From: Acidovorax sp. 69
GTDB taxonomy: Bacteria > Pseudomonadota > Gammaproteobacteria > Burkholderiales > Burkholderiaceae_C
Assembly: GCF_002797445.1 (NCBI RefSeq)
Contig: NZ_PGEP01000001.1
Span: forward strand, 3,534,501-3,598,500
Direction: 5' to 3'
DNA: 64,000 nucleotides
Positions 1 through 64,000 of the stretch are shown here, in pieces. Each line of letters begins with the position of its first letter. The stretch's first letter is position 1. The position numbers and the translations under genes are program-made. The notes below the pieces were generated by a model that was given only the letters and a program-made list of their open reading frames with translations, was not told the origin of the DNA and did no database searches.

Positions 1-198
1 GGGCACACACAGCAAGCGCTCGGCAGCACCCGAAAGGGTTTGGGCTTGCGCGCTCACTTCCTCCAGAAGTGCAGCGCGGCGCCCCGCCAGAACCACACAA
101 TAGCCGTCGCCGGCCAAGGCGAGTGCGACCGCCTTGCCAATGCCAGAGCCGGCGCCGGTGACAACGGCTACTTTCTGGGTTTTCACGGGTGTGTTCAT
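1..198 (-). CDS. SDR family oxidoreductase, N-terminal part (cut by window edge)
   Basis: The reverse strand encodes 66 residues from an ATG at 198 to the window edge. It begins [19 protein letters not shown] and continues with the TGxxxGIG nucleotide-binding motif (TGAGSGIG) and an Arg-Arg pair after the second beta strand, which usually favours NADP(H). This is the start of a classical short-chain dehydrogenase/reductase Rossmann fold. The catalytic Ser-Tyr-Lys region lies outside the window, so the substrate cannot be inferred. Confidence 0.85.
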
Positions 199-280
199 TC
201 AAATGGTTCCTGATGTCATACGCAGAGAGGTTGAGACTTGCGGCACCGCTTCGCCAACGTGCCATGAAGCACAGTATCGA

Positions 281-487
281 TCAGGGGGTCGCGGCAGGGG
301 TTGCATCGACCTCGGGGCGGGTCCCACGCCAGGCGTTCAGGCTGGGGAATTCGCGGGTGCAGCCCATGCAGCGCAGCCTCTCAGCGTAGCGCATGACTCC
401 CGCAGCATCCCGCGCAACCACGCGGTGGTAGCTGGTCGCGCCGCAGAAACTGCAGCAGTTGGTGGACGTTAGCTTGACGGGCTGCAT
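281..487 (-). CDS. Small zinc-ribbon protein, function unknown
   Basis: A short reading frame with two CxxC pairs, CSFCG and CMGCT, about 25 residues apart, consistent with a four-cysteine zinc ribbon. Three in-frame ATGs (547, 505, 487) are possible. I chose 487 because the sequence before it does not look conserved-domain-like, but no start has a convincing ribosome-binding site. It lies between the SDR gene and the LysR gene, both on the same strand. I do not recognise a function; a metal- or nucleic-acid-binding role is only a guess. Confidence 0.55.
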   Translation of the reverse strand: MQPVKLTSTNCCSFCGATSYHRVVARDAAGVMRYAERLRCMGCTREFPSLNAWRGTRPEVDATPAATP

Positions 488-704
488 GGGGTGGAATGGG
501 TACATCGGCTTCAGAAGGGCCGCGCATCCGAAGGATTTTGGGTCCATTCAACGCAGCGGGTGTGGGGGGGCCACGGTCGTTGCGACCTGAAAGCAGTGGG
601 CTGATGATAGGCGCGTGCATTGTCGAACAGCCTTGGCGAGGCTTGCGTGTGCGGGGGCACCCATCCGTCAACACATCTGCACCCCTGCAGCGACAGCCAC
701 GGAA

Positions 705-1604
705 TCAACGTGCCACCATCCAGCCCTGAGCCTCCCCCATCAAATGCTCCCGAAACACTTGCGCAATGGGCGACAGCTGTTTGCCTTTGGGCCAGACCAG
801 ATGCCACTGCGACTGGATGGGAAAGCCTTGCACGTTGAGGATGGCAAGACCCTCGTGGTGGGCGCCCAACGCGTGGCGCGAGACGATGGACACGCCCAAT
901 TGGCCTTCTACCGACTCTTTGATGGCTTCGTTGCTGCCCAGCTCCAGCATAGCGCCGGGGGCAAAGCCCATCTGGCTCAGGTGAGCGTCGGTGGCCATGC
1001 GGGTGCCTGAGCCTTTTTCGCGCAGGATGAAGCGCTCGGCCTGCAATTGATCGAGTTGGACGCGCTTTTTGGCGGCGAGCTTATGGCCTGCAGGGACCAC
1101 AACCACCAGCGGGTTGGGCATGAGGATGTGATCCTCCAGCGGCAAGTCAGCGGGCGGCATCGACATCACGTAAAGGTCGTCCAGATTGCTGCGCAGGCGC
1201 GTGATGACATGGTCGCGATTGAGCACCTCCAGCGAGATATCAATCTGCGGGTGCAGCTTGCAGAAGCTGCCCAGCAAGCGTGGCACAAAGTATTTGGCGG
1301 TGCTCACCACGGCGACCTTGAGCCGCCCGCTGGTGAGGCCTTTGGTGCCAGAGATGCGCTGCTCAAACGCATCCCACTCGCCAGCGACGGCACGCGCAGT
1401 GCGGGCCAGGGCGTGCCCGGCATCGGTGAGGTGCACGCGGCGCGAAACGACTTCATACAGCGGCAGGCCCACGGCCAGCGTTACTTCTCGCAGCTGCATG
1501 GAGGCAGTGGGCTGGGTCACATGCATGACCTTGGCGGCGGCGCTCACACTGCCGGTTTCGGCCAGCGCCAAAAAGAGGCGCAGCTGGCGAAAGGTAATGT
1601 TCAT
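705..1604 (-). CDS. LysR-family regulator, CbbR/CmpR-like
   Basis: The protein has 299 residues, the usual LysR length. An N-terminal winged helix-turn-helix (about residues 1-60, with VTQPTASMQLRE as recognition helix) is followed by a LysR substrate-binding domain. Motifs characteristic of the CbbR/CmpR branch are visible: VVSTAKYF near residue 100, REKGSGTR near 195 and LGSNEAIK near 223. Those regulators control RuBisCO or bicarbonate-uptake genes in response to carbon status. The gene is divergent from an SbtA-type bicarbonate permease starting 89 bp away, so it very likely controls that gene. The effector is not known from sequence. Confidence 0.88.
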   Translation of the reverse strand: MNITFRQLRLFLALAETGSVSAAAKVMHVTQPTASMQLREVTLAVGLPLYEVVSRRVHLTDAGHALARTARAVAGEWDAFEQRISGTKGLTSGRLKVAVVSTAKYFVPRLLGSFCKLHPQIDISLEVLNRDHVITRLRSNLDDLYVMSMPPADLPLEDHILMPNPLVVVVPAGHKLAAKKRVQLDQLQAERFILREKGSGTRMATDAHLSQMGFAPGAMLELGSNEAIKESVEGQLGVSIVSRHALGAHHEGLAILNVQGFPIQSQWHLVWPKGKQLSPIAQVFREHLMGEAQGWMVAR

Positions 1605-1618
1605 AGATTTTTATCTAT
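1603..1618. promoter_or_regulatory. Palindrome in the LysR-sbtA intergenic region, candidate LysR operator
   Basis: ATAGAT-TTTT-ATCTAT is a perfect inverted repeat overlapping the start codon of the LysR gene, and a second short palindrome ATTCGAAT lies at 1629-1636. The positions between divergent start codons fit a LysR recall/activation site. Assignment is by position and symmetry only. Confidence 0.45.
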
Positions 1619-1693
1619 AGGTAGTCGCATTCGAATCGATTTTACTTTGCAGATGGCCACCCCTAGCATCGGGCCCCAACAAGGAGTTGAACG

Positions 1694-2743
1694 ATGCAAA
1701 GCCTGCTGGACCCTGCGATTTTGTTTTTTGCCCTGGGGGTGTTTGCATGCCTGGTGCGATCAAACCTCGAGATGCCTGTAGCCATCTCGAAATTTTTGTC
1801 CATTTACCTGCTGATGGCGCTGGGCCTCAAAGGCGGGTTTGCGCTGGCGGCCTCGGGCATGACGCCCAGCGTGGTCAGCAGCCTGGGTTTGGCCGTGCTG
1901 CTGGCGGTAGTGGTGCCCCTGGTGGGCTTTGCGCTGCTGAGGCGGTTTTTGTCAGGCTTTGACGCGGCAGCGGTGGCGGCGACGTATGGCTCGGTCAGTG
2001 CAGTGACGTTTGTGACTGCCACGCAATATCTGGAGTCGCAGCACATTGCCTACGGCGGCTACATGGCAGCGGCGATGGCGCTGATGGAGTCGCCCGCCAT
2101 CATCCTGGCGGTGATGCTGGCCAACGCGCAGCGCCAGCGGCTGGCTGCAGCCGCAACACCTGCGGCAGCGCCGGTGTTGGCCATGGCGATGCCGGGCACT
2201 GGCGGCGGGGCAATGCCAGCACCGCGTGCAGGACCCGGCGGACCAGGACTGTCGATCGGCAAGATCCTGCATGAATCGTTCACCGACGGAACGCAACTGC
2301 TGCTGTTGGGCGCCATGGTGATTGGCCTCGTCACCGGCGATGCGGGCAAGGCAGCAATGCAGCCCTTTTCGGGCGACTTGTTCAAGGGCATGTTGTGTCT
2401 TTTCCTGCTGGACATGGGGCTTGCCACCGCGCGCAACCTGCCGGCCGTGCGCAAGCAGTCGCCGTGGCTGTTGGCGTATGCAGTGCTGGGGCCCCTGGTG
2501 CACGCCAGTCTCGCGCTGGGGCTGGCGTGGATGGCTCAAGTCCCTGCGGGCGACGCGGTGCTGCTGGTGGTGCTGGCAGCCAGCGCGTCGTACATCGCGG
2601 TGCCGGCTGTCGTCCGCTACGCCATCCCCGAGGCCGATCCATCGCTGTATGTCAGCCTGTCGCTGGGGCTGACGTTTCCGCTGAACATCGTGCTGGGGAT
2701 TCCTCTGTACACGCAGGTGGTGCAGCGGCTGTGGGGCGTGTAG
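1694..2743 (+). CDS. Sodium-dependent bicarbonate transport family permease (SbtA-like)
   Basis: A 349-residue integral membrane protein with about ten hydrophobic segments. The stretch AAAMALMESPAIILAVMLA near residues 120-138 and the preceding YGSVSAVTF segment are typical of the SbtA family, the high-affinity Na+/HCO3- symporter first described in cyanobacteria. A hydrophilic, Ala/Pro/Gly-rich linker (about 140-185) separates two membrane halves, as in the family. AAGGAG sits 8 nt before the ATG. The neighbouring divergent CbbR/CmpR-like regulator supports a role in inorganic carbon uptake. No RuBisCO or carboxysome genes are in the window, so the imported bicarbonate may serve anaplerotic carboxylases. 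Confidence 0.85.
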   Translation: MQSLLDPAILFFALGVFACLVRSNLEMPVAISKFLSIYLLMALGLKGGFALAASGMTPSVVSSLGLAVLLAVVVPLVGFALLRRFLSGFDAAAVAATYGSVSAVTFVTATQYLESQHIAYGGYMAAAMALMESPAIILAVMLANAQRQRLAAAATPAAAPVLAMAMPGTGGGAMPAPRAGPGGPGLSIGKILHESFTDGTQLLLLGAMVIGLVTGDAGKAAMQPFSGDLFKGMLCLFLLDMGLATARNLPAVRKQSPWLLAYAVLGPLVHASLALGLAWMAQVPAGDAVLLVVLAASASYIAVPAVVRYAIPEADPSLYVSLSLGLTFPLNIVLGIPLYTQVVQRLWGV

Positions 2744-2800
2744 GGGAGACGATGCCCAGCGCTGGGTCTGTCATGCCGCGGAGCAGACGCGGGAGCCATG

Positions 2801-2849
2801 ATTTTGCTATTTTTTTGATAGCTATTTGCGCTTTATCCGCAAGCACCTC
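2801..2849 (-). repeat. Dispersed palindromic intergenic repeat, copy 1
   Basis: AT-rich flank (TTTTTTTGATAGCTA) followed by the pair TTGCGCTTT/GCAAG. It matches the other six copies in the window (near 10104, 19231, 21411, 43063, 56993, 62926), here in reverse orientation. It lies between the 3' ends of sbtA and the radical SAM gene. Confidence 0.65.
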
Positions 2850-2915
2850 AGGCGATGTGACCCATATTTTCCCAGCGGGAGGACGTAAACGCTCCCAAGG
2901 GTCATGCCCCGCACA

Positions 2916-4118
2916 TCAAAACAAACTGCTCTGGCCCCGCAGCAACCCGGGCCGAAACTGCGACAGATCCAGCTCCATCCGTTCGCGATTCAGCCCCAGC
3001 TTGCGGCAGGTGGTGGCAAACCGCTGGCGCACCAGGTCGGCCCACAGGCCGCTGCCTTTCATGCGGGTGGCAAAGTCGCTGTGGTACGTTTTGCCCGCGC
3101 CGCGCTGGGCGTCTGAGAGGTTGTGCAGGTCTTGCACGCGCGCCATCACACGGGCTGCGCGCTGGGGGTAGTGCACCTGCAACCATTCGCGGAACAGCGC
3201 GTCCAGCTCCCACGGCAGGCGCAGCACGGTGTAGAAAGCGCTGCGGGCACCGGCGTCATGCGCGGCTGCCAGCACCTGCTCCATGTCTTCGGTGATGAAC
3301 GGGATCTGCGGCGCCACGCTCACGCCCACGGGCACGCCCGCATCGGCCAGCGCGCGGATCGTTCGCAGGCGCCGGTGGGGTGCTGCGGCACGGGGCTCCA
3401 TGCGGCGGGCCAGCGCCGGGTCGAGCGTGGTGATGGTGATGTACACGGCGGCCAGCCGCTGCGCAGCGAGTGGGGCCAACAGGTCAAGGTCGCGCTCGAC
3501 CCCGCTGGATTTGCTGATGAGCGAGAACGGGTGGCGTGCGTCGCGCATCACCTCAATGAGGCTGCGGGTGAGCCGCAAGTCGCGCTCAACGGGCTGGTAG
3601 CAGTCGGTGTTGGAGCCGATGTTGATGAGCTTGGCTGCATACCGCGGCGCCCCCAGCTCGCGCCGCAGGACGTCGGCAATGTTGCGCTTGGCAATGATCT
3701 GCGTTTCAAAGTCCAGCCCCGGCGAGAAGTTGAGGTAGCTGTGCGTGGGCCTTGCGTAGCAGTAAATACAACCGTGCTCGCACCCACGGTAGGGGTTGAC
3801 CGACAGGTCGAACGAGATGTCGGGCGAATCGTTGGCGCTGATGGCGCTGCGCACGTTTTCAAAATGCACGCGCGTGGCGAGTGCGGTGGCACCACCATCG
3901 CCCTCGCCACCGTCCTCATCGACTTCCTGGAGGCCCGATGCGCGGCACTGCCCGGTGTGCGGACTGGCCCAGCCGTCGTCCACCGGATCGCGCACGTCGC
4001 GGGAAAACCGGTGCGCCATGGCACTGGCAGCGCCCCGCCCCCGCACCGCCTGCAAGGGGATGCGGATTTCTTCGGGCGCTGGGGGGATGTCGGTGGTGTC
4101 GATGGATCGGCGCGGCAT
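2916..4118 (-). CDS. Radical SAM protein of the PA0069 family (SplB-like)
   Basis: About 400 residues. The CEHGCIYCYARP sequence near residue 123 is the Cx3Cx2C radical SAM iron-sulfur motif, preceded by VNPYRGCEH, the hallmark of the COG1533 (spore photoproduct lyase-like) group. The Pseudomonas homologue PA0069 is known as a LexA-regulated gene, and here a near-consensus LexA box lies 45-64 bp upstream of the chosen ATG (4118), which supports a DNA-damage-inducible role. An in-frame TTG at 4151 is possible but would sit only 11 bp from the box. The enzymatic reaction is not established. Confidence 0.85.
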   Translation of the reverse strand: MPRRSIDTTDIPPAPEEIRIPLQAVRGRGAASAMAHRFSRDVRDPVDDGWASPHTGQCRASGLQEVDEDGGEGDGGATALATRVHFENVRSAISANDSPDISFDLSVNPYRGCEHGCIYCYARPTHSYLNFSPGLDFETQIIAKRNIADVLRRELGAPRYAAKLINIGSNTDCYQPVERDLRLTRSLIEVMRDARHPFSLISKSSGVERDLDLLAPLAAQRLAAVYITITTLDPALARRMEPRAAAPHRRLRTIRALADAGVPVGVSVAPQIPFITEDMEQVLAAAHDAGARSAFYTVLRLPWELDALFREWLQVHYPQRAARVMARVQDLHNLSDAQRGAGKTYHSDFATRMKGSGLWADLVRQRFATTCRKLGLNRERMELDLSQFRPGLLRGQSSLF

Positions 4119-4162
4119 GGGAACGAAACACTCATGGGAGGTCGGTGGCAAGATCCACAGAA

Positions 4163-4182
4163 TACTGTATTTTTATACAGTT
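4163..4182. promoter_or_regulatory. LexA (SOS) box upstream of the radical SAM gene
   Basis: TACTGTATTTTTATACAGTT has the invariant CTGT-N8-ACAG core (4165-4180) with an AT-only spacer and symmetric flanks, close to the proteobacterial LexA consensus. It lies directly upstream of the reverse-strand radical SAM gene and about 275 bp upstream of rnk on the other strand. The radical SAM gene is the likely target. Confidence 0.85.
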
Positions 4183-4456
4183 ATGTTGTCCGATTGGCAC
4201 GGCCGCGAGAAGACGGAGCGGTCTGGTGCGGCACTGGGCGCGCAGGGGGATCGACAACGTCCCTGCAGGCGGCTAGGCACCAGCATCAAGGCGCGCAATC
4301 TCCGGGGAGACTGAGCACCAAGGCCAGCATGCCAAAACCCTGGCGGTATCGCCGAGGGGCCCTGTCGGTCGACGGCCCCATTGACCTCGCGCGGCAGTGC
4401 GAGATTCACGATGGTCTACAGTCGCGCCCTTTGCAACATCCCACCGAGGTATCGCC
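4183..4456. other. Intergenic region between the LexA box and rnk
   Basis: No convincing coding potential is seen on either strand. A possible -35 TTGACC at 4381 precedes rnk, but no well-placed -10 is evident. GAGGT at 4446-4450 is the rnk ribosome-binding site. Confidence 0.5.
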
Positions 4457-4870
4457 ATGGCGCGCAAGCCCCAGATCACCCTGTCTTCTCTGGACATCGA
4501 CCGCATCGAAGCCCTGCTGGCAGCCATTCCCGCCAGCGTTTTTCCGGGCAAGGCCGAGTTGCAAGGCGAGCTGGACCGCGCCGACGTGGTGGCGCCCGAA
4601 GACATTCCGCCCGACGTGGTGACCATGAACTCCACGGTGCAGTTCTCGATTCTGGAGACTGGCAAGGAGTTCTGCCTGACGCTCGTTTACCCCCGCGACA
4701 TGGACGGAAGCACAGACCGGCTCTCGATTTTTGCGCCGGTGGGCAGCGCGCTGCTGGGGTTGTCAGTGGGAGATGAACTGGCTTGGCCAGGGCCGGGCGG
4801 CAAGTCGATGACCGTGCGCGTGAAGGACATCCTGTACCAGCCCGAAAGCGCGGGCGAGTTGCACCGCTGA
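4457..4870 (+). CDS. rnk: Regulator of nucleoside diphosphate kinase, Rnk (GreA-like fold)
   Basis: 137 residues, the usual Rnk length. An N-terminal short helical region is followed by the GreA/GreB C-terminal-type domain. Recognisable segments are VTMNSTVQF, LVYPRD, SIFAPVGSALLGLSVGDE and the terminal VKDILYQPESAG. Rnk binds RNA polymerase near the secondary channel and influences nucleotide pools. The ATG at 4457 has GAGGT 6 nt upstream. It stands alone, with a small membrane-protein gene 62 bp downstream on the same strand. Confidence 0.9.
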   Translation: MARKPQITLSSLDIDRIEALLAAIPASVFPGKAELQGELDRADVVAPEDIPPDVVTMNSTVQFSILETGKEFCLTLVYPRDMDGSTDRLSIFAPVGSALLGLSVGDELAWPGPGGKSMTVRVKDILYQPESAGELHR

Positions 4871-4932
4871 GGCTGTCGTTGCCGGGCCCGCCTGCAATAC
4901 GCCGCTTGGCGTTGCGGTCCCCAGCAGTGACA

Positions 4933-5325
4933 ATGGCAGCCGCCATGACCACGCCGAGCCCGCCCGACCTCCCCCCGTCCATCGACCCGTTCGACCCGGA
5001 CTCAACCCTGGCCTTCCAGAGCCGCATGGAGCGGGCACCCGAGTGGTTCTGCTCGTTCCTGGCCGGCAACAGCCGCGAAAAAAGCCGCCTCAAACGGGAG
5101 ATGGCCACCATGAAAGGGTCGGTGGTATGGCTGGTGCAGCAGCGCCGCCAGGGCAACTGGACTGCCGACGAACGCACCCATCTGCGCGGCGTGATGCGCT
5201 CAGCGTCGTCGGTCAGTCCCTATCTTTTTATCTGGGTGATCCCCGGTTCGATGCTGATCCTGCCCTTCATGGCCTGGTTCCTGGACCGCCAGCGCAAGCG
5301 GCGCGAGCGCAAGCTGCTCGGCTAG
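4933..5325 (+). CDS. Small C-terminally anchored membrane protein (LETM1-like segment)
   Basis: About 130 residues. A soluble part with FDPDSTLAFQSRMERAPEW and a basic helical stretch (SREKSRLKREMATMKGSVVW) is followed by SPYLFIWVIPGSMLILPFMAWFLDRQRKRRERKLLG, one hydrophobic span with a strongly basic cytoplasmic tail. The tail resembles the LETM1-like segment annotated in some proteobacterial proteins; that match is from memory and tentative. ATGs at 4933 and 4945 are both possible. Function unknown. Confidence 0.65.
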   Translation: MAAAMTTPSPPDLPPSIDPFDPDSTLAFQSRMERAPEWFCSFLAGNSREKSRLKREMATMKGSVVWLVQQRRQGNWTADERTHLRGVMRSASSVSPYLFIWVIPGSMLILPFMAWFLDRQRKRRERKLLG

Positions 5326-5453
5326 AACCATGGGGGGGTGCGCGGATCCGCGCCCTGCCCTCCCACCCCGATCAGGCGGAGCCTGTCAACGCCGTCTGCC
5401 GCGCTTCGACGAGCGCAGGCGCAGCGTTCTGTATTGCTAGAGGCTGCGAGGCA

Positions 5454-6581
5454 TCAAGCCCAGTGGCTTGACACCGCCACCAGCATGCCCGCACCCACCA
5501 GCCCCAGTTGCCAGCGCAGGGCCGTGGTCCATGAGGGCACATGGCGCTCCACCCGCAGGTACAACACCCGCCCGGCGGCAAGTGACAACACAAAGGCCAA
5601 CACCATGCCCAGCGCGTTGAGCACGGGCGAATCTGGCCAGAGATGGCTGACCACTGCATTGACAAGCAGACACACCGAAAAGTGCACCAGAAAGACCGAG
5701 TAGGACATTTGTCCCAATTGCACCAGCGGCGCAAACCCGCTCCATGAGCGCACGCGCTCGGAGCGCAAGGCCAGCACCAGACACAGCGCAGTGACCGTGG
5801 ACACGACAATCCGGCCGCGAAAATCCAGGGCCAGCGCAACCCCTCCCAGCAACACCATGACAGCGAGCCAGCCCTGTGCCTGGCGCCCCTGGGGTGCCCG
5901 CACGGCCCAGTGGGCGATCATGCCCAGACCGTAGGAGCCAAAGAAATACAGCGCCCACATGTCGAGCGTACCCATGCGATTGAACACCCACAACGACGCC
6001 GCAGTACCCGCCACCACGAGCCCCTGGGCCAGTCGGTCAGCCTGCCCCCGCGCCCCTGCTCCACGCAGCGCCTTGACGCCCGCCAGCAACAACACGCCCA
6101 GCGCAAACAACTGAAAGTCGATGGCCACGTACCAGACCCCGGCCGACAAGGCGTCTTCACCCACGATGTCCTGCAGCAGCAAGGCATTGGCCAGCAATTG
6201 GGACAGGGTGGGCTGCTCGGGGACCGAAGGGTGTTCCATCCACGGCCGCACCAGGGCCGACACCACCACCGAGAGCAGCAGCGCCACGGCATAAGGCACG
6301 ACCAGCCGCACGAACCGTTTGGCGATGGCATTGCCCGCATGGTCAAAACGCGCCAGCCCTTGCGGCGCCAGGCTGGCTGCCGCCAAGTAGCCGCCCAGCA
6401 CCAGAAACACCTGCACGGCCATCCGCCCGTAGTCATACAGCCAAGCCATCAGCACAGGGGCCAGAGGATGGGCGATGTCCGACATCGGGCCGTAAAAGGC
6501 CAGGTGGTGCCCGACGATGGCGGCGCACGCCATGCCCTTGACCATGTCGATCAGTGGCATGCGGGAGGTGGAAGAAGACAT
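5454..6581 (-). CDS. Acyltransferase 3 family membrane protein
   Basis: 375 residues, about ten hydrophobic segments. The N-terminus reads MPLIDMVKGMACAAIVGHHLAFYG: an R/D-rich start, then a conserved His in the first membrane helix, as in the OafA/NodX-type acyltransferase 3 family that O-acylates surface polysaccharides. The ATG at 6581 was chosen over an upstream one because the family motif begins at once after it. No polysaccharide genes are adjacent, so the acceptor is unknown. Confidence 0.82.
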   Translation of the reverse strand: MSSSTSRMPLIDMVKGMACAAIVGHHLAFYGPMSDIAHPLAPVLMAWLYDYGRMAVQVFLVLGGYLAAASLAPQGLARFDHAGNAIAKRFVRLVVPYAVALLLSVVVSALVRPWMEHPSVPEQPTLSQLLANALLLQDIVGEDALSAGVWYVAIDFQLFALGVLLLAGVKALRGAGARGQADRLAQGLVVAGTAASLWVFNRMGTLDMWALYFFGSYGLGMIAHWAVRAPQGRQAQGWLAVMVLLGGVALALDFRGRIVVSTVTALCLVLALRSERVRSWSGFAPLVQLGQMSYSVFLVHFSVCLLVNAVVSHLWPDSPVLNALGMVLAFVLSLAAGRVLYLRVERHVPSWTTALRWQLGLVGAGMLVAVSSHWA

Positions 6582-6720
6582 GTTGTTCTGGGTGGAATCA
6601 ACCGGCCAGGGTGCAGCTGAACCCTGGGGCAAACCCGGTATTGTCCTCTTTCGGCGGTTTTTTTGCATGCCCTTCGTGTCTCCACCATGTCAATGCGGTG
6701 CCGCAGAGGAGTTCTTGTAT

Positions 6721-6756
6721 TTCCTGAATTTTCAGTATTTACTGAAAATTCAGGAA
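6721..6756. promoter_or_regulatory. 36-bp perfect palindrome upstream of the broken gbsR gene
   Basis: The arms TTCCTGAATTTTCAGTA and TACTGAAAATTCAGGAA are exact reverse complements separated by TT. The element ends 21 bp before the presumed ATG of the GbsR-family pseudogene. Its position suggests the operator of that regulator. It is perfectly preserved although the gene behind it is not. Confidence 0.7.
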
Positions 6757-6777
6757 ACCAAGGCGCAATACGCCTCC

Positions 6778-7359
6778 ATGACCTGGGTCACAACACTTCC
6801 TCCCCTGAACCGCCAGTTTGTGGCCCATTTCGGTGGAATGGCAGCCGCTGCGGCATCCATCGCACCGTGGGCCAGATGTATGCGCTCATATTTCTGTCGC
6901 CGCGCCCGGTCAATGCCGACGAGATCGCCGAGACGCTGGAGTTCTCTCGCTCCAACGTGAGCATGGGGCTCAAGGAGTTTGCAGGCCTGGCGTCTCGTCA
7001 AGCTCAGCCACCAACACGGCGACCGGCGCGAATACTTCGAAGCGCCCAAGGATGTGTGGGAAATCTTTCGCGTGCTGGTTGAGGAGCGCCGCCGCCGCGA
7101 GATCGAGCCCACCCTGTCGATGCTGCGCATGGCGCTGCTCGAAGAACCCAGTTCAGACGAAGAGCGCCACGCCCAGGAGCGCATGCGCGAGATGCACGAA
7201 CTCATCGACCGGCTGATGACCTGGTTCGACGACGTGCAGCGCCTGGCCCCCGAAACCGCCCTGCAACTGATGGGAATGGGCACGGCCGTGACCCGGGTGC
7301 TGGAGTTCAAAGACCGGCTGACCGGCAAAGGCGGCACGCCCAAGGACAAAGGGGTCTGA
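6778..7359 (+). pseudogene. GbsR/MarR-family regulator with two frameshifts
   Basis: The reading of a typical GbsR-type regulator is spread over two frames. LNRQFVAHFGGM is in frame from the ATG at 6778. HRTVGQMYALIFLSPRPVNADEIAETLEFSRSNVSMGLKE follows in another frame. LQAWRLVKLSHQHGDRREYFEAPKDVW... returns to the first frame and runs to the stop at 7359. A single missing base near 6841 and a single extra T near 6971 explain this. Two separate lesions next to a collapsed target operon favour real decay over sequencing error, but this is not proven. Confidence 0.8.
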
Positions 7360-7363
7360 CGCC

Positions 7364-7710
7364 ATGGACGGCTTCATGCTCGCGCGTCCAGTTCGCGGCC
7401 AACATCAGCTTTCACATCCTGTTTCCCACCATCACGATTGCGCTGTGCTGGTTTCTGGTGTTCTTTCGTCTGCGCCACCGGGCCACGCGCGGCACGCCGG
7501 CCGCAGTGGGCTGGGGGCAGGCTGACACCTTCTGGACCAAGGTGTTCGCGCCTGACCGCCTGTCCGTACAGCAAGGCCGCCAGCGCCACAGAATCGCTGG
7601 CGGTGATCGGCATCGGCGTGGCCACCACACTGCCTGCGATCATCGCCTCCACCATCTTCATGTACCGGGTGTTCTGGGGCAAGGCACGGGAGCTGGCGTA
7701 CGGACTGTGA
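7364..7710 (+). pseudogene. Remnant of cydA-cydB (cytochrome bd oxidase) joined by an internal deletion
   Basis: MDGFMLAR followed, after a frameshift near 7388, by QFAANISFHILFPTITIAL and a partner WGQADTFWTKVFA matches the first ~60 residues of cytochrome bd subunit I. The next 130 bp, in yet another frame, encode ATESLAVIGIGVATTLPAII and MYRVFWGKARELAYG, which looks like the last transmembrane helix and tail of subunit II. Over 2 kb of the operon would be missing. It starts 4 bp after the broken gbsR gene, the usual order of regulator then oxidase. The cydB assignment of the 3' part is less certain than the cydA part. Confidence 0.72.
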
Positions 7711-7719
7711 TCAATCCGC

Positions 7720-8853
7720 TCAATACCTCAAGCTGCCCTCCGCATCCACGATGGCCAGCTCCACATAGGTAGAGCCGTTGTGGCTCTTTGGCGAGTATTT
7801 GACGTTGAAGCGCCCGAAGGATATTTCGCCAGCATCCTCCATCGTCTTGATGAAGGATTCCGTGGTCAGGTTGCGCCCCGTGCGGCGCAGGCCCTCGACC
7901 AACAGCCGCGCATGCACAAACCCTTCAAACTGCGAGGCCGAAGGTGGGGCACCCGGCGACTTGGCGCGCAGCAGGGCCAGGTATTCGGCCACAACGGGCA
8001 CGGTGGTGCTGCGCAACGAGGGCATGATCTGCGCCAGGATGATGCCGCGCGCCTTGTCCTTGAGTTCGCGCTGGATCACGTCCACGCTGGCGACCGAAAA
8101 ACCGTAGTGCGCAGGCCTTGCGGCCGTTGACTGCACCGCCTTGACGTAGCTCGTGAACGTGGTTCCTGCAGCCGCCACAATCACCGCCTGGGGCTGGGCG
8201 GCCTCGGTGGCCCGGGCTGCTGCGGCAAAATCGGGCTGCTTGGGGTCTAGCTTGATTTCTGCCACGAAGGCCAGTTTTTCCTCTTCGGAGGCTTTCTTGA
8301 GTTCGGCCAGCAAGGTCTTGCCCAAGCCATCGTCCTGGTAGAACACGGCCACGCGGCTCATGCCCTGCTGGCGCAACTGCGAGACGATCTTGCTGGCTTC
8401 GCTGGCGTAGCCCGCACGCACATGAAAGACGTAAGGATTGAGGGTGTCGCGAAACATCGTGGCCCCGGTGACCGGGCCAAACAACAGCGTACGGTGCTCC
8501 TTGATCAGCGGCAAAATGGCGGCCGTCTGCGCTGTCCCGGTGCTGTTGTAGATCATGAAGACCTTGTCGGTCTCCAGCAGCTGGCGCGTGTTCTCCAAGG
8601 CCTTCGGGGAGTCGAAAGCGTCGTCGAGCGTGGTGTAGCGGATCATGCGGCCATGCACACCGCCCTGCGCGTTCACGGCATCAAACAGGAGCCGCGAGCC
8701 CTCGCCATATTGGGCCGTCTGAGGCCCCAGCGGCCCCGACAGCACCGCCGACGCCCCCAAGCGAATTTCGTCGTTGGTCACGCCCTCATTGCGGGCATAG
8801 CCCCAGCTACCAGTGAGCAGGGCGACCAGCAGCACCACCAAAGAACGAAACAT
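7720..8853 (-). CDS. ABC transporter periplasmic binding protein, LivK-type (orphan)
   Basis: 377 residues with a signal peptide (MFRSLVVLLVALLTGSWGYA), then a type-1 periplasmic binding fold: IRLGASAVLSGPLG, a ligand-loop region and YNSTGTAQTAAILPL near 115. This is the branched-chain amino acid/aromatic acid binding family. ATG 8853 has AAGGTGGG upstream. No permease or ATPase genes are adjacent, so it must work with a transporter encoded elsewhere or serve as a sensor-type binding protein. Confidence 0.85.
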   Translation of the reverse strand: MFRSLVVLLVALLTGSWGYARNEGVTNDEIRLGASAVLSGPLGPQTAQYGEGSRLLFDAVNAQGGVHGRMIRYTTLDDAFDSPKALENTRQLLETDKVFMIYNSTGTAQTAAILPLIKEHRTLLFGPVTGATMFRDTLNPYVFHVRAGYASEASKIVSQLRQQGMSRVAVFYQDDGLGKTLLAELKKASEEEKLAFVAEIKLDPKQPDFAAAARATEAAQPQAVIVAAAGTTFTSYVKAVQSTAARPAHYGFSVASVDVIQRELKDKARGIILAQIMPSLRSTTVPVVAEYLALLRAKSPGAPPSASQFEGFVHARLLVEGLRRTGRNLTTESFIKTMEDAGEISFGRFNVKYSPKSHNGSTYVELAIVDAEGSLRY

Positions 8854-9114
8854 CACGCACCCACCTTGCAAAAAATGTGCTGACCGAACCACCAAAACAA
8901 CAAAAAGCGCGTGCTTTTGGTTATTGTTCATCACCATTATCTGCAGTCAACGGGGGCCACTCATGGGGGTTTGCCCTTGCCTTGAGCGCCCCAAAAACAG
9001 CTTCGCCCGCGGTGCGTACCAGACACACTGCGGGCGAATCAACCTGCCTTCCGCCCCGCCGCCGCCCCCCTGGAAGCGGACAGCCACCGGAGGCCAAACA
9101 AGGTCAGCGCAACA
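8854..9114. other. Intergenic region
   Basis: About 260 bp between two reverse-strand genes. No coding potential, strong terminator or clear operator was recognised. Confidence 0.4.
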
Positions 9115-10068
9115 TCAGAGCTTCAGACGTGCGCGGGCCGCTTCGTATTCGCTGCGCAGCTTGGCCACCATCTCAGCCGTGCTCGTCACTGCATTGATGG
9201 CACCAATGCCCTGGCCACAGCCCCAGATGTCTTTCCAGGCCTTCTTAGCGTCGCCGCCAAAGTTCATCTTGCTGGGGTCAGATTCGGGCAGGTTGTCGGG
9301 GTCCATGCCCGCAGCACGGATCGACGGCGCCAGGTAGTTGCCGTGCACGCCGGTAAACAGGTTGCTGTAGACGATGTCGTCAGAGTTGCCATCCACAATC
9401 GCCTGCTTGTAGCCATCGCTGGCACGTGCCTCGTGCGTGGCGATAAAGGCCGAGCCGATGTAGCCAAAATCGGCGCCCATGGCCTGTGCGGCCAGCACCG
9501 CATCGCCGCTGGCGATCGAGCCACTCAACGCGATGGGGCCGTCAAACCACTGGCGGATTTCCTGGATCAGCGCAAACGGGCTCTTCACGCCCGCGTGGCC
9601 GCCCGCACCGGCTGCCACGGCGATCAGGCCGTCAGCGCCCTTTTCAATCGCCTTGTGCGCAAACTTGTTGTTGATGATGTCGTGCAGCACGATACCGCCC
9701 CAGGCATGCACGGCCTGGTTCACGTCTTCGCGGGCGCCCAGGCTGGTGATGATGATCGGCACCTTGTACTTGGCGCAGACCTGCATGTCGTGGTCCAGCC
9801 GGTCGTTGCTCTTGTGCACGATCTGGTTGATGGCAAAGGGGGCTGCAGGCTTGTCAGGGTTGGCCTTGTTGTAGGCCGCCAGGGTTTCGGTGATCTCGGC
9901 CAGCCATTCGTCGAGCAGCTCGGCGGGGCGGGCGTTGAGCGCGGGCATGGAACCCACCACACCGGCCTTGCACTGCTCGATCACGAGCTTGGGGTTGCTG
10001 ATGATGAACAGCGGCGAGCCGATGACGGGCAGCGACAGGTTTTGCAACACGGGAGGCAGTTTGGACAT
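9115..10068 (-). CDS. NAD(P)H-dependent flavin oxidoreductase / nitronate monooxygenase family
   Basis: 317 residues, a TIM-barrel FMN enzyme. PVIGSPLFIISNPKLVIEQCKAGVVGS at the start, AVAAGAGGHAG near 150 (phosphate-binding loop with the family His) and GADFGYIGSAFIAT near 205 are typical of the 2-nitropropane dioxygenase-like family. In this family the members next to acyl-CoA dehydrogenase and ETF genes may act on fatty-acid or quinone substrates rather than nitronates; substrate is unassigned. It follows the acyl-CoA dehydrogenase gene on the same strand after a 143-bp gap holding an intergenic repeat. Confidence 0.85.
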   Translation of the reverse strand: MSKLPPVLQNLSLPVIGSPLFIISNPKLVIEQCKAGVVGSMPALNARPAELLDEWLAEITETLAAYNKANPDKPAAPFAINQIVHKSNDRLDHDMQVCAKYKVPIIITSLGAREDVNQAVHAWGGIVLHDIINNKFAHKAIEKGADGLIAVAAGAGGHAGVKSPFALIQEIRQWFDGPIALSGSIASGDAVLAAQAMGADFGYIGSAFIATHEARASDGYKQAIVDGNSDDIVYSNLFTGVHGNYLAPSIRAAGMDPDNLPESDPSKMNFGGDAKKAWKDIWGCGQGIGAINAVTSTAEMVAKLRSEYEAARARLKL

Positions 10069-10103
10069 GGCAACAACTTCCAGAAACAGGTTTTGATTGA
10101 AAT

Positions 10104-10156
10104 AGCCCTCTAGCGCTTATTCTGCAAGCGCCAGCAGCTATTATTTTTATAGTAAA
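10104..10156 (+). repeat. Dispersed palindromic intergenic repeat, copy 2
   Basis: TAGCGCTT-attctgc-AAGCGC hairpin followed by AGCAGCTATTATTTTTATAG. One of the best-preserved copies in the window. It lies between the acyl-CoA dehydrogenase and the flavin oxidoreductase genes. Confidence 0.7.
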
Positions 10157-10211
10157 GGCTGCACCCTGTGCAGGCCTTGTCTCACTCCTCAACGGGCGGG
10201 GATGGTCCGCT

Positions 10212-12002
10212 TCAGAAGGATTCCAGCGCCAGCTCGGTCACGCTGGCCGCGCCTTCCACAATGCTGTCGCGCAGGCCAGGGGCCTTCACCAGAATGTGGT
10301 CCGCATAAAACTGGGCCGTGGTGATTTTTGCGCGCATGAAGGCTTCGTCCTGTCCCTTGTGCAACAGGTCCTGCGCCACCAGCAGGCTGCGCGCCAGCTG
10401 CCAGCCCGCCACCACGTTGCCCGCCAGCATCAGGTAAGGCACGCTGCCCGCAAACACGGCGTTGGGCTGGGCCTTGGTGCCACCGGCCACAAAGTCGATC
10501 ACATCGAGCAACGCCTTGCGTGCGGCCGTGAGGCGCTTGGCCACAGACAGGGCTGCGGGCGTGCCGCTGGTCAGCAGGTCGGCCTCGGTCTTCTCGATCT
10601 GCGCGGCGATGCCCTTGGCGGTCTGACCACCATCGCGCGCCGTCTTGCGGCCCACGAGGTCGTTGGCCTGGATGGCGGTGGTGCCTTCGTAGATGGTCAG
10701 GATCTTGGCGTCGCGGTAATACTGGGCCGCACCGGTTTCCTCAATGAAACCCATGCCGCCATGCACCTGCACGCCCAGGCTGGTCACTTCCAGGCTGGTC
10801 TCGGTGCTGTAGCCCTTGACCAGCGGCACCATGAATTCGTAGAACGCCTGGTTCTGCTTGCGTGTCTCGGCGTCGGGGTGGTGGTGGGCGGCGTCAAACG
10901 CAGCAGCGGCCACGGTAGCCATGGCGCGGCAGCCTTCCACAGTGGCGCGCATGGTCATGAGCATGCGCTTCACGTCGGGGTGGTGAATGATGGCGGCGCT
11001 GGCGGCAATGGAGCCGTCCACGGGGCGGCTTTGCACGCGGTCCTTGGCGTACTGCACGGCCTTTTGGTAGGCGCGCTCGGAGATCGCAATGCCCTGCATG
11101 CCCACGGCGTAGCGGGCGGCGTTCATCATGATGAACATGTATTCGAGGCCCCGATTCTCCTGGCCCACGAGGAAGCCCACAGCACCGCCGTGGTCGCCAA
11201 ACTGCAACACGGCCGTGGGGCTGGCCTTGATGCCCAGCTTGTGCTCGATGCTCACGCAGTGGGCGTCGTTGCGTGCGCCCAGGGTGCCGTCCTGGTTCAC
11301 CATGAACTTGGGCACCACAAACAGACTGATGCCCTTCACGCCTTCGGGCGCGCCCGCCACCCGTGCCAGCACGAGGTGGACGATGTTCTCGGCCATATCG
11401 TGCTCGCCATAGGTGATGAAGATCTTGGTGCCAAACACCTTGTAGGAGCCGTCAGGTTGCGGCTCGGCGCGCGTGCGCACCAGGGCCAGGTCCGACCCCG
11501 CCTGGGGCTCGGTCAGATTCATGGTGCCAGTCCACTCGCCGGTCACCAGCTTCTCGAGGTAGGTGGCCTTGAGTTCATCACTGCCCGCCGTGAGCAGCGC
11601 CTCGATGGCGCCATCGGTCAGCAGCGGGCACAGCGCAAAGCTCATGTTGGCGCTGTTGGTCATCTCGATGCAGGCCGCGCCAATGGTCTTGGGCAGGCCT
11701 TGCCCGCCGAAGTCGGCGGGGTGCTGCAGGCCTTGCCAGCCGCCTTGCCCGTATTGGTGAAAGGCGTCCTTGAAACCGGGGGTGGTGGTGACCACACCGT
11801 CTTTCCAGCTGGAAGGGTTCTTGTCGCCCTCGAAATTGAGCGGAGCCAGCACGCCCTCGTTGAACTTGGCGCATTCTTCCAGCACGGCAGCGGCCGTGTC
11901 CAGGCCCGCGTCTTCAAAGCCGGGGATTTGGGCGATCTGTTCGATGTTGGCCAGGTGCTCGATGTCGAACAGCATGTCCTTGACGGGGGCGGTGTAGCTC
12001 AT
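10212..12002 (-). CDS. Acyl-CoA dehydrogenase with C-terminal extension domain
   Basis: 596 residues, the long subclass with an extra C-terminal domain. MNLTEPQAGSDLALVRTRA near 160 is the FAD-proximal signature. GVQVHGGMGFIEE and ILTIYEGTTAIQANDLVGRK carry the second signature and the catalytic-base region. Start at ATG 12002 with GGAG 7 nt upstream. The electrons would go to the ETF encoded just upstream (etfBA), which supports a role in fatty-acid or acyl-CoA beta-oxidation. A terminator separates it from etfA, so it has its own promoter or depends on readthrough. Confidence 0.9.
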   Translation of the reverse strand: MSYTAPVKDMLFDIEHLANIEQIAQIPGFEDAGLDTAAAVLEECAKFNEGVLAPLNFEGDKNPSSWKDGVVTTTPGFKDAFHQYGQGGWQGLQHPADFGGQGLPKTIGAACIEMTNSANMSFALCPLLTDGAIEALLTAGSDELKATYLEKLVTGEWTGTMNLTEPQAGSDLALVRTRAEPQPDGSYKVFGTKIFITYGEHDMAENIVHLVLARVAGAPEGVKGISLFVVPKFMVNQDGTLGARNDAHCVSIEHKLGIKASPTAVLQFGDHGGAVGFLVGQENRGLEYMFIMMNAARYAVGMQGIAISERAYQKAVQYAKDRVQSRPVDGSIAASAAIIHHPDVKRMLMTMRATVEGCRAMATVAAAAFDAAHHHPDAETRKQNQAFYEFMVPLVKGYSTETSLEVTSLGVQVHGGMGFIEETGAAQYYRDAKILTIYEGTTAIQANDLVGRKTARDGGQTAKGIAAQIEKTEADLLTSGTPAALSVAKRLTAARKALLDVIDFVAGGTKAQPNAVFAGSVPYLMLAGNVVAGWQLARSLLVAQDLLHKGQDEAFMRAKITTAQFYADHILVKAPGLRDSIVEGAASVTELALESF

Positions 12003-12032
12003 GAAAGTCTCCGGGAACACGAAAAATTGTCA

Positions 12033-12062
12033 AAAAAAAGGCATCGCAAGCGATGCCTTTTG
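12033..12062 (-). terminator. Intrinsic terminator after etfA
   Basis: GGCATCGC-AA-GCGATGCC stem flanked by A8 on one side and T4 on the other. On the reverse strand it gives a strong U-tract after the stem, 25 bp beyond the etfA stop codon. It sits between etfBA and the acyl-CoA dehydrogenase start. Confidence 0.85.
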
Positions 12063-12086
12063 GGGCGTTGATACCGTCAGGCCGCC

Positions 12087-13031
12087 TTACAGCGCCTTGA
12101 CCAGTTCAGGCACGGCCGTGAACAGATCCGCCTCCAGCCCATAGTCAGCCACCGAGAAGATCGGTGCCTCAGGGTCCTTGTTGATCGCCACGATCACCTT
12201 GGAGTCCTTCATCCCGGCCAAGTGCTGGATGGCGCCCGAGATACCGGCAGCCACGTACAACTGGGGCGCCACGATCTTGCCGGTCTGGCCCACTTGCAGG
12301 TCGTTGGGGGCGTAGCCCGCGTCCACCGCTGCGCGGCTGGCACCAATGGCGGCGCCCAGCTTGTCGGCCAGCGGGGTCATGACTTCGTCAAACTTTTCCT
12401 TGCTGCCCAGCGCCCGGCCACCAGAGACGATGATCTTGGCGGCGGTCAGTTCGGGGCGGTCGTTCTTGGCGATTTCGCTGCCCACATAGCTGCTCTTGCC
12501 TGCGTCGGCCGTTGCGGCGGCTGTTTCGACGGCGGCACCACCACCGGTGGCTGCTGCGGCATCAAAGCCGGTGGCGCGCACGGTGATGACCTTCACGCTG
12601 TCTGCGCTTTGCACGGTGGCGATGGCGTTGCCAGCGTAGATGGGGCGCTCGAAGGTGTCGGCGGCCACCACTTTGGTGATGTCGCTGATCTGGGCCACGT
12701 CGAGCTTGGCAGCCACGCGGGGGGCCACGTTCTTGCCGCCGGCGGTGGCAGGGAACAGGATGTGGCTGTAGTTGCTGGCCGCATTTCCCTGAAGTGCCAG
12801 GACTTGCGCAGCCACGTTTTCTGCCAGGCCATGGGCCAGGCCGGTGGCGTCGGCGTGGATGACCTTGGCGACACCGGCGATCTGGGCAGCGGCAGCGGCG
12901 GCGGCGCCCGCGTTGTGGCCTGCCACCAGCACGTGTACGTCACCACCGCAGGCCACAGCGGCCGTCACGGTGTTGAGGGTTGCGCCCTTGATGGAGGCGT
13001 TGTCGTGTTCAGCAATAACGAGTACCGACAT
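12087..13031 (-). CDS. etfA: Electron transfer flavoprotein subunit alpha
   Basis: 314 residues. The N-terminal half starts [21 protein letters not shown]. The C-terminal FAD domain shows [62 protein letters not shown] and [20 protein letters not shown], all family signatures. It accepts electrons from acyl-CoA dehydrogenases and passes them to ETF:quinone oxidoreductase. It starts 1 bp after the etfB stop codon. Confidence 0.97.
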
Positions 13032-13032
13032 G

Positions 13033-13788
13033 TCAGATCACCTTCGCTTCGTTCTTGAGTTTCTCGACCAGGGCGGCCACGTCGGCCACCTTGATGCCTG
13101 CGCCGCGCTTGGCGGGCTCGGCCACCTTCAGGGTCTTGAGGCGGGGGGCTACGTCCACACCGAGGTCTTCGGGTTTGACGATATCGAGCTGCTTTTTCTT
13201 GGCCTTCATGATGTTGGGCAAGGTGACGTAGCGGGGCTCGTTCAGGCGCAGGTCGGTGGTGATGACGGCGGGCAGCGACAGGGCCAGGGTTTCCAAGCCG
13301 CCGTCGATTTCACGGGTCACGCTGACCTTGTCGGCCGCCAGGTCCACCTTGCTGGCGTTGGTGGCCTGGGGCAGGTCCGCCAAAGCGGCCAGCATCTGGC
13401 CGACCTGGTTGGCGTCGTCGTCAATGGCTTGTTTGCCCAGGATGACGAGGCCGGGTTGTTCCTTGTCCACCAGGGCCTTGAGCAGTTTGGCCACGGCCAG
13501 GGGCTGCAGGTCCAGGTCGGCTGGGGTTTCAACCAGAATGGCACGATCGGCACCAATGGCCATGGCGGTGCGCAGGGTTTCCTGGCACTGCGTGACGCCG
13601 CAGGAGACAGCGATGACTTCGGTCACCAGGCCTTTTTCTTTCAGGCGCACGGCCTCTTCAACGGCGATTTCGTCAAAGGGGTTCATGCTCATCTTCACGT
13701 TGGCGATGTCCACACCCGTGTTGTCCGACTTCACTCGGACCTTCACGTTGTAGTCCACCACGCGCTTGACAGGGACCAAGACCTTCAT
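13033..13788 (-). CDS. etfB: Electron transfer flavoprotein subunit beta
   Basis: 251 residues, starts [41 protein letters not shown] and the signature [16 protein letters not shown] region ([20 protein letters not shown]) plus [20 protein letters not shown] are diagnostic. AGGAG lies upstream of the ATG. First gene of the etfBA unit. Confidence 0.97.
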
Positions 13789-13817
13789 TGCTGCGGCTCC
13801 TAATAGAGTTGGTTGAA

Positions 13818-13834
13818 TTGACGTTTACGTAAAC
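13818..13834. promoter_or_regulatory. Candidate operator upstream of etfB (LiuR-type palindrome)
   Basis: TTGACGTTTACGTAAAC contains the perfect palindrome GTTTACGTAAAC, 30 bp before the etfB start. It resembles motifs reported for MerR/TetR regulators of branched-chain amino-acid and fatty-acid oxidation genes (LiuR-like) in proteobacteria. The regulator assignment is inference. Confidence 0.5.
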
Positions 13835-14014
13835 TAGAACATTCTATGTCGCACTGCAACGAAAGCGCTACGGGGCCGGGACACAGACCTCATGATTGCA
13901 AAAAAGAACGATCGTGCTTTTTGTGAATTATAGGCGAGTGCGCCAGGTCGGTGTCCAGAATTTGCTGTCGCGTGCGATACCCGGCGCCCGCGGGGTCGGC
14001 ACCAACGGAACCGC

Positions 14015-15355
14015 TCACGCTGGCGCAACCGGGGCCGAGGCTGGCGTAGCAGGCGACGTACTGGGCGACATCGCGGCGGGAAGCGCCCCATCCACCTGGA
14101 CATGCATGACCCGCTGCGGGTAGGGAATTTCGATCCGATGGGCCCGCAGTGCGCTCAGGATGGCGCAGTTGATCTCAGAGCGCAGGCCCAGCGCGCCATT
14201 TTCGGGGTCGGCAATCCAGAAACCCACGGTGAACTCCAGCCCATCGGCACCAAACGCCGACAGCGCTACGCTGGGTGCGGGCTCTCGCAACACCCGGGTG
14301 CTGGCCAGCGCAGCGTCGGCAAGCAGGCGCGTCACCAGATCCACATCGCTTTCATAAGCCACGCTGACCACGGTGGACAACCACACCCTGGGGTCAGCCA
14401 GCGACAGGTTTTCGACCCGCTGGGTGATCAACATCTCATTGGGTACGATGGACTCGCGGCCCGTGGACGATCGCACCACGGTGTAGCGGGCGTTGATATT
14501 GGTGATGCGCCCCTCGAAGTTGTCCACGCGCACGTTGTCACCAATTCGCATGCTGCGCTCGGCCAAAATGACAAAACCACTCACGTAGTTGGACGCCAGT
14601 TTCTGCAGCCCAAAACCAATACCCACGCCCACGGCACCGCCCAACACCGACAGCGCCGTCAGGTCGATGCCCACCGCCGACAGGGCCATGATGAGCCCCA
14701 CAAAAATCAGCAGCGCCCGCACAGCATTGCTCACGGCCTTGCGCAGCGATAGCTCGGCCCCGGTGGCCGAGCGCAGGAGGCGCGACTCGATGGCCGCAGA
14801 AATCCACAACGCCACCAGCAGCACGGCAGCGGCCGTCAAAGCACCTTCGATCATGGTGCGCACCGACAGTGTGGTGCCCCCGACCTTCCAGTGGATCTGG
14901 TCCAGCTCATCGAGCACCAGTGGCAAAAGCCCGGTGACCCACAGCACCATGCCCAGCCAGGCCAGCCAGGAGATAGAGCGCTCGATGGGCCGCACCCAGG
15001 CTGCCTGGGGGTAAGCCACCTGCAGCACTTTCACGCCAATGCGAATCACCACCAGCGCCACCAACACCGGAATCGCCACCTTGAAGACGGCCAACGGCAA
15101 CCAATGGTGCAGCAGCGTGCGCGCCACGTAGGCCAGGCCCAGGAGTACCAGCGGGAACAGCGCACCGTCCACGATCCGCACCCCGAACAGGATGGAGCGT
15201 GGATCGCCCCGGTGCAGGCCCCGCTGCAACAGGGAAACCAGCGCCCAGGCCAGCGCCACACACCCCACCAAAGTGGCCAGTTCCACCAGCACCGTCGGGC
15301 TCAGAAAGGCCTGTAACCACAGGCCCACATCGTCCAGCATCGGTTTGTCCATCAC
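14015..15355 (-). CDS. Mechanosensitive ion channel family protein (MscS/MscM type)
   Basis: 446 residues with several N-terminal membrane helices before the MscS core. The pore helix region LSVLGGAVGVGIGFGLQKLASNYVSGFVILAERSMRIGDNV (about 255-295) shows the Gly/Ala packing pattern, followed by the beta domain VDNFEGRITNINARYTVVRSSTGRESIVPNE. The C-terminus is Pro/Ala/Ser-rich. A membrane-tension safety valve is the expected role. It starts 8 bp downstream of the end of the enoyl-CoA hydratase gene on the same strand. Confidence 0.92.
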   Translation of the reverse strand: MMDKPMLDDVGLWLQAFLSPTVLVELATLVGCVALAWALVSLLQRGLHRGDPRSILFGVRIVDGALFPLVLLGLAYVARTLLHHWLPLAVFKVAIPVLVALVVIRIGVKVLQVAYPQAAWVRPIERSISWLAWLGMVLWVTGLLPLVLDELDQIHWKVGGTTLSVRTMIEGALTAAAVLLVALWISAAIESRLLRSATGAELSLRKAVSNAVRALLIFVGLIMALSAVGIDLTALSVLGGAVGVGIGFGLQKLASNYVSGFVILAERSMRIGDNVRVDNFEGRITNINARYTVVRSSTGRESIVPNEMLITQRVENLSLADPRVWLSTVVSVAYESDVDLVTRLLADAALASTRVLREPAPSVALSAFGADGLEFTVGFWIADPENGALGLRSEINCAILSALRAHRIEIPYPQRVMHVQVDGALPAAMSPSTSPATPASAPVAPA

Positions 15356-15363
15356 GCAGGTCC

Positions 15364-16152
15364 TCAGCGCTTCCAGCTGGGCTGGCGTTTTTCAGCAAAG
15401 GCGCGCGCACCTTCCTGCGCAGCCTCATCCATCATGTTGGTGGCCATGGCCTGGCCCGCCAGTTGGTAGGCAGCCTCCATGCCCAGCTCGCGCTGCTGAT
15501 ACACCAGCGCCTTGCCCATGGCCACCGCCACACGGGGCTTTTGCAGGATGGACTGCACCAGCTTTTCGACCTCGGCGTCCAGCGCGTCGGCGGACACCAC
15601 GCGGTTCACCAGTCCTTGTGCCAGCGCGGTGGGGGCGTCGATGAAATCGCCGGTCAGCAGCATCTCCATCGCCCGCTTGGCCGGCACGTTGCGCACCAGC
15701 GGCACGCTGGGCGTCGCGCAGAACAAACCATAGTGAATGCCACTGGTGGCAAAACTGGCGCTGTCAGCCGCTACAGCCAGATCACACTGCGCCACCAGCT
15801 GGCAACCTGCCGCTGTGGCCATGCCCTGCACACGCGCAATCACGGGCACTGGCAGTTTGTGGATGGTCAGCATCATGCGGCTGCATTGGGCAAACAGCTT
15901 CTGGTAGTAAGCCAGCTCGGGGTTGGCAGCCATGTCCTTGAGGTTGTGCCCCGCGCAAAACGCTTTGCCCGCCGCAGCCAGCACCACCACGCGCACCGAC
16001 TCGTCGCTGCCTGCCGCCTCCAACGCCTGCTGCAGCGCAGAGAGCATCTCGCTGCCCAAGGCGTTGAAACGTGCAGGATCGTTCAAGGTCAAAGTCACCA
16101 CCCCGCGCGGGTCGCGGGTGATCTGCAGAAGATCCATGGAATGCGTTGTCAT
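15364..16152 (-). CDS. Enoyl-CoA hydratase/isomerase family protein
   Basis: 262 residues. RFNALGSEM, GKAFCAGHNLKDMA (oxyanion-hole segment) and VQGMATAAGCQLVAQCDLAVA (second oxyanion Gly region) are crotonase signatures. It has GHNL and lacks an obvious pair of catalytic Glu residues at the usual place, so hydratase activity is not certain; the sequence resembles the ECHDC3-like subgroup. Start ATG 16152 with GGAGAGGAAATC upstream. Confidence 0.88.
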   Translation of the reverse strand: MTTHSMDLLQITRDPRGVVTLTLNDPARFNALGSEMLSALQQALEAAGSDESVRVVVLAAAGKAFCAGHNLKDMAANPELAYYQKLFAQCSRMMLTIHKLPVPVIARVQGMATAAGCQLVAQCDLAVAADSASFATSGIHYGLFCATPSVPLVRNVPAKRAMEMLLTGDFIDAPTALAQGLVNRVVSADALDAEVEKLVQSILQKPRVAVAMGKALVYQQRELGMEAAYQLAGQAMATNMMDEAAQEGARAFAEKRQPSWKR

Positions 16153-16243
16153 GTCGATTTCCTCTCCTCGCTTGACGGGACGCGAAGAATACAACTGGCG
16201 CACGCCCAATCAGCGGATTCCGCACAGCGGCTCAGGGGGATGG

Positions 16244-17197
16244 TCACAAGTCCGCCAGGACGCGCAGGTGCGCCTCCACGCTGCGCGCCAGCGGGCCCAT
16301 CACGTAGCCGCCTTCCAGGCACGACACGATGCGGCCCTTGGAATAACGACGGGCCACGTCCTTCACGCGGTGGGTGATCCAGGTGTAGTCCTGCTCGGTC
16401 AGACCCAACTGGCCCATATCGTCCTCGCGGTGGCCATCAAAACCCGCGCTCACAAAAATCATCTCCGGCTTGAAGGCCTCCAGCCGGGGCATCCACATCA
16501 TCTCGATGATCTCGCGGATGTCCATGCCGCGGGTGTATGCCGGCACCGGCACATTCACCATGTTGGGGGCAGGCTCGTGGTCGCCGCTGTACGGGTAGAA
16601 CGGGTGCTGGAAGATGCTGACCATCAGCGCACGCGGGTCATTGGCCAGGATGTCCTCGGTGCCATTGCCGTGGTGCACGTCAAAGTCCACCACCGCCACA
16701 CGCTGCAGGTTGTAGCGCTGTAGCGCGTACTTGGCCGCCACGGCCACGTTGTTGAAGAAACAAAAACCCATGGCCTTGTCACGGCAGGCATGGTGCCCAG
16801 GGGGACGCACCGCGCAGAACGCGTTTTCGACCTCACCCGCCATCACGGCATCGGTGGCCGCCAGCGCAGCCCCGGCGGCTCGCAGCGAGGCTTTCCAGGT
16901 GTGGGCGTTGATGGAGGTGTCGGTGTCGATCTGCGCATAGTTGGGGCCACCCGCCATCAGCTCCTCATTGAGCCGGTCAGACAGGCCGCGCAAGGCAGCG
17001 ATGTGCATGCGCCCGTGGGCCAATTCGATGTCGGCCAGCGAGGCCTCGGGGGCCTCGTAGCGCTCCAGCGCGTCGCCCACGCCGGTGACCAGCAAGCGGT
17101 CTTCAATGGCATCCAGCCGCTCAGGACATTCGGGGTGCCCCGGGCCCATCTCGTGCTTCCAACAATCCCGGTGGGTGAAATAGCCCGTCTTGCTCAC
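16244..17197 (-). CDS. Histone deacetylase family protein (acetoin utilization/polyamine deacetylase-like)
   Basis: About 317 residues. RPPGHHA (catalytic His pair), DFDVHHGNGTEDI (zinc-binding Asp and His) and SAGFDGHREDDMG (second zinc Asp) are intact, so it should be an active zinc deacetylase. An ATG at 17236 is only 3 bp from the divergent moxR ATG and has no ribosome-binding site. I prefer the GTG at 17197, preceded by GGGGATT, just before the conserved TGYFTH start. Bacterial members deacetylate small molecules or proteins; the substrate is unknown. Confidence 0.85.
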   Translation of the reverse strand: MSKTGYFTHRDCWKHEMGPGHPECPERLDAIEDRLLVTGVGDALERYEAPEASLADIELAHGRMHIAALRGLSDRLNEELMAGGPNYAQIDTDTSINAHTWKASLRAAGAALAATDAVMAGEVENAFCAVRPPGHHACRDKAMGFCFFNNVAVAAKYALQRYNLQRVAVVDFDVHHGNGTEDILANDPRALMVSIFQHPFYPYSGDHEPAPNMVNVPVPAYTRGMDIREIIEMMWMPRLEAFKPEMIFVSAGFDGHREDDMGQLGLTEQDYTWITHRVKDVARRYSKGRIVSCLEGGYVMGPLARSVEAHLRVLADL

Positions 17198-17239
17198 AGT
17201 CAATCCCCGTGTCTCGTATTTTTCGGATAACGTCATGCC

Positions 17240-18160
17240 ATGAATGCACAGCACAAGATCAAATCGCTTCTGGATCAGCTTAACACGGTGATCGTGGGCA
17301 AAAAGGCCCAGGTCCAGGACTGCGTGGCCTGCCTGCTGGCGGGGGGCCATCTGCTCATCGAAGACGTGCCGGGCGTGGGCAAAACCACGCTGGCGCACGC
17401 GCTCTCGCACACCTTTGGCCTGCAGTTTTCACGCGTCCAGTTCACTGCCGACCTGATGCCCAGCGACCTGACCGGCGTGTCGGTGTATGAACGTGGCAAA
17501 GAGGCCTTCGTGTTCCACCCCGGCCCGGTGTTTGCCCAGGTGCTGCTGGCCGACGAAATCAACCGCGCCAGCCCCAAGACACAAAGCGCGCTGCTCGAAG
17601 CCATGGAGGAAAAACAGGTGTCGGTGGAAGGCGAAACCCGCGCCCTGCCACATCCCTTTTTTGTGATCGCCACCCAGAACCCGCACGACCAGCTGGGCAC
17701 GTTTGCGCTGCCCGAGTCACAGCTCGACCGCTTTTTGATGCGCATCTCCATCGGTTATCCCGACCGCGCCGCCGAGCGTTTGCTTTTGGCGGGTGCCGAC
17801 CGGCGCGACATGGTGAGCAGCTTGCTGCCCCTGCTGTCCGGCGACGAACTGACCGAGCTGCAGCGCCAGGTGCAGGCGGTGCACACGGCCGACCCGCTGC
17901 TCAACTATGTGCAGGATCTGATCGCCGCTACGCGCTCGGGCCGCTGGTTCCTGCAAGGCCTGTCGCCCCGCGCGGGCATTGCGATGCTGCGTGCGGCCAA
18001 GGCCCAGGCGCTCATCAGTGGACGCGACTATGTGGCGCCTGACGACGTGCAGGCCGTGCTGCCCCAGACCATCGCCCACCGCCTGGTGCCTGTGGGCGAT
18101 GCCGGACGCGGCGCGGTAGAGCAGGTGCGCGCCATGGTGGAAGCCGTCCCGCTGCCCTGA
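17240..18160 (+). CDS. MoxR family AAA+ ATPase
   Basis: 306 residues. Walker A GVGKTTLAHALS near 50, Walker B VLLADEINRASPKTQSALLEAMEE near 105, sensor 1 ATQNPHDQLGTFALPESQLDRF near 140. It is the first gene of a moxR-DUF58-tgpA set, a common arrangement in which the ATPase is thought to act as a chaperone for cofactor or protein maturation. The DUF58 gene starts 3 bp after its stop. Confidence 0.95.
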   Translation: MNAQHKIKSLLDQLNTVIVGKKAQVQDCVACLLAGGHLLIEDVPGVGKTTLAHALSHTFGLQFSRVQFTADLMPSDLTGVSVYERGKEAFVFHPGPVFAQVLLADEINRASPKTQSALLEAMEEKQVSVEGETRALPHPFFVIATQNPHDQLGTFALPESQLDRFLMRISIGYPDRAAERLLLAGADRRDMVSSLLPLLSGDELTELQRQVQAVHTADPLLNYVQDLIAATRSGRWFLQGLSPRAGIAMLRAAKAQALISGRDYVAPDDVQAVLPQTIAHRLVPVGDAGRGAVEQVRAMVEAVPLP

Positions 18161-18163
18161 CCG

Positions 18164-19207
18164 ATGGAATCCGCCGCCCAGAGCCCCCTCTCGCCCACCG
18201 CGCGCTGGCGCAGCTTGGCTGCCCGGCTCAGCCCCCTCGCGCCGCTTCGCAAACGTTTCCAGCGTTGGTGGCAGGCGCGGCTGCCCTTGAACGACACCCT
18301 GCTGCTCACGCAGCGCAACGTTTACATCCTGCCGACCAGCTCGGGATGGATGCTGGCGCTGACGCTGATCGTGCTGCTGGTGGCGTCCATCAACTACCAG
18401 CTCAACCTGGGCTATCTGCTGACCTTTCTGCTGGCGGGCAGCGCCGTGGCGGGCATGCACATCTGCCACGCCAACCTGCGCGGCCTGACCTTGCACCTGA
18501 AGGCGCCCGAGCCGCACTTCATGGGTACCAGCACGGCATTCGAGCTGCAGCTGTCCAGCGAGCGCAAGTCACCACGCTACGGCATTGCACTCGCGGTACA
18601 CGGCATGGGCAAGGCCGAGCACCACTGGGCCTGGACGGACGTGCCCGCCCAGGGTCAGGCCAGCGTGCAGGTGGCCTTCCGGCCCACGCGCCGGGGCCTG
18701 CACCGCGTGCCAACGCTCACGGCCGAGACGCGGTTTCCGCTCGGCACCTTCCGCGTCTGGACCTACTGGCGCCCAGCGGCCGAAGTGTTGGTATACCCCG
18801 CACCGGAGGTGCCGACCCCCGCCCTGCCCCCAGGTGAGCCGCGCGCAGGGGGCACCGGCAGTGCCGCATCGCAGGGCATTGGCGAGTTCGACGGTGTGCG
18901 GGCCTACCGGCGCGGCGACCCGCTCAAGCTCGTGGTCTGGAAAAAAGCGGCCAAGTCGCTGGCCACGGGCACCGACGACCTGGTGAGCCGCGACGCCCAA
19001 CAGGCCCAGCGTCATGAACTGTGGCTAGACCTGGCCCGCACCACACTGCCCGAGCAAGAAGCCCGCATCGCACGCCTGACGGCGTGGGTGCTGCAGGCCG
19101 ACCGGCTGGGCCTGGACTACGGCCTGCGCCTGCCCGGGGTCGAGATTGCGCCCGATGCGGGTGCGGCCCACCGCAGGCGCTGCCTGGAAGCGCTGGCCTT
19201 GTGCTGA
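18164..19207 (+). CDS. DUF58 domain-containing membrane protein
   Basis: 347 residues. Two hydrophobic segments near 65-110 (MLALTLIVLLVASINYQLNL and LLTFLLAGSAVAGMHI), an extracellular Ig-like stretch, and the DUF58 segment GIGEFDGVRAYRRGDPLKLVVWKKAAKS near 245-272. The family accompanies MoxR ATPases and transglutaminase-like membrane proteins. Function is not biochemically defined. Confidence 0.9.
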   Translation: MESAAQSPLSPTARWRSLAARLSPLAPLRKRFQRWWQARLPLNDTLLLTQRNVYILPTSSGWMLALTLIVLLVASINYQLNLGYLLTFLLAGSAVAGMHICHANLRGLTLHLKAPEPHFMGTSTAFELQLSSERKSPRYGIALAVHGMGKAEHHWAWTDVPAQGQASVQVAFRPTRRGLHRVPTLTAETRFPLGTFRVWTYWRPAAEVLVYPAPEVPTPALPPGEPRAGGTGSAASQGIGEFDGVRAYRRGDPLKLVVWKKAAKSLATGTDDLVSRDAQQAQRHELWLDLARTTLPEQEARIARLTAWVLQADRLGLDYGLRLPGVEIAPDAGAAHRRRCLEALALC

Positions 19208-19230
19208 CACCCTCCATGAACAGTTTTTGT

Positions 19231-19292
19231 ATAAAAATGGCCTCTTGCGCATGCCCCATATGCGCAAGCAGCTATTTATTCAATAGCAAAAA
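19231..19292 (+). repeat. Dispersed palindromic intergenic repeat, copy 3
   Basis: CTTGCGCAT-gccccat-ATGCGCAAG (stem 19244-19268) followed by CAGCTATTTATTCAATAGC. It lies inside the moxR-DUF58-tgpA operon, between the DUF58 and tgpA genes, so it would be transcribed as an internal hairpin. Confidence 0.7.
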
Positions 19293-19325
19293 AATCGCCC
19301 TGCCCCTGGCGCCCCCCGTATTGCC

Positions 19326-21374
19326 ATGACCCTGCGCCAAACCCTTCACGCCCTGCCCCGCGATGCGCGCGACACCCTGTTTTTGCTGTTCGTGATCGCC
19401 TGGGTGATTGCGCCACAGGTGGGCGTTCTGCCCGTATGGGCCAGCCTGCTCGCAGGCGCGCTGCTGCTGTGGCGCGGTTGGCTGGCCTGGTACGGCCGCC
19501 CCCTGCCAGGGCGATGGGTGCTGGGCATTCCCCTGGTCTTGGCCGTGGCGGGCACGCTGTACACACACCGCACCATCCTGGGACGCGACGCGGGCGTGAC
19601 GCTGATCGTGATGCTGCTGGCGCTCAAGATGCTGGAGCTGCGCGCGCGGCGCGATGCCATGGTGGTGTTTTTTCTGGGTTTCTTCACGATGCTCAGCAAC
19701 TTCTTCTTCTCGCAGTCCCTGTTCACTGCGGCCGCCATGCTGATCGCGCTGCTCGGGCTGCTCGCGGCCGTGGTCAACGCCCACATGCCCGTGGGGCGCC
19801 CGCCGCTCGGGCAGGCCTTTCGCACGGCCGGCACCATGGCCTTGCTGGGCGCGCCCATCATGGCGGCGCTGTTCATGCTGTTTCCGCGCATGGCGCCGCT
19901 GTGGGGCATGCCCAGCGACACCATGGCGGGGCGCAGTGGTCTATCGGGCGTGATGAAGGTGGGCAACATTGCCGAGCTGGCGCTGGACGACAGCGTGGCG
20001 CTGCGCGTGCGTTTCGACAGCCCCGATGGCGCAGCACCGCCGCAAAGCGATCTGTACTTCCGTGGTCCCGTGTTCGGCCGCTTTGATGGCAGCGAGTGGC
20101 ATCCACTCTCGGGGCGCACCGACGACATCGCCCTGTCGCGGCCCGGCACCTCGGCCAACCTGCAGGTCCGCGGCGAACCTGTGCGCTACGAGGTGACTCT
20201 GGAGCCCCACCAGCGCCCCTGGCTGCTGCTGCTGGACGCCGCCGTGAAAAAACCTGCAATCGCAGGCATGGGCACGTTCATGACGCAGGACCTGCAGTGG
20301 CTGACCAGCCGGCCCATCACCGACGTGGTCCGGTATCAGGCCGAGAGCTACCCCCAGTTCACACACGGGCCCAGCGCCCCCACCACCAACCTGCGCGCCT
20401 ACACCGAGCTGCCCACGGGCTTCAACCCCCGCACCCTCGCGCTGGCCCAGCAGATGCGCAGCGACCCGCAAATCAACCCCAACCCCGCCCAAGACACCGC
20501 CGAGGCCCTGGTCAACGCTGCACTCGCGCGGCTGCGCTCCGGGGGTTACATCTACACCCTGGAGCCCGGTGTGTACGGCCAACACACCGCCGACGAGTTC
20601 TGGTTTGACCGCAAGGAAGGTTTTTGCGAACACATCGCCTCAGCCTTTGTGGTGCTGATGCGCGCGCTGGACATTCCGGCGCGCATCGTCACCGGCTACC
20701 AGGGCGGCGACCGCAACCCCGTGGACAACCTCTGGACAGTGCGCCAGAGTGATGCCCACGCCTGGGCCGAGGTCTGGATCGCGGGGCGCGGCTGGGTGCG
20801 GGTGGACCCCACCGGCGCCGTCTCGCCCGGACGCACCGGCGCTTTTCAAAGGCTGCGGGCGCCCCAAGGGGCCTTTGCATCGGCCATGGGCACGGTCATC
20901 AGCCCGGGCTTCGCGCAGAACCTGCGCGCGGTGTGGGAGGCCGTCAACAACGGCTGGAACCAATGGGTGCTCAACTACACCCAAAGCCGCCAGTTCGATC
21001 TACTCAAGTCGCTGGGTTTTGAGTCCCCCAGCTGGCAGGACCTGACCATGGTGCTGGGCATTCTCATCATCGTGGCGGCCCTCGGTGGCATGGTCTGGAG
21101 CCTGTGGGAGCGCAGCCAGCACGACCCCTGGCTGCGCCTGCTGGCGCGCGCGCGCCAGCGCCTGGCCCGCGCCGGGCTGGTGCTGCCCGATACTCTGCCG
21201 CCCCGCGCCATGGCCGAACGCGTGCAGGCACAATTTGGCGCCCCCGCCACGGCGGTGGCCGATTGGCTGCTGCGCCTCGAACACCTGCGCTATGCGCCCC
21301 ATCCCGACACCGAATGGACCAGCCTGCGGCGCGAGTTCCGCACGCTGCCTTGGCCCCCTGCGCCCAAACCTTGA
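19326..21374 (+). CDS. tgpA: TgpA-type transglutaminase membrane protein (DUF3488/transglutaminase/DUF4129)
   Basis: 682 residues. About six N-terminal membrane helices are followed by a periplasmic transglutaminase-like core: FWFDRKEGFCEHIASAFVVLMRALDIPARIVTGYQGG holds the catalytic Cys, DAHAWAEVWIAGRGWVRVDPT the His and Asp. A further membrane helix (MVLGILIIVAALGGMVWSLW) and a C-terminal DUF4129-like tail complete the domain order of Pseudomonas TgpA. The presumed job is cell-envelope protein or peptidoglycan remodelling. Confidence 0.93.
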   Translation: MTLRQTLHALPRDARDTLFLLFVIAWVIAPQVGVLPVWASLLAGALLLWRGWLAWYGRPLPGRWVLGIPLVLAVAGTLYTHRTILGRDAGVTLIVMLLALKMLELRARRDAMVVFFLGFFTMLSNFFFSQSLFTAAAMLIALLGLLAAVVNAHMPVGRPPLGQAFRTAGTMALLGAPIMAALFMLFPRMAPLWGMPSDTMAGRSGLSGVMKVGNIAELALDDSVALRVRFDSPDGAAPPQSDLYFRGPVFGRFDGSEWHPLSGRTDDIALSRPGTSANLQVRGEPVRYEVTLEPHQRPWLLLLDAAVKKPAIAGMGTFMTQDLQWLTSRPITDVVRYQAESYPQFTHGPSAPTTNLRAYTELPTGFNPRTLALAQQMRSDPQINPNPAQDTAEALVNAALARLRSGGYIYTLEPGVYGQHTADEFWFDRKEGFCEHIASAFVVLMRALDIPARIVTGYQGGDRNPVDNLWTVRQSDAHAWAEVWIAGRGWVRVDPTGAVSPGRTGAFQRLRAPQGAFASAMGTVISPGFAQNLRAVWEAVNNGWNQWVLNYTQSRQFDLLKSLGFESPSWQDLTMVLGILIIVAALGGMVWSLWERSQHDPWLRLLARARQRLARAGLVLPDTLPPRAMAERVQAQFGAPATAVADWLLRLEHLRYAPHPDTEWTSLRREFRTLPWPPAPKP

Positions 21375-21383
21375 CCCCCGGAC

Positions 21384-22511
21384 ATGCCGAAGACCCTCAC
21401 CCCGATCACCGCATTAGCTACATTATTGATAGCATCTTGCGCACTATCCGCAAGCGCCAATACCACAAAACCCTCAAAACCCTCCCAATCCACCGCCACC
21501 AAGGCTCAGGCCAGCCACGGCCATGGCGCCGGAGGCGCCCGCGCCAAGACGCCGGTGCTTTATGCCTCGCGCCCCGAGGCCATGGACTTTGCCGACGACC
21601 TGGCCGCACGCCGAGACCTCGACCGCGAATGGGTGCGCCAGGCCATCGGGCAGGCGCATTTTCTGGGTCAGGTGCCCCGGCTGATGCTGCCACCCGCCAA
21701 GGGCACCGCCAAGAACTGGCGCGTGTACCGCAGCCGCTTCATCGACCCCATCCGCATCCGTGCGGGCCAGCGGTTTTGGCAAGAGAACCAGGCCGCGCTG
21801 GAGCGGGCCGAGCACGAGTACGGCGTGCCCGCCGAGATCATCGTGGGCATCATTGGGGTAGAGACGATTTACGGCCAGCAGATGGGTACCTTCCGTGTAA
21901 TGGACGCGCTGGCCACGCTGGCGTTTGACTTCCCGTCAGCCCACCCGCGCGCCAAGGAGCGCACCGAATTCTTTCGCCGCGAGCTGGAGCAGTTTCTGAG
22001 CCTCACCAACCGCAGCAACACCGACCCGTTCGAGCCGCGCGGCAGCTACGCAGGGGCCATGGGCCTGGGGCAGTTCATGCCATCGAGCTGGGTGCGCTAC
22101 GCGGTGGACTTTGATGGCGATGGCCGCGTGGACCTGTTCAAGAGCCCGGCCGACGCCATTGGTTCGGTGGCCAACTACTTCCGGGGCCATGGCTGGACAC
22201 CGGGCATGCCCACCCACTTCGGCGTGCAGTTCGACACCACGCGCCTGCAACTCGACGAGTTGATGGCCCCCGACATCTTGCCCACCTTCAGCGTGCCCAG
22301 CATGCAGGCCAAGGGCGCGATGCTCGACGCCCAGGGTGAGCAGCACACCGGACCGTTGGCGCTGGTGGAACTGCAAAACGGCGGCGATGCGCCCAGCTAC
22401 GTGGCGGGCACCGAGAACTTCTACGCCATCACGCGCTACAACTGGTCCAGCTACTACGCGATGGCCGTGATCGAGCTGGGCCGGGAAGTGGCTGCAGCGC
22501 GCGCGCGCTGA
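21384..22511 (+). CDS. mltB: Lytic murein transglycosylase B, lipoprotein
   Basis: 375 residues. A lipobox LLIASC near residue 19 predicts a lipoprotein. The catalytic Glu lies in [14 protein letters not shown] near 150, and [29 protein letters not shown] near 215 is the MltB signature. It cleaves the MurNAc-GlcNAc bond of peptidoglycan with 1,6-anhydro product. It begins 9 bp after tgpA. Unusually, the DNA coding for its signal peptide is a copy of the dispersed intergenic repeat. Confidence 0.93.
21411..21460 (-). repeat. Dispersed palindromic repeat, copy 4, inside the mltB signal-peptide region
   Basis: GCTACATTATTGATAGCATC followed by the TTGCGCACTATCCGCAAG hairpin (21437-21454). It is the same element as the intergenic copies, in reverse orientation, translated here as [14 protein letters not shown] including the lipobox Cys. 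Confidence 0.7.
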
Positions 22512-22696
22512 TCCCGCGCGTACACCGCAGCGCTTTCGGAGCAGCAGGTGATGCGTACCGCTGGCCCGACGACCCAGGTGAGATTTGGCACGGCCCCCGG
22601 GCGCACTGGCGCAAGACAGTCCACAATGCCAGGCTTGGCCCGCTGGCCCGGCAGCCCTGCCACACCGGCACGCATCTTTGCCCCCTCACCTTCCCC

Positions 22697-23689
22697 ATGC
22701 CTGCATCCCCTTCTCCAACGCCCGTTGCGGACGCTATCGTCCGTGTGCGCGGCGTGAGCAAAACCTACGCGGGCGGCTTCCAGGCGCTCAAAAACATTGA
22801 TCTCGACATTCGGCGCGGCGAGATTTTTGCCTTGCTCGGCCCCAACGGCGCGGGCAAGACCACGCTCATCAGCGTGATCTGCGGCATGAGCAACGCCACG
22901 GCCGGGACCATCAGCGCCGACGGCCACGACACCGTACGGGACTACCGCGCAGCCCGCGCTGCCATTGGCCTTGTGCCCCAGGAGCTGCACACCGATTCGT
23001 TTGAAACCGTGTGGGCCACGGTCAACTTCAGCCGGGGCTTGTTTGGCAAGGCGCCCAACCCCGCGTTCATCGAAAAGATCCTCAAGGACCTGTCGCTCTG
23101 GGACAAGCGGGACAACAAAATCCTTGCGCTGTCGGGCGGCATGAAACGCCGCGTGCTGATTGCCAAAGCGCTGTCGCACGAACCCAAGATCTTGTTCCTG
23201 GACGAGCCCAGCGCGGGCGTGGACGTGGAGCTGCGACACGACATGTGGCGTCTGGTGCGGGCGCTGCGCGATGCGGGCACCACCATCATCCTGACCACAC
23301 ACTACCTGGAAGAAGCCGAGGACATGGCCGACCGCATCGGCGTGATCCGCAAGGGCGAGCTGATCGTGGTGGAAGACAAGGTGGTGCTGATGCGCAAGCT
23401 GGGCAAAAAGCAACTGGCCATCTCGCTGCAACTACCCATGGAGCAGGTGCCCGCATCGCTGGCCCGTTGGCCGCTGGTGCTCAGCCATGGCGGCACCACG
23501 CTCACCTACACCTTTGACACTCAGCAGGAGGACACCGGTATTGCCGCCCTCTTGCGCGCACTGGCCGAGCATGGCATTGACTTCAAGGACTTGCATTCCA
23601 GCGAGAGCTCGTTGGAAGACATCTTCGTGAGCCTGGTGCACCAGGACCAGAACCAGCCGCCCAACGAACACAAAGCATCCCAAGCATGA
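22697..23689 (+). CDS. ABC transporter ATP-binding protein (YadG-like)
   Basis: 330 residues. Walker [15 protein letters not shown], signature [19 protein letters not shown], Walker [13 protein letters not shown], and the switch [18 protein letters not shown]. The C-terminal extension matches the YadG/DrrA-type exporters. The stop codon overlaps the next gene's start (ATGA), so the two are translationally coupled. Confidence 0.93.
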
Positions 23690-24456
23690 CCGGCCTGAAC
23701 CTGCATGGCGTGCGCGCCATCTACCGTTTTGAAATGAACCGCGCGTTTCGCACCTGGATGCAGAGCCTGATCGCGCCCGTACTCTCCACGGCGCTGTACT
23801 TCATTGTTTTTGGCTCTGCCATCGGCTCGCGCATGGGCGACATTGGCGGCGTGAGCTATGGCGCATACATCATCCCCGGCCTGCTCATGCTGTCGCTGCT
23901 CTCCGAGAGTATTTCCAACTCGGCCTTCGGCATCTACATGCCCAAGTGGTCCGGCACCATCTACGAGCTGCTCAGCGCGCCGGTCAACTGGGTCGAGGTG
24001 CTGCTGGGCTATGTCGGCGCGGCAGCGACCAAGTCGCTGCTGGTGTCGGTGCTCATCCTCGCCACCGCTCGGGTGTTCGTACCGTACGAGGTGGCGCACC
24101 CGGTGTGGATGGTGGGCTTTCTGGTGCTCACGGCCGTCACGTTCTGCCTGTTCGGCTTCATCATTGGCCTCTGGGCCGACAGTTTTCAAAAACTGCAGGT
24201 CATCCCGCTGCTGGTCATCACACCCCTGACCTTTCTGGGCGGTGCGTTCTACAGCATCAACATGCTGCCGCCGTTCTGGCAGACCGTTTCCCTGTTCAAC
24301 CCGGTGGTCTATCTCATCAGTGGGCTGCGCTGGGCGTTCTATGGCCAGGCCGATGTCCACATCGGCGTGAGCACGGGCATGACGCTGGTGTTCATGGCCC
24401 TGTGCCTTGCCGTGGTTTGGTGGGTGTTCAAGACCGGGCACCGCATTCGGCGCTAA
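23686..24456 (+). CDS. ABC-2 type permease (YadH-like)
   Basis: 256 residues, same length as YadH, with six hydrophobic segments. The [20 protein letters not shown] signature and [17 protein letters not shown] are typical of the ABC-2 family. It forms an exporter with the preceding ATPase; the substrate is unknown. Confidence 0.92.
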
Positions 24457-24492
24457 GCGCATCGCCTCAGTGTCGTGAGGCGAATGGCCGCA

Positions 24493-25836
24493 TCAATAGC
24501 GCTGCATGGTGCAGCTGTGCGGCTGCTGTGCCTTGGCGGCAGGAATTTGCCGCACCACGCGAAAGCCGTAGCCTGAGCCTTCCACATCGAACTTCACGCC
24601 CGGCGCGCCTTTCTTGTCCATCACGCCCACGGCCAGCGCCTGCTGGAACTGGTGGTCTGCCGCGCGCATGCGGCCACCTTGGCCAGAGAGCTGCACGTTG
24701 GCGTTTTCCATCTGGCGTGCGATAGCCACTACGTCGGTGCTGCCCGCGCGCTCGATGGATTGCGCCAGCGCCTCCACCATGAGCTGCATGCGCATGTGCA
24801 CATAGTCGTCCTGCGGCTTGGGAAAACGCGTGCGGAACGATTGGTAAAAACCTTCGCTCTGCGCACCCGGCACATTGGGCAGCCAGTCAGCCACCGCCAC
24901 CACCTTGCCGATGCCTGCATCACCAATGGCGGCAGGTGCGCCCAGCGCATTGCCATAAAAGGTGTAGAAGCTGCCTTCGTAACCCACGTCGCGCGCAGCC
25001 TTCACCAACAGCGTTAAATCGTTGCCCCAATTGCCCGTGACCACCGCCTGTGCACCGCTGGCCTTGATCTTGACGGCGTAAGGCGCGAAGTCTTTCACGC
25101 GGCCGACGGGGTGCAGCTCTTCACCCACCACCGCCACATCGGGGCGCTGGGCGCCCAGCTGTTTCTTGGCCTCGCGCAGCACGGCCTGGCCAAAGCTGTA
25201 GTCCTGGCCAATGAGGTAAACGCTCTTCAAGGCCTTGTCCTCGCGCATCACCTCCATGAGCGCGGCCATGCGCATGTCGGCATGGGCATCAAAGCGGAAG
25301 TGCCAGAAGCTGCACTTCTCGTTGGTGAGGATGGGGTCCACCGCCGAGTAGTTGAGGAAAATCACGCGCTTGGTCGGCTCGCGCTCGTTGTGCTTGTTGA
25401 TGGCCTCGATCAGCACGGCAGCAGTGGCCGAAGAATTGCCCTGCAGGATGACCTGCGCGCCATCGTCAATGGCGGCACGCAGTGCCGACAACGCCTCTTC
25501 GTTCTGGCCCTTGCTGTCATAGCGCTCCAGCGCCAGCGGGCGGGGCCCGCCCACGGCGGCTGGCAGCTGCACGCCACCGCGCGCGTTCACGCGCTCCAGG
25601 GCCCAGTACAGGTTGCGATAGACCGCTTCACCGGTGTTGGCAAACGGGCCCGACAGGCTTTCGATGAGCGCCATTTTCAGGGGCTTGGCCTGCGACACAG
25701 CGGCAGGCACTGGTGCCTGCGCCCAGCCGGCGGTCACGGGGGCCAGCGTGCCCGCCAGGGCCGCAGCAACGGCAAAAACAGACTGACGTAATGCCGCTGC
25801 GCCTGATTTCAAGCCCATGGATTGCAATTTATTCAT
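24493..25836 (-). CDS. ABC transporter periplasmic binding protein, LivK-type (orphan)
   Basis: 447 residues starting MNKLQSMGLKSGAAALRQ with a long signal peptide ending near AGWAQA. The type-1 binding fold begins LKMALIESLSGPFANTGEAVYRN. LQGNSSATAAVLIEA and YLIGQDYSFGQAVLREA follow. The C-terminal region ends in IPAAKAQQPHSCTMQRY with a lone Cys. No permease genes of the Liv type are adjacent. ATG 25836 was chosen over a far-upstream one that runs through the small heat-shock gene on the other strand. Confidence 0.85.
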   Translation of the reverse strand: MNKLQSMGLKSGAAALRQSVFAVAAALAGTLAPVTAGWAQAPVPAAVSQAKPLKMALIESLSGPFANTGEAVYRNLYWALERVNARGGVQLPAAVGGPRPLALERYDSKGQNEEALSALRAAIDDGAQVILQGNSSATAAVLIEAINKHNEREPTKRVIFLNYSAVDPILTNEKCSFWHFRFDAHADMRMAALMEVMREDKALKSVYLIGQDYSFGQAVLREAKKQLGAQRPDVAVVGEELHPVGRVKDFAPYAVKIKASGAQAVVTGNWGNDLTLLVKAARDVGYEGSFYTFYGNALGAPAAIGDAGIGKVVAVADWLPNVPGAQSEGFYQSFRTRFPKPQDDYVHMRMQLMVEALAQSIERAGSTDVVAIARQMENANVQLSGQGGRMRAADHQFQQALAVGVMDKKGAPGVKFDVEGSGYGFRVVRQIPAAKAQQPHSCTMQRY

Positions 25837-25929
25837 GCCACTTCTTCCCTTGAAAAGCGACGCGGCCGCACACAACTCCTTGGCATGCGGCGACCACGTC
25901 GAGAGCCGCGCAGTGTATAGGAGTACCCC

Positions 25930-26319
25930 ATGATCTTCGCCCCCATGATTCGCCGCGCCGCCTACGCCCAAGCCCCCCGTTCCGCCGACCTGGCATTGCA
26001 ACGTTTTCTGATGGGCACGCTGGCAGAGCCCACCGCAGCGCGGTCTGCCGGCTGCACCGTGACCCAGGACGACAAGGTGACGACGCTGCAACTGGATGTG
26101 CCCGGCCTGGCCCGGGATCAACTGCAGATCAGCATTGAAGGCAACCAGGTGCGGGTACAGAGTGTGGAAGGCGCACCGCGCAAAGTACAGCGCGCCTGGG
26201 AGCTGACCGCTGAAGTGGATGCGAACGCCAGCACGGCCAAGCTCGAAAACGGCGTGCTGACCCTCACCCTGGCCCGCCTGGAACCCGTGAGCAAGGCCAC
26301 CACCCTGACCATTCACTGA
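25930..26319 (+). CDS. Hsp20/alpha-crystallin family small heat-shock protein
   Basis: 129 residues. The alpha-crystallin core begins VTTLQLDVPGLARDQLQISIEGNQVRV and ends with AKLENGVLTLTLARL, the A-x-x-x-x-G-V-L signature. The C-terminal tail lacks a clear I-x-I motif (TLTIH), so oligomerisation may be limited. AGGAG precedes the ATG by 7 nt. ATP-independent holdase role expected. Confidence 0.88.
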   Translation: MIFAPMIRRAAYAQAPRSADLALQRFLMGTLAEPTAARSAGCTVTQDDKVTTLQLDVPGLARDQLQISIEGNQVRVQSVEGAPRKVQRAWELTAEVDANASTAKLENGVLTLTLARLEPVSKATTLTIH

Positions 26320-26337
26320 ACGGACACGGGCCCCACC

Positions 26338-26363
26338 AGCGATGGCAGGGAACTGCCATCGCT
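26338..26363 (+). terminator. Hairpin after the small heat-shock gene
   Basis: AGCGATGGCAG-GGAA-CTGCCATCGCT, a perfect 11-bp stem 18 bp after the hsp20 stop. It lacks a U-tract, so it may be an RNA-stability hairpin acting with the following element. Confidence 0.6.
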
Positions 26364-26381
26364 ACAAAACAAATAGCAAAG

Positions 26382-26415
26382 AAGGCATGTTGCACCAGCG
26401 CATCATGCCTTTTTT
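26382..26415 (+). terminator. Likely terminator between convergent hsp20 and macB-type genes
   Basis: AAGGCATG ... CATGCCTT with a 14-nt loop followed by TTTTG. It lies between convergent genes and may serve the forward strand. Confidence 0.6.
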
Positions 26416-26476
26416 GCTGCATTTTTACCCCCACAGGCGCGTGAGACACACTGCGCGCTACCGTGCCCCCGCAGGC

Positions 26477-27682
26477 TCACTCATGCCGTAGCGCATCGAT
26501 GGGGTCCATGCGCGCCGCGCGGCGCGCCGGGAAGTAGCCAAACACCACCCCAATCCCGGCCGAGAACACAAAAGAGAGCACATTCACCCCGGGGTTGAAC
26601 AGGTAGGGCACGCCCATCAGGCCCGACAGCGCCAGCGATGCTGCCGTGGCCAGAACGATGCCGATGAGCCCGCCCAGCGCGGCCAGCACCACGGCTTCAA
26701 TCAGGAATTGAAGCAGCACTTCACGTTCCAGAGCACCGATGGCCAGGCGCAGGCCGATCTCACGCGTGCGCTCGGTCACGCTCACCAGCATGATGTTCAT
26801 GATGCCGATGCCGCCCACCAACAGGCTGACTGCAGCCACAGCGCCCAGCAACGTGGTCAGTACCTTGGTGGTGCCCGAGAGGGTGTCGGCGAGTTGTTTG
26901 GTGTCGAGCACGTTGAAGTTGTCTTCGTCCGAATCCGCCAACTTGCGCAGCTCCCGCAGCAGCTGCGTGAGGCTGGTCTTCACGCGCTCGGGGTCACTGC
27001 CGTCCTGCATCGACACCAGAAGCGTGTTCACCCGCGTGTTGCCCGTCACCCGGCGTTGCAGCGTGCGCAGTGGCACCAGCACCGTGTCATCCTGGTCATT
27101 GCCAAAAGCGCCCTGCCCCTTGGAGGTGAGCACACCCACCACTTCGCACGAAAACGCTTTGACGCGCAATTGCTCGCCCACGGCCTCAGCCGCGCCAAAC
27201 AGCTCGCGGCGCACGGTTTCTCCGATCAGGCAGACGGCCGCCCCGGCGCGCAATTCCGCATCGGTAAAAATGCGGCCGGTGCGCACGGTCCAGTTGCCGG
27301 TCTTCAGCCAGGCATTGGTGCTGCCGATGACGCTGGTGGTCCAGTTGCGCCCGCCCACCACGGCGGTAGCGGCGGCGCGCGCCTCGGGCGCCACGGCCAG
27401 AATGCCGCCGATCTGCTGGGCGATCACATCGGCATCCGTGTCCTTGAAGGCCGGGGCTCCTGAACCGCCGCCCGGGCCCATGCGCTGGCCAGGGCGCACC
27501 TGCAGCAGGTTGGTGCCCAGGCCTGAGATCTGGTTCTGAATGGCCAGCGTGGCGCCGTTGCCCAGCGTGACCATGGTGATGACCGCGCTCACACCAATCA
27601 CAATGCCCAGAATGGTGAGAAACGAGCGCATGAGGTTGCGCCGAATGGAGCGCAGCGCCAGCAGCAACGTATTGAGCAGCAT
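26477..27682 (-). CDS. MacB-type ABC transporter permease
   Basis: 401 residues. The N-terminal membrane helix (NLMRSFLTILGIVIGVSAVITMVTLGNG), a large periplasmic MacB-PCD domain, and three C-terminal helices with MLVSVTERTREIGLRLAIGA and FGYFPARRAARMDPIDALRHE are typical of the FtsX/MacB permease fold. The start codon overlaps the ATPase stop codon by one base (TGATG). It works mechanically with the adaptor and outer-membrane protein encoded upstream to export drugs, peptides or toxins. Confidence 0.93.
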   Translation of the reverse strand: MLLNTLLLALRSIRRNLMRSFLTILGIVIGVSAVITMVTLGNGATLAIQNQISGLGTNLLQVRPGQRMGPGGGSGAPAFKDTDADVIAQQIGGILAVAPEARAAATAVVGGRNWTTSVIGSTNAWLKTGNWTVRTGRIFTDAELRAGAAVCLIGETVRRELFGAAEAVGEQLRVKAFSCEVVGVLTSKGQGAFGNDQDDTVLVPLRTLQRRVTGNTRVNTLLVSMQDGSDPERVKTSLTQLLRELRKLADSDEDNFNVLDTKQLADTLSGTTKVLTTLLGAVAAVSLLVGGIGIMNIMLVSVTERTREIGLRLAIGALEREVLLQFLIEAVVLAALGGLIGIVLATAASLALSGLMGVPYLFNPGVNVLSFVFSAGIGVVFGYFPARRAARMDPIDALRHE

Positions 27683-28473
27683 CAGTGGCCTCCCACATCC
27701 GAGGTAACTACCGCCGCAGTCGACACGACCGACGTCGCCAACGCGGCATCCGCGCTCAGGCCCTTGGGGTGCGGGTTGGCAGCGTCGCTGTCCACCACAC
27801 CGTCCACAAACCGCACGATGCGCCGTGCGTACTGCGCCATGTCGGGCTCGTGCGTGACCATCAGCACAGTGATGCCGTGGTCGGCATTCAGGCGCCAAAG
27901 CAGCTCCATGATTTCGTAACTGCGCTGGGTATCGAGGTTACCTGTGGGCTCATCGGCCAGCAGCACATCGGGTTCGGTGACGATGGCGCGTGCAATCGCC
28001 ACGCGCTGCTGCTGCCCGCCCGACAACTCGGCAGGCGTGTGGTGCTCCCAGCCCGTGAGGCCCACCGCCGCCAGTGCGCGCGCTGCGGCCGCGTGCCGTG
28101 CCGTGGCCGACTCGCCCCGGTACAACAGGGGCAGTTCCACGTTCTCTTGCGCCGAGGTGCGTGCCAGCAGGTTGAAGCCCTGAAACACAAAACCAAAGTA
28201 GCGACGCCGCAGCCGCGCCCGCTCGTCGCGCGAGAGCGACTCCACATGCACGCCCTTGAAAAGGTACTCGCCCGTGGTGGGTCGGTCCAGACAACCCAGC
28301 GTGTTCATGGCTGTGGACTTGCCCGAGCCGCTCGGGCCCATGATGGCCACAAAGTCACCCTGGGCAATGTCCAGGTCCACACCCTTCAAAGCCTGGAAGG
28401 CCAACGCGCCTTCGCCATAGACCTTGGTCACGCCGCGCAGGCGGATGATGGGGGTGCCACCCGCCACACTCAT
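27682..28473 (-). CDS. MacB-type ABC transporter ATP-binding protein
   Basis: 263 residues. Walker [17 protein letters not shown], signature [19 protein letters not shown], Walker [13 protein letters not shown], switch [15 protein letters not shown]. Here the ATPase is separate from the permease, unlike E. coli MacB. A Ser/Ala/Val-rich tail follows the domain. Its start overlaps the adaptor stop by 4 bp. Confidence 0.95.
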
Positions 28474-29840
28474 GGCTTGGCCCCGGCCGCGCGTTGGTCG
28501 GTGATCACAGCCATGCCGGGCGTAAGACCTTCACCCGTGACCTCAGTGTGGCGGCCATCGCTGATACCCACCTGCACGTTGATAAGTTGGGCAGCGCCGT
28601 CCTGCAGCACCCACACCTGGCGCGTCTTGCCGGCACCATCGCCCGCATCGGCCCCGCTGCCCGGCTTGCGCGGGCCCGAGCCAGAGCGTGGCATGCGTGG
28701 CATGAGTTGCGACATGATCCCCCCACCACTGCCCGATGCTGCAGGCTTGGCACCACCCGCACCCTGCTGGGCCTGCGCACCTGCCGCCTGCGCAGGCGTG
28801 AAACGCAGCGCTGTGTTGGGCACCAGCAGCACGTCCTTGCGCTCGGTGGACGTGACGGTGGCCGCTGCCGTCATGCCCGGGCGCAGGCTCATATCGCTGT
28901 TGTTCACATCCAGCCAGGTGATGTAGGTGACCACGTTGTCGGTCTTGGTGGAGCCAAAAGACACGCGCGTGACCTTGGCCGGGTAGCGGCGCGAGGGGTA
29001 GGCGCTGACAGTGAAGCTGGCGTCCTGCCCCACTTTCACCGAACCCACATCGGCTTCATCCACATTCACATCGAGCCGCAGCCGCGTGAGGTCTTCGGCC
29101 ACGGTGAAGAGCGTAACGGCTTGCAGCGATGCGGCCACCGCGTTGCCGGGCTCCACCGTGCGGGTGAGCACTACGCCGTCAATGGGCGAACGGATGGATG
29201 CCTTGGACAGGTTGGTCTCATCGGCAGACAACGCGGCGCGCGCGTCCTCCACCGTGGCCCGCGCGCTGGTTTCGTCCGCACGGGCTCGGTCCAGCGTGGC
29301 GCGGCCGGTGTCCAGCTCGGCGGCCGATGGCACCTTGCCGCCCGACAGGCGGGCGACTTCTTCTAACCGACCCAGGTTGGCGATGGCCTCCTTCGTGGTG
29401 GCCAGTGCCTGGGCCAGCCGGGCCTGTGCAGACGCCAGCGAGGCGCGGGAGCGCAGCACCTGCGAGTCGAGTTTGGCGGTGTCCAACTCCACCAGCAACT
29501 GCCCTTTCTTGACCTTGTCGTTCACGTCCACCCGCACATTGCGCACCGTGCCCGACAGCTCGCTGCCAATGGTGACCGAGCGCGTGGGCTGCAGCGTGCC
29601 GTTGGCCGACACGGTCAGCGTGAGGTTGCCGCGCCGCAGCTCCTCGGTCACATACCGGGGTGCCGTGCTGGCACTTTGGCCCGATTGCCAGACGTAGATA
29701 CCGACGCCCACGGCGGCCAGCGCAGCCACACTCCACCACAACAAAGCCCGCTGCCACCAGCGGCGTGGGCGATCAGCGCCCAGCAGCGTATTCAGATCGG
29801 TCGGGGCTGCGGTTGCCATGGGGGCTTCGGTTTTTGACAT
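28470..29840 (-). CDS. MacA-like periplasmic adaptor (membrane fusion protein)
   Basis: 456 residues. One N-terminal membrane anchor (WWSVAALAAVGVGIYVW), barrel-sandwich half-motifs (GTVRNVRVDVNDKVKKGQLLVELD and KASIRSPIDGVVLTRTVEPGNAV), and a long alpha-hairpin of coiled coil between them. A Gly/Ser/Pro-rich insert near residues 370-415 is unusual. ATGs at 29861, 29840 and 29819 are all possible; none has a good ribosome-binding site. Confidence 0.9.
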   Translation of the reverse strand: MSKTEAPMATAAPTDLNTLLGADRPRRWWQRALLWWSVAALAAVGVGIYVWQSGQSASTAPRYVTEELRRGNLTLTVSANGTLQPTRSVTIGSELSGTVRNVRVDVNDKVKKGQLLVELDTAKLDSQVLRSRASLASAQARLAQALATTKEAIANLGRLEEVARLSGGKVPSAAELDTGRATLDRARADETSARATVEDARAALSADETNLSKASIRSPIDGVVLTRTVEPGNAVAASLQAVTLFTVAEDLTRLRLDVNVDEADVGSVKVGQDASFTVSAYPSRRYPAKVTRVSFGSTKTDNVVTYITWLDVNNSDMSLRPGMTAAATVTSTERKDVLLVPNTALRFTPAQAAGAQAQQGAGGAKPAASGSGGGIMSQLMPRMPRSGSGPRKPGSGADAGDGAGKTRQVWVLQDGAAQLINVQVGISDGRHTEVTGEGLTPGMAVITDQRAAGAKP

Positions 29841-29926
29841 GGAGCGTGATTCAGAAAACATAGGAACGGACGGGCGGCACGATGAAGAGCGGGACAAGTG
29901 GGGCAAGCAGGCAGCAGGCGCGAAGG

Positions 29927-31369
29927 CTATTGCCAACCGCCCCCCAGCGCCTTGTACAGACGCACGTGGTCCGCCGCCATGGCAGCAGTAGTGATGGCCA
30001 CGCTCTCTTGCGTGGACAACAGCGTGCGCTGGGTCTCCAGAACAGAGGCAAAGTCGATCAGCCCGCTGCGGTAGCGCTGCTGCGCCAGCAACGCGGCATT
30101 GCCCGCTGCATCAGCGGCAGCCACCAGCCGAGTGAGCCGCTCGCGGTCACCACGCAGGGCCACCAGCGCATTCTCGACATCCTGCAAGGCGGTAAGCACC
30201 GTGGCCTCGTACGCCACGCGGGTCTGCTCCAGCGCAGCGTCCTGCACGCGCACCTGCGCACGGGCTGCGCCACCGTCCAGCAGCGGGACCGACACACTCC
30301 CCAGCAGCGCACTGGTCACCGCACTGCCGCCCGACAAAGCACCCAGCGTGAGGGCGCGCAGGCCCAGCGATCCACTGAGCGAGAAACTGGGATAACGCGC
30401 AGCGTCGGCCTGCGAGAGGCGCGCCAGGGCCGCCGCAATGCGCTGCTCTGCCGCCCGCACATCGGGCCGTTGGCGCAGGGTCTCGGCAGGGATGGCCAGG
30501 GCCAGCTCGGCACTCGGCTGCGGCACGGCGGCGCTGGCGGCCAGCGTGGCATCCAGCGCACCGGGCACCTGGCCTGTCAGCACGGCCAGGCTGTAGCGCG
30601 ACTGCGCCAGGCTGGACTCCAGCGCGGGGATCTGCGCCGCTGTCTGCTCGGCCGCAGCGCGGGCCTGCTCGGATACCAGCGATGTCGTCAGCCCGGCTTG
30701 CAGGCGCCACTGCGTGATCTGCAAGGTCTCTTGCTGGCTGGCCAGGTTGCTGCGGGCAATGGCCAGGCGCTGCTGCAGCCCGCGCAGTTCGATGTAGTTG
30801 ATGGCCACTTCGGCCGCCAGGGACACCTGCACGTCGGCCAGACTGGCCTCAGCCGCGCGGGCATCTGCTTCGCTGGCGTTCACGCCACTGCGCAAGCGGC
30901 CAAACACATCAGGCTCCCAGCTTGCGTCAAACCCCGTCTGGAAAGTATTGCCGGTGCTGTTGGACGCCCGGCTGCGCTGTGCCGAGGCCGATACCCCCAC
31001 ACGGGGCAACAGGCCAGCCGACTGCACATCGACCTGCGAACGCGCCTGCCGAAGCGCCGCCTGGGCGGTGCGCACGCTGGTGTTGGCCTGAAGCGCTTGT
31101 TCGACCAACCCGGTGAGCAAAGGGTCGTCCAGCCGTTGCCACCACTGCGCCAAACGCGTCGCTTGGCCTGAGGGAGTGGACGTGGCCAACGGCATGGCGG
31201 CAGACCAGGTTGCGGGGACAGGTATCTCGGGTGGCGCCTGAACCGGCGCAGGCAAGGTCGAACAGCCCGACAGTGCCACCACCCACACCACCAGCGCCCA
31301 CGGGGCTCCGCCCATCGTTCGGGCGGCTCGTGCAGGGGCCCTGAGGTTGCGATGTGGGGAAAAAGTCAT
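29927..31369 (-). CDS. Outer membrane efflux lipoprotein (NodT/TolC-like)
   Basis: 480 residues. The signal peptide ends in the lipobox ALSGC, so it is a lipid-anchored member. Two outer-membrane-factor repeats are visible, e.g. ALQANTSVRTAQAALRQARSQVD and ALEQTRVAYEATVLTALQDVENALVAL. It is the first gene of the four-gene efflux operon, 86 bp before the adaptor, which gives a self-contained tripartite pump. Confidence 0.93.
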   Translation of the reverse strand: MTFSPHRNLRAPARAARTMGGAPWALVVWVVALSGCSTLPAPVQAPPEIPVPATWSAAMPLATSTPSGQATRLAQWWQRLDDPLLTGLVEQALQANTSVRTAQAALRQARSQVDVQSAGLLPRVGVSASAQRSRASNSTGNTFQTGFDASWEPDVFGRLRSGVNASEADARAAEASLADVQVSLAAEVAINYIELRGLQQRLAIARSNLASQQETLQITQWRLQAGLTTSLVSEQARAAAEQTAAQIPALESSLAQSRYSLAVLTGQVPGALDATLAASAAVPQPSAELALAIPAETLRQRPDVRAAEQRIAAALARLSQADAARYPSFSLSGSLGLRALTLGALSGGSAVTSALLGSVSVPLLDGGAARAQVRVQDAALEQTRVAYEATVLTALQDVENALVALRGDRERLTRLVAAADAAGNAALLAQQRYRSGLIDFASVLETQRTLLSTQESVAITTAAMAADHVRLYKALGGGWQ

Positions 31370-31644
31370 GGAGTGTGTGCCTTGTGTGCAAGAACACCCA
31401 TTGTGCGGACTCGACAAGCCCATGGAGCTGCCCGCCGATGAACTCCAGGTAAAGAATTGATGCAACGCAGCAATGTGCGGCTTCCCAGCGACCACAGAGG
31501 CCACTGCAGTGCGTTTGCCGTAAGGAACCTTGTTGGCGTCACCCGGCCCTGGGGATACCCGCCCAATCTTCAGCGCTCAGTGGGTCAATGGGTCAGCGCG
31601 ATGGGTGCAACGGCTTTCTGGCGCGCGGTTCTGCAACGACGCCG
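31370..31644. other. Intergenic region upstream of the efflux operon
   Basis: About 275 bp between the efflux operon start and the 3' end of the AraC-type gene. No gene recognised. It must contain the efflux promoter, but no clear sigma-70 pair or operator could be assigned by eye. Confidence 0.4.
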
Positions 31645-32634
31645 CTAAGCCGCTGGCGACTGGAGCGATGCGTGGCGAAAATCGCTGGGCGAAAGACCTG
31701 CATGCGCCCGGAACACCCGACTGAAATAGGCGCCATTGCTGAAACCCCATGAGAACGCAATCTCACTGATCGTGTGGTGCAGGTAGTCGGGGTTTTTCAT
31801 GTCGCGCATGCAGGCCTGCAGCCTCCTGCGCAGGATGTAGTGCGCCAGTGTGTCCTCATCATCGACAAAGGCATTGTGCAAATGCCGTTTGCTGCAGTTG
31901 AGCATCTGGGCAATACGGTCGATCGACAGGTCCGGGTCGCGCAAATGCAGACCGATGAAGTCCCGGATGCGGTCCTTGAAGGCCTCCTGCTGCGTAGACG
32001 CGGTGCTTTTGCCCGCCAACTCCTGCAGTGACAGGCGCACCAGCTCCAGAATCAGATCGCCAGCGCCCCGTGCCGCCTCGGGCGTCATGCTGTGCAGCTC
32101 CTGGAACGTGCTGCGCATCGCATCCAGTGCCACGCGTGATATGCCGACCCCGGCGCCCACCTGCCGCCCCATCAGGGACTCCAGGCGAATGCCGCGCTCA
32201 GTCAGTGCACTTTTGGGCAGCATCACGATGAGGTGCCGGGTGCGCTCGGGGTTGGCCACTTCATAGCTGCCCGTGGTGTCGTAAATGGCCCAGCCACCGG
32301 GCCGCACCCACGCCTGGCGGCCGTGTTGCTCCACCACCGCGCTGCCCTGCCACGGCGCCACTATCTTGAGATAGCTGGTCTCGCTGGCGCGGGCCAGCCG
32401 GTGGCTGCGGATCACCCGGTGGCGATTGGCCTCCAACTGGGTCATCACCACGTCGCCTGCATGGGCCGTGTGCAGATGTCCATCAAACGTGGTGTCGCCA
32501 TACAGATCCGACTCCAGGCCATAGAACAGCCGGGACATCCAGTCGCGCCATGCTCCCGCCGTCTCACCGGGCGAAAGGTTGTCCGTGGTCAATATCAAGC
32601 CTGCAGCCATACGACGTCCTTTGGTGATCGTCAA
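31645..32634 (-). CDS. AraC-family transcriptional regulator (AraC-binding-like N-terminus)
   Basis: 329 residues. The N-terminal domain resembles the AraC_binding_2/FeaR type. The C-terminal double helix-turn-helix shows LSIDRIAQMLNCSKRHLHNAF and TISEIAFSWGFSNGAYFSRVFRAHAGLSPSDFR. Such proteins commonly activate catabolic genes for aromatic compounds. It is divergent from the ABC-ALDH-SDR operon beginning 171 bp away, so it is the likely regulator. Confidence 0.9.
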   Translation of the reverse strand: MTITKGRRMAAGLILTTDNLSPGETAGAWRDWMSRLFYGLESDLYGDTTFDGHLHTAHAGDVVMTQLEANRHRVIRSHRLARASETSYLKIVAPWQGSAVVEQHGRQAWVRPGGWAIYDTTGSYEVANPERTRHLIVMLPKSALTERGIRLESLMGRQVGAGVGISRVALDAMRSTFQELHSMTPEAARGAGDLILELVRLSLQELAGKSTASTQQEAFKDRIRDFIGLHLRDPDLSIDRIAQMLNCSKRHLHNAFVDDEDTLAHYILRRRLQACMRDMKNPDYLHHTISEIAFSWGFSNGAYFSRVFRAHAGLSPSDFRHASLQSPAA

Positions 32635-32805
32635 ATTATGTGGCGTTCGCGCGGCCCATGCCGGGGTTCCTGAACCCCGTTGCGGGTTTTCCCTGAACCC
32701 GGTGCACTCTCGGTCAACACAGTTGTTCGCTCTGAGTAAAGCGCAGCAGGGACGGCAAACCTACGATTCCCAGGCGTCCAGATCAAGGGCGTTGAGGAGA
32801 CAAAA

Positions 32806-34035
32806 ATGCATGCAGATACAAAGCGCTTCTGGTTGAAGCACGCGGCAGTGGCGGCCATGGTGGCCTGCGGCCTTCCCCTGGCACAGGCCCAGGACGCCCC
32901 GAAGTCGGTACGGATCGGCTGGGCCATCGCCAAGACGGGCCCCAATGCCGGGGGCACGGCCACCACTGTCACCCCCAACTACGAGATGTGGGTCAAGGAG
33001 ATCAACGCCGCCGGGGGCCTGATGCTCAAGGCCTATGGCAAGCGGGTGCCCATTGAAGTCGTCGAGTACGACGATCGCTCCAGCTCCGAGGAAGCCGTGC
33101 GTGCGACCGAACGTCTGATGACGCAGGACAAGGTGGACTTCGTGCTGCCGCCCTGGGGCACCGCCAACAACCTGGCCGTGGGCCCAACCTACGAGAAGCA
33201 CAAGTACCCACTGCTGGCCGTGAACTCGGTGACCGACAAGGCCCCCGATCTCGTCAAGCGCTGGAAACACGCCTTCTTCTTCCTGGGAACCGGCACCCAG
33301 TACGCCGAGGCACTGGTGAGCTACCTCGAAGAAGCCAAAAAGGCCGGCAAGATCGGCGACAAGATCGCCATGGTCAACATCGCCGACGGCTTTGGCGTGG
33401 AGCTGGCCAACGCGGCCCGCAAGGCGGCTGCCAAACATGGCTTTACGCTGGTCTACGACAAGAGCTACCCCATAGGCACACAGGACATGACGCCCATCCT
33501 CAACGAGGTCAAGGGCAAGGGGGCCGACACGTTCATCGCGTTCTCGTACCCACCCGACACGTTCCTGATCACCGACCAGTCGAAGGTATTGGGCCTGAAC
33601 CCCAAGGTGATGTTCCTGGGTGTGGGCTCGCAGTTCCCGATGTACAAGCAAAAATTCGGCGCCTCGGCCGAGGGCATCATGGGCCCCGGGGGCGTGGACT
33701 TCGATAGCCCAGCGATCAAGGACTACTTCCAGCGCCATGTAGCCTCCTCCAAACAGGAACCCGACCGCTTTGCCAGCACCGTCCAATACGCCGCGCTACA
33801 GGTGCTGCAACAGGCCATCGAGAAGGTCGGCAAGATCGATCGCGCGGCCGTCACCAACGAGATCCGCACCGGCAGTTTCGACACCATCCTGGGACCTGTG
33901 AAGCTGGAGAACCAGCTGTTCAACAACCTGTGGTGGGTGGGCCAATGGCAGAACGGCGAGTTCTACGGCGTGGCGCCTTCGGCCAAAAAGGGCGCCAAGC
34001 CCGCGCTGCTGCCCAAGCCCGCCTGGAAAAACTGA
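32806..34035 (+). CDS. Liv-type ABC transporter substrate-binding protein
   Basis: 409 residues with a signal peptide ending PLAQAQD. Type-1 binding fold: VRIGWAIAKTGPNAGG, then VLPPWGTANNLAVGPTYEKHKYPLLAVNS near 130. This longer subclass often binds aromatic or other carboxylates instead of leucine. First gene of an operon that ends with aldehyde and alcohol dehydrogenases, so an aromatic substrate is plausible. Confidence 0.9.
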   Translation: MHADTKRFWLKHAAVAAMVACGLPLAQAQDAPKSVRIGWAIAKTGPNAGGTATTVTPNYEMWVKEINAAGGLMLKAYGKRVPIEVVEYDDRSSSEEAVRATERLMTQDKVDFVLPPWGTANNLAVGPTYEKHKYPLLAVNSVTDKAPDLVKRWKHAFFFLGTGTQYAEALVSYLEEAKKAGKIGDKIAMVNIADGFGVELANAARKAAAKHGFTLVYDKSYPIGTQDMTPILNEVKGKGADTFIAFSYPPDTFLITDQSKVLGLNPKVMFLGVGSQFPMYKQKFGASAEGIMGPGGVDFDSPAIKDYFQRHVASSKQEPDRFASTVQYAALQVLQQAIEKVGKIDRAAVTNEIRTGSFDTILGPVKLENQLFNNLWWVGQWQNGEFYGVAPSAKKGAKPALLPKPAWKN

Positions 34036-34107
34036 CGCGCCCTTCACCTCCACAAGGCCCTGCGCAGCGCAACCCTTGGGGTGACGCGGCGCAGGGCGTC
34101 ACATTCC

Positions 34108-34983
34108 ATGAATTTCCTTGATGTTTTGCTGGCCGGAGCCACCCTGGGCGGCCTGTACGGCCTGGTGGCCATGGGCCTGACACTGCAGTACGGCGTGGCC
34201 CGCATCATGAACCTGTCGTATGGCGAGTTCCTGATCGCGCCCGCTTTCCTGACCTACGTGCTGGTCTCACAGTTTGGCTTGTCGCCCCTGTGGGTGCTGG
34301 TGCTGGCCATCCCCCTCGGCTTTGCGGTGCAATGGCTGGTCTACCAGCTGCTGCTAACACCGCTGGTGCGCCGTACCGGCGCCGGGCCCGCGCTGGAGGT
34401 GGACTCCATCCTGGCCACCTTCGGGCTGCTGTTTGTGGTGCAGGGCGCCATGCTGGTGGTGTTTGGCGGCAACTACTACAGCTATGAATATCTGTCGGTG
34501 CCCATCCATGTCCTGGGCAGCACCGTGGCGGCCAATCGGCTGCTGGTGCTCGTGGTGGCGGTATTGGTGGGCGGTGGCCTGTATGCGCTGCTCACGCGCA
34601 CTCGCATGGGTACCGTGGTGCGGGCAGTGTCGGTGGCGCCGCGTTTTGCGCAACTGGTGGGTATCAATGTGCGCCAGACCTCGGCACTGGCCTTTGGCAT
34701 GGGTGGTGCCTTGGTGGCCGTGAGCGGCGTTCTGGTCAGCATGTTCCTGCCGTTCTCGGCCTCCATGGGCACGATGTTCGCCATGAAGGCCCTGATCGTC
34801 GTGATCATGGGCGGCGTGGGCAACCTCATGGGCTGCCTGATGGCGGGCCTGCTGCTGGGTTTCGCCGAAACCCTGGTCGCCAGCTTTGTCGACCCCGGCC
34901 TCACGCTGGCAGTCAACTTTGGTCTGTTCTTGCTGGTGCTGTTGTTTCGCCCCACCGGTTTGTTTGGAAAGGCTGCGCGATGA
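34108..34983 (+). CDS. Liv-type ABC permease, LivH family
   Basis: 291 residues, eight or so hydrophobic segments. LGGLYGLVAMGLTLQYGVARIMNLSYGEF at the start and GGVGNLMGCLMAGLLLGFAETL near the end are LivH signatures. ATG 34108 is chosen because the family motif starts directly there. The stop overlaps the next start (ATGA). Confidence 0.92.
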   Translation: MNFLDVLLAGATLGGLYGLVAMGLTLQYGVARIMNLSYGEFLIAPAFLTYVLVSQFGLSPLWVLVLAIPLGFAVQWLVYQLLLTPLVRRTGAGPALEVDSILATFGLLFVVQGAMLVVFGGNYYSYEYLSVPIHVLGSTVAANRLLVLVVAVLVGGGLYALLTRTRMGTVVRAVSVAPRFAQLVGINVRQTSALAFGMGGALVAVSGVLVSMFLPFSASMGTMFAMKALIVVIMGGVGNLMGCLMAGLLLGFAETLVASFVDPGLTLAVNFGLFLLVLLFRPTGLFGKAAR

Positions 34984-35900
34984 ACTCCCCCCGTGAATGG
35001 TGGGCCTGGGGTGCGGGCGCCACTGCCGTACTGGGTCTGGCACTGCTGCCCCTGTGGCTGCAAAACGACTACGTGCTCTCCCTGCTGATCAGCGTGCTGA
35101 TGTACAGCGTGCTCGCTACCGCCTGGGCGCTTTTTTCAGGTCCCACGCGCTACATCTCCTTGGCCACAGTGGCCTTCTTCGGGGTCGGTGCCTACACCAC
35201 TGCGGTACTGGGCGAGGTGCTGCCCTGGGCCGGTGTGCTGGCCGTGGCGCTGCTGCTGGGTGTGGTCATGGCCCTGTTGGTGGGCCTGGCCACCTTGCGC
35301 CTGTCAGGGGTGTATTTCGTGATCTTCAGCTTTGGTCTGGCCGAGCTGACCAAGCAGTTGGTGACCTGGTACGAGGTCAACATCACCAAGGAGATTGGTC
35401 GCTACGTGTTCGTGGACATCACACAGCAGCACATCTACTGGCAATTGCTGGGCCTGCTGGCGCTGGTGCTGGCGCTGCGCGCGCTCATCCAGCGCACCCG
35501 GCTGGGGCTGGCGCTGCGGGTGATCGGAGAGGACGAGACGGTGGCCGTGCACGTGGGCATCAATACGACGGTGGTCAAGGTCGTGCTGTTTGCGGCCAGC
35601 TCGGCCTTCATCACCGTGACCGGCGCCGTCATGGCCCCGCGCTGGACCTACATCGACCCGAGCATTGCCTTTGCGCCCGTGATCTCGTTTCAGACGCTCA
35701 TCATGGCGCTGCTGGGCGGCCCTGCCGCGCTGCTGGGTCCGCTACTGGGGGCTGCACCGCTGGTGCTGCTGTTCGAGTTCCTGTCGGCCAGTTTCCCCAA
35801 CCACTTCTCCATCCTGCTGGGCCTGGTGTTCATGGTCATTGTGTACCTGGTGCCCAACGGCTTGGTCAGCCTGTTGCGCCGCAAGGGAGGGCGACCATGA
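34980..35900 (+). CDS. Liv-type ABC permease, LivM family
   Basis: 306 residues. WALFSGPTRYISLATVAFFGVGAYTTAVLGE and GALMAPR-like VTGAVMAPRWTYIDPSIAF are LivM family segments. Overlaps livG-type gene by 4 bp (ATGA), indicating tight coupling. Confidence 0.92.
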   Translation: MNSPREWWAWGAGATAVLGLALLPLWLQNDYVLSLLISVLMYSVLATAWALFSGPTRYISLATVAFFGVGAYTTAVLGEVLPWAGVLAVALLLGVVMALLVGLATLRLSGVYFVIFSFGLAELTKQLVTWYEVNITKEIGRYVFVDITQQHIYWQLLGLLALVLALRALIQRTRLGLALRVIGEDETVAVHVGINTTVVKVVLFAASSAFITVTGAVMAPRWTYIDPSIAFAPVISFQTLIMALLGGPAALLGPLLGAAPLVLLFEFLSASFPNHFSILLGLVFMVIVYLVPNGLVSLLRRKGGRP

Positions 35901-36682
35901 CACACCACAACGCAAGCCCCACCACCGCACCGCTGCTGGATCTACAAGGCGCCACGCGCCGCTTTGGGGGACTGGTAGCCGTGAACCAGCTGGACCTGGC
36001 GGTCTACCCTGGTGAGGTGGTGGGCCTGCTCGGACCCAACGGTTCGGGCAAGACCACGGCCATGAACCTGATCTCGGGCGCCCTGCCCTGCAGCAGTGGG
36101 CAGATCCGCTTTCAGGGGCAGCTCATCAGCCAGCTCAAAAGCCACCAGATCGCCCGCATGGGCCTGGCACGCACCTTTCAGCTGGTGCGTGTGCTGGGCA
36201 GCATGAGCTGCCTGGAGAACGTGGAGGCTGGCCTGGCCTTCAACCCGCAGGGCGTGCATGGCAAGGCCGCGCGGGTACAAGCCTTGGCCCTGCTCGATCG
36301 CGTGGGTCTGGCAGCGCAGGCCGCACTGCCTGCCGCCGATCTGACCTATATCGACCAAAAACGCCTGGAACTGGCACGTGCCCTGGCCTTGGCACCCCGC
36401 CTGCTGCTGCTCGACGAGTGGCTGGCCGGCCTGAACCCCACCGAGCTGCAACAGGGCATCGCCCTGATCCGATCACTGCGCGACGAAGGCCTGACCATCT
36501 TGCTTGTGGAGCACGTGATGGATGCCGTGCATGCGCTGTGCACACGTTGCGTGGTGATGAACTCGGGCATCAAGATTGCCGACGGGCCCACGCGCCAGGT
36601 GCTGTCCGACCCGCAGGTCATCAAGGCCTATCTGGGCGACGAAGACGCCGAACCCCATCCCACGGAGGCCCTCCATGCTTGA
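35897..36682 (+). CDS. Liv-type ABC ATP-binding protein, LivG family
   Basis: 261 residues. Walker A LLGPNGSGKTTAMNLISG. The signature motif is divergent: YIDQKRLELARALALAP replaces the usual LSYGQQRRLEIARAL, and Walker B LLLLDEWLAGLNPTE has Trp where Pro is usual. Both are seen in this transporter subclass as far as I recall, but they are worth noting. Works with the adjacent LivF-type ATPase. Confidence 0.9.
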   Translation: MTHHNASPTTAPLLDLQGATRRFGGLVAVNQLDLAVYPGEVVGLLGPNGSGKTTAMNLISGALPCSSGQIRFQGQLISQLKSHQIARMGLARTFQLVRVLGSMSCLENVEAGLAFNPQGVHGKAARVQALALLDRVGLAAQAALPAADLTYIDQKRLELARALALAPRLLLLDEWLAGLNPTELQQGIALIRSLRDEGLTILLVEHVMDAVHALCTRCVVMNSGIKIADGPTRQVLSDPQVIKAYLGDEDAEPHPTEALHA

Positions 36683-37394
36683 CGTACGCGATGTCTCGGT
36701 GCGCTACGGCAAACACCAGGCGCTGGAGCGCGTTTCACTGCACGTGTCACCGGGAGAGATCGTGGTGATGCTCGGTGCCAACGGCGCAGGCAAGTCGTCC
36801 TTCCTGAAGGCGCTGGGCGGCATGGTGCGCCCGCAGGCTGGCGCCAGCGCCACCTTGAGCGGCGTGGACCTGATGCAGCTGCCACCGCACCACATCGTGG
36901 ATGCCGGGCTGGCACTGGTGCCCGAAGGGCGCGGGGTATTTGGCGACCTGAGCGTGCGCGAAAACCTGCAACTGGGTGCCCACCCGGCCCGCGCACGGGC
37001 GGGCGAAGCGCAGATGCTGGACCGTGTGCTGGGCCTGTTCCCCAAGCTCGCGCAGCGCATGCCCCAGGCCGTACGCACCATGAGTGGCGGCGAACAGCAG
37101 ATGGTGGCCGTGGGCCGCGCCTTGATGTCGCACCCCGAAATCCTGTTGCTCGACGAGCCGTCGCTGGGCCTGTCACCGCTCATGTGCAAGGAGCTGTTTG
37201 CGGCACTGGCCCGTATCCGCACGCTCGGCGTGGGGGTGCTGCTGGTGGAGCAGAACGCGCGCCAGAGCCTGGCGATTGCCGACCGCGGTTACCTCATCGA
37301 AACCGGCCGACTCACGGGCGAAGGCAGCGCCCAGGAGCTGCTGCATTCGCCCGCCGTGCGGCGCGCCTACCTGGGCGCCGCCGCAGAACACTGA
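36675..37394 (+). CDS. Liv-type ABC ATP-binding protein, LivF family
   Basis: 239 residues. Walker A MLGANGAGKSSFLKALGG, LVPEGRGVFGDLSVRENL, signature MSGGEQQMVAVGRALMSHP, Walker B ILLLDEPSLGLSP. It overlaps the preceding gene by 8 bp. Completes the five-component transporter. Confidence 0.93.
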   Translation: MLDVRDVSVRYGKHQALERVSLHVSPGEIVVMLGANGAGKSSFLKALGGMVRPQAGASATLSGVDLMQLPPHHIVDAGLALVPEGRGVFGDLSVRENLQLGAHPARARAGEAQMLDRVLGLFPKLAQRMPQAVRTMSGGEQQMVAVGRALMSHPEILLLDEPSLGLSPLMCKELFAALARIRTLGVGVLLVEQNARQSLAIADRGYLIETGRLTGEGSAQELLHSPAVRRAYLGAAAEH

Positions 37395-37434
37395 TGCCAT
37401 TTTTGAACCTCCTCACCACTTTCGGAGAACTTCC

Positions 37435-38886
37435 ATGAGCCACATCCCCATGCTGATTAGCGGCGAACCACGCGCCGCATCTAGCGGTGCCACGTTCGAG
37501 CGCCGTAACCCTCTGGACCACAGCGTGGCCACCACGGCCCCGGCAGCCACAGTGGCCGACGCGGTGGCGGCGGTCGATGCCGCCGCCCAGGCATTTCCCG
37601 CCTGGGCCGCGCTGGGTCCGGGCGTTCGCCGCGCACTGCTGCTCAAGGCCGCACACGCACTGGAGGCCAAGGCCGACGCCTTTGCTGCCGCCATGGCAGC
37701 AGAAACCGGCGCCTCGGGCCTGTGGGCCGGGTTCAACGTGCACCTGGCCGCCGACATGCTGCTCGAAGCCGCCGCTATCACCACCCAGATCAGCGGTGAG
37801 GTGATTCCATCCAACGTTCCGGGCTCGTTGGCAATGGCCGTGCGCCAACCCGCAGGCGTGGTGCTGGGCATTGCGCCATGGAATGCGCCGGTCATCCTGG
37901 GCGTGCGCGCCATCGCCACACCACTGGCCTGCGGCAACACCGTCGTCCTCAAGGGGTCTGAACTGTGCCCCGCCACGCACGGCCTGATCATCGAGGCGCT
38001 GCAGGACGCCGGGCTGCCCCCGGGGGTGGTCAACTTTGTGACCAATGCCCCCGCCGATGCCGGTGCCGTGGTCGAGGCCATGGTGGCCCACCCGGCGCTC
38101 CGGCGAGTGAACTTCACCGGCTCGACCAAGGTGGGCCGCATCATTGCGCAGACCTGCGCCAAGTACCTCAAGCAAGCGGTGCTGGAGCTGGGCGGCAAAG
38201 CCCCCTTCGTGGTGCTCGACGATGCCGACGTGGACGCTGCCGTGGCGGCCGCCACCTTCGGCGCGTTCGCCAACTCGGGGCAGATTTGCATGTCCACCGA
38301 GCGCATCGTGGTGGACCAGAAGGTGGCCGACGAGTTCGTGGCCAAACTGGCCTCACGCGCCACCAGCCTGCCACTGGGCGACCCACGCAAAGGCCCGGTG
38401 GTGCTGGGTTCGGTGGTGGACCAGGCCACCGTGGTGCGCTGCAATGCCCTGATCGACGACGCACTGGCCAAGGGCGCCACGCTGGTGTGTGGCGGCAAGG
38501 CCGACAGCACGCTGATGCCCGCCACGTTGCTGGACCATGTGACCCCTGCCATGCACATCTACCAGGAAGAATCATTCGCCCCGGTCAAGGCCATCGTGCG
38601 CGTGAACGGCGTAGAGGAAGCCGTCGCCTGCGCCAACGACAACGAGTTCGGCCTCTCGGCCGCCGTGTTCGGGCGCGATGTGGCCAGGGCGTGGCAAGTG
38701 GCGGGCCGCATTGAATCAGGCATCTGCCACGTCAATGGCCCCACGGTGCACGATGAAGCCCAGATGCCGTTTGGCGGTGTCAAGGCGTCGGGTTATGGCC
38801 GCTTTGGGGGCAAGGCTGGCATCGATGCGTTTACCGAACTGCGCTGGATCACGGTGCAGACCGCACCACGCCACTACCCGTTCTGA
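37435..38886 (+). CDS. Aldehyde dehydrogenase, salicylaldehyde/vanillin dehydrogenase type
   Basis: 483 residues. VLELGGKAPFVVLDDADVD holds the catalytic Glu and FGAFANSGQICMSTERIVVD the catalytic Cys near 284. GQICMSTER and the C-terminal HYPF are typical of the aromatic aldehyde (salicylaldehyde, benzaldehyde, vanillin) branch. NAD+-dependent oxidation to the acid is expected. It sits 40 bp after livF in the same operon. Confidence 0.9.
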   Translation: MSHIPMLISGEPRAASSGATFERRNPLDHSVATTAPAATVADAVAAVDAAAQAFPAWAALGPGVRRALLLKAAHALEAKADAFAAAMAAETGASGLWAGFNVHLAADMLLEAAAITTQISGEVIPSNVPGSLAMAVRQPAGVVLGIAPWNAPVILGVRAIATPLACGNTVVLKGSELCPATHGLIIEALQDAGLPPGVVNFVTNAPADAGAVVEAMVAHPALRRVNFTGSTKVGRIIAQTCAKYLKQAVLELGGKAPFVVLDDADVDAAVAAATFGAFANSGQICMSTERIVVDQKVADEFVAKLASRATSLPLGDPRKGPVVLGSVVDQATVVRCNALIDDALAKGATLVCGGKADSTLMPATLLDHVTPAMHIYQEESFAPVKAIVRVNGVEEAVACANDNEFGLSAAVFGRDVARAWQVAGRIESGICHVNGPTVHDEAQMPFGGVKASGYGRFGGKAGIDAFTELRWITVQTAPRHYPF

Positions 38887-38939
38887 CACCCGTCGTACCG
38901 CTCTCCATCGGGGCAGACTCCATTCAAGGAAACAACACC

Positions 38940-39713
38940 ATGCTGCAAGGTAAGAAGCTGCTGATCACCGGCGTGTCGTCGGGCATTGGCGAAGAAACCG
39001 CCCGCGTTGCCCGCGCGCAGGGCGCTCACGTCATCGGGGTGGACCTGAACCCACCCAAGGTCGAGGTGGACCAGTTCCTGTCTGCCGACCTGGGCAACCG
39101 GGCCTCCATTGACGCGCTCGTCGCCCAGTTGCCGCAGGGCCTGAACGGCCTGGCCAATATTGCTGGCCTGCCCCCCACCCGCCCCGCAGCACAAGTGCTG
39201 CGCGTGAATCTGGTGGGCCTCAAGCACCTCACGCTCAGCGTGCTGCCCCGGCTGGCCGACGGGGCTTCCATCGTCAATCTGGCGTCACTGGCCGGTGCGG
39301 GTTGGCCAGATGCGGTGCCCACCATCCGCGCCAGCGAATCGCTGGACTTTGATGGGGTCGATGCCTTCTGCACGCAGCATGGCATCGAGGGCGCTCGCAG
39401 CTACTTTTTCTCCAAGGAAGCCCTGATTGCCTGGACGCTGCAACACCGCTGGACTTGGCGAGCACGCGGTATCCGCATGAACGCGGTGAGCCCGGGGCCG
39501 GTGGATACGCCCATCCTCAAGGACTTCATCGAAACCCTGGGAGCCCGCGCCGAAGAGGACATGAAGACCATGGACCGCCCCGGCCGGGCCAGCGACATCG
39601 CACCGGTCGTCGCCTTTTTGCTCAGCGACGCTTCAGGCTGGCTGCGCGGTGCCAATCTGCCGGTGGATGGGGGCATGCACTCCCATATCCTGGTGCAGCA
39701 GCACGGGCTGTGA
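38940..39713 (+). CDS. SDR resembling coniferyl-alcohol dehydrogenase
   Basis: 257 residues. TGVSSGIGEETARV is the cofactor loop and YFFSKEALIAW near 155 carries the Y-x-x-x-K active site. The sequence follows coniferyl-alcohol dehydrogenase (CalA of Pseudomonas) closely in layout, e.g. LNGLANIAGLPPT, VNLVGLKHLT, NAVSPGPVDTPIL and NLPVDGG. With the neighbouring aldehyde dehydrogenase it would convert an aromatic alcohol to the acid. Substrate is by analogy only. Confidence 0.85.
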   Translation: MLQGKKLLITGVSSGIGEETARVARAQGAHVIGVDLNPPKVEVDQFLSADLGNRASIDALVAQLPQGLNGLANIAGLPPTRPAAQVLRVNLVGLKHLTLSVLPRLADGASIVNLASLAGAGWPDAVPTIRASESLDFDGVDAFCTQHGIEGARSYFFSKEALIAWTLQHRWTWRARGIRMNAVSPGPVDTPILKDFIETLGARAEEDMKTMDRPGRASDIAPVVAFLLSDASGWLRGANLPVDGGMHSHILVQQHGL

Positions 39714-39752
39714 CGCCAGCAGCGTGACCACGGCGCCGACACATCGGCGTCG

Positions 39753-40802
39753 TCATGCCTGTGCCGTGATTGCATCCAACGGCCACCGCGGCTTTACATC
39801 AAACGCATAGTCTGTCTTTGCCTCCTGCTGCCCCGCCTGCAGCCGCATCGCGGCCGCCATGGCAATCATGGCGCCGTTGTCGGTGCAAAGATGCAACTCT
39901 GGATAGTGCACACGCACCTTGGCCGCCGCGCAGGCCGCATTGAGCTGCGCGCGCAAATGCCGGTTGGCCCCCACGCCACCCGCCACCACCACGCGCTTCA
40001 AACCCGTCTGCTTCAACGCGGTGAGCGTTTTCTTGACGAGCACATCCACAATCGCCGCCTCGGTGCTGGCCGCCAGGTCGGCCTTGCGCACCGCCAGCTC
40101 GTCGCCCAACTTTTTGGCCTGCGTCAGCACGGCGGTCTTGAGCCCGGCAAAAGAGAAATCGAGGTTGCCACTGTGCAGCAGCGGGCGCGGCAGCTTGAAG
40201 GCTACCGGGTCGCCATGTTCGGCCAGACGCGACAATGCGGGCCCGCCGGGGTAGCCCAGTCCCATGAGCTTGGCCGACTTGTCGAAGGCCTCGCCGGCCG
40301 CATCATCAATGGTCTCGCCCAGGATTTCGTAGCGGCCCACACCGTCCACGCGCATCAGCTGGGTATGCCCGCCGGATACCAGCAGCGCAACAAACGGAAA
40401 CTCAGGGGGGTCGGCGCTCAGGAATGGGGACAACAGGTGTCCTTCGAGGTGGTGTACACCCAGCACCGGCTTGTCGAGCGCTGCGCCCAGGGCACAGGCC
40501 ACACCCGCGCCCACCAGCAGTGCACCCGCCAGGCCTGGGCCGCGCGTGTACGCCACCACATCCACATCGGTCAGTGACTGGCCCGAGTCCTTGAGTACCT
40601 GCGTCGCCAGGGGCAGCACGCGGCGAATATGGTCGCGGCTGGCCAGCTCGGGCACCACACCGCCATAGGCCTGGTGCATTTCGATCTGGCTGTGCAGCGC
40701 GTGCGACAGCAAGGTGGGCACGGCATCGCCCGTAGAGCGGACCAAGGCCACGCCGGTCTCATCGCACGAAGATTCAATACCCAGTATCAGCAGACTACTC
40801 AT
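39753..40802 (-). CDS. tsaD: tRNA N6-adenosine threonylcarbamoyltransferase
   Basis: 349 residues. [15 protein letters not shown] at the start, the metal-binding HHLEGH near 110, [13 protein letters not shown] near 135 and [13 protein letters not shown] near 270 are the Kae1/TsaD signatures. It transfers the threonylcarbamoyl group to A37 of ANN-decoding tRNAs with TsaB and TsaE. ATG 40802 begins the conserved sequence. Convergent with the upstream aromatic operon. Confidence 0.97.
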
Positions 40803-40859
40803 GCCCCGAGTGTAAAACCCGGGGGCCAAAGACCCTTTGCGCCCGTGCGGGGGTCAGAG

Positions 40860-42020
40860 TCACCAGCGATCCGACCGCATGCGCAGCTCCCAGCTGCCTG
40901 CCCGCAGTTCGTACACACCCACGGCGCCGTAGCGCTGCTCGCCTTTGTCATCCCAGGTCATGGTGCCGATCACGGGGGCATAGCCGTTGATGCTGTGCAT
41001 GGCCTTGGTGATCTCTTTCGGGTCGGCCGACTTGGCCTTCTGGATGGCGGCCGAGAGCACATAGGTGCTGTCGTAGCTGTAATGGCCGCCATAGGCCGGG
41101 GGCTTCTTGTAGGCGGCGATGTATTTTTCGAGGAAAGGCTTGCCAGTGGTGAACTCCTTGGCCTCCAGCACCGGCGACGTGGCATAAATGCCCTGCACAA
41201 TGCCCGCGCCCTTGGTCATGTCGGTGGTTTTGATGGTGTCGCCCCCGAGCAGGCTGACCTTGGTGTGATCGACCTTGCGCAGGGCCTCCAGCAGCGCCAG
41301 GGCCTGGAAGTCATTCAGCGTGGAGACAATCACCTCCACCTTGGCCGCTTTGAGTTCGCCAGCGAGTTCGTCAAACGCCACGGTTTTATCGTCGTACGAC
41401 TTGCGCACCAGCACCTCTTTTTTCTCGGTCTTGAGTTGCTGGGCGGCGCCGTCGGCCAAGCCCTTGCCGTAGGGCGTGCCGTCGTCCAGCGCCGCATAGC
41501 GGGTGGCACCAAGCTGTGTGGCCGCAAACGAGCCGATGGCGCGGGCCTGCAGGGTGTCGTTGCCCACCATCCGGAACGTCGTGGGGAAACCCAGCTGCGT
41601 GAACTTGGGGTTGGTGGAGATCGCGATCTGGGCAATGTCCTTGGCGGCGTAGATGGGCGCTGTCTCGATGCTCACGCCAGAGTTCAGATGCCCGATGACA
41701 GCAACCACACCCGCATCCACCAATTGCTGGGCGACGGCCTTGCCAGTAGCGGCGTCGGCCTTGTCGTCCACCGACACCACCTCCAGCGTCACGCGCTTGC
41801 CATCCACCGTGTAGCCCGACTTGTTGAGTTCGTCCACCGCCAGCTTCACGCCATTGAGCAGATCCTGCCCCAAGGCCCCCAGCGGGCCGCTCAGGGGTTG
41901 CGCCACACCAATTTTGATGGTGTCCGGCACCTTGCCGCATCCGGTCAGGAGTGCGGCAGTCGCCACGGCGGTCAGGGCCAGGCAGGCCGAGAAGCGGCGC
42001 CGGTCGATGTGCTTATTCAT
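40860..42020 (-). CDS. LivK-type ABC binding lipoprotein (orphan)
   Basis: 386 residues with the lipobox ALLTGC, so lipid-anchored in contrast to the soluble binding proteins elsewhere in the window. IKIGVAQPLSGPLGALGQDLLNGVKLAVDELN and AVIGHLNSGVSIETAPIYAAK are branched-chain amino acid binding family segments. No transporter genes adjacent. Divergent from nasT. Confidence 0.9.
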   Translation of the reverse strand: MNKHIDRRRFSACLALTAVATAALLTGCGKVPDTIKIGVAQPLSGPLGALGQDLLNGVKLAVDELNKSGYTVDGKRVTLEVVSVDDKADAATGKAVAQQLVDAGVVAVIGHLNSGVSIETAPIYAAKDIAQIAISTNPKFTQLGFPTTFRMVGNDTLQARAIGSFAATQLGATRYAALDDGTPYGKGLADGAAQQLKTEKKEVLVRKSYDDKTVAFDELAGELKAAKVEVIVSTLNDFQALALLEALRKVDHTKVSLLGGDTIKTTDMTKGAGIVQGIYATSPVLEAKEFTTGKPFLEKYIAAYKKPPAYGGHYSYDSTYVLSAAIQKAKSADPKEITKAMHSINGYAPVIGTMTWDDKGEQRYGAVGVYELRAGSWELRMRSDRW

Positions 42021-42271
42021 GCAAGAAACTCCATGTGTGTATCAAAGTGACGGATGTATATGCGACGCCACCGCCGTGGCGCTATCGGGTATGCCCTCCC
42101 GCACCCCGCTGTATTAGCAACTTTCAGGCCCTGCAAGGCGCGCGGCTGCAGGGCACCAGCCCGGATCGGCCTCGCCCGGAATGACGGCGCTCCCCCATTT
42201 CCCTCCACGATCCTGCATGCACCGCTTCGGCGCGCCCTTTTACGGCGTAAAAATTGCTTATGCTCAGCGCT
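42021..42271. other. Intergenic region between the binding-lipoprotein gene and nasT
   Basis: 251 bp between divergent genes, hence two promoters expected. An inverted repeat GCCCTGCA ... TGCAGGGC lies at 42128-42154. No sigma-54 promoter is seen before nasT, unlike the three structural operons. Confidence 0.45.
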
Positions 42272-42898
42272 ATGAATGAGGCTTTGCGCATCGTGGTGGT
42301 TGCCCCGGATCTGGCGATTGCCGACCCGAACGACGAACACGCCGTACTCCAGGCGGAACGCTCGCGTGCGCTGCGCATTGGGCTGCTGGAAAACAACTTC
42401 AACCTCGTGGCCACGTTGCCCGCCGATGTGTTCCTGAGCGAGCGGATCGCCCAACTCCAGCCCGATCTGATCATCGTGGACGCCGAAAGCGAAGCGCGGG
42501 ACGCGCTGGAACATGTGGTCATGGCCACACGCGACGAGCGCCGCCCCATCGTGATGTTCACCAACGACGAAGACACGTCGCACGTCAAGGACGCCGTGGC
42601 GGCGGGGGTGTCCGCCTACATCGTCGCGGGGCTGGCCCCGCAGCGTATCCGCCCCATTCTGGACGTGGCCATGGCACGTTTTCAGCACGAGCAATCCCTG
42701 CGCGCCGAATTGGCCGATGCGAAGACCGAGCTGAAAGACCGCAAAACCATCGACCGCGCCAAGGGCCTGCTCATGCAGCGCCAGGGCCTGAGCGAGCAGG
42801 TGGCCTACGAGAAACTGCGCAAGACCGCCATGGACAAGGGCCTCAAACTGGCGGACGTGGCCCAGCGCATGCTCGACGTGATGGATCTGCTGGGCTGA
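42272..42898 (+). CDS. nasT: ANTAR-domain antitermination regulator, NasT-type
   Basis: 208 residues. The N-terminal pseudo-receiver domain contains LQPDLIIVDAESEARDAL and PIVMFTNDED. After a coiled-coil (ELADAKTELKDRKTIDRAKG) the ANTAR domain reads GLLMQRQGLSEQVAYEKLRKTAMDKG with its three-helix bundle to the end. NasT binds two-hairpin leader RNAs and blocks terminator formation; in known systems it is held by the nitrate/nitrite sensor NasS. No nasS is present beside it. Start codon is uncertain (ATG 42260 or 42272). Confidence 0.9.
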   Translation: MNEALRIVVVAPDLAIADPNDEHAVLQAERSRALRIGLLENNFNLVATLPADVFLSERIAQLQPDLIIVDAESEARDALEHVVMATRDERRPIVMFTNDEDTSHVKDAVAAGVSAYIVAGLAPQRIRPILDVAMARFQHEQSLRAELADAKTELKDRKTIDRAKGLLMQRQGLSEQVAYEKLRKTAMDKGLKLADVAQRMLDVMDLLG

Positions 42899-42906
42899 GC
42901 AGGTGA

Positions 42907-42952
42907 CCTCCCCCTGAGGCGCAGCGCGCCTCGGTGCAGCGGCCCTTGGCGT
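42907..42952. repeat. Second dispersed intergenic element (CCCCTGAGGCGC type)
   Basis: CCCCCTGAGGCGCAGCGCGC followed by GCGGCCCTTGG. Related sequence occurs at 45645-45710, 49425-49537 and 53088-53135. It seems to be a GC-rich family of mosaic repeats located just after stop codons. Confidence 0.5.
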
Positions 42953-43062
42953 GCATCCCGCGCCCGAGCCACGCCCTACTCCACCGGTTTCACCCCAAAT
43001 GGTGCGCCGCACAAAGGCAGTGCGGCATTCGCTGCACGCACTACCTCCGCACATTTTCAAGC

Positions 43063-43118
43063 CCAATTGGCCTCCAGCGCTTGTTACACAGGCGCAAGCA
43101 GCTATTAATTTTGCAGCA
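43063..43118 (+). repeat. Dispersed palindromic intergenic repeat, copy 5
   Basis: GCGCTTG-ttacacag-GCGCAAGCAGCTATTAATTTTGC. It lies about 45 bp upstream of the sigma-54 promoter of the nrt operon, in the zone where an activator would bind. Confidence 0.65.
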
Positions 43119-43159
43119 ATTCATGCGCCGAACTGGAGCGAGATCGGTACAACAAAGGC

Positions 43160-43175
43160 TGGCACGCTGCTTGCA
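43160..43175 (+). promoter_or_regulatory. Sigma-54 promoter of the nrt operon
   Basis: TGGCACGCTGCTTGCA matches the -24 GG / -12 GC consensus with exactly 10 bases between the GG (43161-43162) and the GC (43173-43174). Predicted transcription start is near 43186. It implies activation by a nitrogen-control enhancer-binding protein such as NtrC. Confidence 0.85.
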
Positions 43176-43185
43176 TCACCTCTTG

Positions 43186-43345
43186 CAAGACCAATGACGG
43201 TCTCACCTCTGACAGCACTGACCCAATGGCGGGCTGGTGCTGACACAAAGCCCCCCAATGGGCTTTGCCACGGACAAAGGCGTCCCTCTTCGAAGCCCGT
43301 TTGCGCATGCAAGCAGGCCAGGAGAGGACGCCTTTTTTGTTTTTA
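43186..43345 (+). promoter_or_regulatory. ANTAR-type antitermination leader of nrtA
   Basis: Hairpin 1 is AGACC-AATGAC-GGTCT (43188-43203). Hairpin 2 has 12-nt arms (43213-43224 and 43231-43242) with one mismatch and two wobble pairs around the hexaloop AATGGC (43225-43230). Both hexaloops have A at position 1 and G at position 4, the recognised ANTAR RNA signature. A third stem CAAAGCCC/GGGCTTTG (43246-43267) and a short GGAC-AAAGGC-GTCC hairpin (43272-43285) precede the terminator and overlap its 5' arm. The likely ligand is NasT, encoded 290 bp upstream. Confidence 0.85.
43278..43340 (+). terminator. Leader terminator in front of nrtA
   Basis: AGGCGTCC (43278-43285) pairs with GGACGCCT (43326-43333) followed by TTTTTTG. 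It ends 26 bp before the nrtA start codon, so it must be overcome for expression. Its 5' arm overlaps the GGAC/GTCC hairpin, making the two structures mutually exclusive. Confidence 0.85.
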
Positions 43346-43365
43346 ACGCACCAAGGAAACGCCCC

Positions 43366-44610
43366 ATGACCGATCTGTTGAAAACCAGCCTCAACCGCCG
43401 CACCGTGCTGCAGGCCGCCACGGTGGGTGCTGTGGGTGTGAGCCCGGCCCTGAGAGCGCTCGTCCATGCCCAGGGCTCGGACGCCCCCGAGAAGAAGGAA
43501 GTCAAGATCGGCTTCATCCCGCTGACGGACTGCGCCAGCGTGGTCATGGCCTCGGTGCTGGGCTTTGACAAGAAGTACGGCGTCACCATCATCCCCACCA
43601 AGGAAGCGAGCTGGGCCGGTGTGCGCGACAAGCTCGTCAACGGCGAACTCGACTTTGCCCACGTGCTGTATGGCCTGGTGTATGGCGTGCACCTGGGCAC
43701 CGCCGGCCCCAAGAAGGACATGGCCGTGCTGATGAGCCTCAACAACAACGGCCAGGCCATCACGCTGTCCAAGGCGCTGGCCGACAAGGGTGCGGTGGAC
43801 GGCCCCTCGCTGGCCAAGCTCATGGCCAAGGAAAAGCGCGAGTACACGTTCGCAGGCACCTTTCCCACGGGCACCCATGCCATGTGGATGCACTACTGGC
43901 TGGCGGCTGCGGGCATCAACCCGCTGTCGGGCGCCAAGCTCATCACCGTGCCTCCGCCACAAATGGTGGCCAACATGCGCGTGGGCAACATGGACGGTTT
44001 TTGTGTGGGCGAGCCCTGGAACCACCGCGCCATCATGGACGGCATCGGCATCACCGCCAACACCACCCAGGACATCTGGAAGGACCACCCCGAGAAGGTG
44101 CTGGGCACGTCGGCCGAGTTCGTCAAGAAGAACCCCAACACCACCCGCGCCGTGATGATGGCCGTGCTCGAAGCCAGCCAGTGGATCGACGCCAGTCTGT
44201 CCAACAAGATGAAGATGGCCGAGACCGTGGCGGGCAAAGCGTATGTGAACACCAGCGTGGACGCCATCAACCAGCGCATCCTGGGCCGCTACCAGAACGG
44301 CATGGGCAAGACCTGGGACGACCCCAACCACATGAAGTTCTTCAACGACGGCGCGGTGAACTTCCCCTACCTGTCGGACGGCATGTGGTTCCTCACGCAG
44401 CACAAGCGCTGGGGCCTGCTCAAGAGCCACCCCGACTACCTGTCGGTGGCCAAAGAGATCAACCAGATCGACCTCTACAAGTCGGTGGCCAGCGCCATGA
44501 AGATCAATGTGCCCAAGGACGCCATGCGCAGCAGCAAGCTCCTGGACGGCGTGGTGTGGGACGGAAAAGACCCCGCCAAGTACGCCGACAGTTTCAAGAT
44601 CAAGGCGTAA
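43366..44610 (+). CDS. nrtA: Nitrate ABC transporter substrate-binding protein
   Basis: 414 residues, CmpA/NrtA family. A twin-arginine signal (SLNRRTVLQAATVGAVGV) shows it is exported, which argues against it being the cytoplasmic sensor NasS. VKIGFIPLTDCASVVMASVLGFDKKYG, FAGTFPTGTHAMWMHYWLAAAGI and FCVGEPWNHRAI are family segments with the nitrate-pocket Trp/His residues. AAGGA precedes the ATG. First gene of nrtA-nrtB-ATPase. Confidence 0.93.
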   Translation: MTDLLKTSLNRRTVLQAATVGAVGVSPALRALVHAQGSDAPEKKEVKIGFIPLTDCASVVMASVLGFDKKYGVTIIPTKEASWAGVRDKLVNGELDFAHVLYGLVYGVHLGTAGPKKDMAVLMSLNNNGQAITLSKALADKGAVDGPSLAKLMAKEKREYTFAGTFPTGTHAMWMHYWLAAAGINPLSGAKLITVPPPQMVANMRVGNMDGFCVGEPWNHRAIMDGIGITANTTQDIWKDHPEKVLGTSAEFVKKNPNTTRAVMMAVLEASQWIDASLSNKMKMAETVAGKAYVNTSVDAINQRILGRYQNGMGKTWDDPNHMKFFNDGAVNFPYLSDGMWFLTQHKRWGLLKSHPDYLSVAKEINQIDLYKSVASAMKINVPKDAMRSSKLLDGVVWDGKDPAKYADSFKIKA

Positions 44611-44669
44611 GCGCCCTTCACCGCAGCCCCACCCGTCGCCCTCGCAAGCCCTGCACACAGGAGAACACC

Positions 44670-45638
44670 ATGGTCAGTGCCGTCTTTCACTCCCCGATGG
44701 ATCCAGCCCCAGCGGTTGCACAGAATACTATGAATAACGCAGCAAGCAGCACTTCATCCACGAGCGCCAGAAGCCAAAAACAACCGCAAACTGCCCATAC
44801 TGCACGCCCGGCGGCAGCGGTGGCTGCCGAGCCTGTGGGCCGCGATTGGAGTGCACTGTCGCGCAGCTTCTGGATGGCCGTGCTGCCGCCCCTGTGTGGC
44901 CTGGGTCTGCTGGTGGGCCTGTGGGCTGTGGTGTCCACCACCACGGGCAATAGCATTCCCGGCCCGCTGGAAACCTGGAAGCAGGCGCTGGAGATCTTCA
45001 GCAACCCGTTCTACCGCAATGGCCCCAACGACCAGGGCGTGGGCTGGAACGTGCTGATGTCGCTCGAACGCGTGGCCGTGGGCTTTGGCATGGCGGCGCT
45101 GGTGGGCATTCCGGCCGGCTTCGTGATCGGGCGCTTCAACTTCCTGTCGCGCATGTTCAATCCGCTCATCAGCCTGCTGCGCCCGGTATCGCCCCTGGCC
45201 TGGCTGCCGATTGGCCTCTTGGTGTTCAAGGGTGCCAACCCGGCCGCCATCTGGACGATTTTCATCTGCTCCATCTGGCCCATGATCATCAACACCGCCG
45301 TGGGAGTGCAGCGTGTACCGCAGGATTACATGAACGTGGCCCGTGTGCTCAACCTCTCGGAATGGAAGATCGCCACCAAGATCCTCTTTCCGGCCGTGTT
45401 GCCCTACATGCTGACCGGCGTGCGCCTGGCCGTCGGCACCGCCTGGCTGGTGATCGTGGCTGCAGAAATGCTGACCGGCGGCGTGGGCATTGGCTTCTGG
45501 GTGTGGGACGAGTGGAACAACCTGAACGTCAAGAACATCATCATTGCCATCTTCGTGATCGGCATCGTCGGGCTGGTGCTGGAGTACGCACTCATCAAGC
45601 TGGCCACCGCATTCACGTTTGAAGAGGTCAAAACTTGA
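44670..45638 (+). CDS. nrtB: Nitrate ABC transporter permease
   Basis: 322 residues. A long Ala/Ser/Thr-rich N-terminal extension (about 60 residues) precedes six membrane helices. VLNLSEWKIATKILFPAVLPYMLTGVRLAVGTAWLVIVAAEML holds the EAA loop typical of the NrtB/SsuC family. AGGAG lies upstream of the ATG. Confidence 0.93.
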   Translation: MVSAVFHSPMDPAPAVAQNTMNNAASSTSSTSARSQKQPQTAHTARPAAAVAAEPVGRDWSALSRSFWMAVLPPLCGLGLLVGLWAVVSTTTGNSIPGPLETWKQALEIFSNPFYRNGPNDQGVGWNVLMSLERVAVGFGMAALVGIPAGFVIGRFNFLSRMFNPLISLLRPVSPLAWLPIGLLVFKGANPAAIWTIFICSIWPMIINTAVGVQRVPQDYMNVARVLNLSEWKIATKILFPAVLPYMLTGVRLAVGTAWLVIVAAEMLTGGVGIGFWVWDEWNNLNVKNIIIAIFVIGIVGLVLEYALIKLATAFTFEEVKT

Positions 45639-45721
45639 CCCACCCCTGAGCCGCGCCTGTGGCGCGTTACCCCCTCAAGGGGGCACCACCAGTGGCCCTC
45701 GAAAAAAACCAGGAGTTCCTC

Positions 45722-46534
45722 ATGCATACATCTCTCACCACCAAATTCATCGAGGTCCATGGCGTCGAGCAGACTTTCAAGACGGCCAAGGGCCTGTTTC
45801 CGGCGCTGAAGGGCATCAATCTGACGATTGCCAAGGGCGAATTCGTTGCGCTGATTGGCCACTCGGGCTGCGGCAAGTCCACCCTGCTGAACCTGATCGC
45901 GGGCCTGACCACGCCCACCAATGGCGTGCTGCTGTGCGCCAACAAGGAGATCAAAGGCCCGGGCCCGGAGCGCGCCGTGGTGTTTCAAAACCACTCGCTG
46001 CTGCCCTGGCTGACCTGCTTTGACAACATCTACCTGGCCGTGGAGCGCGTGTTTGGCGCCAAGGAAACCAAGGCCCAGCTCAAGGCCCGCACCGATGCGG
46101 CGCTCGCCTTGGTCGGCCTCACGCCTGCAGGGCAAAAGCGCCCCGGCGAAATATCGGGCGGCATGAAACAACGTGTGGGCATTGCCCGTGCGCTGTCGAT
46201 GGAGCCCCAGGTGTTGCTGATGGACGAGCCCTTTGGTGCACTCGACGCCCTGACCCGCGCCAAATTGCAAGACGAGCTGCTGGAGATCGTGGCCCGCACC
46301 CAAAGCACCGTGGTGATGGTGACGCACGATGTGGACGAGGCCGTACTGCTGTCCGACAAGATCGTGATGATGACCAACGGCCCTTCTGCGACGATTGGTG
46401 AGGTGCTGACCGTTGATCTGCCCCGCCCCCGCAAACGCGTGGAACTGGCCGAAGACCCGCAGTACGTGCACTACCGCAAGGCGGTGATCGACTTTTTGTA
46501 CACGCGCCAAGGGCACGTCGAAAAGGCAGCTTGA
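45722..46534 (+). CDS. Nitrate ABC transporter ATP-binding protein (NrtC/NrtD-type, single domain)
   Basis: 270 residues. Walker A LIGHSGCGKSTLLNLIAG, Q-loop VVFQNHSLLPWLT, signature ISGGMKQRVGIARALSMEP, Walker B VLLMDEPFGALD, switch VTHDVDEAVLLSDKI. A C-terminal stretch DPQYVHYRKAVIDFLY is typical of NrtD. It lacks the NrtA-like regulatory domain of cyanobacterial NrtC. AGGAG precedes the ATG. An element of the GC-rich repeat family fills the 83-bp gap after nrtB. Confidence 0.93.
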   Translation: MHTSLTTKFIEVHGVEQTFKTAKGLFPALKGINLTIAKGEFVALIGHSGCGKSTLLNLIAGLTTPTNGVLLCANKEIKGPGPERAVVFQNHSLLPWLTCFDNIYLAVERVFGAKETKAQLKARTDAALALVGLTPAGQKRPGEISGGMKQRVGIARALSMEPQVLLMDEPFGALDALTRAKLQDELLEIVARTQSTVVMVTHDVDEAVLLSDKIVMMTNGPSATIGEVLTVDLPRPRKRVELAEDPQYVHYRKAVIDFLYTRQGHVEKAA

Positions 46535-46571
46535 ACTGGGCGCAACGCTCTGAAGCGAGCCTACCCACCGC

Positions 46572-46612
46572 AAAAAAAGGGCTCTGACCAGATCGGTCAG
46601 AGCCCTTTTTTT
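46572..46612. terminator. Bidirectional terminator between nrt operon and CBS gene
   Basis: GGGCTCTGACC-AGATC-GGTCAGAGCCC, an 11-bp perfect stem with A7 before and T7 after, between convergent genes. Confidence 0.95.
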
Positions 46613-46617
46613 GATGG

Positions 46618-47058
46618 TCAGTGCGTGCCCGTGATGTATTGCTCCAGTTGTTCAATGATGAATTTCTGCTCGGAGATGATGTCCTTGACCAAGTCACCGA
46701 TGGAGATCATGCCCACCAGCTTGCCGCTGCCATCTACCACGGGCAAGTGGCGCAGGCGGCCGGCGCTCATCATCTGCATGCAATGCTCACTGGTCTGCTC
46801 AGGCCGCACGAAGCGCACCGCGGTGGTCATCACGTCGCGCGCCAGGGTCGCGGCCGAAGTGCGACCCAGCAGGGCGATCTTTCGCGCATAGTCGCGCTCG
46901 GTAAAGATGCCGACGATGGCGTCCCCCTCAGTGACCACCAGCGCGCCGATGCCCTTGTCGGCCATCAGCTGCAAGGCCTCCAGCACAGAATCGGTGGGCC
47001 TGATGGTGTGCACGGTGGCGTCAGGCTTGGATTGAAGAATCTTGGCTACGACAGTCAT
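46618..47058 (-). CDS. Tandem CBS-domain protein
   Basis: 146 residues made of two CBS motifs: IRPTDSVLEALQLMADKGIGALVV...GIFTERDYARKI and FVRPEQTSEHCMQMMSAGRLRHLPVVDGSGKLVGMISIGDLVK. Stand-alone CBS pairs bind adenine nucleotides and sense energy state. GAGGGGGA precedes the ATG at 47058. Confidence 0.93.
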   Translation of the reverse strand: MTVVAKILQSKPDATVHTIRPTDSVLEALQLMADKGIGALVVTEGDAIVGIFTERDYARKIALLGRTSAATLARDVMTTAVRFVRPEQTSEHCMQMMSAGRLRHLPVVDGSGKLVGMISIGDLVKDIISEQKFIIEQLEQYITGTH

Positions 47059-47498
47059 GAAAATCCCCCTCGGTAAGGCGTGAATCGGGCACACAACCAT
47101 TTCAGCCCATCTGCCCCGCCAGCGCAACCCGTAGCTCCCCACGGTGATGTTTCTGTGCTGTTGCAATTCGACGAGGCCGAAACAAACCGAAAAGAAACGA
47201 AACCGTGACGAGACCTCTCCCAAGGGTTAACCCGGCACGATAGCGCCATGTTCAACAAGCCAGACAAGCCCCGGGCAGGCCCGCTGAACATCTCAGGAAC
47301 CCTGTAGATTGTTTCTGATACCGGAACAGTTAGTTCGCGACCCGGTGGTTTTTCTCTGAACACCATCGGCGTACAGTTCAACCCATCGATGAGCCGAACC
47401 CGCAAGGCGACTCACCGAACCCGGTTCAGCAGCCCTTCTTTGTTTTGCAGCCGTTCCGGTTTGATTGAGCCGCTTTTTTAACTTCAAGGATTTTCATC
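47059..47498. other. 440-bp intergenic region between divergent CBS and small exported-protein genes
   Basis: No gene seen. It carries several GAACC/GGTTC repeats near 47390-47430 (GAACCCGGTTC palindrome at 47417-47427) and A-rich repeats (GAAACGAAACCG) near 47190-47205. It presumably contains the promoter of the duplicated small exported proteins. I could not assign one by eye. Confidence 0.45.
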
Positions 47499-47786
47499 AT
47501 GAACAACACCGCACGTTTCCTCTCCATCGCCGCTGTCGCCGCTTTCGCTTCTTTTGGTGCCCAGGCCGACGAAGCCGATGCTTCGCAATTTGCCACCAAG
47601 TTTGAAACCAACCGCACCCGCGCTGAAGTGGCTGCTGAAGCCGCTACCGTGGCACAGACCCGTTCCATCGAGCCTGCTGGCTCGCGTGTCGTGACTTACA
47701 AGTCCACGGCTGACCGCGCTGCTGTGCGTGCCCAGGCTGCTGACGCTGTGCGTACTGGCCAGATCCCTTCGGGCGAGCGCGGTTGA
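47499..47786 (+). CDS. Small exported alanine-rich protein, paralogue 1 (DUF4148-like)
   Basis: 95 residues. A signal peptide ends FGAQADEADAS. The mature part is helical and charged (FETNRTRAEVAAEAATVAQ) and ends IPSGERG. It resembles small periplasmic proteins common in Comamonadaceae and often mis-annotated; DUF4148 membership is likely but not certain. AAGGATT precedes the ATG. The next gene is a near-identical duplicate. Function unknown. Confidence 0.8.
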   Translation: MNNTARFLSIAAVAAFASFGAQADEADASQFATKFETNRTRAEVAAEAATVAQTRSIEPAGSRVVTYKSTADRAAVRAQAADAVRTGQIPSGERG

Positions 47787-47868
47787 TTCTTTTTGAATCC
47801 GCTGTTCCCCTGTTTGCGTATTTGTCAGTACCTCACCCCCATTTTTTGAATTTCACTGGAGTTTCACC

Positions 47869-48162
47869 ATGAACAAGACTGCCCGTTTTCTGTCTATCGC
47901 CGCTGTGGCCGCTTTCGCTTCTTTTGGCGCACAAGCCGACGAAGCCGATGCTTCGCAATTTGCCACCAAGTTTGAAACCAGCCGCACCCGCGCTGAAGTG
48001 GCTGCTGAAGCCGCTACCGTGGCAGCAACCAGCAGCACGGTGCCCGCTGGCTCCCGCGTGTTGTCCTTCACGTCCACGGCTGACCGCGCTGCGGTGAGCG
48101 CCCAGGCAGCCACCGCTCTGCGTGCTGGCCAGATCTCGTCCGGCGAAATCGGCTCCCTGTAA
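47869..48162 (+). CDS. Small exported alanine-rich protein, paralogue 2 (DUF4148-like)
   Basis: 97 residues. The first half is almost identical to paralogue 1 (FLSIAAVAAFASFGAQADEA and EADASQFATKFET are shared). The second half diverges (SSTVPAGSRVLSFTSTADRA). The high nucleotide identity over about 110 bp indicates a recent tandem duplication or gene conversion. CTGGAG precedes the ATG. Ends just before a strong terminator. Confidence 0.8.
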   Translation: MNKTARFLSIAAVAAFASFGAQADEADASQFATKFETSRTRAEVAAEAATVAATSSTVPAGSRVLSFTSTADRAAVSAQAATALRAGQISSGEIGSL

Positions 48163-48210
48163 TTTCCAGGGCCCGCATGCGATGCATGGGGGCTGGCGAA
48201 GTGCAAATGC

Positions 48211-48250
48211 AAAAGGCCGGGGCCCCTAACGGGGCCCCGGCCTTTTGTTT
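48211..48250 (+). terminator. Strong intrinsic terminator after the duplicated genes
   Basis: AAAAGGCCGGGGCCCC-TAAC-GGGGCCCCGGCCTTTT, a 16-bp perfect stem, followed by GTTT. It is symmetrical and may also stop transcription on the other strand. Confidence 0.93.
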
Positions 48251-48305
48251 GGGTAAGGGGACACACCAGCGGGCTTTTGCAGCTTGCCCATTGCACTACA
48301 AGGGT

Positions 48306-49325
48306 TTACTTGCCCCCGCGCGCCTGCGCCACGGCACCCTGCACCTCTTTCCACAGGCCTTCGCCCACGTTGGCGGCAATGCTGGCGTTCACGGCACCCA
48401 GCTTTTCACGCATGCGATTGGCTTCAGTGACCGGCAGTTCGTTGACCTGCATGCCCTTGGCCCGCAGGTCTGCCAGCGCCTTGTCCGCTTCGGCGCGCGT
48501 GTCCTGGCGCTCAAAGTCGCGGCTCTTCTTGGCGGCATCGAGTAGCACCTTCTGCTCAGCTTTCGAGAGGCCGTCCCAGTACTTCTTGCTCACCAGCACG
48601 ATCCAGGGGCTGTAAACGTGGTTGGTCACGGTGAGGTACTTTTGCACCTCATAGAACTTGCTCGACAGGATGGTGTTGTAGGGGTTCTCCTGGCCATCCA
48701 CCGTCTTGGTTTCGAGCGCGGTGAACAGTTCTGAAAACGGCAGCGGCACCGCGTTGGCGCCCAGGGTCTTGAAACTGTCGAGGAACACGTTGTTCTGCAT
48801 CACGCGCAGCTTGACGCCGTCCATGTCTTCCAGCTTGGTGATGGCGCGCTTGTTATTGGTGAGATTGCGGAAACCGTTTTCCCAGTACACAAGACCCACC
48901 AGGCCCTTTTCCTGCAACTTGTCCATCACCTTTTGGCCCACGGGGCCGTCCAGCACCACATCGGCTTCCTTCGCGTTGTTGAACAGGAATGGCGTGTCCC
49001 AGATCGCCATTTCCTTGGTGATGCCCACCAGCGTGGCGGTGGAGCCCACCATCATCTCCTGCGCGCCGCCGATCAGGGCCTGCTGCATCTGCACGTCCGA
49101 GCCCAAGGCGGCGGCACCGATGGCGCGCAGCTTCATCTTGCCGCCCGAGGCCTTTTCCACTTCCTGGGCAAACAGCTTGGTCGCCCGACCCTGGTTGGAG
49201 TCCTCGTTCAGGCCGTAGCCAAAGCGGATGATGCGCGGCTTGAAATCTTGCGCAGCCACCTGGAACGAGCAGGCAACGGCAGCCACCGACAACGCGGCGA
49301 GCAGGGTACGACGGAAAGTTTTCAT
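48306..49325 (-). CDS. TRAP transporter substrate-binding protein, DctP family
   Basis: 339 residues with a signal peptide ending FQVAAQDF. VLDGPVGQKVMDKLQEKGLVGLVYWENGFRNLTNNKRAI and LKVRVMQN-like VKLRVMQNNVFLDSFKTLGANAVPLPFSELFTALETKTVDGQENPYN are DctP signatures, including the Arg that binds the ligand carboxylate. In the cluster with gntK, gluconate or a related sugar acid is the probable ligand. Last gene of the set, 212 bp after dctM. Confidence 0.93.
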   Translation of the reverse strand: MKTFRRTLLAALSVAAVACSFQVAAQDFKPRIIRFGYGLNEDSNQGRATKLFAQEVEKASGGKMKLRAIGAAALGSDVQMQQALIGGAQEMMVGSTATLVGITKEMAIWDTPFLFNNAKEADVVLDGPVGQKVMDKLQEKGLVGLVYWENGFRNLTNNKRAITKLEDMDGVKLRVMQNNVFLDSFKTLGANAVPLPFSELFTALETKTVDGQENPYNTILSSKFYEVQKYLTVTNHVYSPWIVLVSKKYWDGLSKAEQKVLLDAAKKSRDFERQDTRAEADKALADLRAKGMQVNELPVTEANRMREKLGAVNASIAANVGEGLWKEVQGAVAQARGGK

Positions 49326-49424
49326 GGTTGTCTCCAGTGTGGTGAGGGAGTGAGGAACGGGAAAAATCAGAAGAGTGGAGGCGATCGAAACCGACACACG
49401 CGAGTCCAGCGCCCCCGCGCAAGG

Positions 49425-49537
49425 GCCGCCCCGCCGCGAAGGCGGCGTATCCAGCGCATGCGCTGGGGGCGTCCCTCTCCCGTCTTGCGCAGCAAGGCGA
49501 GAGGGGGGGGAAGGCGCGAAGCGACTCAGGGGGTGCT
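49425..49537. repeat. GC-rich mosaic repeat and hairpins between dctM and dctP
   Basis: Contains GCCGCC...GGCGGC, the perfect 16-bp palindrome CCAGCGCATGCGCTGG (49451-49466) and a CCCTCTC...GAGAGGG stem. Its ends (CAGGGGG) match other copies of the CCCCTGAGGCGC family in the window. It may act as an RNA hairpin between dctM and the more highly expressed dctP. Confidence 0.6.
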
Positions 49538-50839
49538 TCATCTCAACCAGACGACAGGCGCGGTCACGATCTGCGGGAACACGACCAGCAGCGCCAGGAT
49601 CAGCACATAGGTAAAGAGGAAGGGGTTCACACCCTTGATCACGCTGTGCATCGATATGCGCCCTACCCCGGCCACCACGTTGAGCACCGTACCCACAGGC
49701 GGGGTGATGAGGCCAATGGCGCCGTTGAGCACAAACATCAGCCCGAAATACACCGGGTCGATCCCCGCCTTGACGGCAATGGGCAGCATCACGGGCGCAA
49801 AGATCAGGATGGTGGGCGTGAGGTCGAGCGCCGTGCCAATCAGCACCAACACGATCATCATCACGGCCATCAGCAGGCGCGGGTTCTCCACCAGCGGGCC
49901 CAGCCAGCTCGTCAACACATTGGGCAGGTCGGCCAGCGTGATCATGTAGCTGGCCACCTGAGCGCCAGCGCACAAAAACATCACGATGGAGGTCGTTTTG
50001 GCCGCACGCACCAGCACGCCATAGATGTCTGCGAGTTTCATCTCACGGTGCACGAACAGTGCCACCACCAGCGCATAGAACGCGGCCACCACGGCGGCCT
50101 CGGTGGGCGTGAACACGCCCGTCTTCATGCCGCCAATGATGATGAGGGGCATCAACATGGCCCAGAACGCACGGACCGTGGCTCGCAAGCGGTCCTTGAC
50201 GGGCAGGGGCTTGCCCTGCGGCAGGTCCAGGCCGCGCAGCACCCAGCGCCAGGCAAAGATAAGACCTGCGCCCATCATCAGCCCCGGCACGATGCCCGAC
50301 ACAAACAAGGCCGAAATGGAGGTGTTGGTGGTCACGCCATAGATCACGAACGGCATCGATGGCGGAATGATGGGCGCAATGATCCCGCCTGAGGCAATCA
50401 GCCCGGCCGAGGTGTTCATGGGGTAGCCCTGCTGGCGCATCATGGGCAGCAGGATGGTGGCCAGCGCCGCCGTGTCGGCCAGCGCCGAGCCGCTCATGCT
50501 GGCCATGAGCACCGCAGCGCCAATGGCCACATAACCCAGCCCGCCCCGGATATGCCCCACCCAGGCCTGCGCCATATCGATGATGCGGCGGCTGATACCG
50601 CCCGAGTTCATCAGCTCACCCGCCAGGATGAAGAACGGCACCGCCAGCAGCGGAAAGCTGTCCACCCCGGCCACCAGGTTCTGGGCCAGCAGCTGCGCAT
50701 CCCAGAAGTCGAGCACCCAGGCCATGCCTGCGCCCGTAAGCACCAGGGCCAGGCCCATGTTCATGCCGGTGCCCATCAGCACCAGCATGCCCAGCGAAAA
50801 GACCACAAAGGCCATGGCTTCAGGCGTCAGTCCCAACAT
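49538..50839 (-). CDS. TRAP transporter large permease, DctM family
   Basis: 433 residues with about twelve membrane helices. FFILAGELMNSGGISRRIIDMA, GSALADTAALATILLPMM and ASGGIIAPIIPPSMPFVIYG are diagnostic. Its start codon overlaps the stop of the small permease gene by one base (TGATG). Na+-coupled sugar-acid or C4-acid uptake. Confidence 0.95.
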   Translation of the reverse strand: MLGLTPEAMAFVVFSLGMLVLMGTGMNMGLALVLTGAGMAWVLDFWDAQLLAQNLVAGVDSFPLLAVPFFILAGELMNSGGISRRIIDMAQAWVGHIRGGLGYVAIGAAVLMASMSGSALADTAALATILLPMMRQQGYPMNTSAGLIASGGIIAPIIPPSMPFVIYGVTTNTSISALFVSGIVPGLMMGAGLIFAWRWVLRGLDLPQGKPLPVKDRLRATVRAFWAMLMPLIIIGGMKTGVFTPTEAAVVAAFYALVVALFVHREMKLADIYGVLVRAAKTTSIVMFLCAGAQVASYMITLADLPNVLTSWLGPLVENPRLLMAVMMIVLVLIGTALDLTPTILIFAPVMLPIAVKAGIDPVYFGLMFVLNGAIGLITPPVGTVLNVVAGVGRISMHSVIKGVNPFLFTYVLILALLVVFPQIVTAPVVWLR

Positions 50840-51363
50840 CACTCCACCTCCGCGCCGTGGCCCAGGTCCAAGGGCTTGCGTTGAATCAACTCGATGGTCG
50901 CCATCACACCAATGGCCACCGCGCACAAAAAAGCCGGCAACGGCAGCAGCGCCGCCGGGTAGGCCATGACCACCGACCGGCTGCCCATGCCCACCACCAC
51001 CTGCTGCCAGGCGCCCCAGGCCAACATGGCGCTGGCAGCCATCACCAACAAACGGATCACTGCCGTCAGCACCCCAAACGCCAGCGGGCGCTTGGCCAGC
51101 AGGCCGGCAAGACTGGTAAAAGCCATGTGTTCGCCAGCGGGGTAAGCCGCTGCGGCACCAATGAAAACCATCCAGACGAACAGCAGGCGCGACAACTCTT
51201 CGCTCGCCGCCACGCCACTGCCAAAACCGTAACGCAGCACGACATTGATGAACACGGCCACGGCCATCACGCCCAGGCAACCGGCCATCAATACCTGGGA
51301 GGTTTTGGCAAAGCGGCTCAGCGGTACGGGCAGCGTGGCCTCGGGTTGTGCGGGGGAATTCAT
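50839..51363 (-). CDS. TRAP transporter small permease, DctQ family
   Basis: 174 residues with four membrane helices. GVAASEELSRLLFVWMVFIGAAAAYPAGEHMAF holds the E-E/R-F-W signature. The start overlaps the gntK stop codon by 4 bp, so kinase, small and large permease are translationally coupled. Confidence 0.93.
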   Translation of the reverse strand: MNSPAQPEATLPVPLSRFAKTSQVLMAGCLGVMAVAVFINVVLRYGFGSGVAASEELSRLLFVWMVFIGAAAAYPAGEHMAFTSLAGLLAKRPLAFGVLTAVIRLLVMAASAMLAWGAWQQVVVGMGSRSVVMAYPAALLPLPAFLCAVAIGVMATIELIQRKPLDLGHGAEVE

Positions 51364-51881
51364 GCGGTTTCCTTCATGGCGATCCAGGCCGATGCCTGCT
51401 GCTGCAAGGTCGGCAGGTCCAGCAGCGCGTCCAGGCGGAGCACGCCCGCCTCGCCCACCGGCGACTCCAGCGTTGCAAACTGACTGTCCACCAGCGCACT
51501 GGAAAAGAAATGGGTGTCTGCACGGGCCGCCACGCGCTGACCGGCGTTCGTGCGGTCAATCTCCAGAAATGCGAAACGCAGCCCGGGGCAGGCACTGCGC
51601 AAACGGTCCCGGTACACCCTCTTGAGGGCCGAACAGGTCAGCACCACGCCCTTCGGCTGCGCCTGCAACAACTGGCCCAGCGTGGCCAACCAGCCCTCGC
51701 GGTCCATGTCGGTCAGGGCAATGCCCTGGCGCATTTTTTCGCGGCTGGCGGGGCTGTGGTGGTCATCCCCCTCGATCAAGGGCAAACCTTCGGCGCGGGC
51801 CAAAGCGGCACCCAGGCTGGATTTACCGCAGCCGGCCACGCCCATGACAACCAAATAAACCGGAGGCTGGCAAAAATTCAT
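51360..51881 (-). CDS. gntK: Gluconokinase
   Basis: 173 residues. The P-loop VMGVAGCGKSSLGAALA, the conserved EGDDHHSPASREKMRQGIALTDMDREGWL and SALKRVYRDRLR are typical of GntK. It phosphorylates gluconate to 6-phosphogluconate for the Entner-Doudoroff or pentose-phosphate pathway. No Shine-Dalgarno sequence is seen, because the 16 bases before its ATG are a palindromic operator. First gene of gntK-dctQ-dctM-dctP. Confidence 0.93.
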   Translation of the reverse strand: MNFCQPPVYLVVMGVAGCGKSSLGAALARAEGLPLIEGDDHHSPASREKMRQGIALTDMDREGWLATLGQLLQAQPKGVVLTCSALKRVYRDRLRSACPGLRFAFLEIDRTNAGQRVAARADTHFFSSALVDSQFATLESPVGEAGVLRLDALLDLPTLQQQASAWIAMKETA

Positions 51882-51883
51882 TT

Positions 51884-51899
51884 TGGTAGCGCTATCCCA
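51884..51899. promoter_or_regulatory. Operator 1 for the LacI-type regulator
   Basis: TGGTAGCGCTATCCCA, a LacI-family style palindrome centred on GCGC, 2 bp upstream of the gntK start codon. It shares the GG-N-AGCGCTATCC core with operator 2. Confidence 0.72.
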
Positions 51900-51913
51900 T
51901 TGATCTAAAAAAC

Positions 51914-51932
51914 GGCATCCGCTATGGATGCC
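51914..51932. promoter_or_regulatory. Inverted repeat between the two operators
   Basis: GGCATCC-GCTAT-GGATGCC, a perfect 7-bp inverted repeat in the gntK-LacI intergenic region. It could be another protein site or a transcribed hairpin. Confidence 0.4.
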
Positions 51933-52009
51933 ACCAAAACAGGTTCAAATCAGGCAAGTGACTTCAGCAACCCTGTCGAAAAGCCATTTTTCATCTTGCC
52001 CCGGCCTTT

Positions 52010-52023
52010 GGACAGCGCTATCC
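52010..52023. promoter_or_regulatory. Operator 2 for the LacI-type regulator
   Basis: GGACAGCGCTATCC, nearly perfect palindrome with the same core as operator 1. The two centres lie 126 bp apart, about twelve helical turns, which would allow looping. It lies 37 bp before the regulator's start. Confidence 0.7.
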
Positions 52024-52060
52024 TAACCAGATCAACACCCATCACAACGAGGGTTAACCC

Positions 52061-53086
52061 TTGAACAAATCCGAGACTAGGCGCCGCTCCAGCGGGCGCA
52101 TCACGCTGAGCGATGTGGCCAAGGCGGCGGGCGTCAGCCCCATCACTGCATCCAGGGCGCTGCGTGGCGAACGCGGCGTGGCCCATGACCTGGTGCAGCG
52201 GGTCAAGGAAGCAGCCGAACAACTGGGCTACGTGCCCGACCCCGCCGCGCGGGCCCTGGCGTCCCAACGCAGCGTGCAGGTGCCCGTGCTGGTGCCGCTG
52301 CTGTCCAACGCGCTGTTTGTGGACGTGCTCGAATCGGTGCACCGCACACTGTTCCCGCAGGGCTATCAGGCCCTGATCGGTGTGACCCACTACGACCCAC
52401 AGGAAGAAGAACAGCTGCTGCGCACCTACCTGGCCCACCGCCCGGCGGGCCTCTTGGTGACAGGCTTTGACCGCACAGAAGCTGCGCGCCACCTGATCGC
52501 CGCCAGCGGTGTGCCCTGCGTGCATCTGATGGAAATGACCTCAGCCCCTGGGGTGTTTTGCGTGGGGTTTTCGCAGCAGGATGCTGGCCACAGCATGACG
52601 GCGCACCTGCTTGCGCGTGGCTACAAGAACGTGGCCTTTGTGGCCGCCCAGCTCGACCCGCGCACCATGCAGCGTGCCGAGGGCTATCGCCGCTGCCTGC
52701 GCGAGGCAGGTCGGTACGACCCCAAGCGGGAGCTGCTAAGCCCCCAGCCCTCATCCATGCGGCTGGGGGGAGAGCTGCTGGAGGAACTGCTGCGCACCCG
52801 CCCGGGTGTCGATGCCATTTTCTTTTGCAACGACGACCTGGCCCAGGGAGGTCTGCTGGCCGCTCAGCGGCTGGGGTTGCAGGTGCCCGGGCAAGTAGCG
52901 ATAGCGGGGTTTAACGACCTGGCGGGCAGCGACCAGATGCCCCCCCCGCTGACCACGGTACGCACCCCCCGCGCTGCGGTGGGAGAGGCCAGCGCACACA
53001 TGCTGCTGGCACTCATGCGCGGCGAGGTTCCAGAGCACAACTCGGTGAATCTGGGGTTTGAGCTGACGGTGCGCGAGAGTACATAA
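52061..53086 (+). CDS. LacI-family repressor, GntR-like
   Basis: 341 residues. The helix-turn-helix ITLSDVAKAAGVSPITASRALRG (about 14-36) with the hinge helix PAARALASQ, then a sugar-binding domain with GVFCVGFSQQDAGHSMTAHLL and IFFCNDDLAQGG. The SPITASRALRG type recognition helix is that of gluconate repressors. The start is TTG at 52061 with GAGGG upstream. Divergent from gntK, whose operators it probably binds. Confidence 0.9.
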   Translation: MNKSETRRRSSGRITLSDVAKAAGVSPITASRALRGERGVAHDLVQRVKEAAEQLGYVPDPAARALASQRSVQVPVLVPLLSNALFVDVLESVHRTLFPQGYQALIGVTHYDPQEEEQLLRTYLAHRPAGLLVTGFDRTEAARHLIAASGVPCVHLMEMTSAPGVFCVGFSQQDAGHSMTAHLLARGYKNVAFVAAQLDPRTMQRAEGYRRCLREAGRYDPKRELLSPQPSSMRLGGELLEELLRTRPGVDAIFFCNDDLAQGGLLAAQRLGLQVPGQVAIAGFNDLAGSDQMPPPLTTVRTPRAAVGEASAHMLLALMRGEVPEHNSVNLGFELTVREST

Positions 53087-53211
53087 GCCCCCTGAACCGC
53101 AGCGCGCCCCCAAGAGTCCAACACCGCGAGCGGCCGGGTCATGCCGCTTGGCAGAGTTTGCAGGCGTGGAACGCGTTTGCGTCCTTCACGGACTGTGATC
53201 GGCAAACCGCC

Positions 53212-54861
53212 TCAAACCGGCGCCAGCGCCCGCCCCGAAGGAGACGCCTTCATCTCCTTGCGCAACGCCACGGCATCCCGCGCCTGCGTCGGTGCCGATG
53301 CGTCGATGCGGAACACCTGCACGGTCTCGGTCATGGTCCGTGCCTGCCCATTGAGCTGCATGGCCGAGGCCGCGTTTTCCTCCACCAGCGCCGCGTTTTG
53401 CTGTGTGATGGTGTCCAGTTGCGCTACGGCCGAGTTGACCTGCGAGATGCCGCTGAGTTGTTCATTCGATGCGCTGTGAATCTCACCGATCAGTGTGTTC
53501 ACCCTGCGCACCAGCTCCAGCGACTCCGTCATGGTCTTTTGTGCGGCGTCGGTCTTTTCATGGCCCTCGCTCACCTTGGTGGCGGAGTCATCAATCAGCT
53601 GTCGGATTTCTTTGGCCGCCGACAGCGTGCGGTGCGAGAGGCTTCGCACCTCCGACGCCACCACGGCAAACCCACGCCCTTGCTCGCCCGCACGGGCGGC
53701 CTCGACCGCCGCATTGAGTGCGAGGATATTGGTCTGGAACGCGATGGAGTCGATGAGCTGGGTAATCTCGCTGATGCGCCCGGAAGCCGCCTGGATCTGC
53801 TTCATGGTGCTGGCTACGCCATCCACGGCTTCGCTGCTGCGCTCGGCCACCTGAGAGGCCTGCGTAGCAAGCACGGTGGCCTGCCGCGCGGATTCTGCGG
53901 TCTGTTTAACGGTGCCGGTGATCTCTTCCATCGACGCCGCCGTCTGCTGCAGATTGCTGGCCTGCGCCTCGGTGCGCGACGAGAGATCCTGATTGCCCTG
54001 CGCAATCTCATGGGTAGAGACCTGCATATGCTCGCTCTCCTGCCGGGCATCGCGCACGATGGACAGCAGATTCACGTTGAGCTGGGCCAACGCTTTTTGG
54101 AGCTGCCCCACGGTGTCACTGCGCGACACCGTGATCTTCTGCGTCAGGTCGCCTGCAGCCATGCGGTTGGCCCACAGCAGCATCTGCGACAGCGGCGCTA
54201 CCGTGACCTGGTGCAGATACACCGCCATTCCCAGCGCCAGCAACACCACCCCCAACCATCCGGCCCCAGACGCCAGCGACATCGTATGCCCGCCCAACAG
54301 CGCAGCGCCCCACGAGGCCAGCACCAACAGCAGAGTACAAAACATCATCTTGCCCATCGGCCCCAATTGCAGCGCCCTGCCCACGCGGCCCCACAGATCG
54401 TTCTTGATGAGCTGCCCCTCGTGCAGCGTGTGCACCAGTGCGCCGGCTTGTTTCTCGGCCTGCATCCGTTGGTAGAGCTGGTCAGCGGTCTGGATTTGTT
54501 CGCGGGTGGCTTCGGTGCGCACCGACATGTAGCCCGTGGGCTGGTCCCCTTGCATGAGGGGCGTGACGTTGGCCATCACCCAGTAGAAGGTGCCGTCCTT
54601 GCGCCGGTTCTTGACGGGCGCCGACCAGGGATTGCCTTTGGCAATGGTTTCCCACATGTCGCGAAACGCTTCTTCCGGCATTTCGGGGTGGCGAATCATG
54701 TTGTGGGGCTGGCCCAGAAGCTCTTCTTTTTCGTAGCCGCTGACCTCGATGAACATCGGGTTGCAGTAAAGGATGCGCCCCTTGAGATCGGTTGTGGACA
54801 CCAGGGTCTGACCTTTGGGAAACGCATATTCATGCTGGCTGACCGGCAAATTCATTCTCAT
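53212..54861 (-). CDS. PAS-domain methyl-accepting chemotaxis protein (Aer-like)
   Basis: 549 residues. PAS domain about 20-120 ([59 protein letters not shown]) in the Aer style, which binds FAD and senses redox state. Two hydrophobic spans near 165-215, a HAMP-like region, then the signalling hairpin with [35 protein letters not shown]. No pentapeptide CheR tether at the C-terminus. AGGAGATATC precedes the ATG. Confidence 0.93.
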
Positions 54862-55317
54862 GGATATCTCCTAGAAAAATGTCGCTTCCGCCACCCGACA
54901 ACAGCAGCAACCCTGGCGACTCGCGCCCCGGGCAGTGCTGAAATCATCTTATCGATAGAACGACGGCGAAAGCAAACGTTACTTGCGCAACCCCACGAAA
55001 GCGCCTCAGACCGAGGCAAATTCGCACGCGCAAAATGATAAATTGAGTTTTATTATATCCTCAATTTTATCATTTATTTCAATTTAATGCGCGTAAACCC
55101 TTATACCGAGTCACACCAGGCCACCCCGGTACCCCCGCTCATCCCTGCAGTGCTTGTAGCGGTGCACACGCTCCGCACAGTGCACCGTCCCCCCCATTGG
55201 GCGCGTAACCCTGCCACCCGCCGCCTGCCAGTGGTCAGCACCACCCAGGAACCCACACCAAAGAGCCTGGCGCAAACGTCGCCGCCGGATGCACGCCCCT
55301 TCTTGGTGCAGTCAAAC
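54862..55317. other. Intergenic region between the chemoreceptor and the narK promoter
   Basis: No gene recognised. It includes an AT-rich inverted repeat (55033-55075, listed separately), and half-sites GGTGCAC and GTGCACC near 55161 and 55180 that might bind NtrC but do not have canonical spacing. Confidence 0.5.
55033..55075. repeat. AT-rich inverted repeat
   Basis: AAATGATAAATTGAG on the left and CTCAATTTTATCATTT on the right, separated by 12 bases. The arms match apart from one extra A. The 55-bp block is almost pure A/T in a GC-rich genome. It lies 170 bp upstream of the chemoreceptor start and 240 bp before the narK sigma-54 promoter. Confidence 0.75.
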
Positions 55318-55333
55318 TGGCACACACATTGCA
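55318..55333 (+). promoter_or_regulatory. Sigma-54 promoter of the narK-type transporter gene
   Basis: TGGCACACACATTGCA, with 10 bases between GG (55319-55320) and GC (55331-55332), a consensus -24/-12 promoter. Predicted start near 55344. Confidence 0.85.
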
Positions 55334-55343
55334 TGCACTGGAA

Positions 55344-55464
55344 CAACGGCCCACGGGGCCATGTATGCCCAGGTGCAATGGCGCACCCGAGGAATGCGAG
55401 GACGAAGGCGTCCCCACATGCGGTTTCGAACCATCGAACCCGCATTGTGTGGGCGCCTTTTTTG
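55344..55464 (+). promoter_or_regulatory. ANTAR-type antitermination leader of the narK-type gene
   Basis: First stem GGCCC-ACG-GGGCC (55348-55360), whose loop is not a canonical hexaloop. Second stem GGTGC-AATGGC-GCACC (55372-55387) has the A1/G4 hexaloop, the same loop as in the nrtA leader. Then GGACG-AAGG-CGTCC (55400-55413) overlaps the 5' arm of the terminator. The order is the same as in the nirB leader, and the GGACG to TTTCGA block is nearly identical between the two. Confidence 0.82.
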
Positions 55465-55469
55465 TTTTC
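55405..55469 (+). terminator. Leader terminator in front of the narK-type gene
   Basis: AAGGCG (55405-55410) pairs with CGCCTT (55454-55459) and the inner CCCCACA, TGCGG and TTCGA segments pair with TGTGTGGG, CCGCA and TCGAA. TTTTTTG follows. It lies 50 bp before the start codon. Confidence 0.85.
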
Positions 55470-55518
55470 TGGCCGGCTGTGGTGAGAGAACGCCGCCCCT
55501 TTTTTAGTGCGATAACCC

Positions 55519-56733
55519 ATGCTTCACTTCCGAGAATTCCTCAAGTCCGGCCACGCGCCCACGCTGTGGTCGTCCTTTCTGTATTTCGGCTTCTCGTGCG
55601 CTGTCTGGGTCATCAACGGTGCGATGGCGCCGTTCATCCGGGACAGCTTCCAGCTCACGCCCACACAGATGGGGATGATGCTGTCCATCCCCATTTTTGC
55701 GGGCGCGCTGATGCGGTTTCCGCTGGGCATCCTGGCGCAGTACATCGGCCGCAAGCGCGCCACGCTGGTCGAAATGGCGGGCATCTTTGTCGCCATGGGT
55801 TATGGCTACCTGTTCGTGCACACCTACAACGACCTGCTGGCCATGGGCATCCTGCTCGGGGTGGCAGGGGCCAGCTTTGGTGTGGCACTGTCGCTGGGCT
55901 CGGGTTCGTTCCCTCCACGCTACAAGGGCCTGGCCATGGGCATCGTGGGTGCGGGCAACGTGGGCACGGCCGTGGCCGCCTTGCTGGCCCCTGCTCTGGC
56001 CCAGAAGTTCGGCTGGCAGGCCGTGTATGGTTTTGCCGCCGTGAGCGTAGCAATACCCGCCATCGTGATGGCGGTGTACGCCAAAGAGCCACCCGACCTG
56101 GCAGCCCATTCAAGTTTCCGTGATCACATTGCCTGCCTGTTCGAGAAAGACGGCTGGGCCTTCAGCCTGATCTACGCCGTGACCTTCGGTGGCTTCATTG
56201 GCCTCACCACCTTCCTGCCCAGCTACTTTTATGACCAGTTCAACGTGAGCAAAGTGCAGGCGGGGCAACTGACCATGATGGCGGCGTTTTTGGGCGCCGC
56301 CCTGCGTGTTTTCGGCGGCTGGCTGTCGGACCACTGGGGCGGCGTCAACACACTGACCGGCGTGTTGGCCATCACAGCCGTCAGCATGGTCTTGTGTGGA
56401 CTGGCCGAAAACTCGCTGCCCATCACCATGCTGCTGTTCCTGGTGTGTTTCGCAGCCCTGGGCGCAGGCAACGGCGCACTGTTCCAGCTGGTGCCCCTGC
56501 GCTGGCCGCTGACCACTGCGGTGGCGGGATCGATGATCGGCGAGATTGGCGCGCTCGGTGGTGGCCTCATTCCCAATGGCATGGGCATCTCTCGCCAATA
56601 CACCGGCACCTACCTGTGGGGCTTTGTGGGTATCGCCGTGTGCGCCGCCGCCATGCTGGTGCTGCTGCGTGTGATGCAAATCCGCTGGACAAGAACGTGG
56701 GCGGAAAAGGGCGGCCGTGCGCGCAGCGCATGA
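55519..56733 (+). CDS. Nitrate/nitrite MFS transporter, NarK/NasA family
   Basis: 404 residues with twelve predicted membrane helices. GVAGASFGVALSLGSGSFPPRYKGLAMGIVGAGNVGTAVAALLAP holds the nitrate signature motif of the NNP family, and GEIGALGGGLIPNGMG near 345 the second one. In the assimilation cluster it is probably the high-capacity nitrate importer beside the NrtABC transporter. The ribosome-binding site is weak. The stop codon falls inside the first unit of a tandem repeat. Confidence 0.93.
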   Translation: MLHFREFLKSGHAPTLWSSFLYFGFSCAVWVINGAMAPFIRDSFQLTPTQMGMMLSIPIFAGALMRFPLGILAQYIGRKRATLVEMAGIFVAMGYGYLFVHTYNDLLAMGILLGVAGASFGVALSLGSGSFPPRYKGLAMGIVGAGNVGTAVAALLAPALAQKFGWQAVYGFAAVSVAIPAIVMAVYAKEPPDLAAHSSFRDHIACLFEKDGWAFSLIYAVTFGGFIGLTTFLPSYFYDQFNVSKVQAGQLTMMAAFLGAALRVFGGWLSDHWGGVNTLTGVLAITAVSMVLCGLAENSLPITMLLFLVCFAALGAGNGALFQLVPLRWPLTTAVAGSMIGEIGALGGGLIPNGMGISRQYTGTYLWGFVGIAVCAAAMLVLLRVMQIRWTRTWAEKGGRARSA

Positions 56734-56828
56734 CGTGCGCCAGCACGTAAGCGCGCAGCGCATGACGTGCGCCAGCACGTAAGCGCGCAGCGCATGACGT
56801 GCGCCAGCACGTAAGCGCGCAGCGCATG
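56719..56828. repeat. 32-bp tandem repeat, 3.4 copies
   Basis: Units at 56719-56750, 56751-56782, 56783-56814 and a 14-bp partial copy (56815-56828). Each carries GCGCGCAGCGCATGACGTGC then GCCAGCACGTAA, with internal GCGC and ACGTGC/GCACGT symmetry. The copies are identical. The first overlaps the last codons and stop of the narK-type gene. Confidence 0.95.
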
Positions 56829-56952
56829 CCGAACTTTCGCCAAAAGGGAAGCCGGGCACGCAGTGCCTGAGCTGGCGATAGCCAGCCAATGCGCAGCATT
56901 GCCCACACTTTCGCCAAAAGGACGCCGTGCGCGCAGCGCGTGAACGGCGCTG
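56829..56952. repeat. Imperfect longer repeats downstream of the 32-bp array
   Basis: ACTTTCGCCAAAAGG occurs twice (about 56833 and 56908), each followed by a CGCGCAGCGCRTGA-like segment related to the 32-bp unit. The intervening sequence has small stems (GGCACGCAGTGCC, CTGGCGATAGCCAG). Confidence 0.7.
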
Positions 56953-56990
56953 CAGCCAAGGCGCCAAGCCCACACCCATGATGTTCAAGC

Positions 56991-57046
56991 AAAAACAGGC
57001 TGTAGCGCTTGTGCGAAAAGCGCTGACAGCTATTATTTTAGTAGCA
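56991..57046 (+). repeat. Dispersed palindromic intergenic repeat, copy 6
   Basis: AGCGCTT (57004-57010) and AAGCGCT (57018-57024) form a stem, followed by GACAGCTATTATTTTAGTAG. It is 20 bp from the 3' end of the kinase/phosphatase gene. Confidence 0.7.
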
Positions 57047-57066
57047 CATCACTTTTTCCCTTTCAC

Positions 57067-58827
57067 TCACCGGGGCAAAAACAGCAGCCAGTAAACCAGC
57101 AGCAGATTCACCAACACGCTCACAGCCAGCGCGATCTTCCACAGTGCCGTGGCGTCGCGCTGCATCAGCGGTTGCGGGCCAGGGGCAGACAAGGGGCGTG
57201 AAGCGCCACGCTCCAGCGCCAGCAGCAGTTCCTCGGCCGTCTCGAAGCGCTGCGTGCGGTTGCGGGCCACGGCCTTCAGGGCGATCTGGTCGAGCCAGAT
57301 CGGCACGCCCGGGTTGTGGCGGCTCGGGGCCACCGGGTCGCGGTGGTAGCGGCCCAGTTGGTAGGGCACCACCTCGCCATAGGGCAAGCGCCCGTGGCTC
57401 AGCAACTGGTAGAGCGTGACACCCAGTGCAAACAAATCGCTGCGCGCGTCGGGCAACTGCCCCTCGGTGTCACCGCTTTTTTCGTAGCCCGGCCATTGCT
57501 CGGGGTTCATGTAGCTGGGTGTGCCTGCGTGCAACTGGCGTGTGGCCTCGGGCTCGCGTCCCGAGAGGGCCACACCCAGGTCCAGCACACGCAGCACCCC
57601 GTCGTCGCCCAGGTGCAGGTTGTCGGGCTTGATGTCCCGGTGCACCACCCCCTGGCGGTGCAGCCAGCCCAGCACGCGAACCGCCTGCACCGTGACCGAC
57701 AGGGCCTGGGCCACGCCCAGGTACTCGCGGCGGCGCAGGCGCTGGCCCAGCGTGTCGCCCGCATGCCAGTCATACAGCAGGTAGAACGCGCTGGCGCCCT
57801 GGCCGGTGCTGCCCAGCCCCGCCGGCCAGTCGTTGAGCCATGCCAGGTGCGTGACGGCCTGGCCCGACTGCATGCGCCGCGCCACCCAGGCCTCATGCGC
57901 CAGGGTGGCGCGCTCCTCGGTGTCATGGGCGCGCGAGGGCAGCAGGGTCTTGAGGGCGTACAACCGCTGCGTGACGGGATCACGCACCTGGTAGATGCGG
58001 TGAATGCCACTGTCGGCCACCAGGGCCGTGACCGTGAGGTCGTCCACCGTGTCGCCCACTCTCAAGAGCGGCAGCACGGGCAGGTCCTGCGCTCGGCGGG
58101 ATTCATCCTGCAGCGTGGCCTCCAGCGCGCCCTGCACACGCACCACCAACGCCGTCACGTTGTCGCTGCTGCCCCGGCGCAGCGCGGCCTGCACCAGCTC
58201 ATCGCTGAGCGCCTGGGCCGCCACGTCTGCCTGGCGCAGCAGCTGCCGCAGTTCGCGCTCGGGCAGGCTGCCATGCACACCGTCGGACAGCAGCACGAAC
58301 AGGTCACCACTGTGCAGCTCACCCTGGCTGTAGTCCACCACCACATGGTCGTCGAGTCCCATGGCACGGGTGAGCTGGTGCGCAAAATCCCGCTGCGCCA
58401 TCACATGGTCGGCTGTCAGCAGTTGCAGGCGCCCCCCCCGCAGCAGGTAGGCACGCGTGTCGCCCACATGGGCCAGCGTGTACGACTGGCCGCGCAATAC
58501 CAAGGCGGTGAGCGTGGTAAGACCCACGGCCGGCTGACGACGCCGGTTCATGGAGGCCAGCCAGCCGTTGTGTGCGCTCAGGATGCGATCCAGCGCCACC
58601 GTGGTGTCCCAGGTCTCAGGGGTTGCAAAGTAATCGCCCATCAAGGTGTTCACGGTGGTCTGCGCGGCCTCGCGCCCCTTGCCGCCCGTGCTCACGCCAT
58701 CGGCAATCGCGGCGATGGCGCCGCGCTCACGATCACGCCCTTGCCCCACCGCGAGCGCAGCGAAGTCTTCATTCACGTCCTTGCGCCCTGCCTGCGAGGC
58801 CTGACCGACATCCAGTTCAAAGCTCAT
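57067..58827 (-). CDS. Bifunctional PP2C phosphatase / Ser-Thr protein kinase
   Basis: 586 residues. The N-terminal PP2C-like domain (1-240) shows GRKDVNEDF, IAAIADGVSTGGKG, VGDTRAYLLRGG and LLSDGVHG. The kinase domain (about 265-540) shows VVHRDIKPDNLHLG (catalytic loop), LDLGVAL in place of DFG, and GTPSYMNPEQ in place of APE. One C-terminal membrane helix ends the protein. A homologue (PA1782) lies between the nitrate transporter and nirB genes in Pseudomonas, so the association is conserved. Here it is encoded on the opposite strand to both neighbours. Confidence 0.93.
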   Translation of the reverse strand: MSFELDVGQASQAGRKDVNEDFAALAVGQGRDRERGAIAAIADGVSTGGKGREAAQTTVNTLMGDYFATPETWDTTVALDRILSAHNGWLASMNRRRQPAVGLTTLTALVLRGQSYTLAHVGDTRAYLLRGGRLQLLTADHVMAQRDFAHQLTRAMGLDDHVVVDYSQGELHSGDLFVLLSDGVHGSLPERELRQLLRQADVAAQALSDELVQAALRRGSSDNVTALVVRVQGALEATLQDESRRAQDLPVLPLLRVGDTVDDLTVTALVADSGIHRIYQVRDPVTQRLYALKTLLPSRAHDTEERATLAHEAWVARRMQSGQAVTHLAWLNDWPAGLGSTGQGASAFYLLYDWHAGDTLGQRLRRREYLGVAQALSVTVQAVRVLGWLHRQGVVHRDIKPDNLHLGDDGVLRVLDLGVALSGREPEATRQLHAGTPSYMNPEQWPGYEKSGDTEGQLPDARSDLFALGVTLYQLLSHGRLPYGEVVPYQLGRYHRDPVAPSRHNPGVPIWLDQIALKAVARNRTQRFETAEELLLALERGASRPLSAPGPQPLMQRDATALWKIALAVSVLVNLLLVYWLLFLPR

Positions 58828-58843
58828 GCACCAGCTCCATGCA
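58827..58843. promoter_or_regulatory. Candidate NtrC-type site at the kinase start, upstream of nirB
   Basis: TGCAC-CAGCTCC-ATGCA is one base away from the TGCAC-N7-GTGCA pattern of NtrC sites and lies about 135 bp upstream of the nirB sigma-54 promoter, a typical enhancer distance. It overlaps the start codon of the divergent kinase gene. A weaker neighbour ends GGTGGTGCA at 58866. Confidence 0.5.
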
Positions 58844-58944
58844 GGTTCTGTGCCCAAGGTGGTGCATGCCAGCGCATGTCTGTCGGCCCCGCGTGGATGC
58901 CATCACCCACCAGCGTGCCCTCGGTAGCCCACCCCTTCGGACCA

Positions 58945-58972
58945 GCGCACTGGGCAACCCAGATCAGTGCGC
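58945..58972. repeat. Inverted repeat adjacent to the nirB promoter
   Basis: GCGCACTG (58945-58952) and CAGTGCGC (58965-58972), perfect 8-bp arms with a 12-bp spacer, ending 6 bp before the sigma-54 element. Could be a regulator site. Confidence 0.5.
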
Positions 58973-58978
58973 CTACTC

Positions 58979-58994
58979 TGGCACGGGCATTGCT
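58979..58994 (+). promoter_or_regulatory. Sigma-54 promoter of the nirB operon
   Basis: TGGCACGGGCATTGCT, 10 bases between GG (58980-58981) and GC (58992-58993). Predicted start near 59005. Confidence 0.85.
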
Positions 58995-59004
58995 TAACAA
59001 GGGC

Positions 59005-59128
59005 AACGACCCGGCAGGGTCACGCAATTCACCCGTGCAACGGCGCACTGAGGAGTTGTAAGGACGAAGGCGTCCCCACATGCGGTTTCGAGACCTCGGA
59101 GCAGCATCGTGTGGACGCCTTTTTTGTT
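59005..59128 (+). promoter_or_regulatory. ANTAR-type antitermination leader of nirB
   Basis: First stem GACCC-GGCA-GGGTC (59008-59021). Second stem GTGC-AACGGC-GCAC (59035-59048) with the A1/G4 hexaloop. Then GGACG-AAGG-CGTCC (59062-59075), exclusive with the terminator. Element order and spacing match the narK leader. Confidence 0.82.
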
Positions 59129-59130
59129 TT
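59067..59130 (+). terminator. Leader terminator in front of nirB
   Basis: AAGGCGTCC (59067-59075) pairs with GGACGCCTT (59113-59121), with CCACA/TGTG and ATGC/GCAT inner pairing, followed by a U-tract. It ends 37 bp before the nirB start. Confidence 0.87.
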
Positions 59131-59166
59131 GCGAATCGCCCAGGCGATCGAACCGACGGAGTCACG

Positions 59167-61611
59167 ATGAAAAAGCTCAAACTGGTGATGGTGGGGAACG
59201 GCATGGCCGGTGTGCGCACGCTGGAAGAGTTGCTCAAGATTGCTCCCGATCTGTATGACATCACGGTGTTCGGCGCCGAGCCCCACCCCAACTACAACCG
59301 CATTCTGCTGTCGCCCGTGCTGGCGGGCGAGCAGACCATCGACGAGATCATTCTCAACGACTGGTCCTGGTACGCAGACAACCACATCACCTTGCACACC
59401 GGCTTCACGGTGACCGAAGTCGACCGCGTGCGCCGCGTGGTCACGGCCACCGGCGCAGCGGGTGACGTGATCACTGCCGAGTACGACCGCCTCATCATCG
59501 CCACGGGCTCCAACCCGTTCATCCTGCCCATTCCCGGCAAGGACCTCAAGGGCGTGCTGGCCTACCGCGACATTGCCGACACGCAGGCCATGATCGACGC
59601 GGCCGCCACCTACCAACACGCCGTGGTCATCGGCGGCGGCCTGCTGGGTCTGGAGGCCGCCAACGGCCTCATGAAACGCGGCATGCAGGTCACCGTAGTG
59701 CATGTGGGCGACTGGCTGATGGAGCGCCAACTCGACGATGTAGCCGGCAAGATGCTGGAGAAGTCGCTGCAGGAGCGTGGCATGAAGTTCCTGATGGGTG
59801 CGCAGACCCAGGAGCTGGTCGGCAACGCCGAAGGCCGTGTGGCCAGCGTCAAATTCAAGGATGGAACCGAGGTCCCCGCCGACCTGGTGGTGATGGCCGT
59901 GGGCATCCGCCCCAACACCGCCCTGGCCGAAAAAATGCGCCTGCACGTGAACCGCGGCATTGTGGTGAGCGACACGCTGCAAACCACCACCGACGCCCGC
60001 ATCTACGCCGTGGGCGAATGCGCCGCACACCGGGGCATAGCCTATGGTCTGGTGGCTCCGCTGTTTGAGCAGGGCAAGGTGCTGGCCAACCACCTGGCCG
60101 AGTTCGGCATCGGCCGCTACCAGGGCTCGCTCACGTCCACCAAGCTCAAGGTCACGGGCATCGACCTGTTCTCGGCCGGCGACTTCCAGGGCGGCGAGGG
60201 CACCGAAGAAATCGTGATGAGCGACCCCTTCGGCGGTGTGTACAAAAAGCTGGTGCTCAAGGACGACAAGCTTGTGGGCGCCTGCCTGTATGGCGACACG
60301 GTGGACGGCAGCTGGTACTTCAAGCTGCTGCGCGACGGCCGCAGCGTGACCGACCTGCGCGACAAGCTCATGTTTGGCGAATCGCACCTGGGCGATACCG
60401 GCCACCAGGGCCAGAGCAAGGCCGCCGCCATGGCCGACACCGACGAGGTCTGCGGCTGCAACGGCGTGACCAAGGGCGCGATCTGCAAAGCCATCAAGGA
60501 CAAGGGTTTGTTCACGCTCGACGAAGTGCGCAAACACACCAAGGCCAGCGCGAGCTGCGGATCATGCACCGGGCTGGTGGAGCAGATCATCATGTTCACG
60601 GCCGGTGGTGACTATTCCGCCACGCCCAAAACCAAGGCCATGTGTGGCTGCACCGACCACGGCCACCAGGCCGTGCGCGACGCGATCCGCAGCAGCAAGC
60701 TGCTGAGCATTGCCGACGTGTTCAAGTTCATGGAATGGAAGACGCCCAACGGCTGCGCCACCTGCCGCCCGGCCGTCAACTACTACCTCATCAGCACCTG
60801 GCCCAAGGACGCCAAGGACGACCCACAAAGCCGCGCCATCAACGAGCGCAGCCACGCCAACATCCAGAAAGACGGCACCTACAGCGTGATTCCCCGCATG
60901 TGGGGCGGCGAGACCACGGCCGACGAGCTGCGCCGCATTGCCGACGCTGTGGACAAATACAAGATTCCCACCGTCAAGGTCACGGGCGGCCAGCGCATCG
61001 ATTTGCTGGGCGTGAAAAAGGAAGACCTGGTCAACGTGTGGAAAGACATTGGCATGCCCAGCGGCCACGCCTACGCCAAGGCGCTGCGCACCGTCAAAAC
61101 CTGCGTGGGCAGCGAGTGGTGCCGCATGGGCACACAAGACAGCACGCAGATGGGCAAGGACCTGGAGCGCGCCATGTGGCGCATGTACGCCCCGCACAAA
61201 GTCAAGTTTGCCGTGAGCGGCTGCCCGCGCAACTGTGCCGAAGCAGGCATCAAGGACGTGGGCATCATCGGTGTGGACAGCGGCTGGGAGATGTACGTGG
61301 CGGGCAACGGCGGCATCAAGACCGAGGTGGCCCACTTCTTCACCAAGCTGAAAACCGCCGAGGAAGTGCTGGAGTACACCGGCGCATTCTGCGAGCTGTA
61401 CCGCCAGGAGGGCTGGTACCTGGAGCGCACCGTGCACTACGTTGACCGCGTGGGTCTGGACTATGTGAAAAAGCGCATTCTCGAAGACGCCGAGGGCCGC
61501 AAGGCGCTGTGGGAGCAGCTGCAGTTTGCACTGGATGGCGAGCCCGACCCCTGGTTCGAGTTTGACAAGGCCGCCGTGGACACGCGCCAGTTTGTGCCCT
61601 TGGGCGCCTGA
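59167..61611 (+). CDS. nirB: Assimilatory nitrite reductase [NAD(P)H], large subunit
   Basis: 814 residues. FAD domain with VGNGMAG (10-16), NAD domain with VIGGGLLGLEAAN near 155, BFD-like [2Fe-2S] domain with VCGCNGVTKGAIC and CGSCTG near 420-465, a second cysteine cluster (CGCTDHGH, GCATCRP), and the sirohaem/[4Fe-4S] half-domain with CVGSEWC and GCPRNC. Six-electron reduction of nitrite to ammonium. GGAG precedes the ATG. Start of nirB-pilJ-like-nirD-nasA. Confidence 0.97.
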   Translation: MKKLKLVMVGNGMAGVRTLEELLKIAPDLYDITVFGAEPHPNYNRILLSPVLAGEQTIDEIILNDWSWYADNHITLHTGFTVTEVDRVRRVVTATGAAGDVITAEYDRLIIATGSNPFILPIPGKDLKGVLAYRDIADTQAMIDAAATYQHAVVIGGGLLGLEAANGLMKRGMQVTVVHVGDWLMERQLDDVAGKMLEKSLQERGMKFLMGAQTQELVGNAEGRVASVKFKDGTEVPADLVVMAVGIRPNTALAEKMRLHVNRGIVVSDTLQTTTDARIYAVGECAAHRGIAYGLVAPLFEQGKVLANHLAEFGIGRYQGSLTSTKLKVTGIDLFSAGDFQGGEGTEEIVMSDPFGGVYKKLVLKDDKLVGACLYGDTVDGSWYFKLLRDGRSVTDLRDKLMFGESHLGDTGHQGQSKAAAMADTDEVCGCNGVTKGAICKAIKDKGLFTLDEVRKHTKASASCGSCTGLVEQIIMFTAGGDYSATPKTKAMCGCTDHGHQAVRDAIRSSKLLSIADVFKFMEWKTPNGCATCRPAVNYYLISTWPKDAKDDPQSRAINERSHANIQKDGTYSVIPRMWGGETTADELRRIADAVDKYKIPTVKVTGGQRIDLLGVKKEDLVNVWKDIGMPSGHAYAKALRTVKTCVGSEWCRMGTQDSTQMGKDLERAMWRMYAPHKVKFAVSGCPRNCAEAGIKDVGIIGVDSGWEMYVAGNGGIKTEVAHFFTKLKTAEEVLEYTGAFCELYRQEGWYLERTVHYVDRVGLDYVKKRILEDAEGRKALWEQLQFALDGEPDPWFEFDKAAVDTRQFVPLGA

Positions 61612-61630
61612 AACCCACCGGAGCCACCAC

Positions 61631-62443
61631 ATGCATCGCCGCACCTTTCTGACCGCCACAAGCTGCACCACCGCGTGGGGCGCCCTGGGCCTGCTCATGC
61701 CCGCAGGCTCGGCCCATGCCGAGATCTCCGACCTGAACGACGCCATCAACAAAGCCGGGCGCCAGCGCATGCTGAGCCAGCGCATGGGCAAGGCCTGGCT
61801 GGCACTGGCCCACAAGGCCGACACCCCGGCGGCCCGCACCGTGCTGGACCAGTCCCTGGCACTGTTCGAACGGCAGCTGGGTGAACTCAAGGCCTACGCG
61901 CCATCGTCCACCATCCGTGACACCTATGTGAAACTGGAAGGCGCCTGGGCCGACCACAAAACCACGCTGATGGGCACCACGCCTTCACGCGATGGCGTGG
62001 CCGCTTTGCTGCAGGCAGACGCCAAGGTGTTGGCCCTGGCCCACCAGGGCACGGTGCAGTACGAAGCGGCCCAAGGCAAGCCCGTGGGGCACCTGGTGAA
62101 CATCGCAGGGCGCCAGCGCATGCTGAGCCAGCGCATGGCCAAGTTCTGCCTGTCTGCCATGCTCTCGGTAGACACCGCCGCTGCCACGACCGAGATCGCC
62201 AAAGCCCGTGACGAATTCCTGAGCGCCACAGAGCTGCTGCGCAACGCCCCCCAGGCCAACGCGCGCATCCGCCAAGAGCTGCTGCTGGCCGATGGCCAAT
62301 GGGTCTTTTTCGATGCAGCACTGCAGCGCCTGGGCACCGCGAGCAACACCTTCCGCCAGGTGTCTGAAGTGTTTGTGAGCAGTGAGAACCTGCTGGCCAG
62401 CATGGACCGCGTGACCAGCATGTACGCCGCGCTCGGCACCTGA
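61631..62443 (+). CDS. Secreted protein with two PilJ (NIT-like) sensor domains
   Basis: 270 residues. An N-terminal export signal (MHRRTFLTATSCTTAWGALG ending near GSAHA, with a twin-Arg-like start) is followed by two repeats that each begin with AGRQRMLSQRM (near 42 and 158). This motif defines the PilJ N-terminal domain and resembles the P-box of the nitrate sensors NarX and NarQ. No transmembrane output or signalling domain follows. It lies 19 bp after nirB and 58 bp before nirD. A periplasmic nitrate or nitrite binding role is inferred from motif and location, not known. Confidence 0.88.
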   Translation: MHRRTFLTATSCTTAWGALGLLMPAGSAHAEISDLNDAINKAGRQRMLSQRMGKAWLALAHKADTPAARTVLDQSLALFERQLGELKAYAPSSTIRDTYVKLEGAWADHKTTLMGTTPSRDGVAALLQADAKVLALAHQGTVQYEAAQGKPVGHLVNIAGRQRMLSQRMAKFCLSAMLSVDTAAATTEIAKARDEFLSATELLRNAPQANARIRQELLLADGQWVFFDAALQRLGTASNTFRQVSEVFVSSENLLASMDRVTSMYAALGT

Positions 62444-62501
62444 AGGCGCGAACGCACACGCCTCACGCACCCCCACCCAAATTCCCCAAGGACATTCCGC
62501 C

Positions 62502-62903
62502 ATGAGCACAAACCACCCCGCCCCCGAATGGAAGCTGATCTGCCGCGTGGACGACATCCCCGTGCTGGGCTCGCGCCGCGTGACGCGCCCCCTGGGACTG
62601 GACGTGGCAGTGTTCCGCAACGACGCCGGTGGTGTGTTTGCGCTGCTCGACCGCTGCCCGCACAAGGGTGGCCCCCTGAGCCAGGGCATCGTGTTCGGCA
62701 CCCAGGTCGCCTGCCCCATGCACAACTGGACCATTGGGCTGTGTGACGGACAGGCTTCTGCGCCCGACGAAGGCTGCACGCCGAAGTTTGCGGTGAAGGT
62801 GGAAGGTGGCTCGGTGTATCTGGACACCCACGAACTGGCCACGGTGGCCACCGACCTGACGCGGCCCATGGCAGGCCCGGCACGGCGCGTGGCTGCGGCG
62901 TGA
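62502..62903 (+). CDS. nirD: Nitrite reductase [NAD(P)H], small subunit
   Basis: 133 residues, Rieske-like. CPHKGGPLSQG and CPMHNW supply the two Cys-His pairs, so unlike many NirD proteins this one keeps the [2Fe-2S] ligands. Partner of NirB. The C-terminus is extended by about 15 residues. Confidence 0.93.
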   Translation: MSTNHPAPEWKLICRVDDIPVLGSRRVTRPLGLDVAVFRNDAGGVFALLDRCPHKGGPLSQGIVFGTQVACPMHNWTIGLCDGQASAPDEGCTPKFAVKVEGGSVYLDTHELATVATDLTRPMAGPARRVAAA

Positions 62904-62925
62904 ACGCCGGCGCGCACTCCCGTAC

Positions 62926-62982
62926 TGAAACGCTATAAAAACAGAAGCACAAGGCGCTTACCAATCAAGCACCAGCGCCCGA
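62926..62982 (-). repeat. Dispersed palindromic intergenic repeat, copy 7 (degenerate)
   Basis: CGCTATAAAAACAGAAGCAC then AAGGCGCTT and AAGCACCAGCGCC, a degraded form of the element, between nirD and nasA within the operon. Confidence 0.5.
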
Positions 62983-63008
62983 AAAGACCACACACCACGT
63001 CCATCGCC

Positions 63009-64000
63009 ATGCAAGAAACCAAATCCACCTGCCCCTACTGCGGCGTAGGCTGCGGCGTGATCATCGAAAGCGATGGCCCCCAGATCACCGGCGTGCGTGG
63101 CGACCCGACCCACCCCGCCAACTTTGGCCGCCTGTGCACCAAGGGCTCGACCCTGCACCTGACGGCCAGCAGCCCCATCACCTTGCAGACCCGCTTGCTG
63201 CAACCCCTGCGCCGCGCGCACCGGGGCGATACGCCCCAATCACTGTCGTGGGATGCCGCCTTGGGCCTGGCCACCGAAAAATTTGCCGACACCATCCTGG
63301 CCCACGGGCCCGACGCCGTGGGTTTTTACGTCAGCGGCCAATTGCTCACCGAGGACTACTACGTCTTCAACAAGCTGGCCAAGGGCCTGATCGGCACCAA
63401 CAACATCGACACCAATTCGCGCCTGTGCATGAGCAGCGCCGTAGCGGGCTACAAACAGACGCTGGGCGCCGATGCGCCACCCGCCTGCTACGACGACGTG
63501 AAACACGCGCAGTGCCTGTTCATTGTGGGCAGCAACGCGGCCTGGGCGCACCCCATCCTGTTCCGCCGCATCGAAGATGCGCGCGCCGCCAACCCGGGCA
63601 TGAAGGTCATCGTGGCCGACCCGCGCCGCACCGACACGGCCGGCATGGCCGACCTGTTTTTGCCCATCCAGCCGGGCAGCGATGTGATGCTGTTCAACGG
63701 CATGCTGCATCTGATGCTGTGGGAGGGCTGGGTCAACGCCGAGTACATCGGCGCGCACACCACGGGCTTCGATGAACTCAAGGCACTGGTGCGCGACTGC
63801 ACCCCCGAGCGCGTGGCCCAGGTGTGCGGCATCTCGGTGGCCGACCTGACCACCGCCGCCCAATGGTTCGCGACGTCGAAAGCCACGCTCAGCCTGTACT
63901 GCCAGGGTCTGAACCAGAGCAGCAGCGGCACCGCCAAAAACGCCGCGCTCATCAACCTGCACCTGGCGACGGGCCAGATCGGCAAGCCCGGCGCGGGCCC
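63009..64000 (+). CDS. nasA: Assimilatory nitrate reductase catalytic subunit, N-terminal part (cut by window edge)
   Basis: The first 330 residues are present. CPYCGVGCG followed by C in RLCTKG is the [4Fe-4S] ligand set, and the molybdopterin domain follows with DTNSRLCMSSAVAGYKQTLG, VGSNAAWAHPILFRRIEDA and DPRRTDTA. It lacks a Tat signal, which fits the cytoplasmic assimilatory class. It reduces nitrate to nitrite for NirBD. The ATG at 63009 follows GCCATC. Confidence 0.95.
   Translation, partial: MQETKSTCPYCGVGCGVIIESDGPQITGVRGDPTHPANFGRLCTKGSTLHLTASSPITLQTRLLQPLRRAHRGDTPQSLSWDAALGLATEKFADTILAHGPDAVGFYVSGQLLTEDYYVFNKLAKGLIGTNNIDTNSRLCMSSAVAGYKQTLGADAPPACYDDVKHAQCLFIVGSNAAWAHPILFRRIEDARAANPGMKVIVADPRRTDTAGMADLFLPIQPGSDVMLFNGMLHLMLWEGWVNAEYIGAHTTGFDELKALVRDCTPERVAQVCGISVADLTTAAQWFATSKATLSLYCQGLNQSSSGTAKNAALINLHLATGQIGKPGAG

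Follow-up and report, generated by a model that had tools for sequence, protein, structure and literature searches.

The window, a 64,000-nucleotide stretch of the Acidovorax sp. 69 genome, contains nitrate operons that begin with nrtA, narK, and nirB, with a nasT-like gene upstream of nrtA (Table 1); the nrtA leader falls outside positions 55,318 to 59,130, to which the cassette was originally assigned. In all three leaders a sigma-54-type promoter is followed by a hexaloop hairpin (P1), then by a GGAC/GTCC hairpin (P2), and finally by a terminator; every listed element of the sigma-54, hairpin, and terminator cassette originally predicted before these operons is found in the sequence. The 5' arm of each terminator consists of the P2 loop and the P2 3' arm. 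P1 hexaloops carry A at position 1 and G at position 4 (A1 and G4) in all three leaders, and P2 hexaloops carry G4 throughout, with the canonical A at position 1 in nrtA and G in narK and nirB, a substitution present in 23 of 122 leaders by hand count. On these loops, the nrtA leader is filed as a member of the ANTAR dual-hexaloop class, and the narK and nirB leaders as G1 variants. The latter two, thought from the outset to be almost the same for about 30 nt, are identical over the 30 nt from GGACG to TTTCGA. Their P1 loop lies 23 nt from P2, within the 21–29 nt range of 20 of the 37 NasT-linked nrtA leaders. In the window's nrtA leader, where the P1 stem is interrupted by an internal loop, the distance is 47 nt, or 25 nt with the intervening hairpin folded out.

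Table 1. Positions in the window of the nitrate-operon leaders, genes, and upstream elements.
Feature	Position	Strand	Evidence or remark
nasT-like gene, receiver-like and ANTAR domain, 208 aa	42272..42898	+	Pfam ANTAR 71.9 bits; receiver 21.5 bits (below Pfam cut-off 30.2)
NtrC-like dyad, 2 mismatches, 152 nt upstream of nrtA -24 element	43008..43024	+	Enriched distance among leaders
Sigma-54-type promoter of nrtA, TGGCACGCTGCTTGCA	43160..43175	+	Sequence
P0 hairpin, nrtA, GACC-AATGAC-GGTC (A1, G4)	43189..43202	+	Recurs in NasT-linked class
P1 hairpin, nrtA, loop AATGGC	43214..43241	+	
Extra hairpin between nrtA P1 and P2, loop CCCAAT, not ANTAR-type	43246..43267	+	
P2 antiterminator, nrtA, GGAC-AAAGGC-GTCC	43272..43285	+	
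Intrinsic terminator, nrtA; 5' arm overlaps P2	43277..43339	+	
nrtA-like nitrate-binding protein, twin-arginine motif NRRTVLQ	43366..44610	+	Pfam NMT1_2 336.1 bits; sequence
NtrC-like dyad, 2 mismatches, 155 nt upstream of narK -24 element	55163..55179	+	Enriched distance among leaders
Sigma-54-type promoter of narK, TGGCAC-N5-TTGCA, TGGCACACACATTGCA	55318..55333	+	Sequence
P0-position stem, narK, GGCCC ACG GGGCC, without ANTAR-type loop	55348..55360	+	
P1 hairpin, narK, GGTGC-AATGGC-GCACC	55372..55387	+	
P2 antiterminator, narK, GGACGAAGGCGTCC (GGAC-GAAGGC-GTCC), G at loop position 1	55400..55413	+	
Terminator, narK	55405..55464	+	
narK-type nitrate/nitrite MFS transporter	55519..56733	+	TIGR00886 222.9 bits (below cut-off 311.7); MFS_1 132.9 bits
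NtrC-like dyad TGCACCAGCTCCATGCA, 1 mismatch, 152 nt upstream of nirB -24 element	58827..58843	+	Enriched distance
Sigma-54-type promoter of nirB, TGGCACGGGCATTGCT	58979..58994	+	Sequence
P0-position stem, nirB, GACCC GGCA GGGTC, without ANTAR-type loop	59008..59021	+	
P1 hairpin, nirB, GTGC-AACGGC-GCAC	59035..59048	+	
P2 antiterminator, nirB, GGAC-GAAGGC-GTCC, G at loop position 1	59062..59075	+	
Terminator, nirB	59067..59126	+	
nirB, nitrite reductase large subunit	59167..61611	+	TIGR02374 914.5 bits

Conservation and Folding of the Leaders

The compensatory changes that had been asked of relatives' leaders, in the GGAC/GTCC and terminator stems, were found. In an alignment of leaders, both sides change in 4 of 5 P1 pairs and in 7 of 13 terminator pairs, and 93.0% of paired cells are complementary, versus 34–60% when the pairing is slid by one to three columns. 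The P1 loop is nearly invariant above this covarying stem. In two rows (the nrtA leaders L079 and L112) columns 82/93/142 switch from G-C-G to A-U-A, P2 and the terminator changing together, while in a third (narK of L041) P2 is preserved through a G-U pair; pairing of P2 and the terminator in this alignment (alignment A1) is partly by construction, since only leaders forming both were retained. P1, P2, and the terminator are thus supported by covariation across the aligned sequences. The minimum free energy structure of all three window leaders is the terminator form, and enforcing P2 costs 6.5 to 11.3 kcal/mol; in RNA ending at P2, both P1 and P2 fold. Shared bases, these folds, and the joint changes in two rows show P2 and the intrinsic terminator to be mutually exclusive.

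No Rfam family matched. A covariance model (R1), seeded with the narK and nirB leaders and a fourth leader of the same genome but not with the nrtA leader, scored narK at 83.4, nirB at 80.6, and nrtA at 54.0 bits (E 1e-16 to 4e-10), its next three matches (23.3, 17.6, and 13.9 bits) being the same three terminators on the opposite strand. The fourth leader (L001, G000:C1:2099552-2099687) lies outside the window, where it precedes a formate/nitrite transporter and adjoins a second, NasR-like ANTAR protein; it is a further copy, brought to light by a genome-wide search as originally proposed. A short-pattern search returned 232 places with up to two mismatches, against 352 for a reversed control; its three exact matches are the window's leaders, and the single inexact match followed up, beside the NasR-like gene, is the fourth. 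Across the family, leaders were detected in 97 of 150 genomes, all but one of which encode an ANTAR protein: a leader occurs in 96 of the 121 genomes that have such a protein, versus 1 of the 29 that do not (Fisher p = 1e-14), the 25 of 121 in which none was detected being counted under strict filters.

A Third Hairpin in NasT-Linked Leaders

In NasT-linked nrtA leaders a third hairpin (P0) stands about 28 nt upstream of P1, a pitch equal to that between P1 and P2. Although P0 hairpins were called by stem and loop length only, 25 of the 32 in these leaders have an ANTAR-type loop (A1 and G4), versus 7% in shuffled leaders. A hairpin at this position is found in 9 of 26 NIT-linked leaders (A1 in 2 of 9) and in 4 of 13 type-B-linked leaders (A1 in 2 of 4). 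P0 is probably an extra recruitment rung in the NasT-linked class. It could be instead that P0 merely stabilizes the 5' end and that its loop letters are incidental. Within the window, the nrtA leader has an ANTAR-type P0 loop and the narK and nirB leaders keep the stem alone; such a stem survives without the A1/G4 loop in Acidovorax nirB leaders, as it does at narK in the window, in L041, and in L051. Of 44 named nirB/narK leaders, 35 form a hexaloop hairpin at the P0 position, whose loop has A1 in 19 leaders and G4 in 23. Four other Acidovorax narK leaders (L042, L049, L052, and L062) nevertheless retain A1/G4 at P0 (AACGCT), and taken with the excess of such loops over shuffled leaders and the scarcity of the hairpin in the other classes this makes a purely stabilizing role possible but rather unlikely.

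Promoters and Regulators

A sigma-54 motif lies upstream of 104 of the 122 leaders and of none on the reverse complement; 18 lack it as the pattern was written. By sequence, each window leader has the GG-N10-GC core and an upstream NtrC-like dyad with one or two mismatches. Over 161 regions, 104 NtrC-like dyads start 101–160 nt upstream of sigma-54 elements, versus about 6 in shuffles, although only 41 of 97 nrtA, 33 of 48 nirB, and 4 of 9 narK regions have a dyad at -180 to -111. A double gate at the nitrate operons is likely because of this enrichment and because nasT lies upstream of nrtA. The original prediction is upheld to that extent; its further claim, that nitrate or nitrite acts through NasT, is unproven, as NasS was not found and a second ANTAR protein of the NasR type is present.

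The NasT-like protein has the receiver-like and ANTAR domains expected of NasT, although its receiver match is below the Pfam cut-off; its nearest solved chains by sequence are Rv1626, EutV, and NasR. The genome has 11 PF13379 places, and NasS was not found among the two read, which exceed 100 bits and are both twin-arginine; the other nine reach at most 48 bits. Eight of 16 NasT-only relatives have a single PF13379 protein at E <= 1e-30, which bears a Tat motif in every case. Judged by these strong matches, NasS is missing, and the sole strong homolog in those eight relatives is NrtA with its Tat motif. The idea that NasS loss is confined to the host's family was rejected, as NrtA-like stretches lie near nasT elsewhere in the class. 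NasT matches occur in 58 of 274 genomes of the class (own genome included), and loci were obtained for 29 of the remaining 57. In 25 of these 29, nasT has an NrtA-like stretch nearby, which on inspection is within 100 bp in 15, and up to 10 have a leader match (E <= 0.006) between the two.

The genome thus encodes both a NasT-type and a NasR-like NIT-ANTAR protein, and the latter, with NasT as an accessory, might drive narK, nirB, and nrtA. Five genomes with a NIT-type regulator beside nrtA (G018, G020, G061, G133, and G135) carry AAAGGC leaders at nirB, nirB-like, or narK genes, and three of these (G018, G020, and G133) have a single ANTAR match. Conversely, eight genomes whose single ANTAR match is of the NasT type have the same kind of leader at nrtA. 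The nrtA P2 loop also tracks the neighboring regulator, being AACGGC in 30 of 32 NIT-linked versus 1 of 56 receiver-linked leaders, and it is with the latter that the window's own nrtA leader belongs; control by the NasR-like protein in place of NasT is unlikely. A recognition code relating regulator class to P2 loop position 3 was considered and set aside: joint inheritance of nrtA with its leader and regulator, as a cassette, would explain the association equally well, because genomes whose only ANTAR match is of the NIT type (G018, G020, and G133) have AAAGGC leaders at narK, nirB, or nirB-like genes.

Origin of the narK Leader

The window's narK leader reaches an identity of 0.74 with nirB leaders and 0.63 with relatives' narK leaders; its own nirB leader, at 0.72, matches it no better than do the nirB leaders of other strains. 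By these identities the narK leader is nirB-like, and unlikely to have been copied recently from the nirB leader of its own genome. The duplication of a regulatory module suggested originally therefore stands as regards the nirB-like character of narK, but its own nirB leader is not the nearest. Recent gene conversion from that leader would account for the 30 identical nucleotides, for an identity of 0.88 from P2 to the U-tract, and for the divergence of the 11 related narK leaders, 9 of which belong to a different type and 2 to yet another. Between P2 and the U-tract, however, identity is equally high with other strains' nirB leaders (0.89), and upstream of P2 the own nirB leader (0.57) falls short of the best other (0.65). 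About 300 nt of the window's narK upstream region, including 80 nt of narK, align with L051 (75%) and L041 (70%), and a tree, though built on 146 columns, leaves narK and its own nirB leader unpaired. Such a conversion, unsupported by identities, upstream alignment, or tree, was rejected as distinctly unlikely.

Proposed Mechanism

With high confidence, the three window leaders and the fourth are regarded as ANTAR antitermination leaders that switch as follows. Under nitrogen limitation, NtrC and sigma-54 RNA polymerase would start transcription, as the motifs suggest. By default the RNA would fold into the terminator and transcription would stop. An ANTAR protein made active presumably by nitrate (NasT beside nrtA, possibly also the NasR-like protein) would bind the hexaloops and hold P2; because the P2 loop and 3' arm are the terminator 5' arm, the terminator could not then be completed and the operon would be read. 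In the NasT-linked class, P0 would precede P1 at the P1-P2 pitch as a probable further rung for recruitment. Attenuation without an ANTAR protein, in which sigma-54 promoters and intrinsic terminators suffice and the hairpins stabilize the RNA or survive as remnants, is highly improbable. Hairpin-protein binding is a prediction, and position 1 is atypical in the P2 loops of narK and nirB, but the P1 loop hardly varies above a covarying stem and the leaders are nearly confined to ANTAR-protein genomes.

More doubtful is an extension of the proposed switch to a three-rung ladder of about 28-nt pitch, in which a NasT dimer lacking NasS might be loaded at P0 once this hairpin emerges from the polymerase and be passed to P1 and then P2 ahead of the terminator; NrtA would read nitrate, and its Tat precursor, folded in the cytoplasm, could hold NasT as NasS does.

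Comparison With Known Systems

A regulon of three operons sharing an antiterminator is supported, but the belief that such an antiterminator was undescribed is wrong for its core, as ANTAR dual-hexaloop leaders have been published for EutV/eut, NasR/nasF, and AmiR/amiE (PMC3369931; PMC3369936), with a structure of EutV and RNA (PMC8934654). The leaders described here share with these two hexaloop hairpins, the second overlapping the terminator 5' arm, A1/G4 loops apart from the P2 loops of narK and nirB, a spacing that seems constrained at narK and nirB, and one regulator for several operons. They differ from the systems as described there in the additional phased hairpin P0 of the NasT-linked class, in G at P2 position 1 in narK and nirB, and in the hairpin by which the window's nrtA leader separates P1 from P2. 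What is new beyond the published kind is P0 in NasT-linked nrtA leaders, the apparent absence of NasS, and the nirB-like narK leader.

In Klebsiella, nitrate assimilation is under Ntr and NasR control (PMC5424462), the latter through the nasF leader (PMC3369936). Gates for nitrogen limitation and nitrate in series are common to both, here as a prediction, as is a NIT-ANTAR protein, whose homolog here has its own leader; unlike NasR, this homolog adjoins a formate/nitrite-family transporter and coexists with NasT. The NasS-NasT system of Paracoccus (PMC3795266; Azotobacter and Pseudomonas cited therein) likewise has an ANTAR protein of the NasT type adjoining genes for nitrate assimilation that have antitermination leaders, whereas here NasS was not found and both PF13379 proteins above 100 bits are twin-arginine. 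NasT working without NasS raises the question of how nitrate is sensed in many Acidovorax relatives.

Bradyrhizobium likewise has a single NasT and predicted hairpins in the leaders of several operons, narK among them; in contrast, it has NasS, and the available text of the paper mentions no third hairpin (PMC6759348). Expression of its narK operon, which has a predicted NasT hairpin, was stronger without nasT, an observation that weighs against the explanation proposed here (PMC6759348).

The EutV structure paper asks why there are two hairpins if the dimer holds only one, and suggests that a recruitment hairpin hands the dimer on (PMC8934654). Leaders with a natural, equally spaced extra hairpin, beside classes mostly without it, provide a ready test of that model.

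Leader anatomy, pairing and folding

In the single contig of 4,966,379 bases that makes up the genome, narK and nirB lie 12 kb and 16 kb downstream of nasT-nrtA, and the leaders of nrtA, narK and nirB share one order: a sigma-54-type promoter, a first hairpin with an AAYGGC loop (P1), the antiterminator hairpin P2 (GGACNAAGGCGTCC) and a terminator formed from the loop and 3' arm of P2. NirB is 94-97% identical to loci in records named Acidovorax, which puts the genome close to that genus. A covariance model of P1 and the terminator (R1), built on 39 leaders from a seed holding the window narK and nirB leaders without that of nrtA, gave 83.4, 80.6 and 54.0 bits for narK, nirB and nrtA in this genome, the next matches being the same terminators on the opposite strand.

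Positions of the features discussed
Feature	Position	Strand	Remarks
nasT	42272-42898		nrtA comes next
139-aa mechanical ORF	55101-55520	-	opposite the narK leader; probably chance
Direct repeats	56720-56830		directly after narK; about three, near-identical and GC-rich, ~36 nt, by eye
Divergent gene	57067-58857	-	between narK and nirB; PP2C-type phosphatase joined to protein kinase domain (Pfam)
Fourth leader, NIT-ANTAR gene and formate/nitrite transporter	L001:406-2859, G000:C1		~1.4 Mb from the window
Second NrtA-type protein (L034)	G000:C1:4484676-4488392		long N-terminal extension with CSCGRDH; gene adjoins permease and response-regulator-like protein

Covariation across relatives, proposed as a check of the GGAC/GTCC and terminator stems in the original prediction, was found in P1, the terminator and P2 of an alignment of 39 leaders, with changes on both sides at 4 of 5, 7 of 13 and 2 of 4 pairs, respectively. 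P1 was paired in 89.7% of cells and the structure of P1 plus terminator in 93.0%, versus 34-60% on sliding by 1-3 columns; percentages for P2 and the terminator are biased upward because the leaders were hand-chosen from a scan that demanded the pairing of these two elements, though not of P1. Two rows show a joint change of P2 and the far terminator arm from G-C-G to A-U-A, and in a third the terminator is altered while P2 is retained through G-U. On folding, all three window leaders adopted the terminator form, enforcement of P2 costing 6.5 to 11.3 kcal/mol; in leader RNA cut at the end of P2, both P1 and P2 formed.

A third hairpin in leaders of one NasT class

Leaders of nrtA were classed by the regulator just upstream: a receiver-ANTAR protein close to the window NasT (RRA, 40), a more distant one (RRB, 16), a NIT-ANTAR protein (32) or none recognized (4). 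Among leaders with a recognizable sigma-54 motif (39, 13 and 26 for RRA, RRB and NIT), folding from promoter to P2 gave at least two hairpins upstream of P2 in 38 of 39 RRA leaders, at about -50 and -22, compared with 3 of 13 RRB and 14 of 26 NIT leaders; in the NIT leaders the second hairpin mostly lay between P1 and P2. Two hexaloops with A at position 1 and G at position 4 (A1/G4) occurred in 16/39 RRA leaders (0.09 expected), 0/26 NIT and 0/13 RRB. A loop-blind search for a 4-bp stem with a 6-nt loop 44-66 nt before P2, excluding the window, L153 and L220, placed a hairpin before P1 (P0) in 32 of 36 RRA leaders, against 0.26 such hairpins per shuffled leader. Its loop carried A1 and G4 in 25 of the 32, versus 7% in shuffled leaders, and variation in its stem is paired. 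The same search found hairpins in 9/26 NIT and 4/13 RRB leaders, where the A1/G4 preference was missing. These P0 counts are not independent, since the sequences are related; most RRA genomes belong to different genera. Median P0-P1 and P1-P2 spacings were both 28 nt (36 RRA leaders).

The window nrtA leader has P0 (GACC-AATGAC-GGTC), P1 and an extra hairpin between P1 and P2, which is also present in a genome of the same genus (G076). Acidovorax nirB leaders keep a stem at the P0 position but no ANTAR-type loop, and so do the window, L041 and L051 leaders of narK. In the narK leaders of L042, L049, L052 and L062, A1/G4 is retained there.

Measured from P2 to the nearest ANTAR-consensus loop, the linker in 37 RRA nrtA leaders was 21-29 in 20, 45-59 in 14, 13 in two and 33 in one. 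In all 14 long linkers a hairpin folds out of the intervening stretch (z -1.3 to -4.7); in most of them it occupies the P1 position, leaving the consensus loop at that of P0. For EutV, extension by 20 nt has been described as abolishing antitermination (PMC8934654).

Promoters and NtrC-like dyads

A sigma-54 motif preceded 104 of 122 leaders, versus none on the reverse complement. NtrC-like dyads (at most two mismatches) peaked 101-160 nt upstream of this motif, with 104 sites against ~6 in shuffles of 161 regions that include related strains, and were also raised in nearer bins. Between -180 and -111, 41/97 nrtA, 33/48 nirB, 4/9 narK and 0/3 FNT regions had a dyad. The window dyads begin 152, 155 and 152 nt upstream of the sigma-54 elements of nrtA, narK and nirB; over the entire window such dyads are rarer than by chance (38 versus 81). 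Deletion of ntrC is reported to leave Acidovorax citrulli unable to use nitrate (PMC10052978); in our view, the 'nasS' of that account may be nrtA.

Origin of the narK leader

The 30 nt said to be common to the narK and nirB leaders are borne out. The window narK leader is more similar to nirB leaders (best 0.74, own 0.72) than to other narK leaders (L051 0.63, L041 0.58, the other nine 0.45-0.51), 10 of the 11 compared being from records named Acidovorax. From P2 to the U-tract its identity is 0.88 to its own nirB leader and 0.89 to those of others; upstream of P2 it falls to 0.57 against its own. The upstream region of narK is still alignable to those of L051 and L041 over ~300 nt. Given these identities and the upstream alignment, the nirB-like leader at narK is real, and a recent copy is unlikely, own nirB being no closer than others'. 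The proposed duplication thus stands as to likeness and is improbable as a recent event; our reading is that the leader may be the product of an old replacement.

Distribution, a fourth leader and NasS

Among 150 family genomes at least 90% complete (leader threshold E <= 0.01), an ANTAR match occurred in 121, a leader in 97 and both in 96. A leader match lay somewhere in the available stretch of 56 of 80 named nirB loci, some before nrtA instead of nirB, and was absent from 24, including several Hydrogenophaga; some stretches start just before nirB. In seven named nirB loci (L065, L070, L073, L084, L089, L092 and L095), whose stretches have no R1 match, nirB is preceded on the other strand by a gene distantly similar to nasT (34-39% identity).

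The suggested genome-wide search for further copies yielded one, bringing the total to four. It lies between a NIT-ANTAR (NasR-like) gene and the formate/nitrite transporter gene that comes directly after. The relatives L246, L247, L249, L257 and L259 encode, just upstream, a protein that shares 36-38% identity with part of NirB.

NasS, the known NasT partner, is described as without a signal peptide (PMC5424462). This genome has 11 PF13379 places; the two that score above 100 bits each carry a twin-arginine motif, and no NasS was found among them. Sixteen relatives were hand-picked for having just one ANTAR match, and that of NasT type. In eight of them the NrtA behind the leader is the sole PF13379 match (E <= 1e-30), and its Tat motif is present in 8/8. 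The remaining eight have two to four each at this threshold; several of these matches belong to another type of NrtA, marked by the motif RRRFL, and 7 of 26 sequences gave no motif reading. G002 and G075 carry tandem PF13379 copies.

Comparison with known ANTAR leaders

The suggestion in the original prediction that this shared antiterminator may be undescribed does not hold for the core leader, as PMC3369931 already presents the ANTAR leader kind, multi-operon ANTAR regulons and matches before nitrate/nitrite transporters and nitrite reductase. Dual stem-loops appear in an actinobacterial survey (PMC8164766), and a three-hairpin ANTAR leader is not named in the titles or abstract openings listed for the open-licence literature searched. 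The leaders described here are rated as a known ANTAR kind with new variation.
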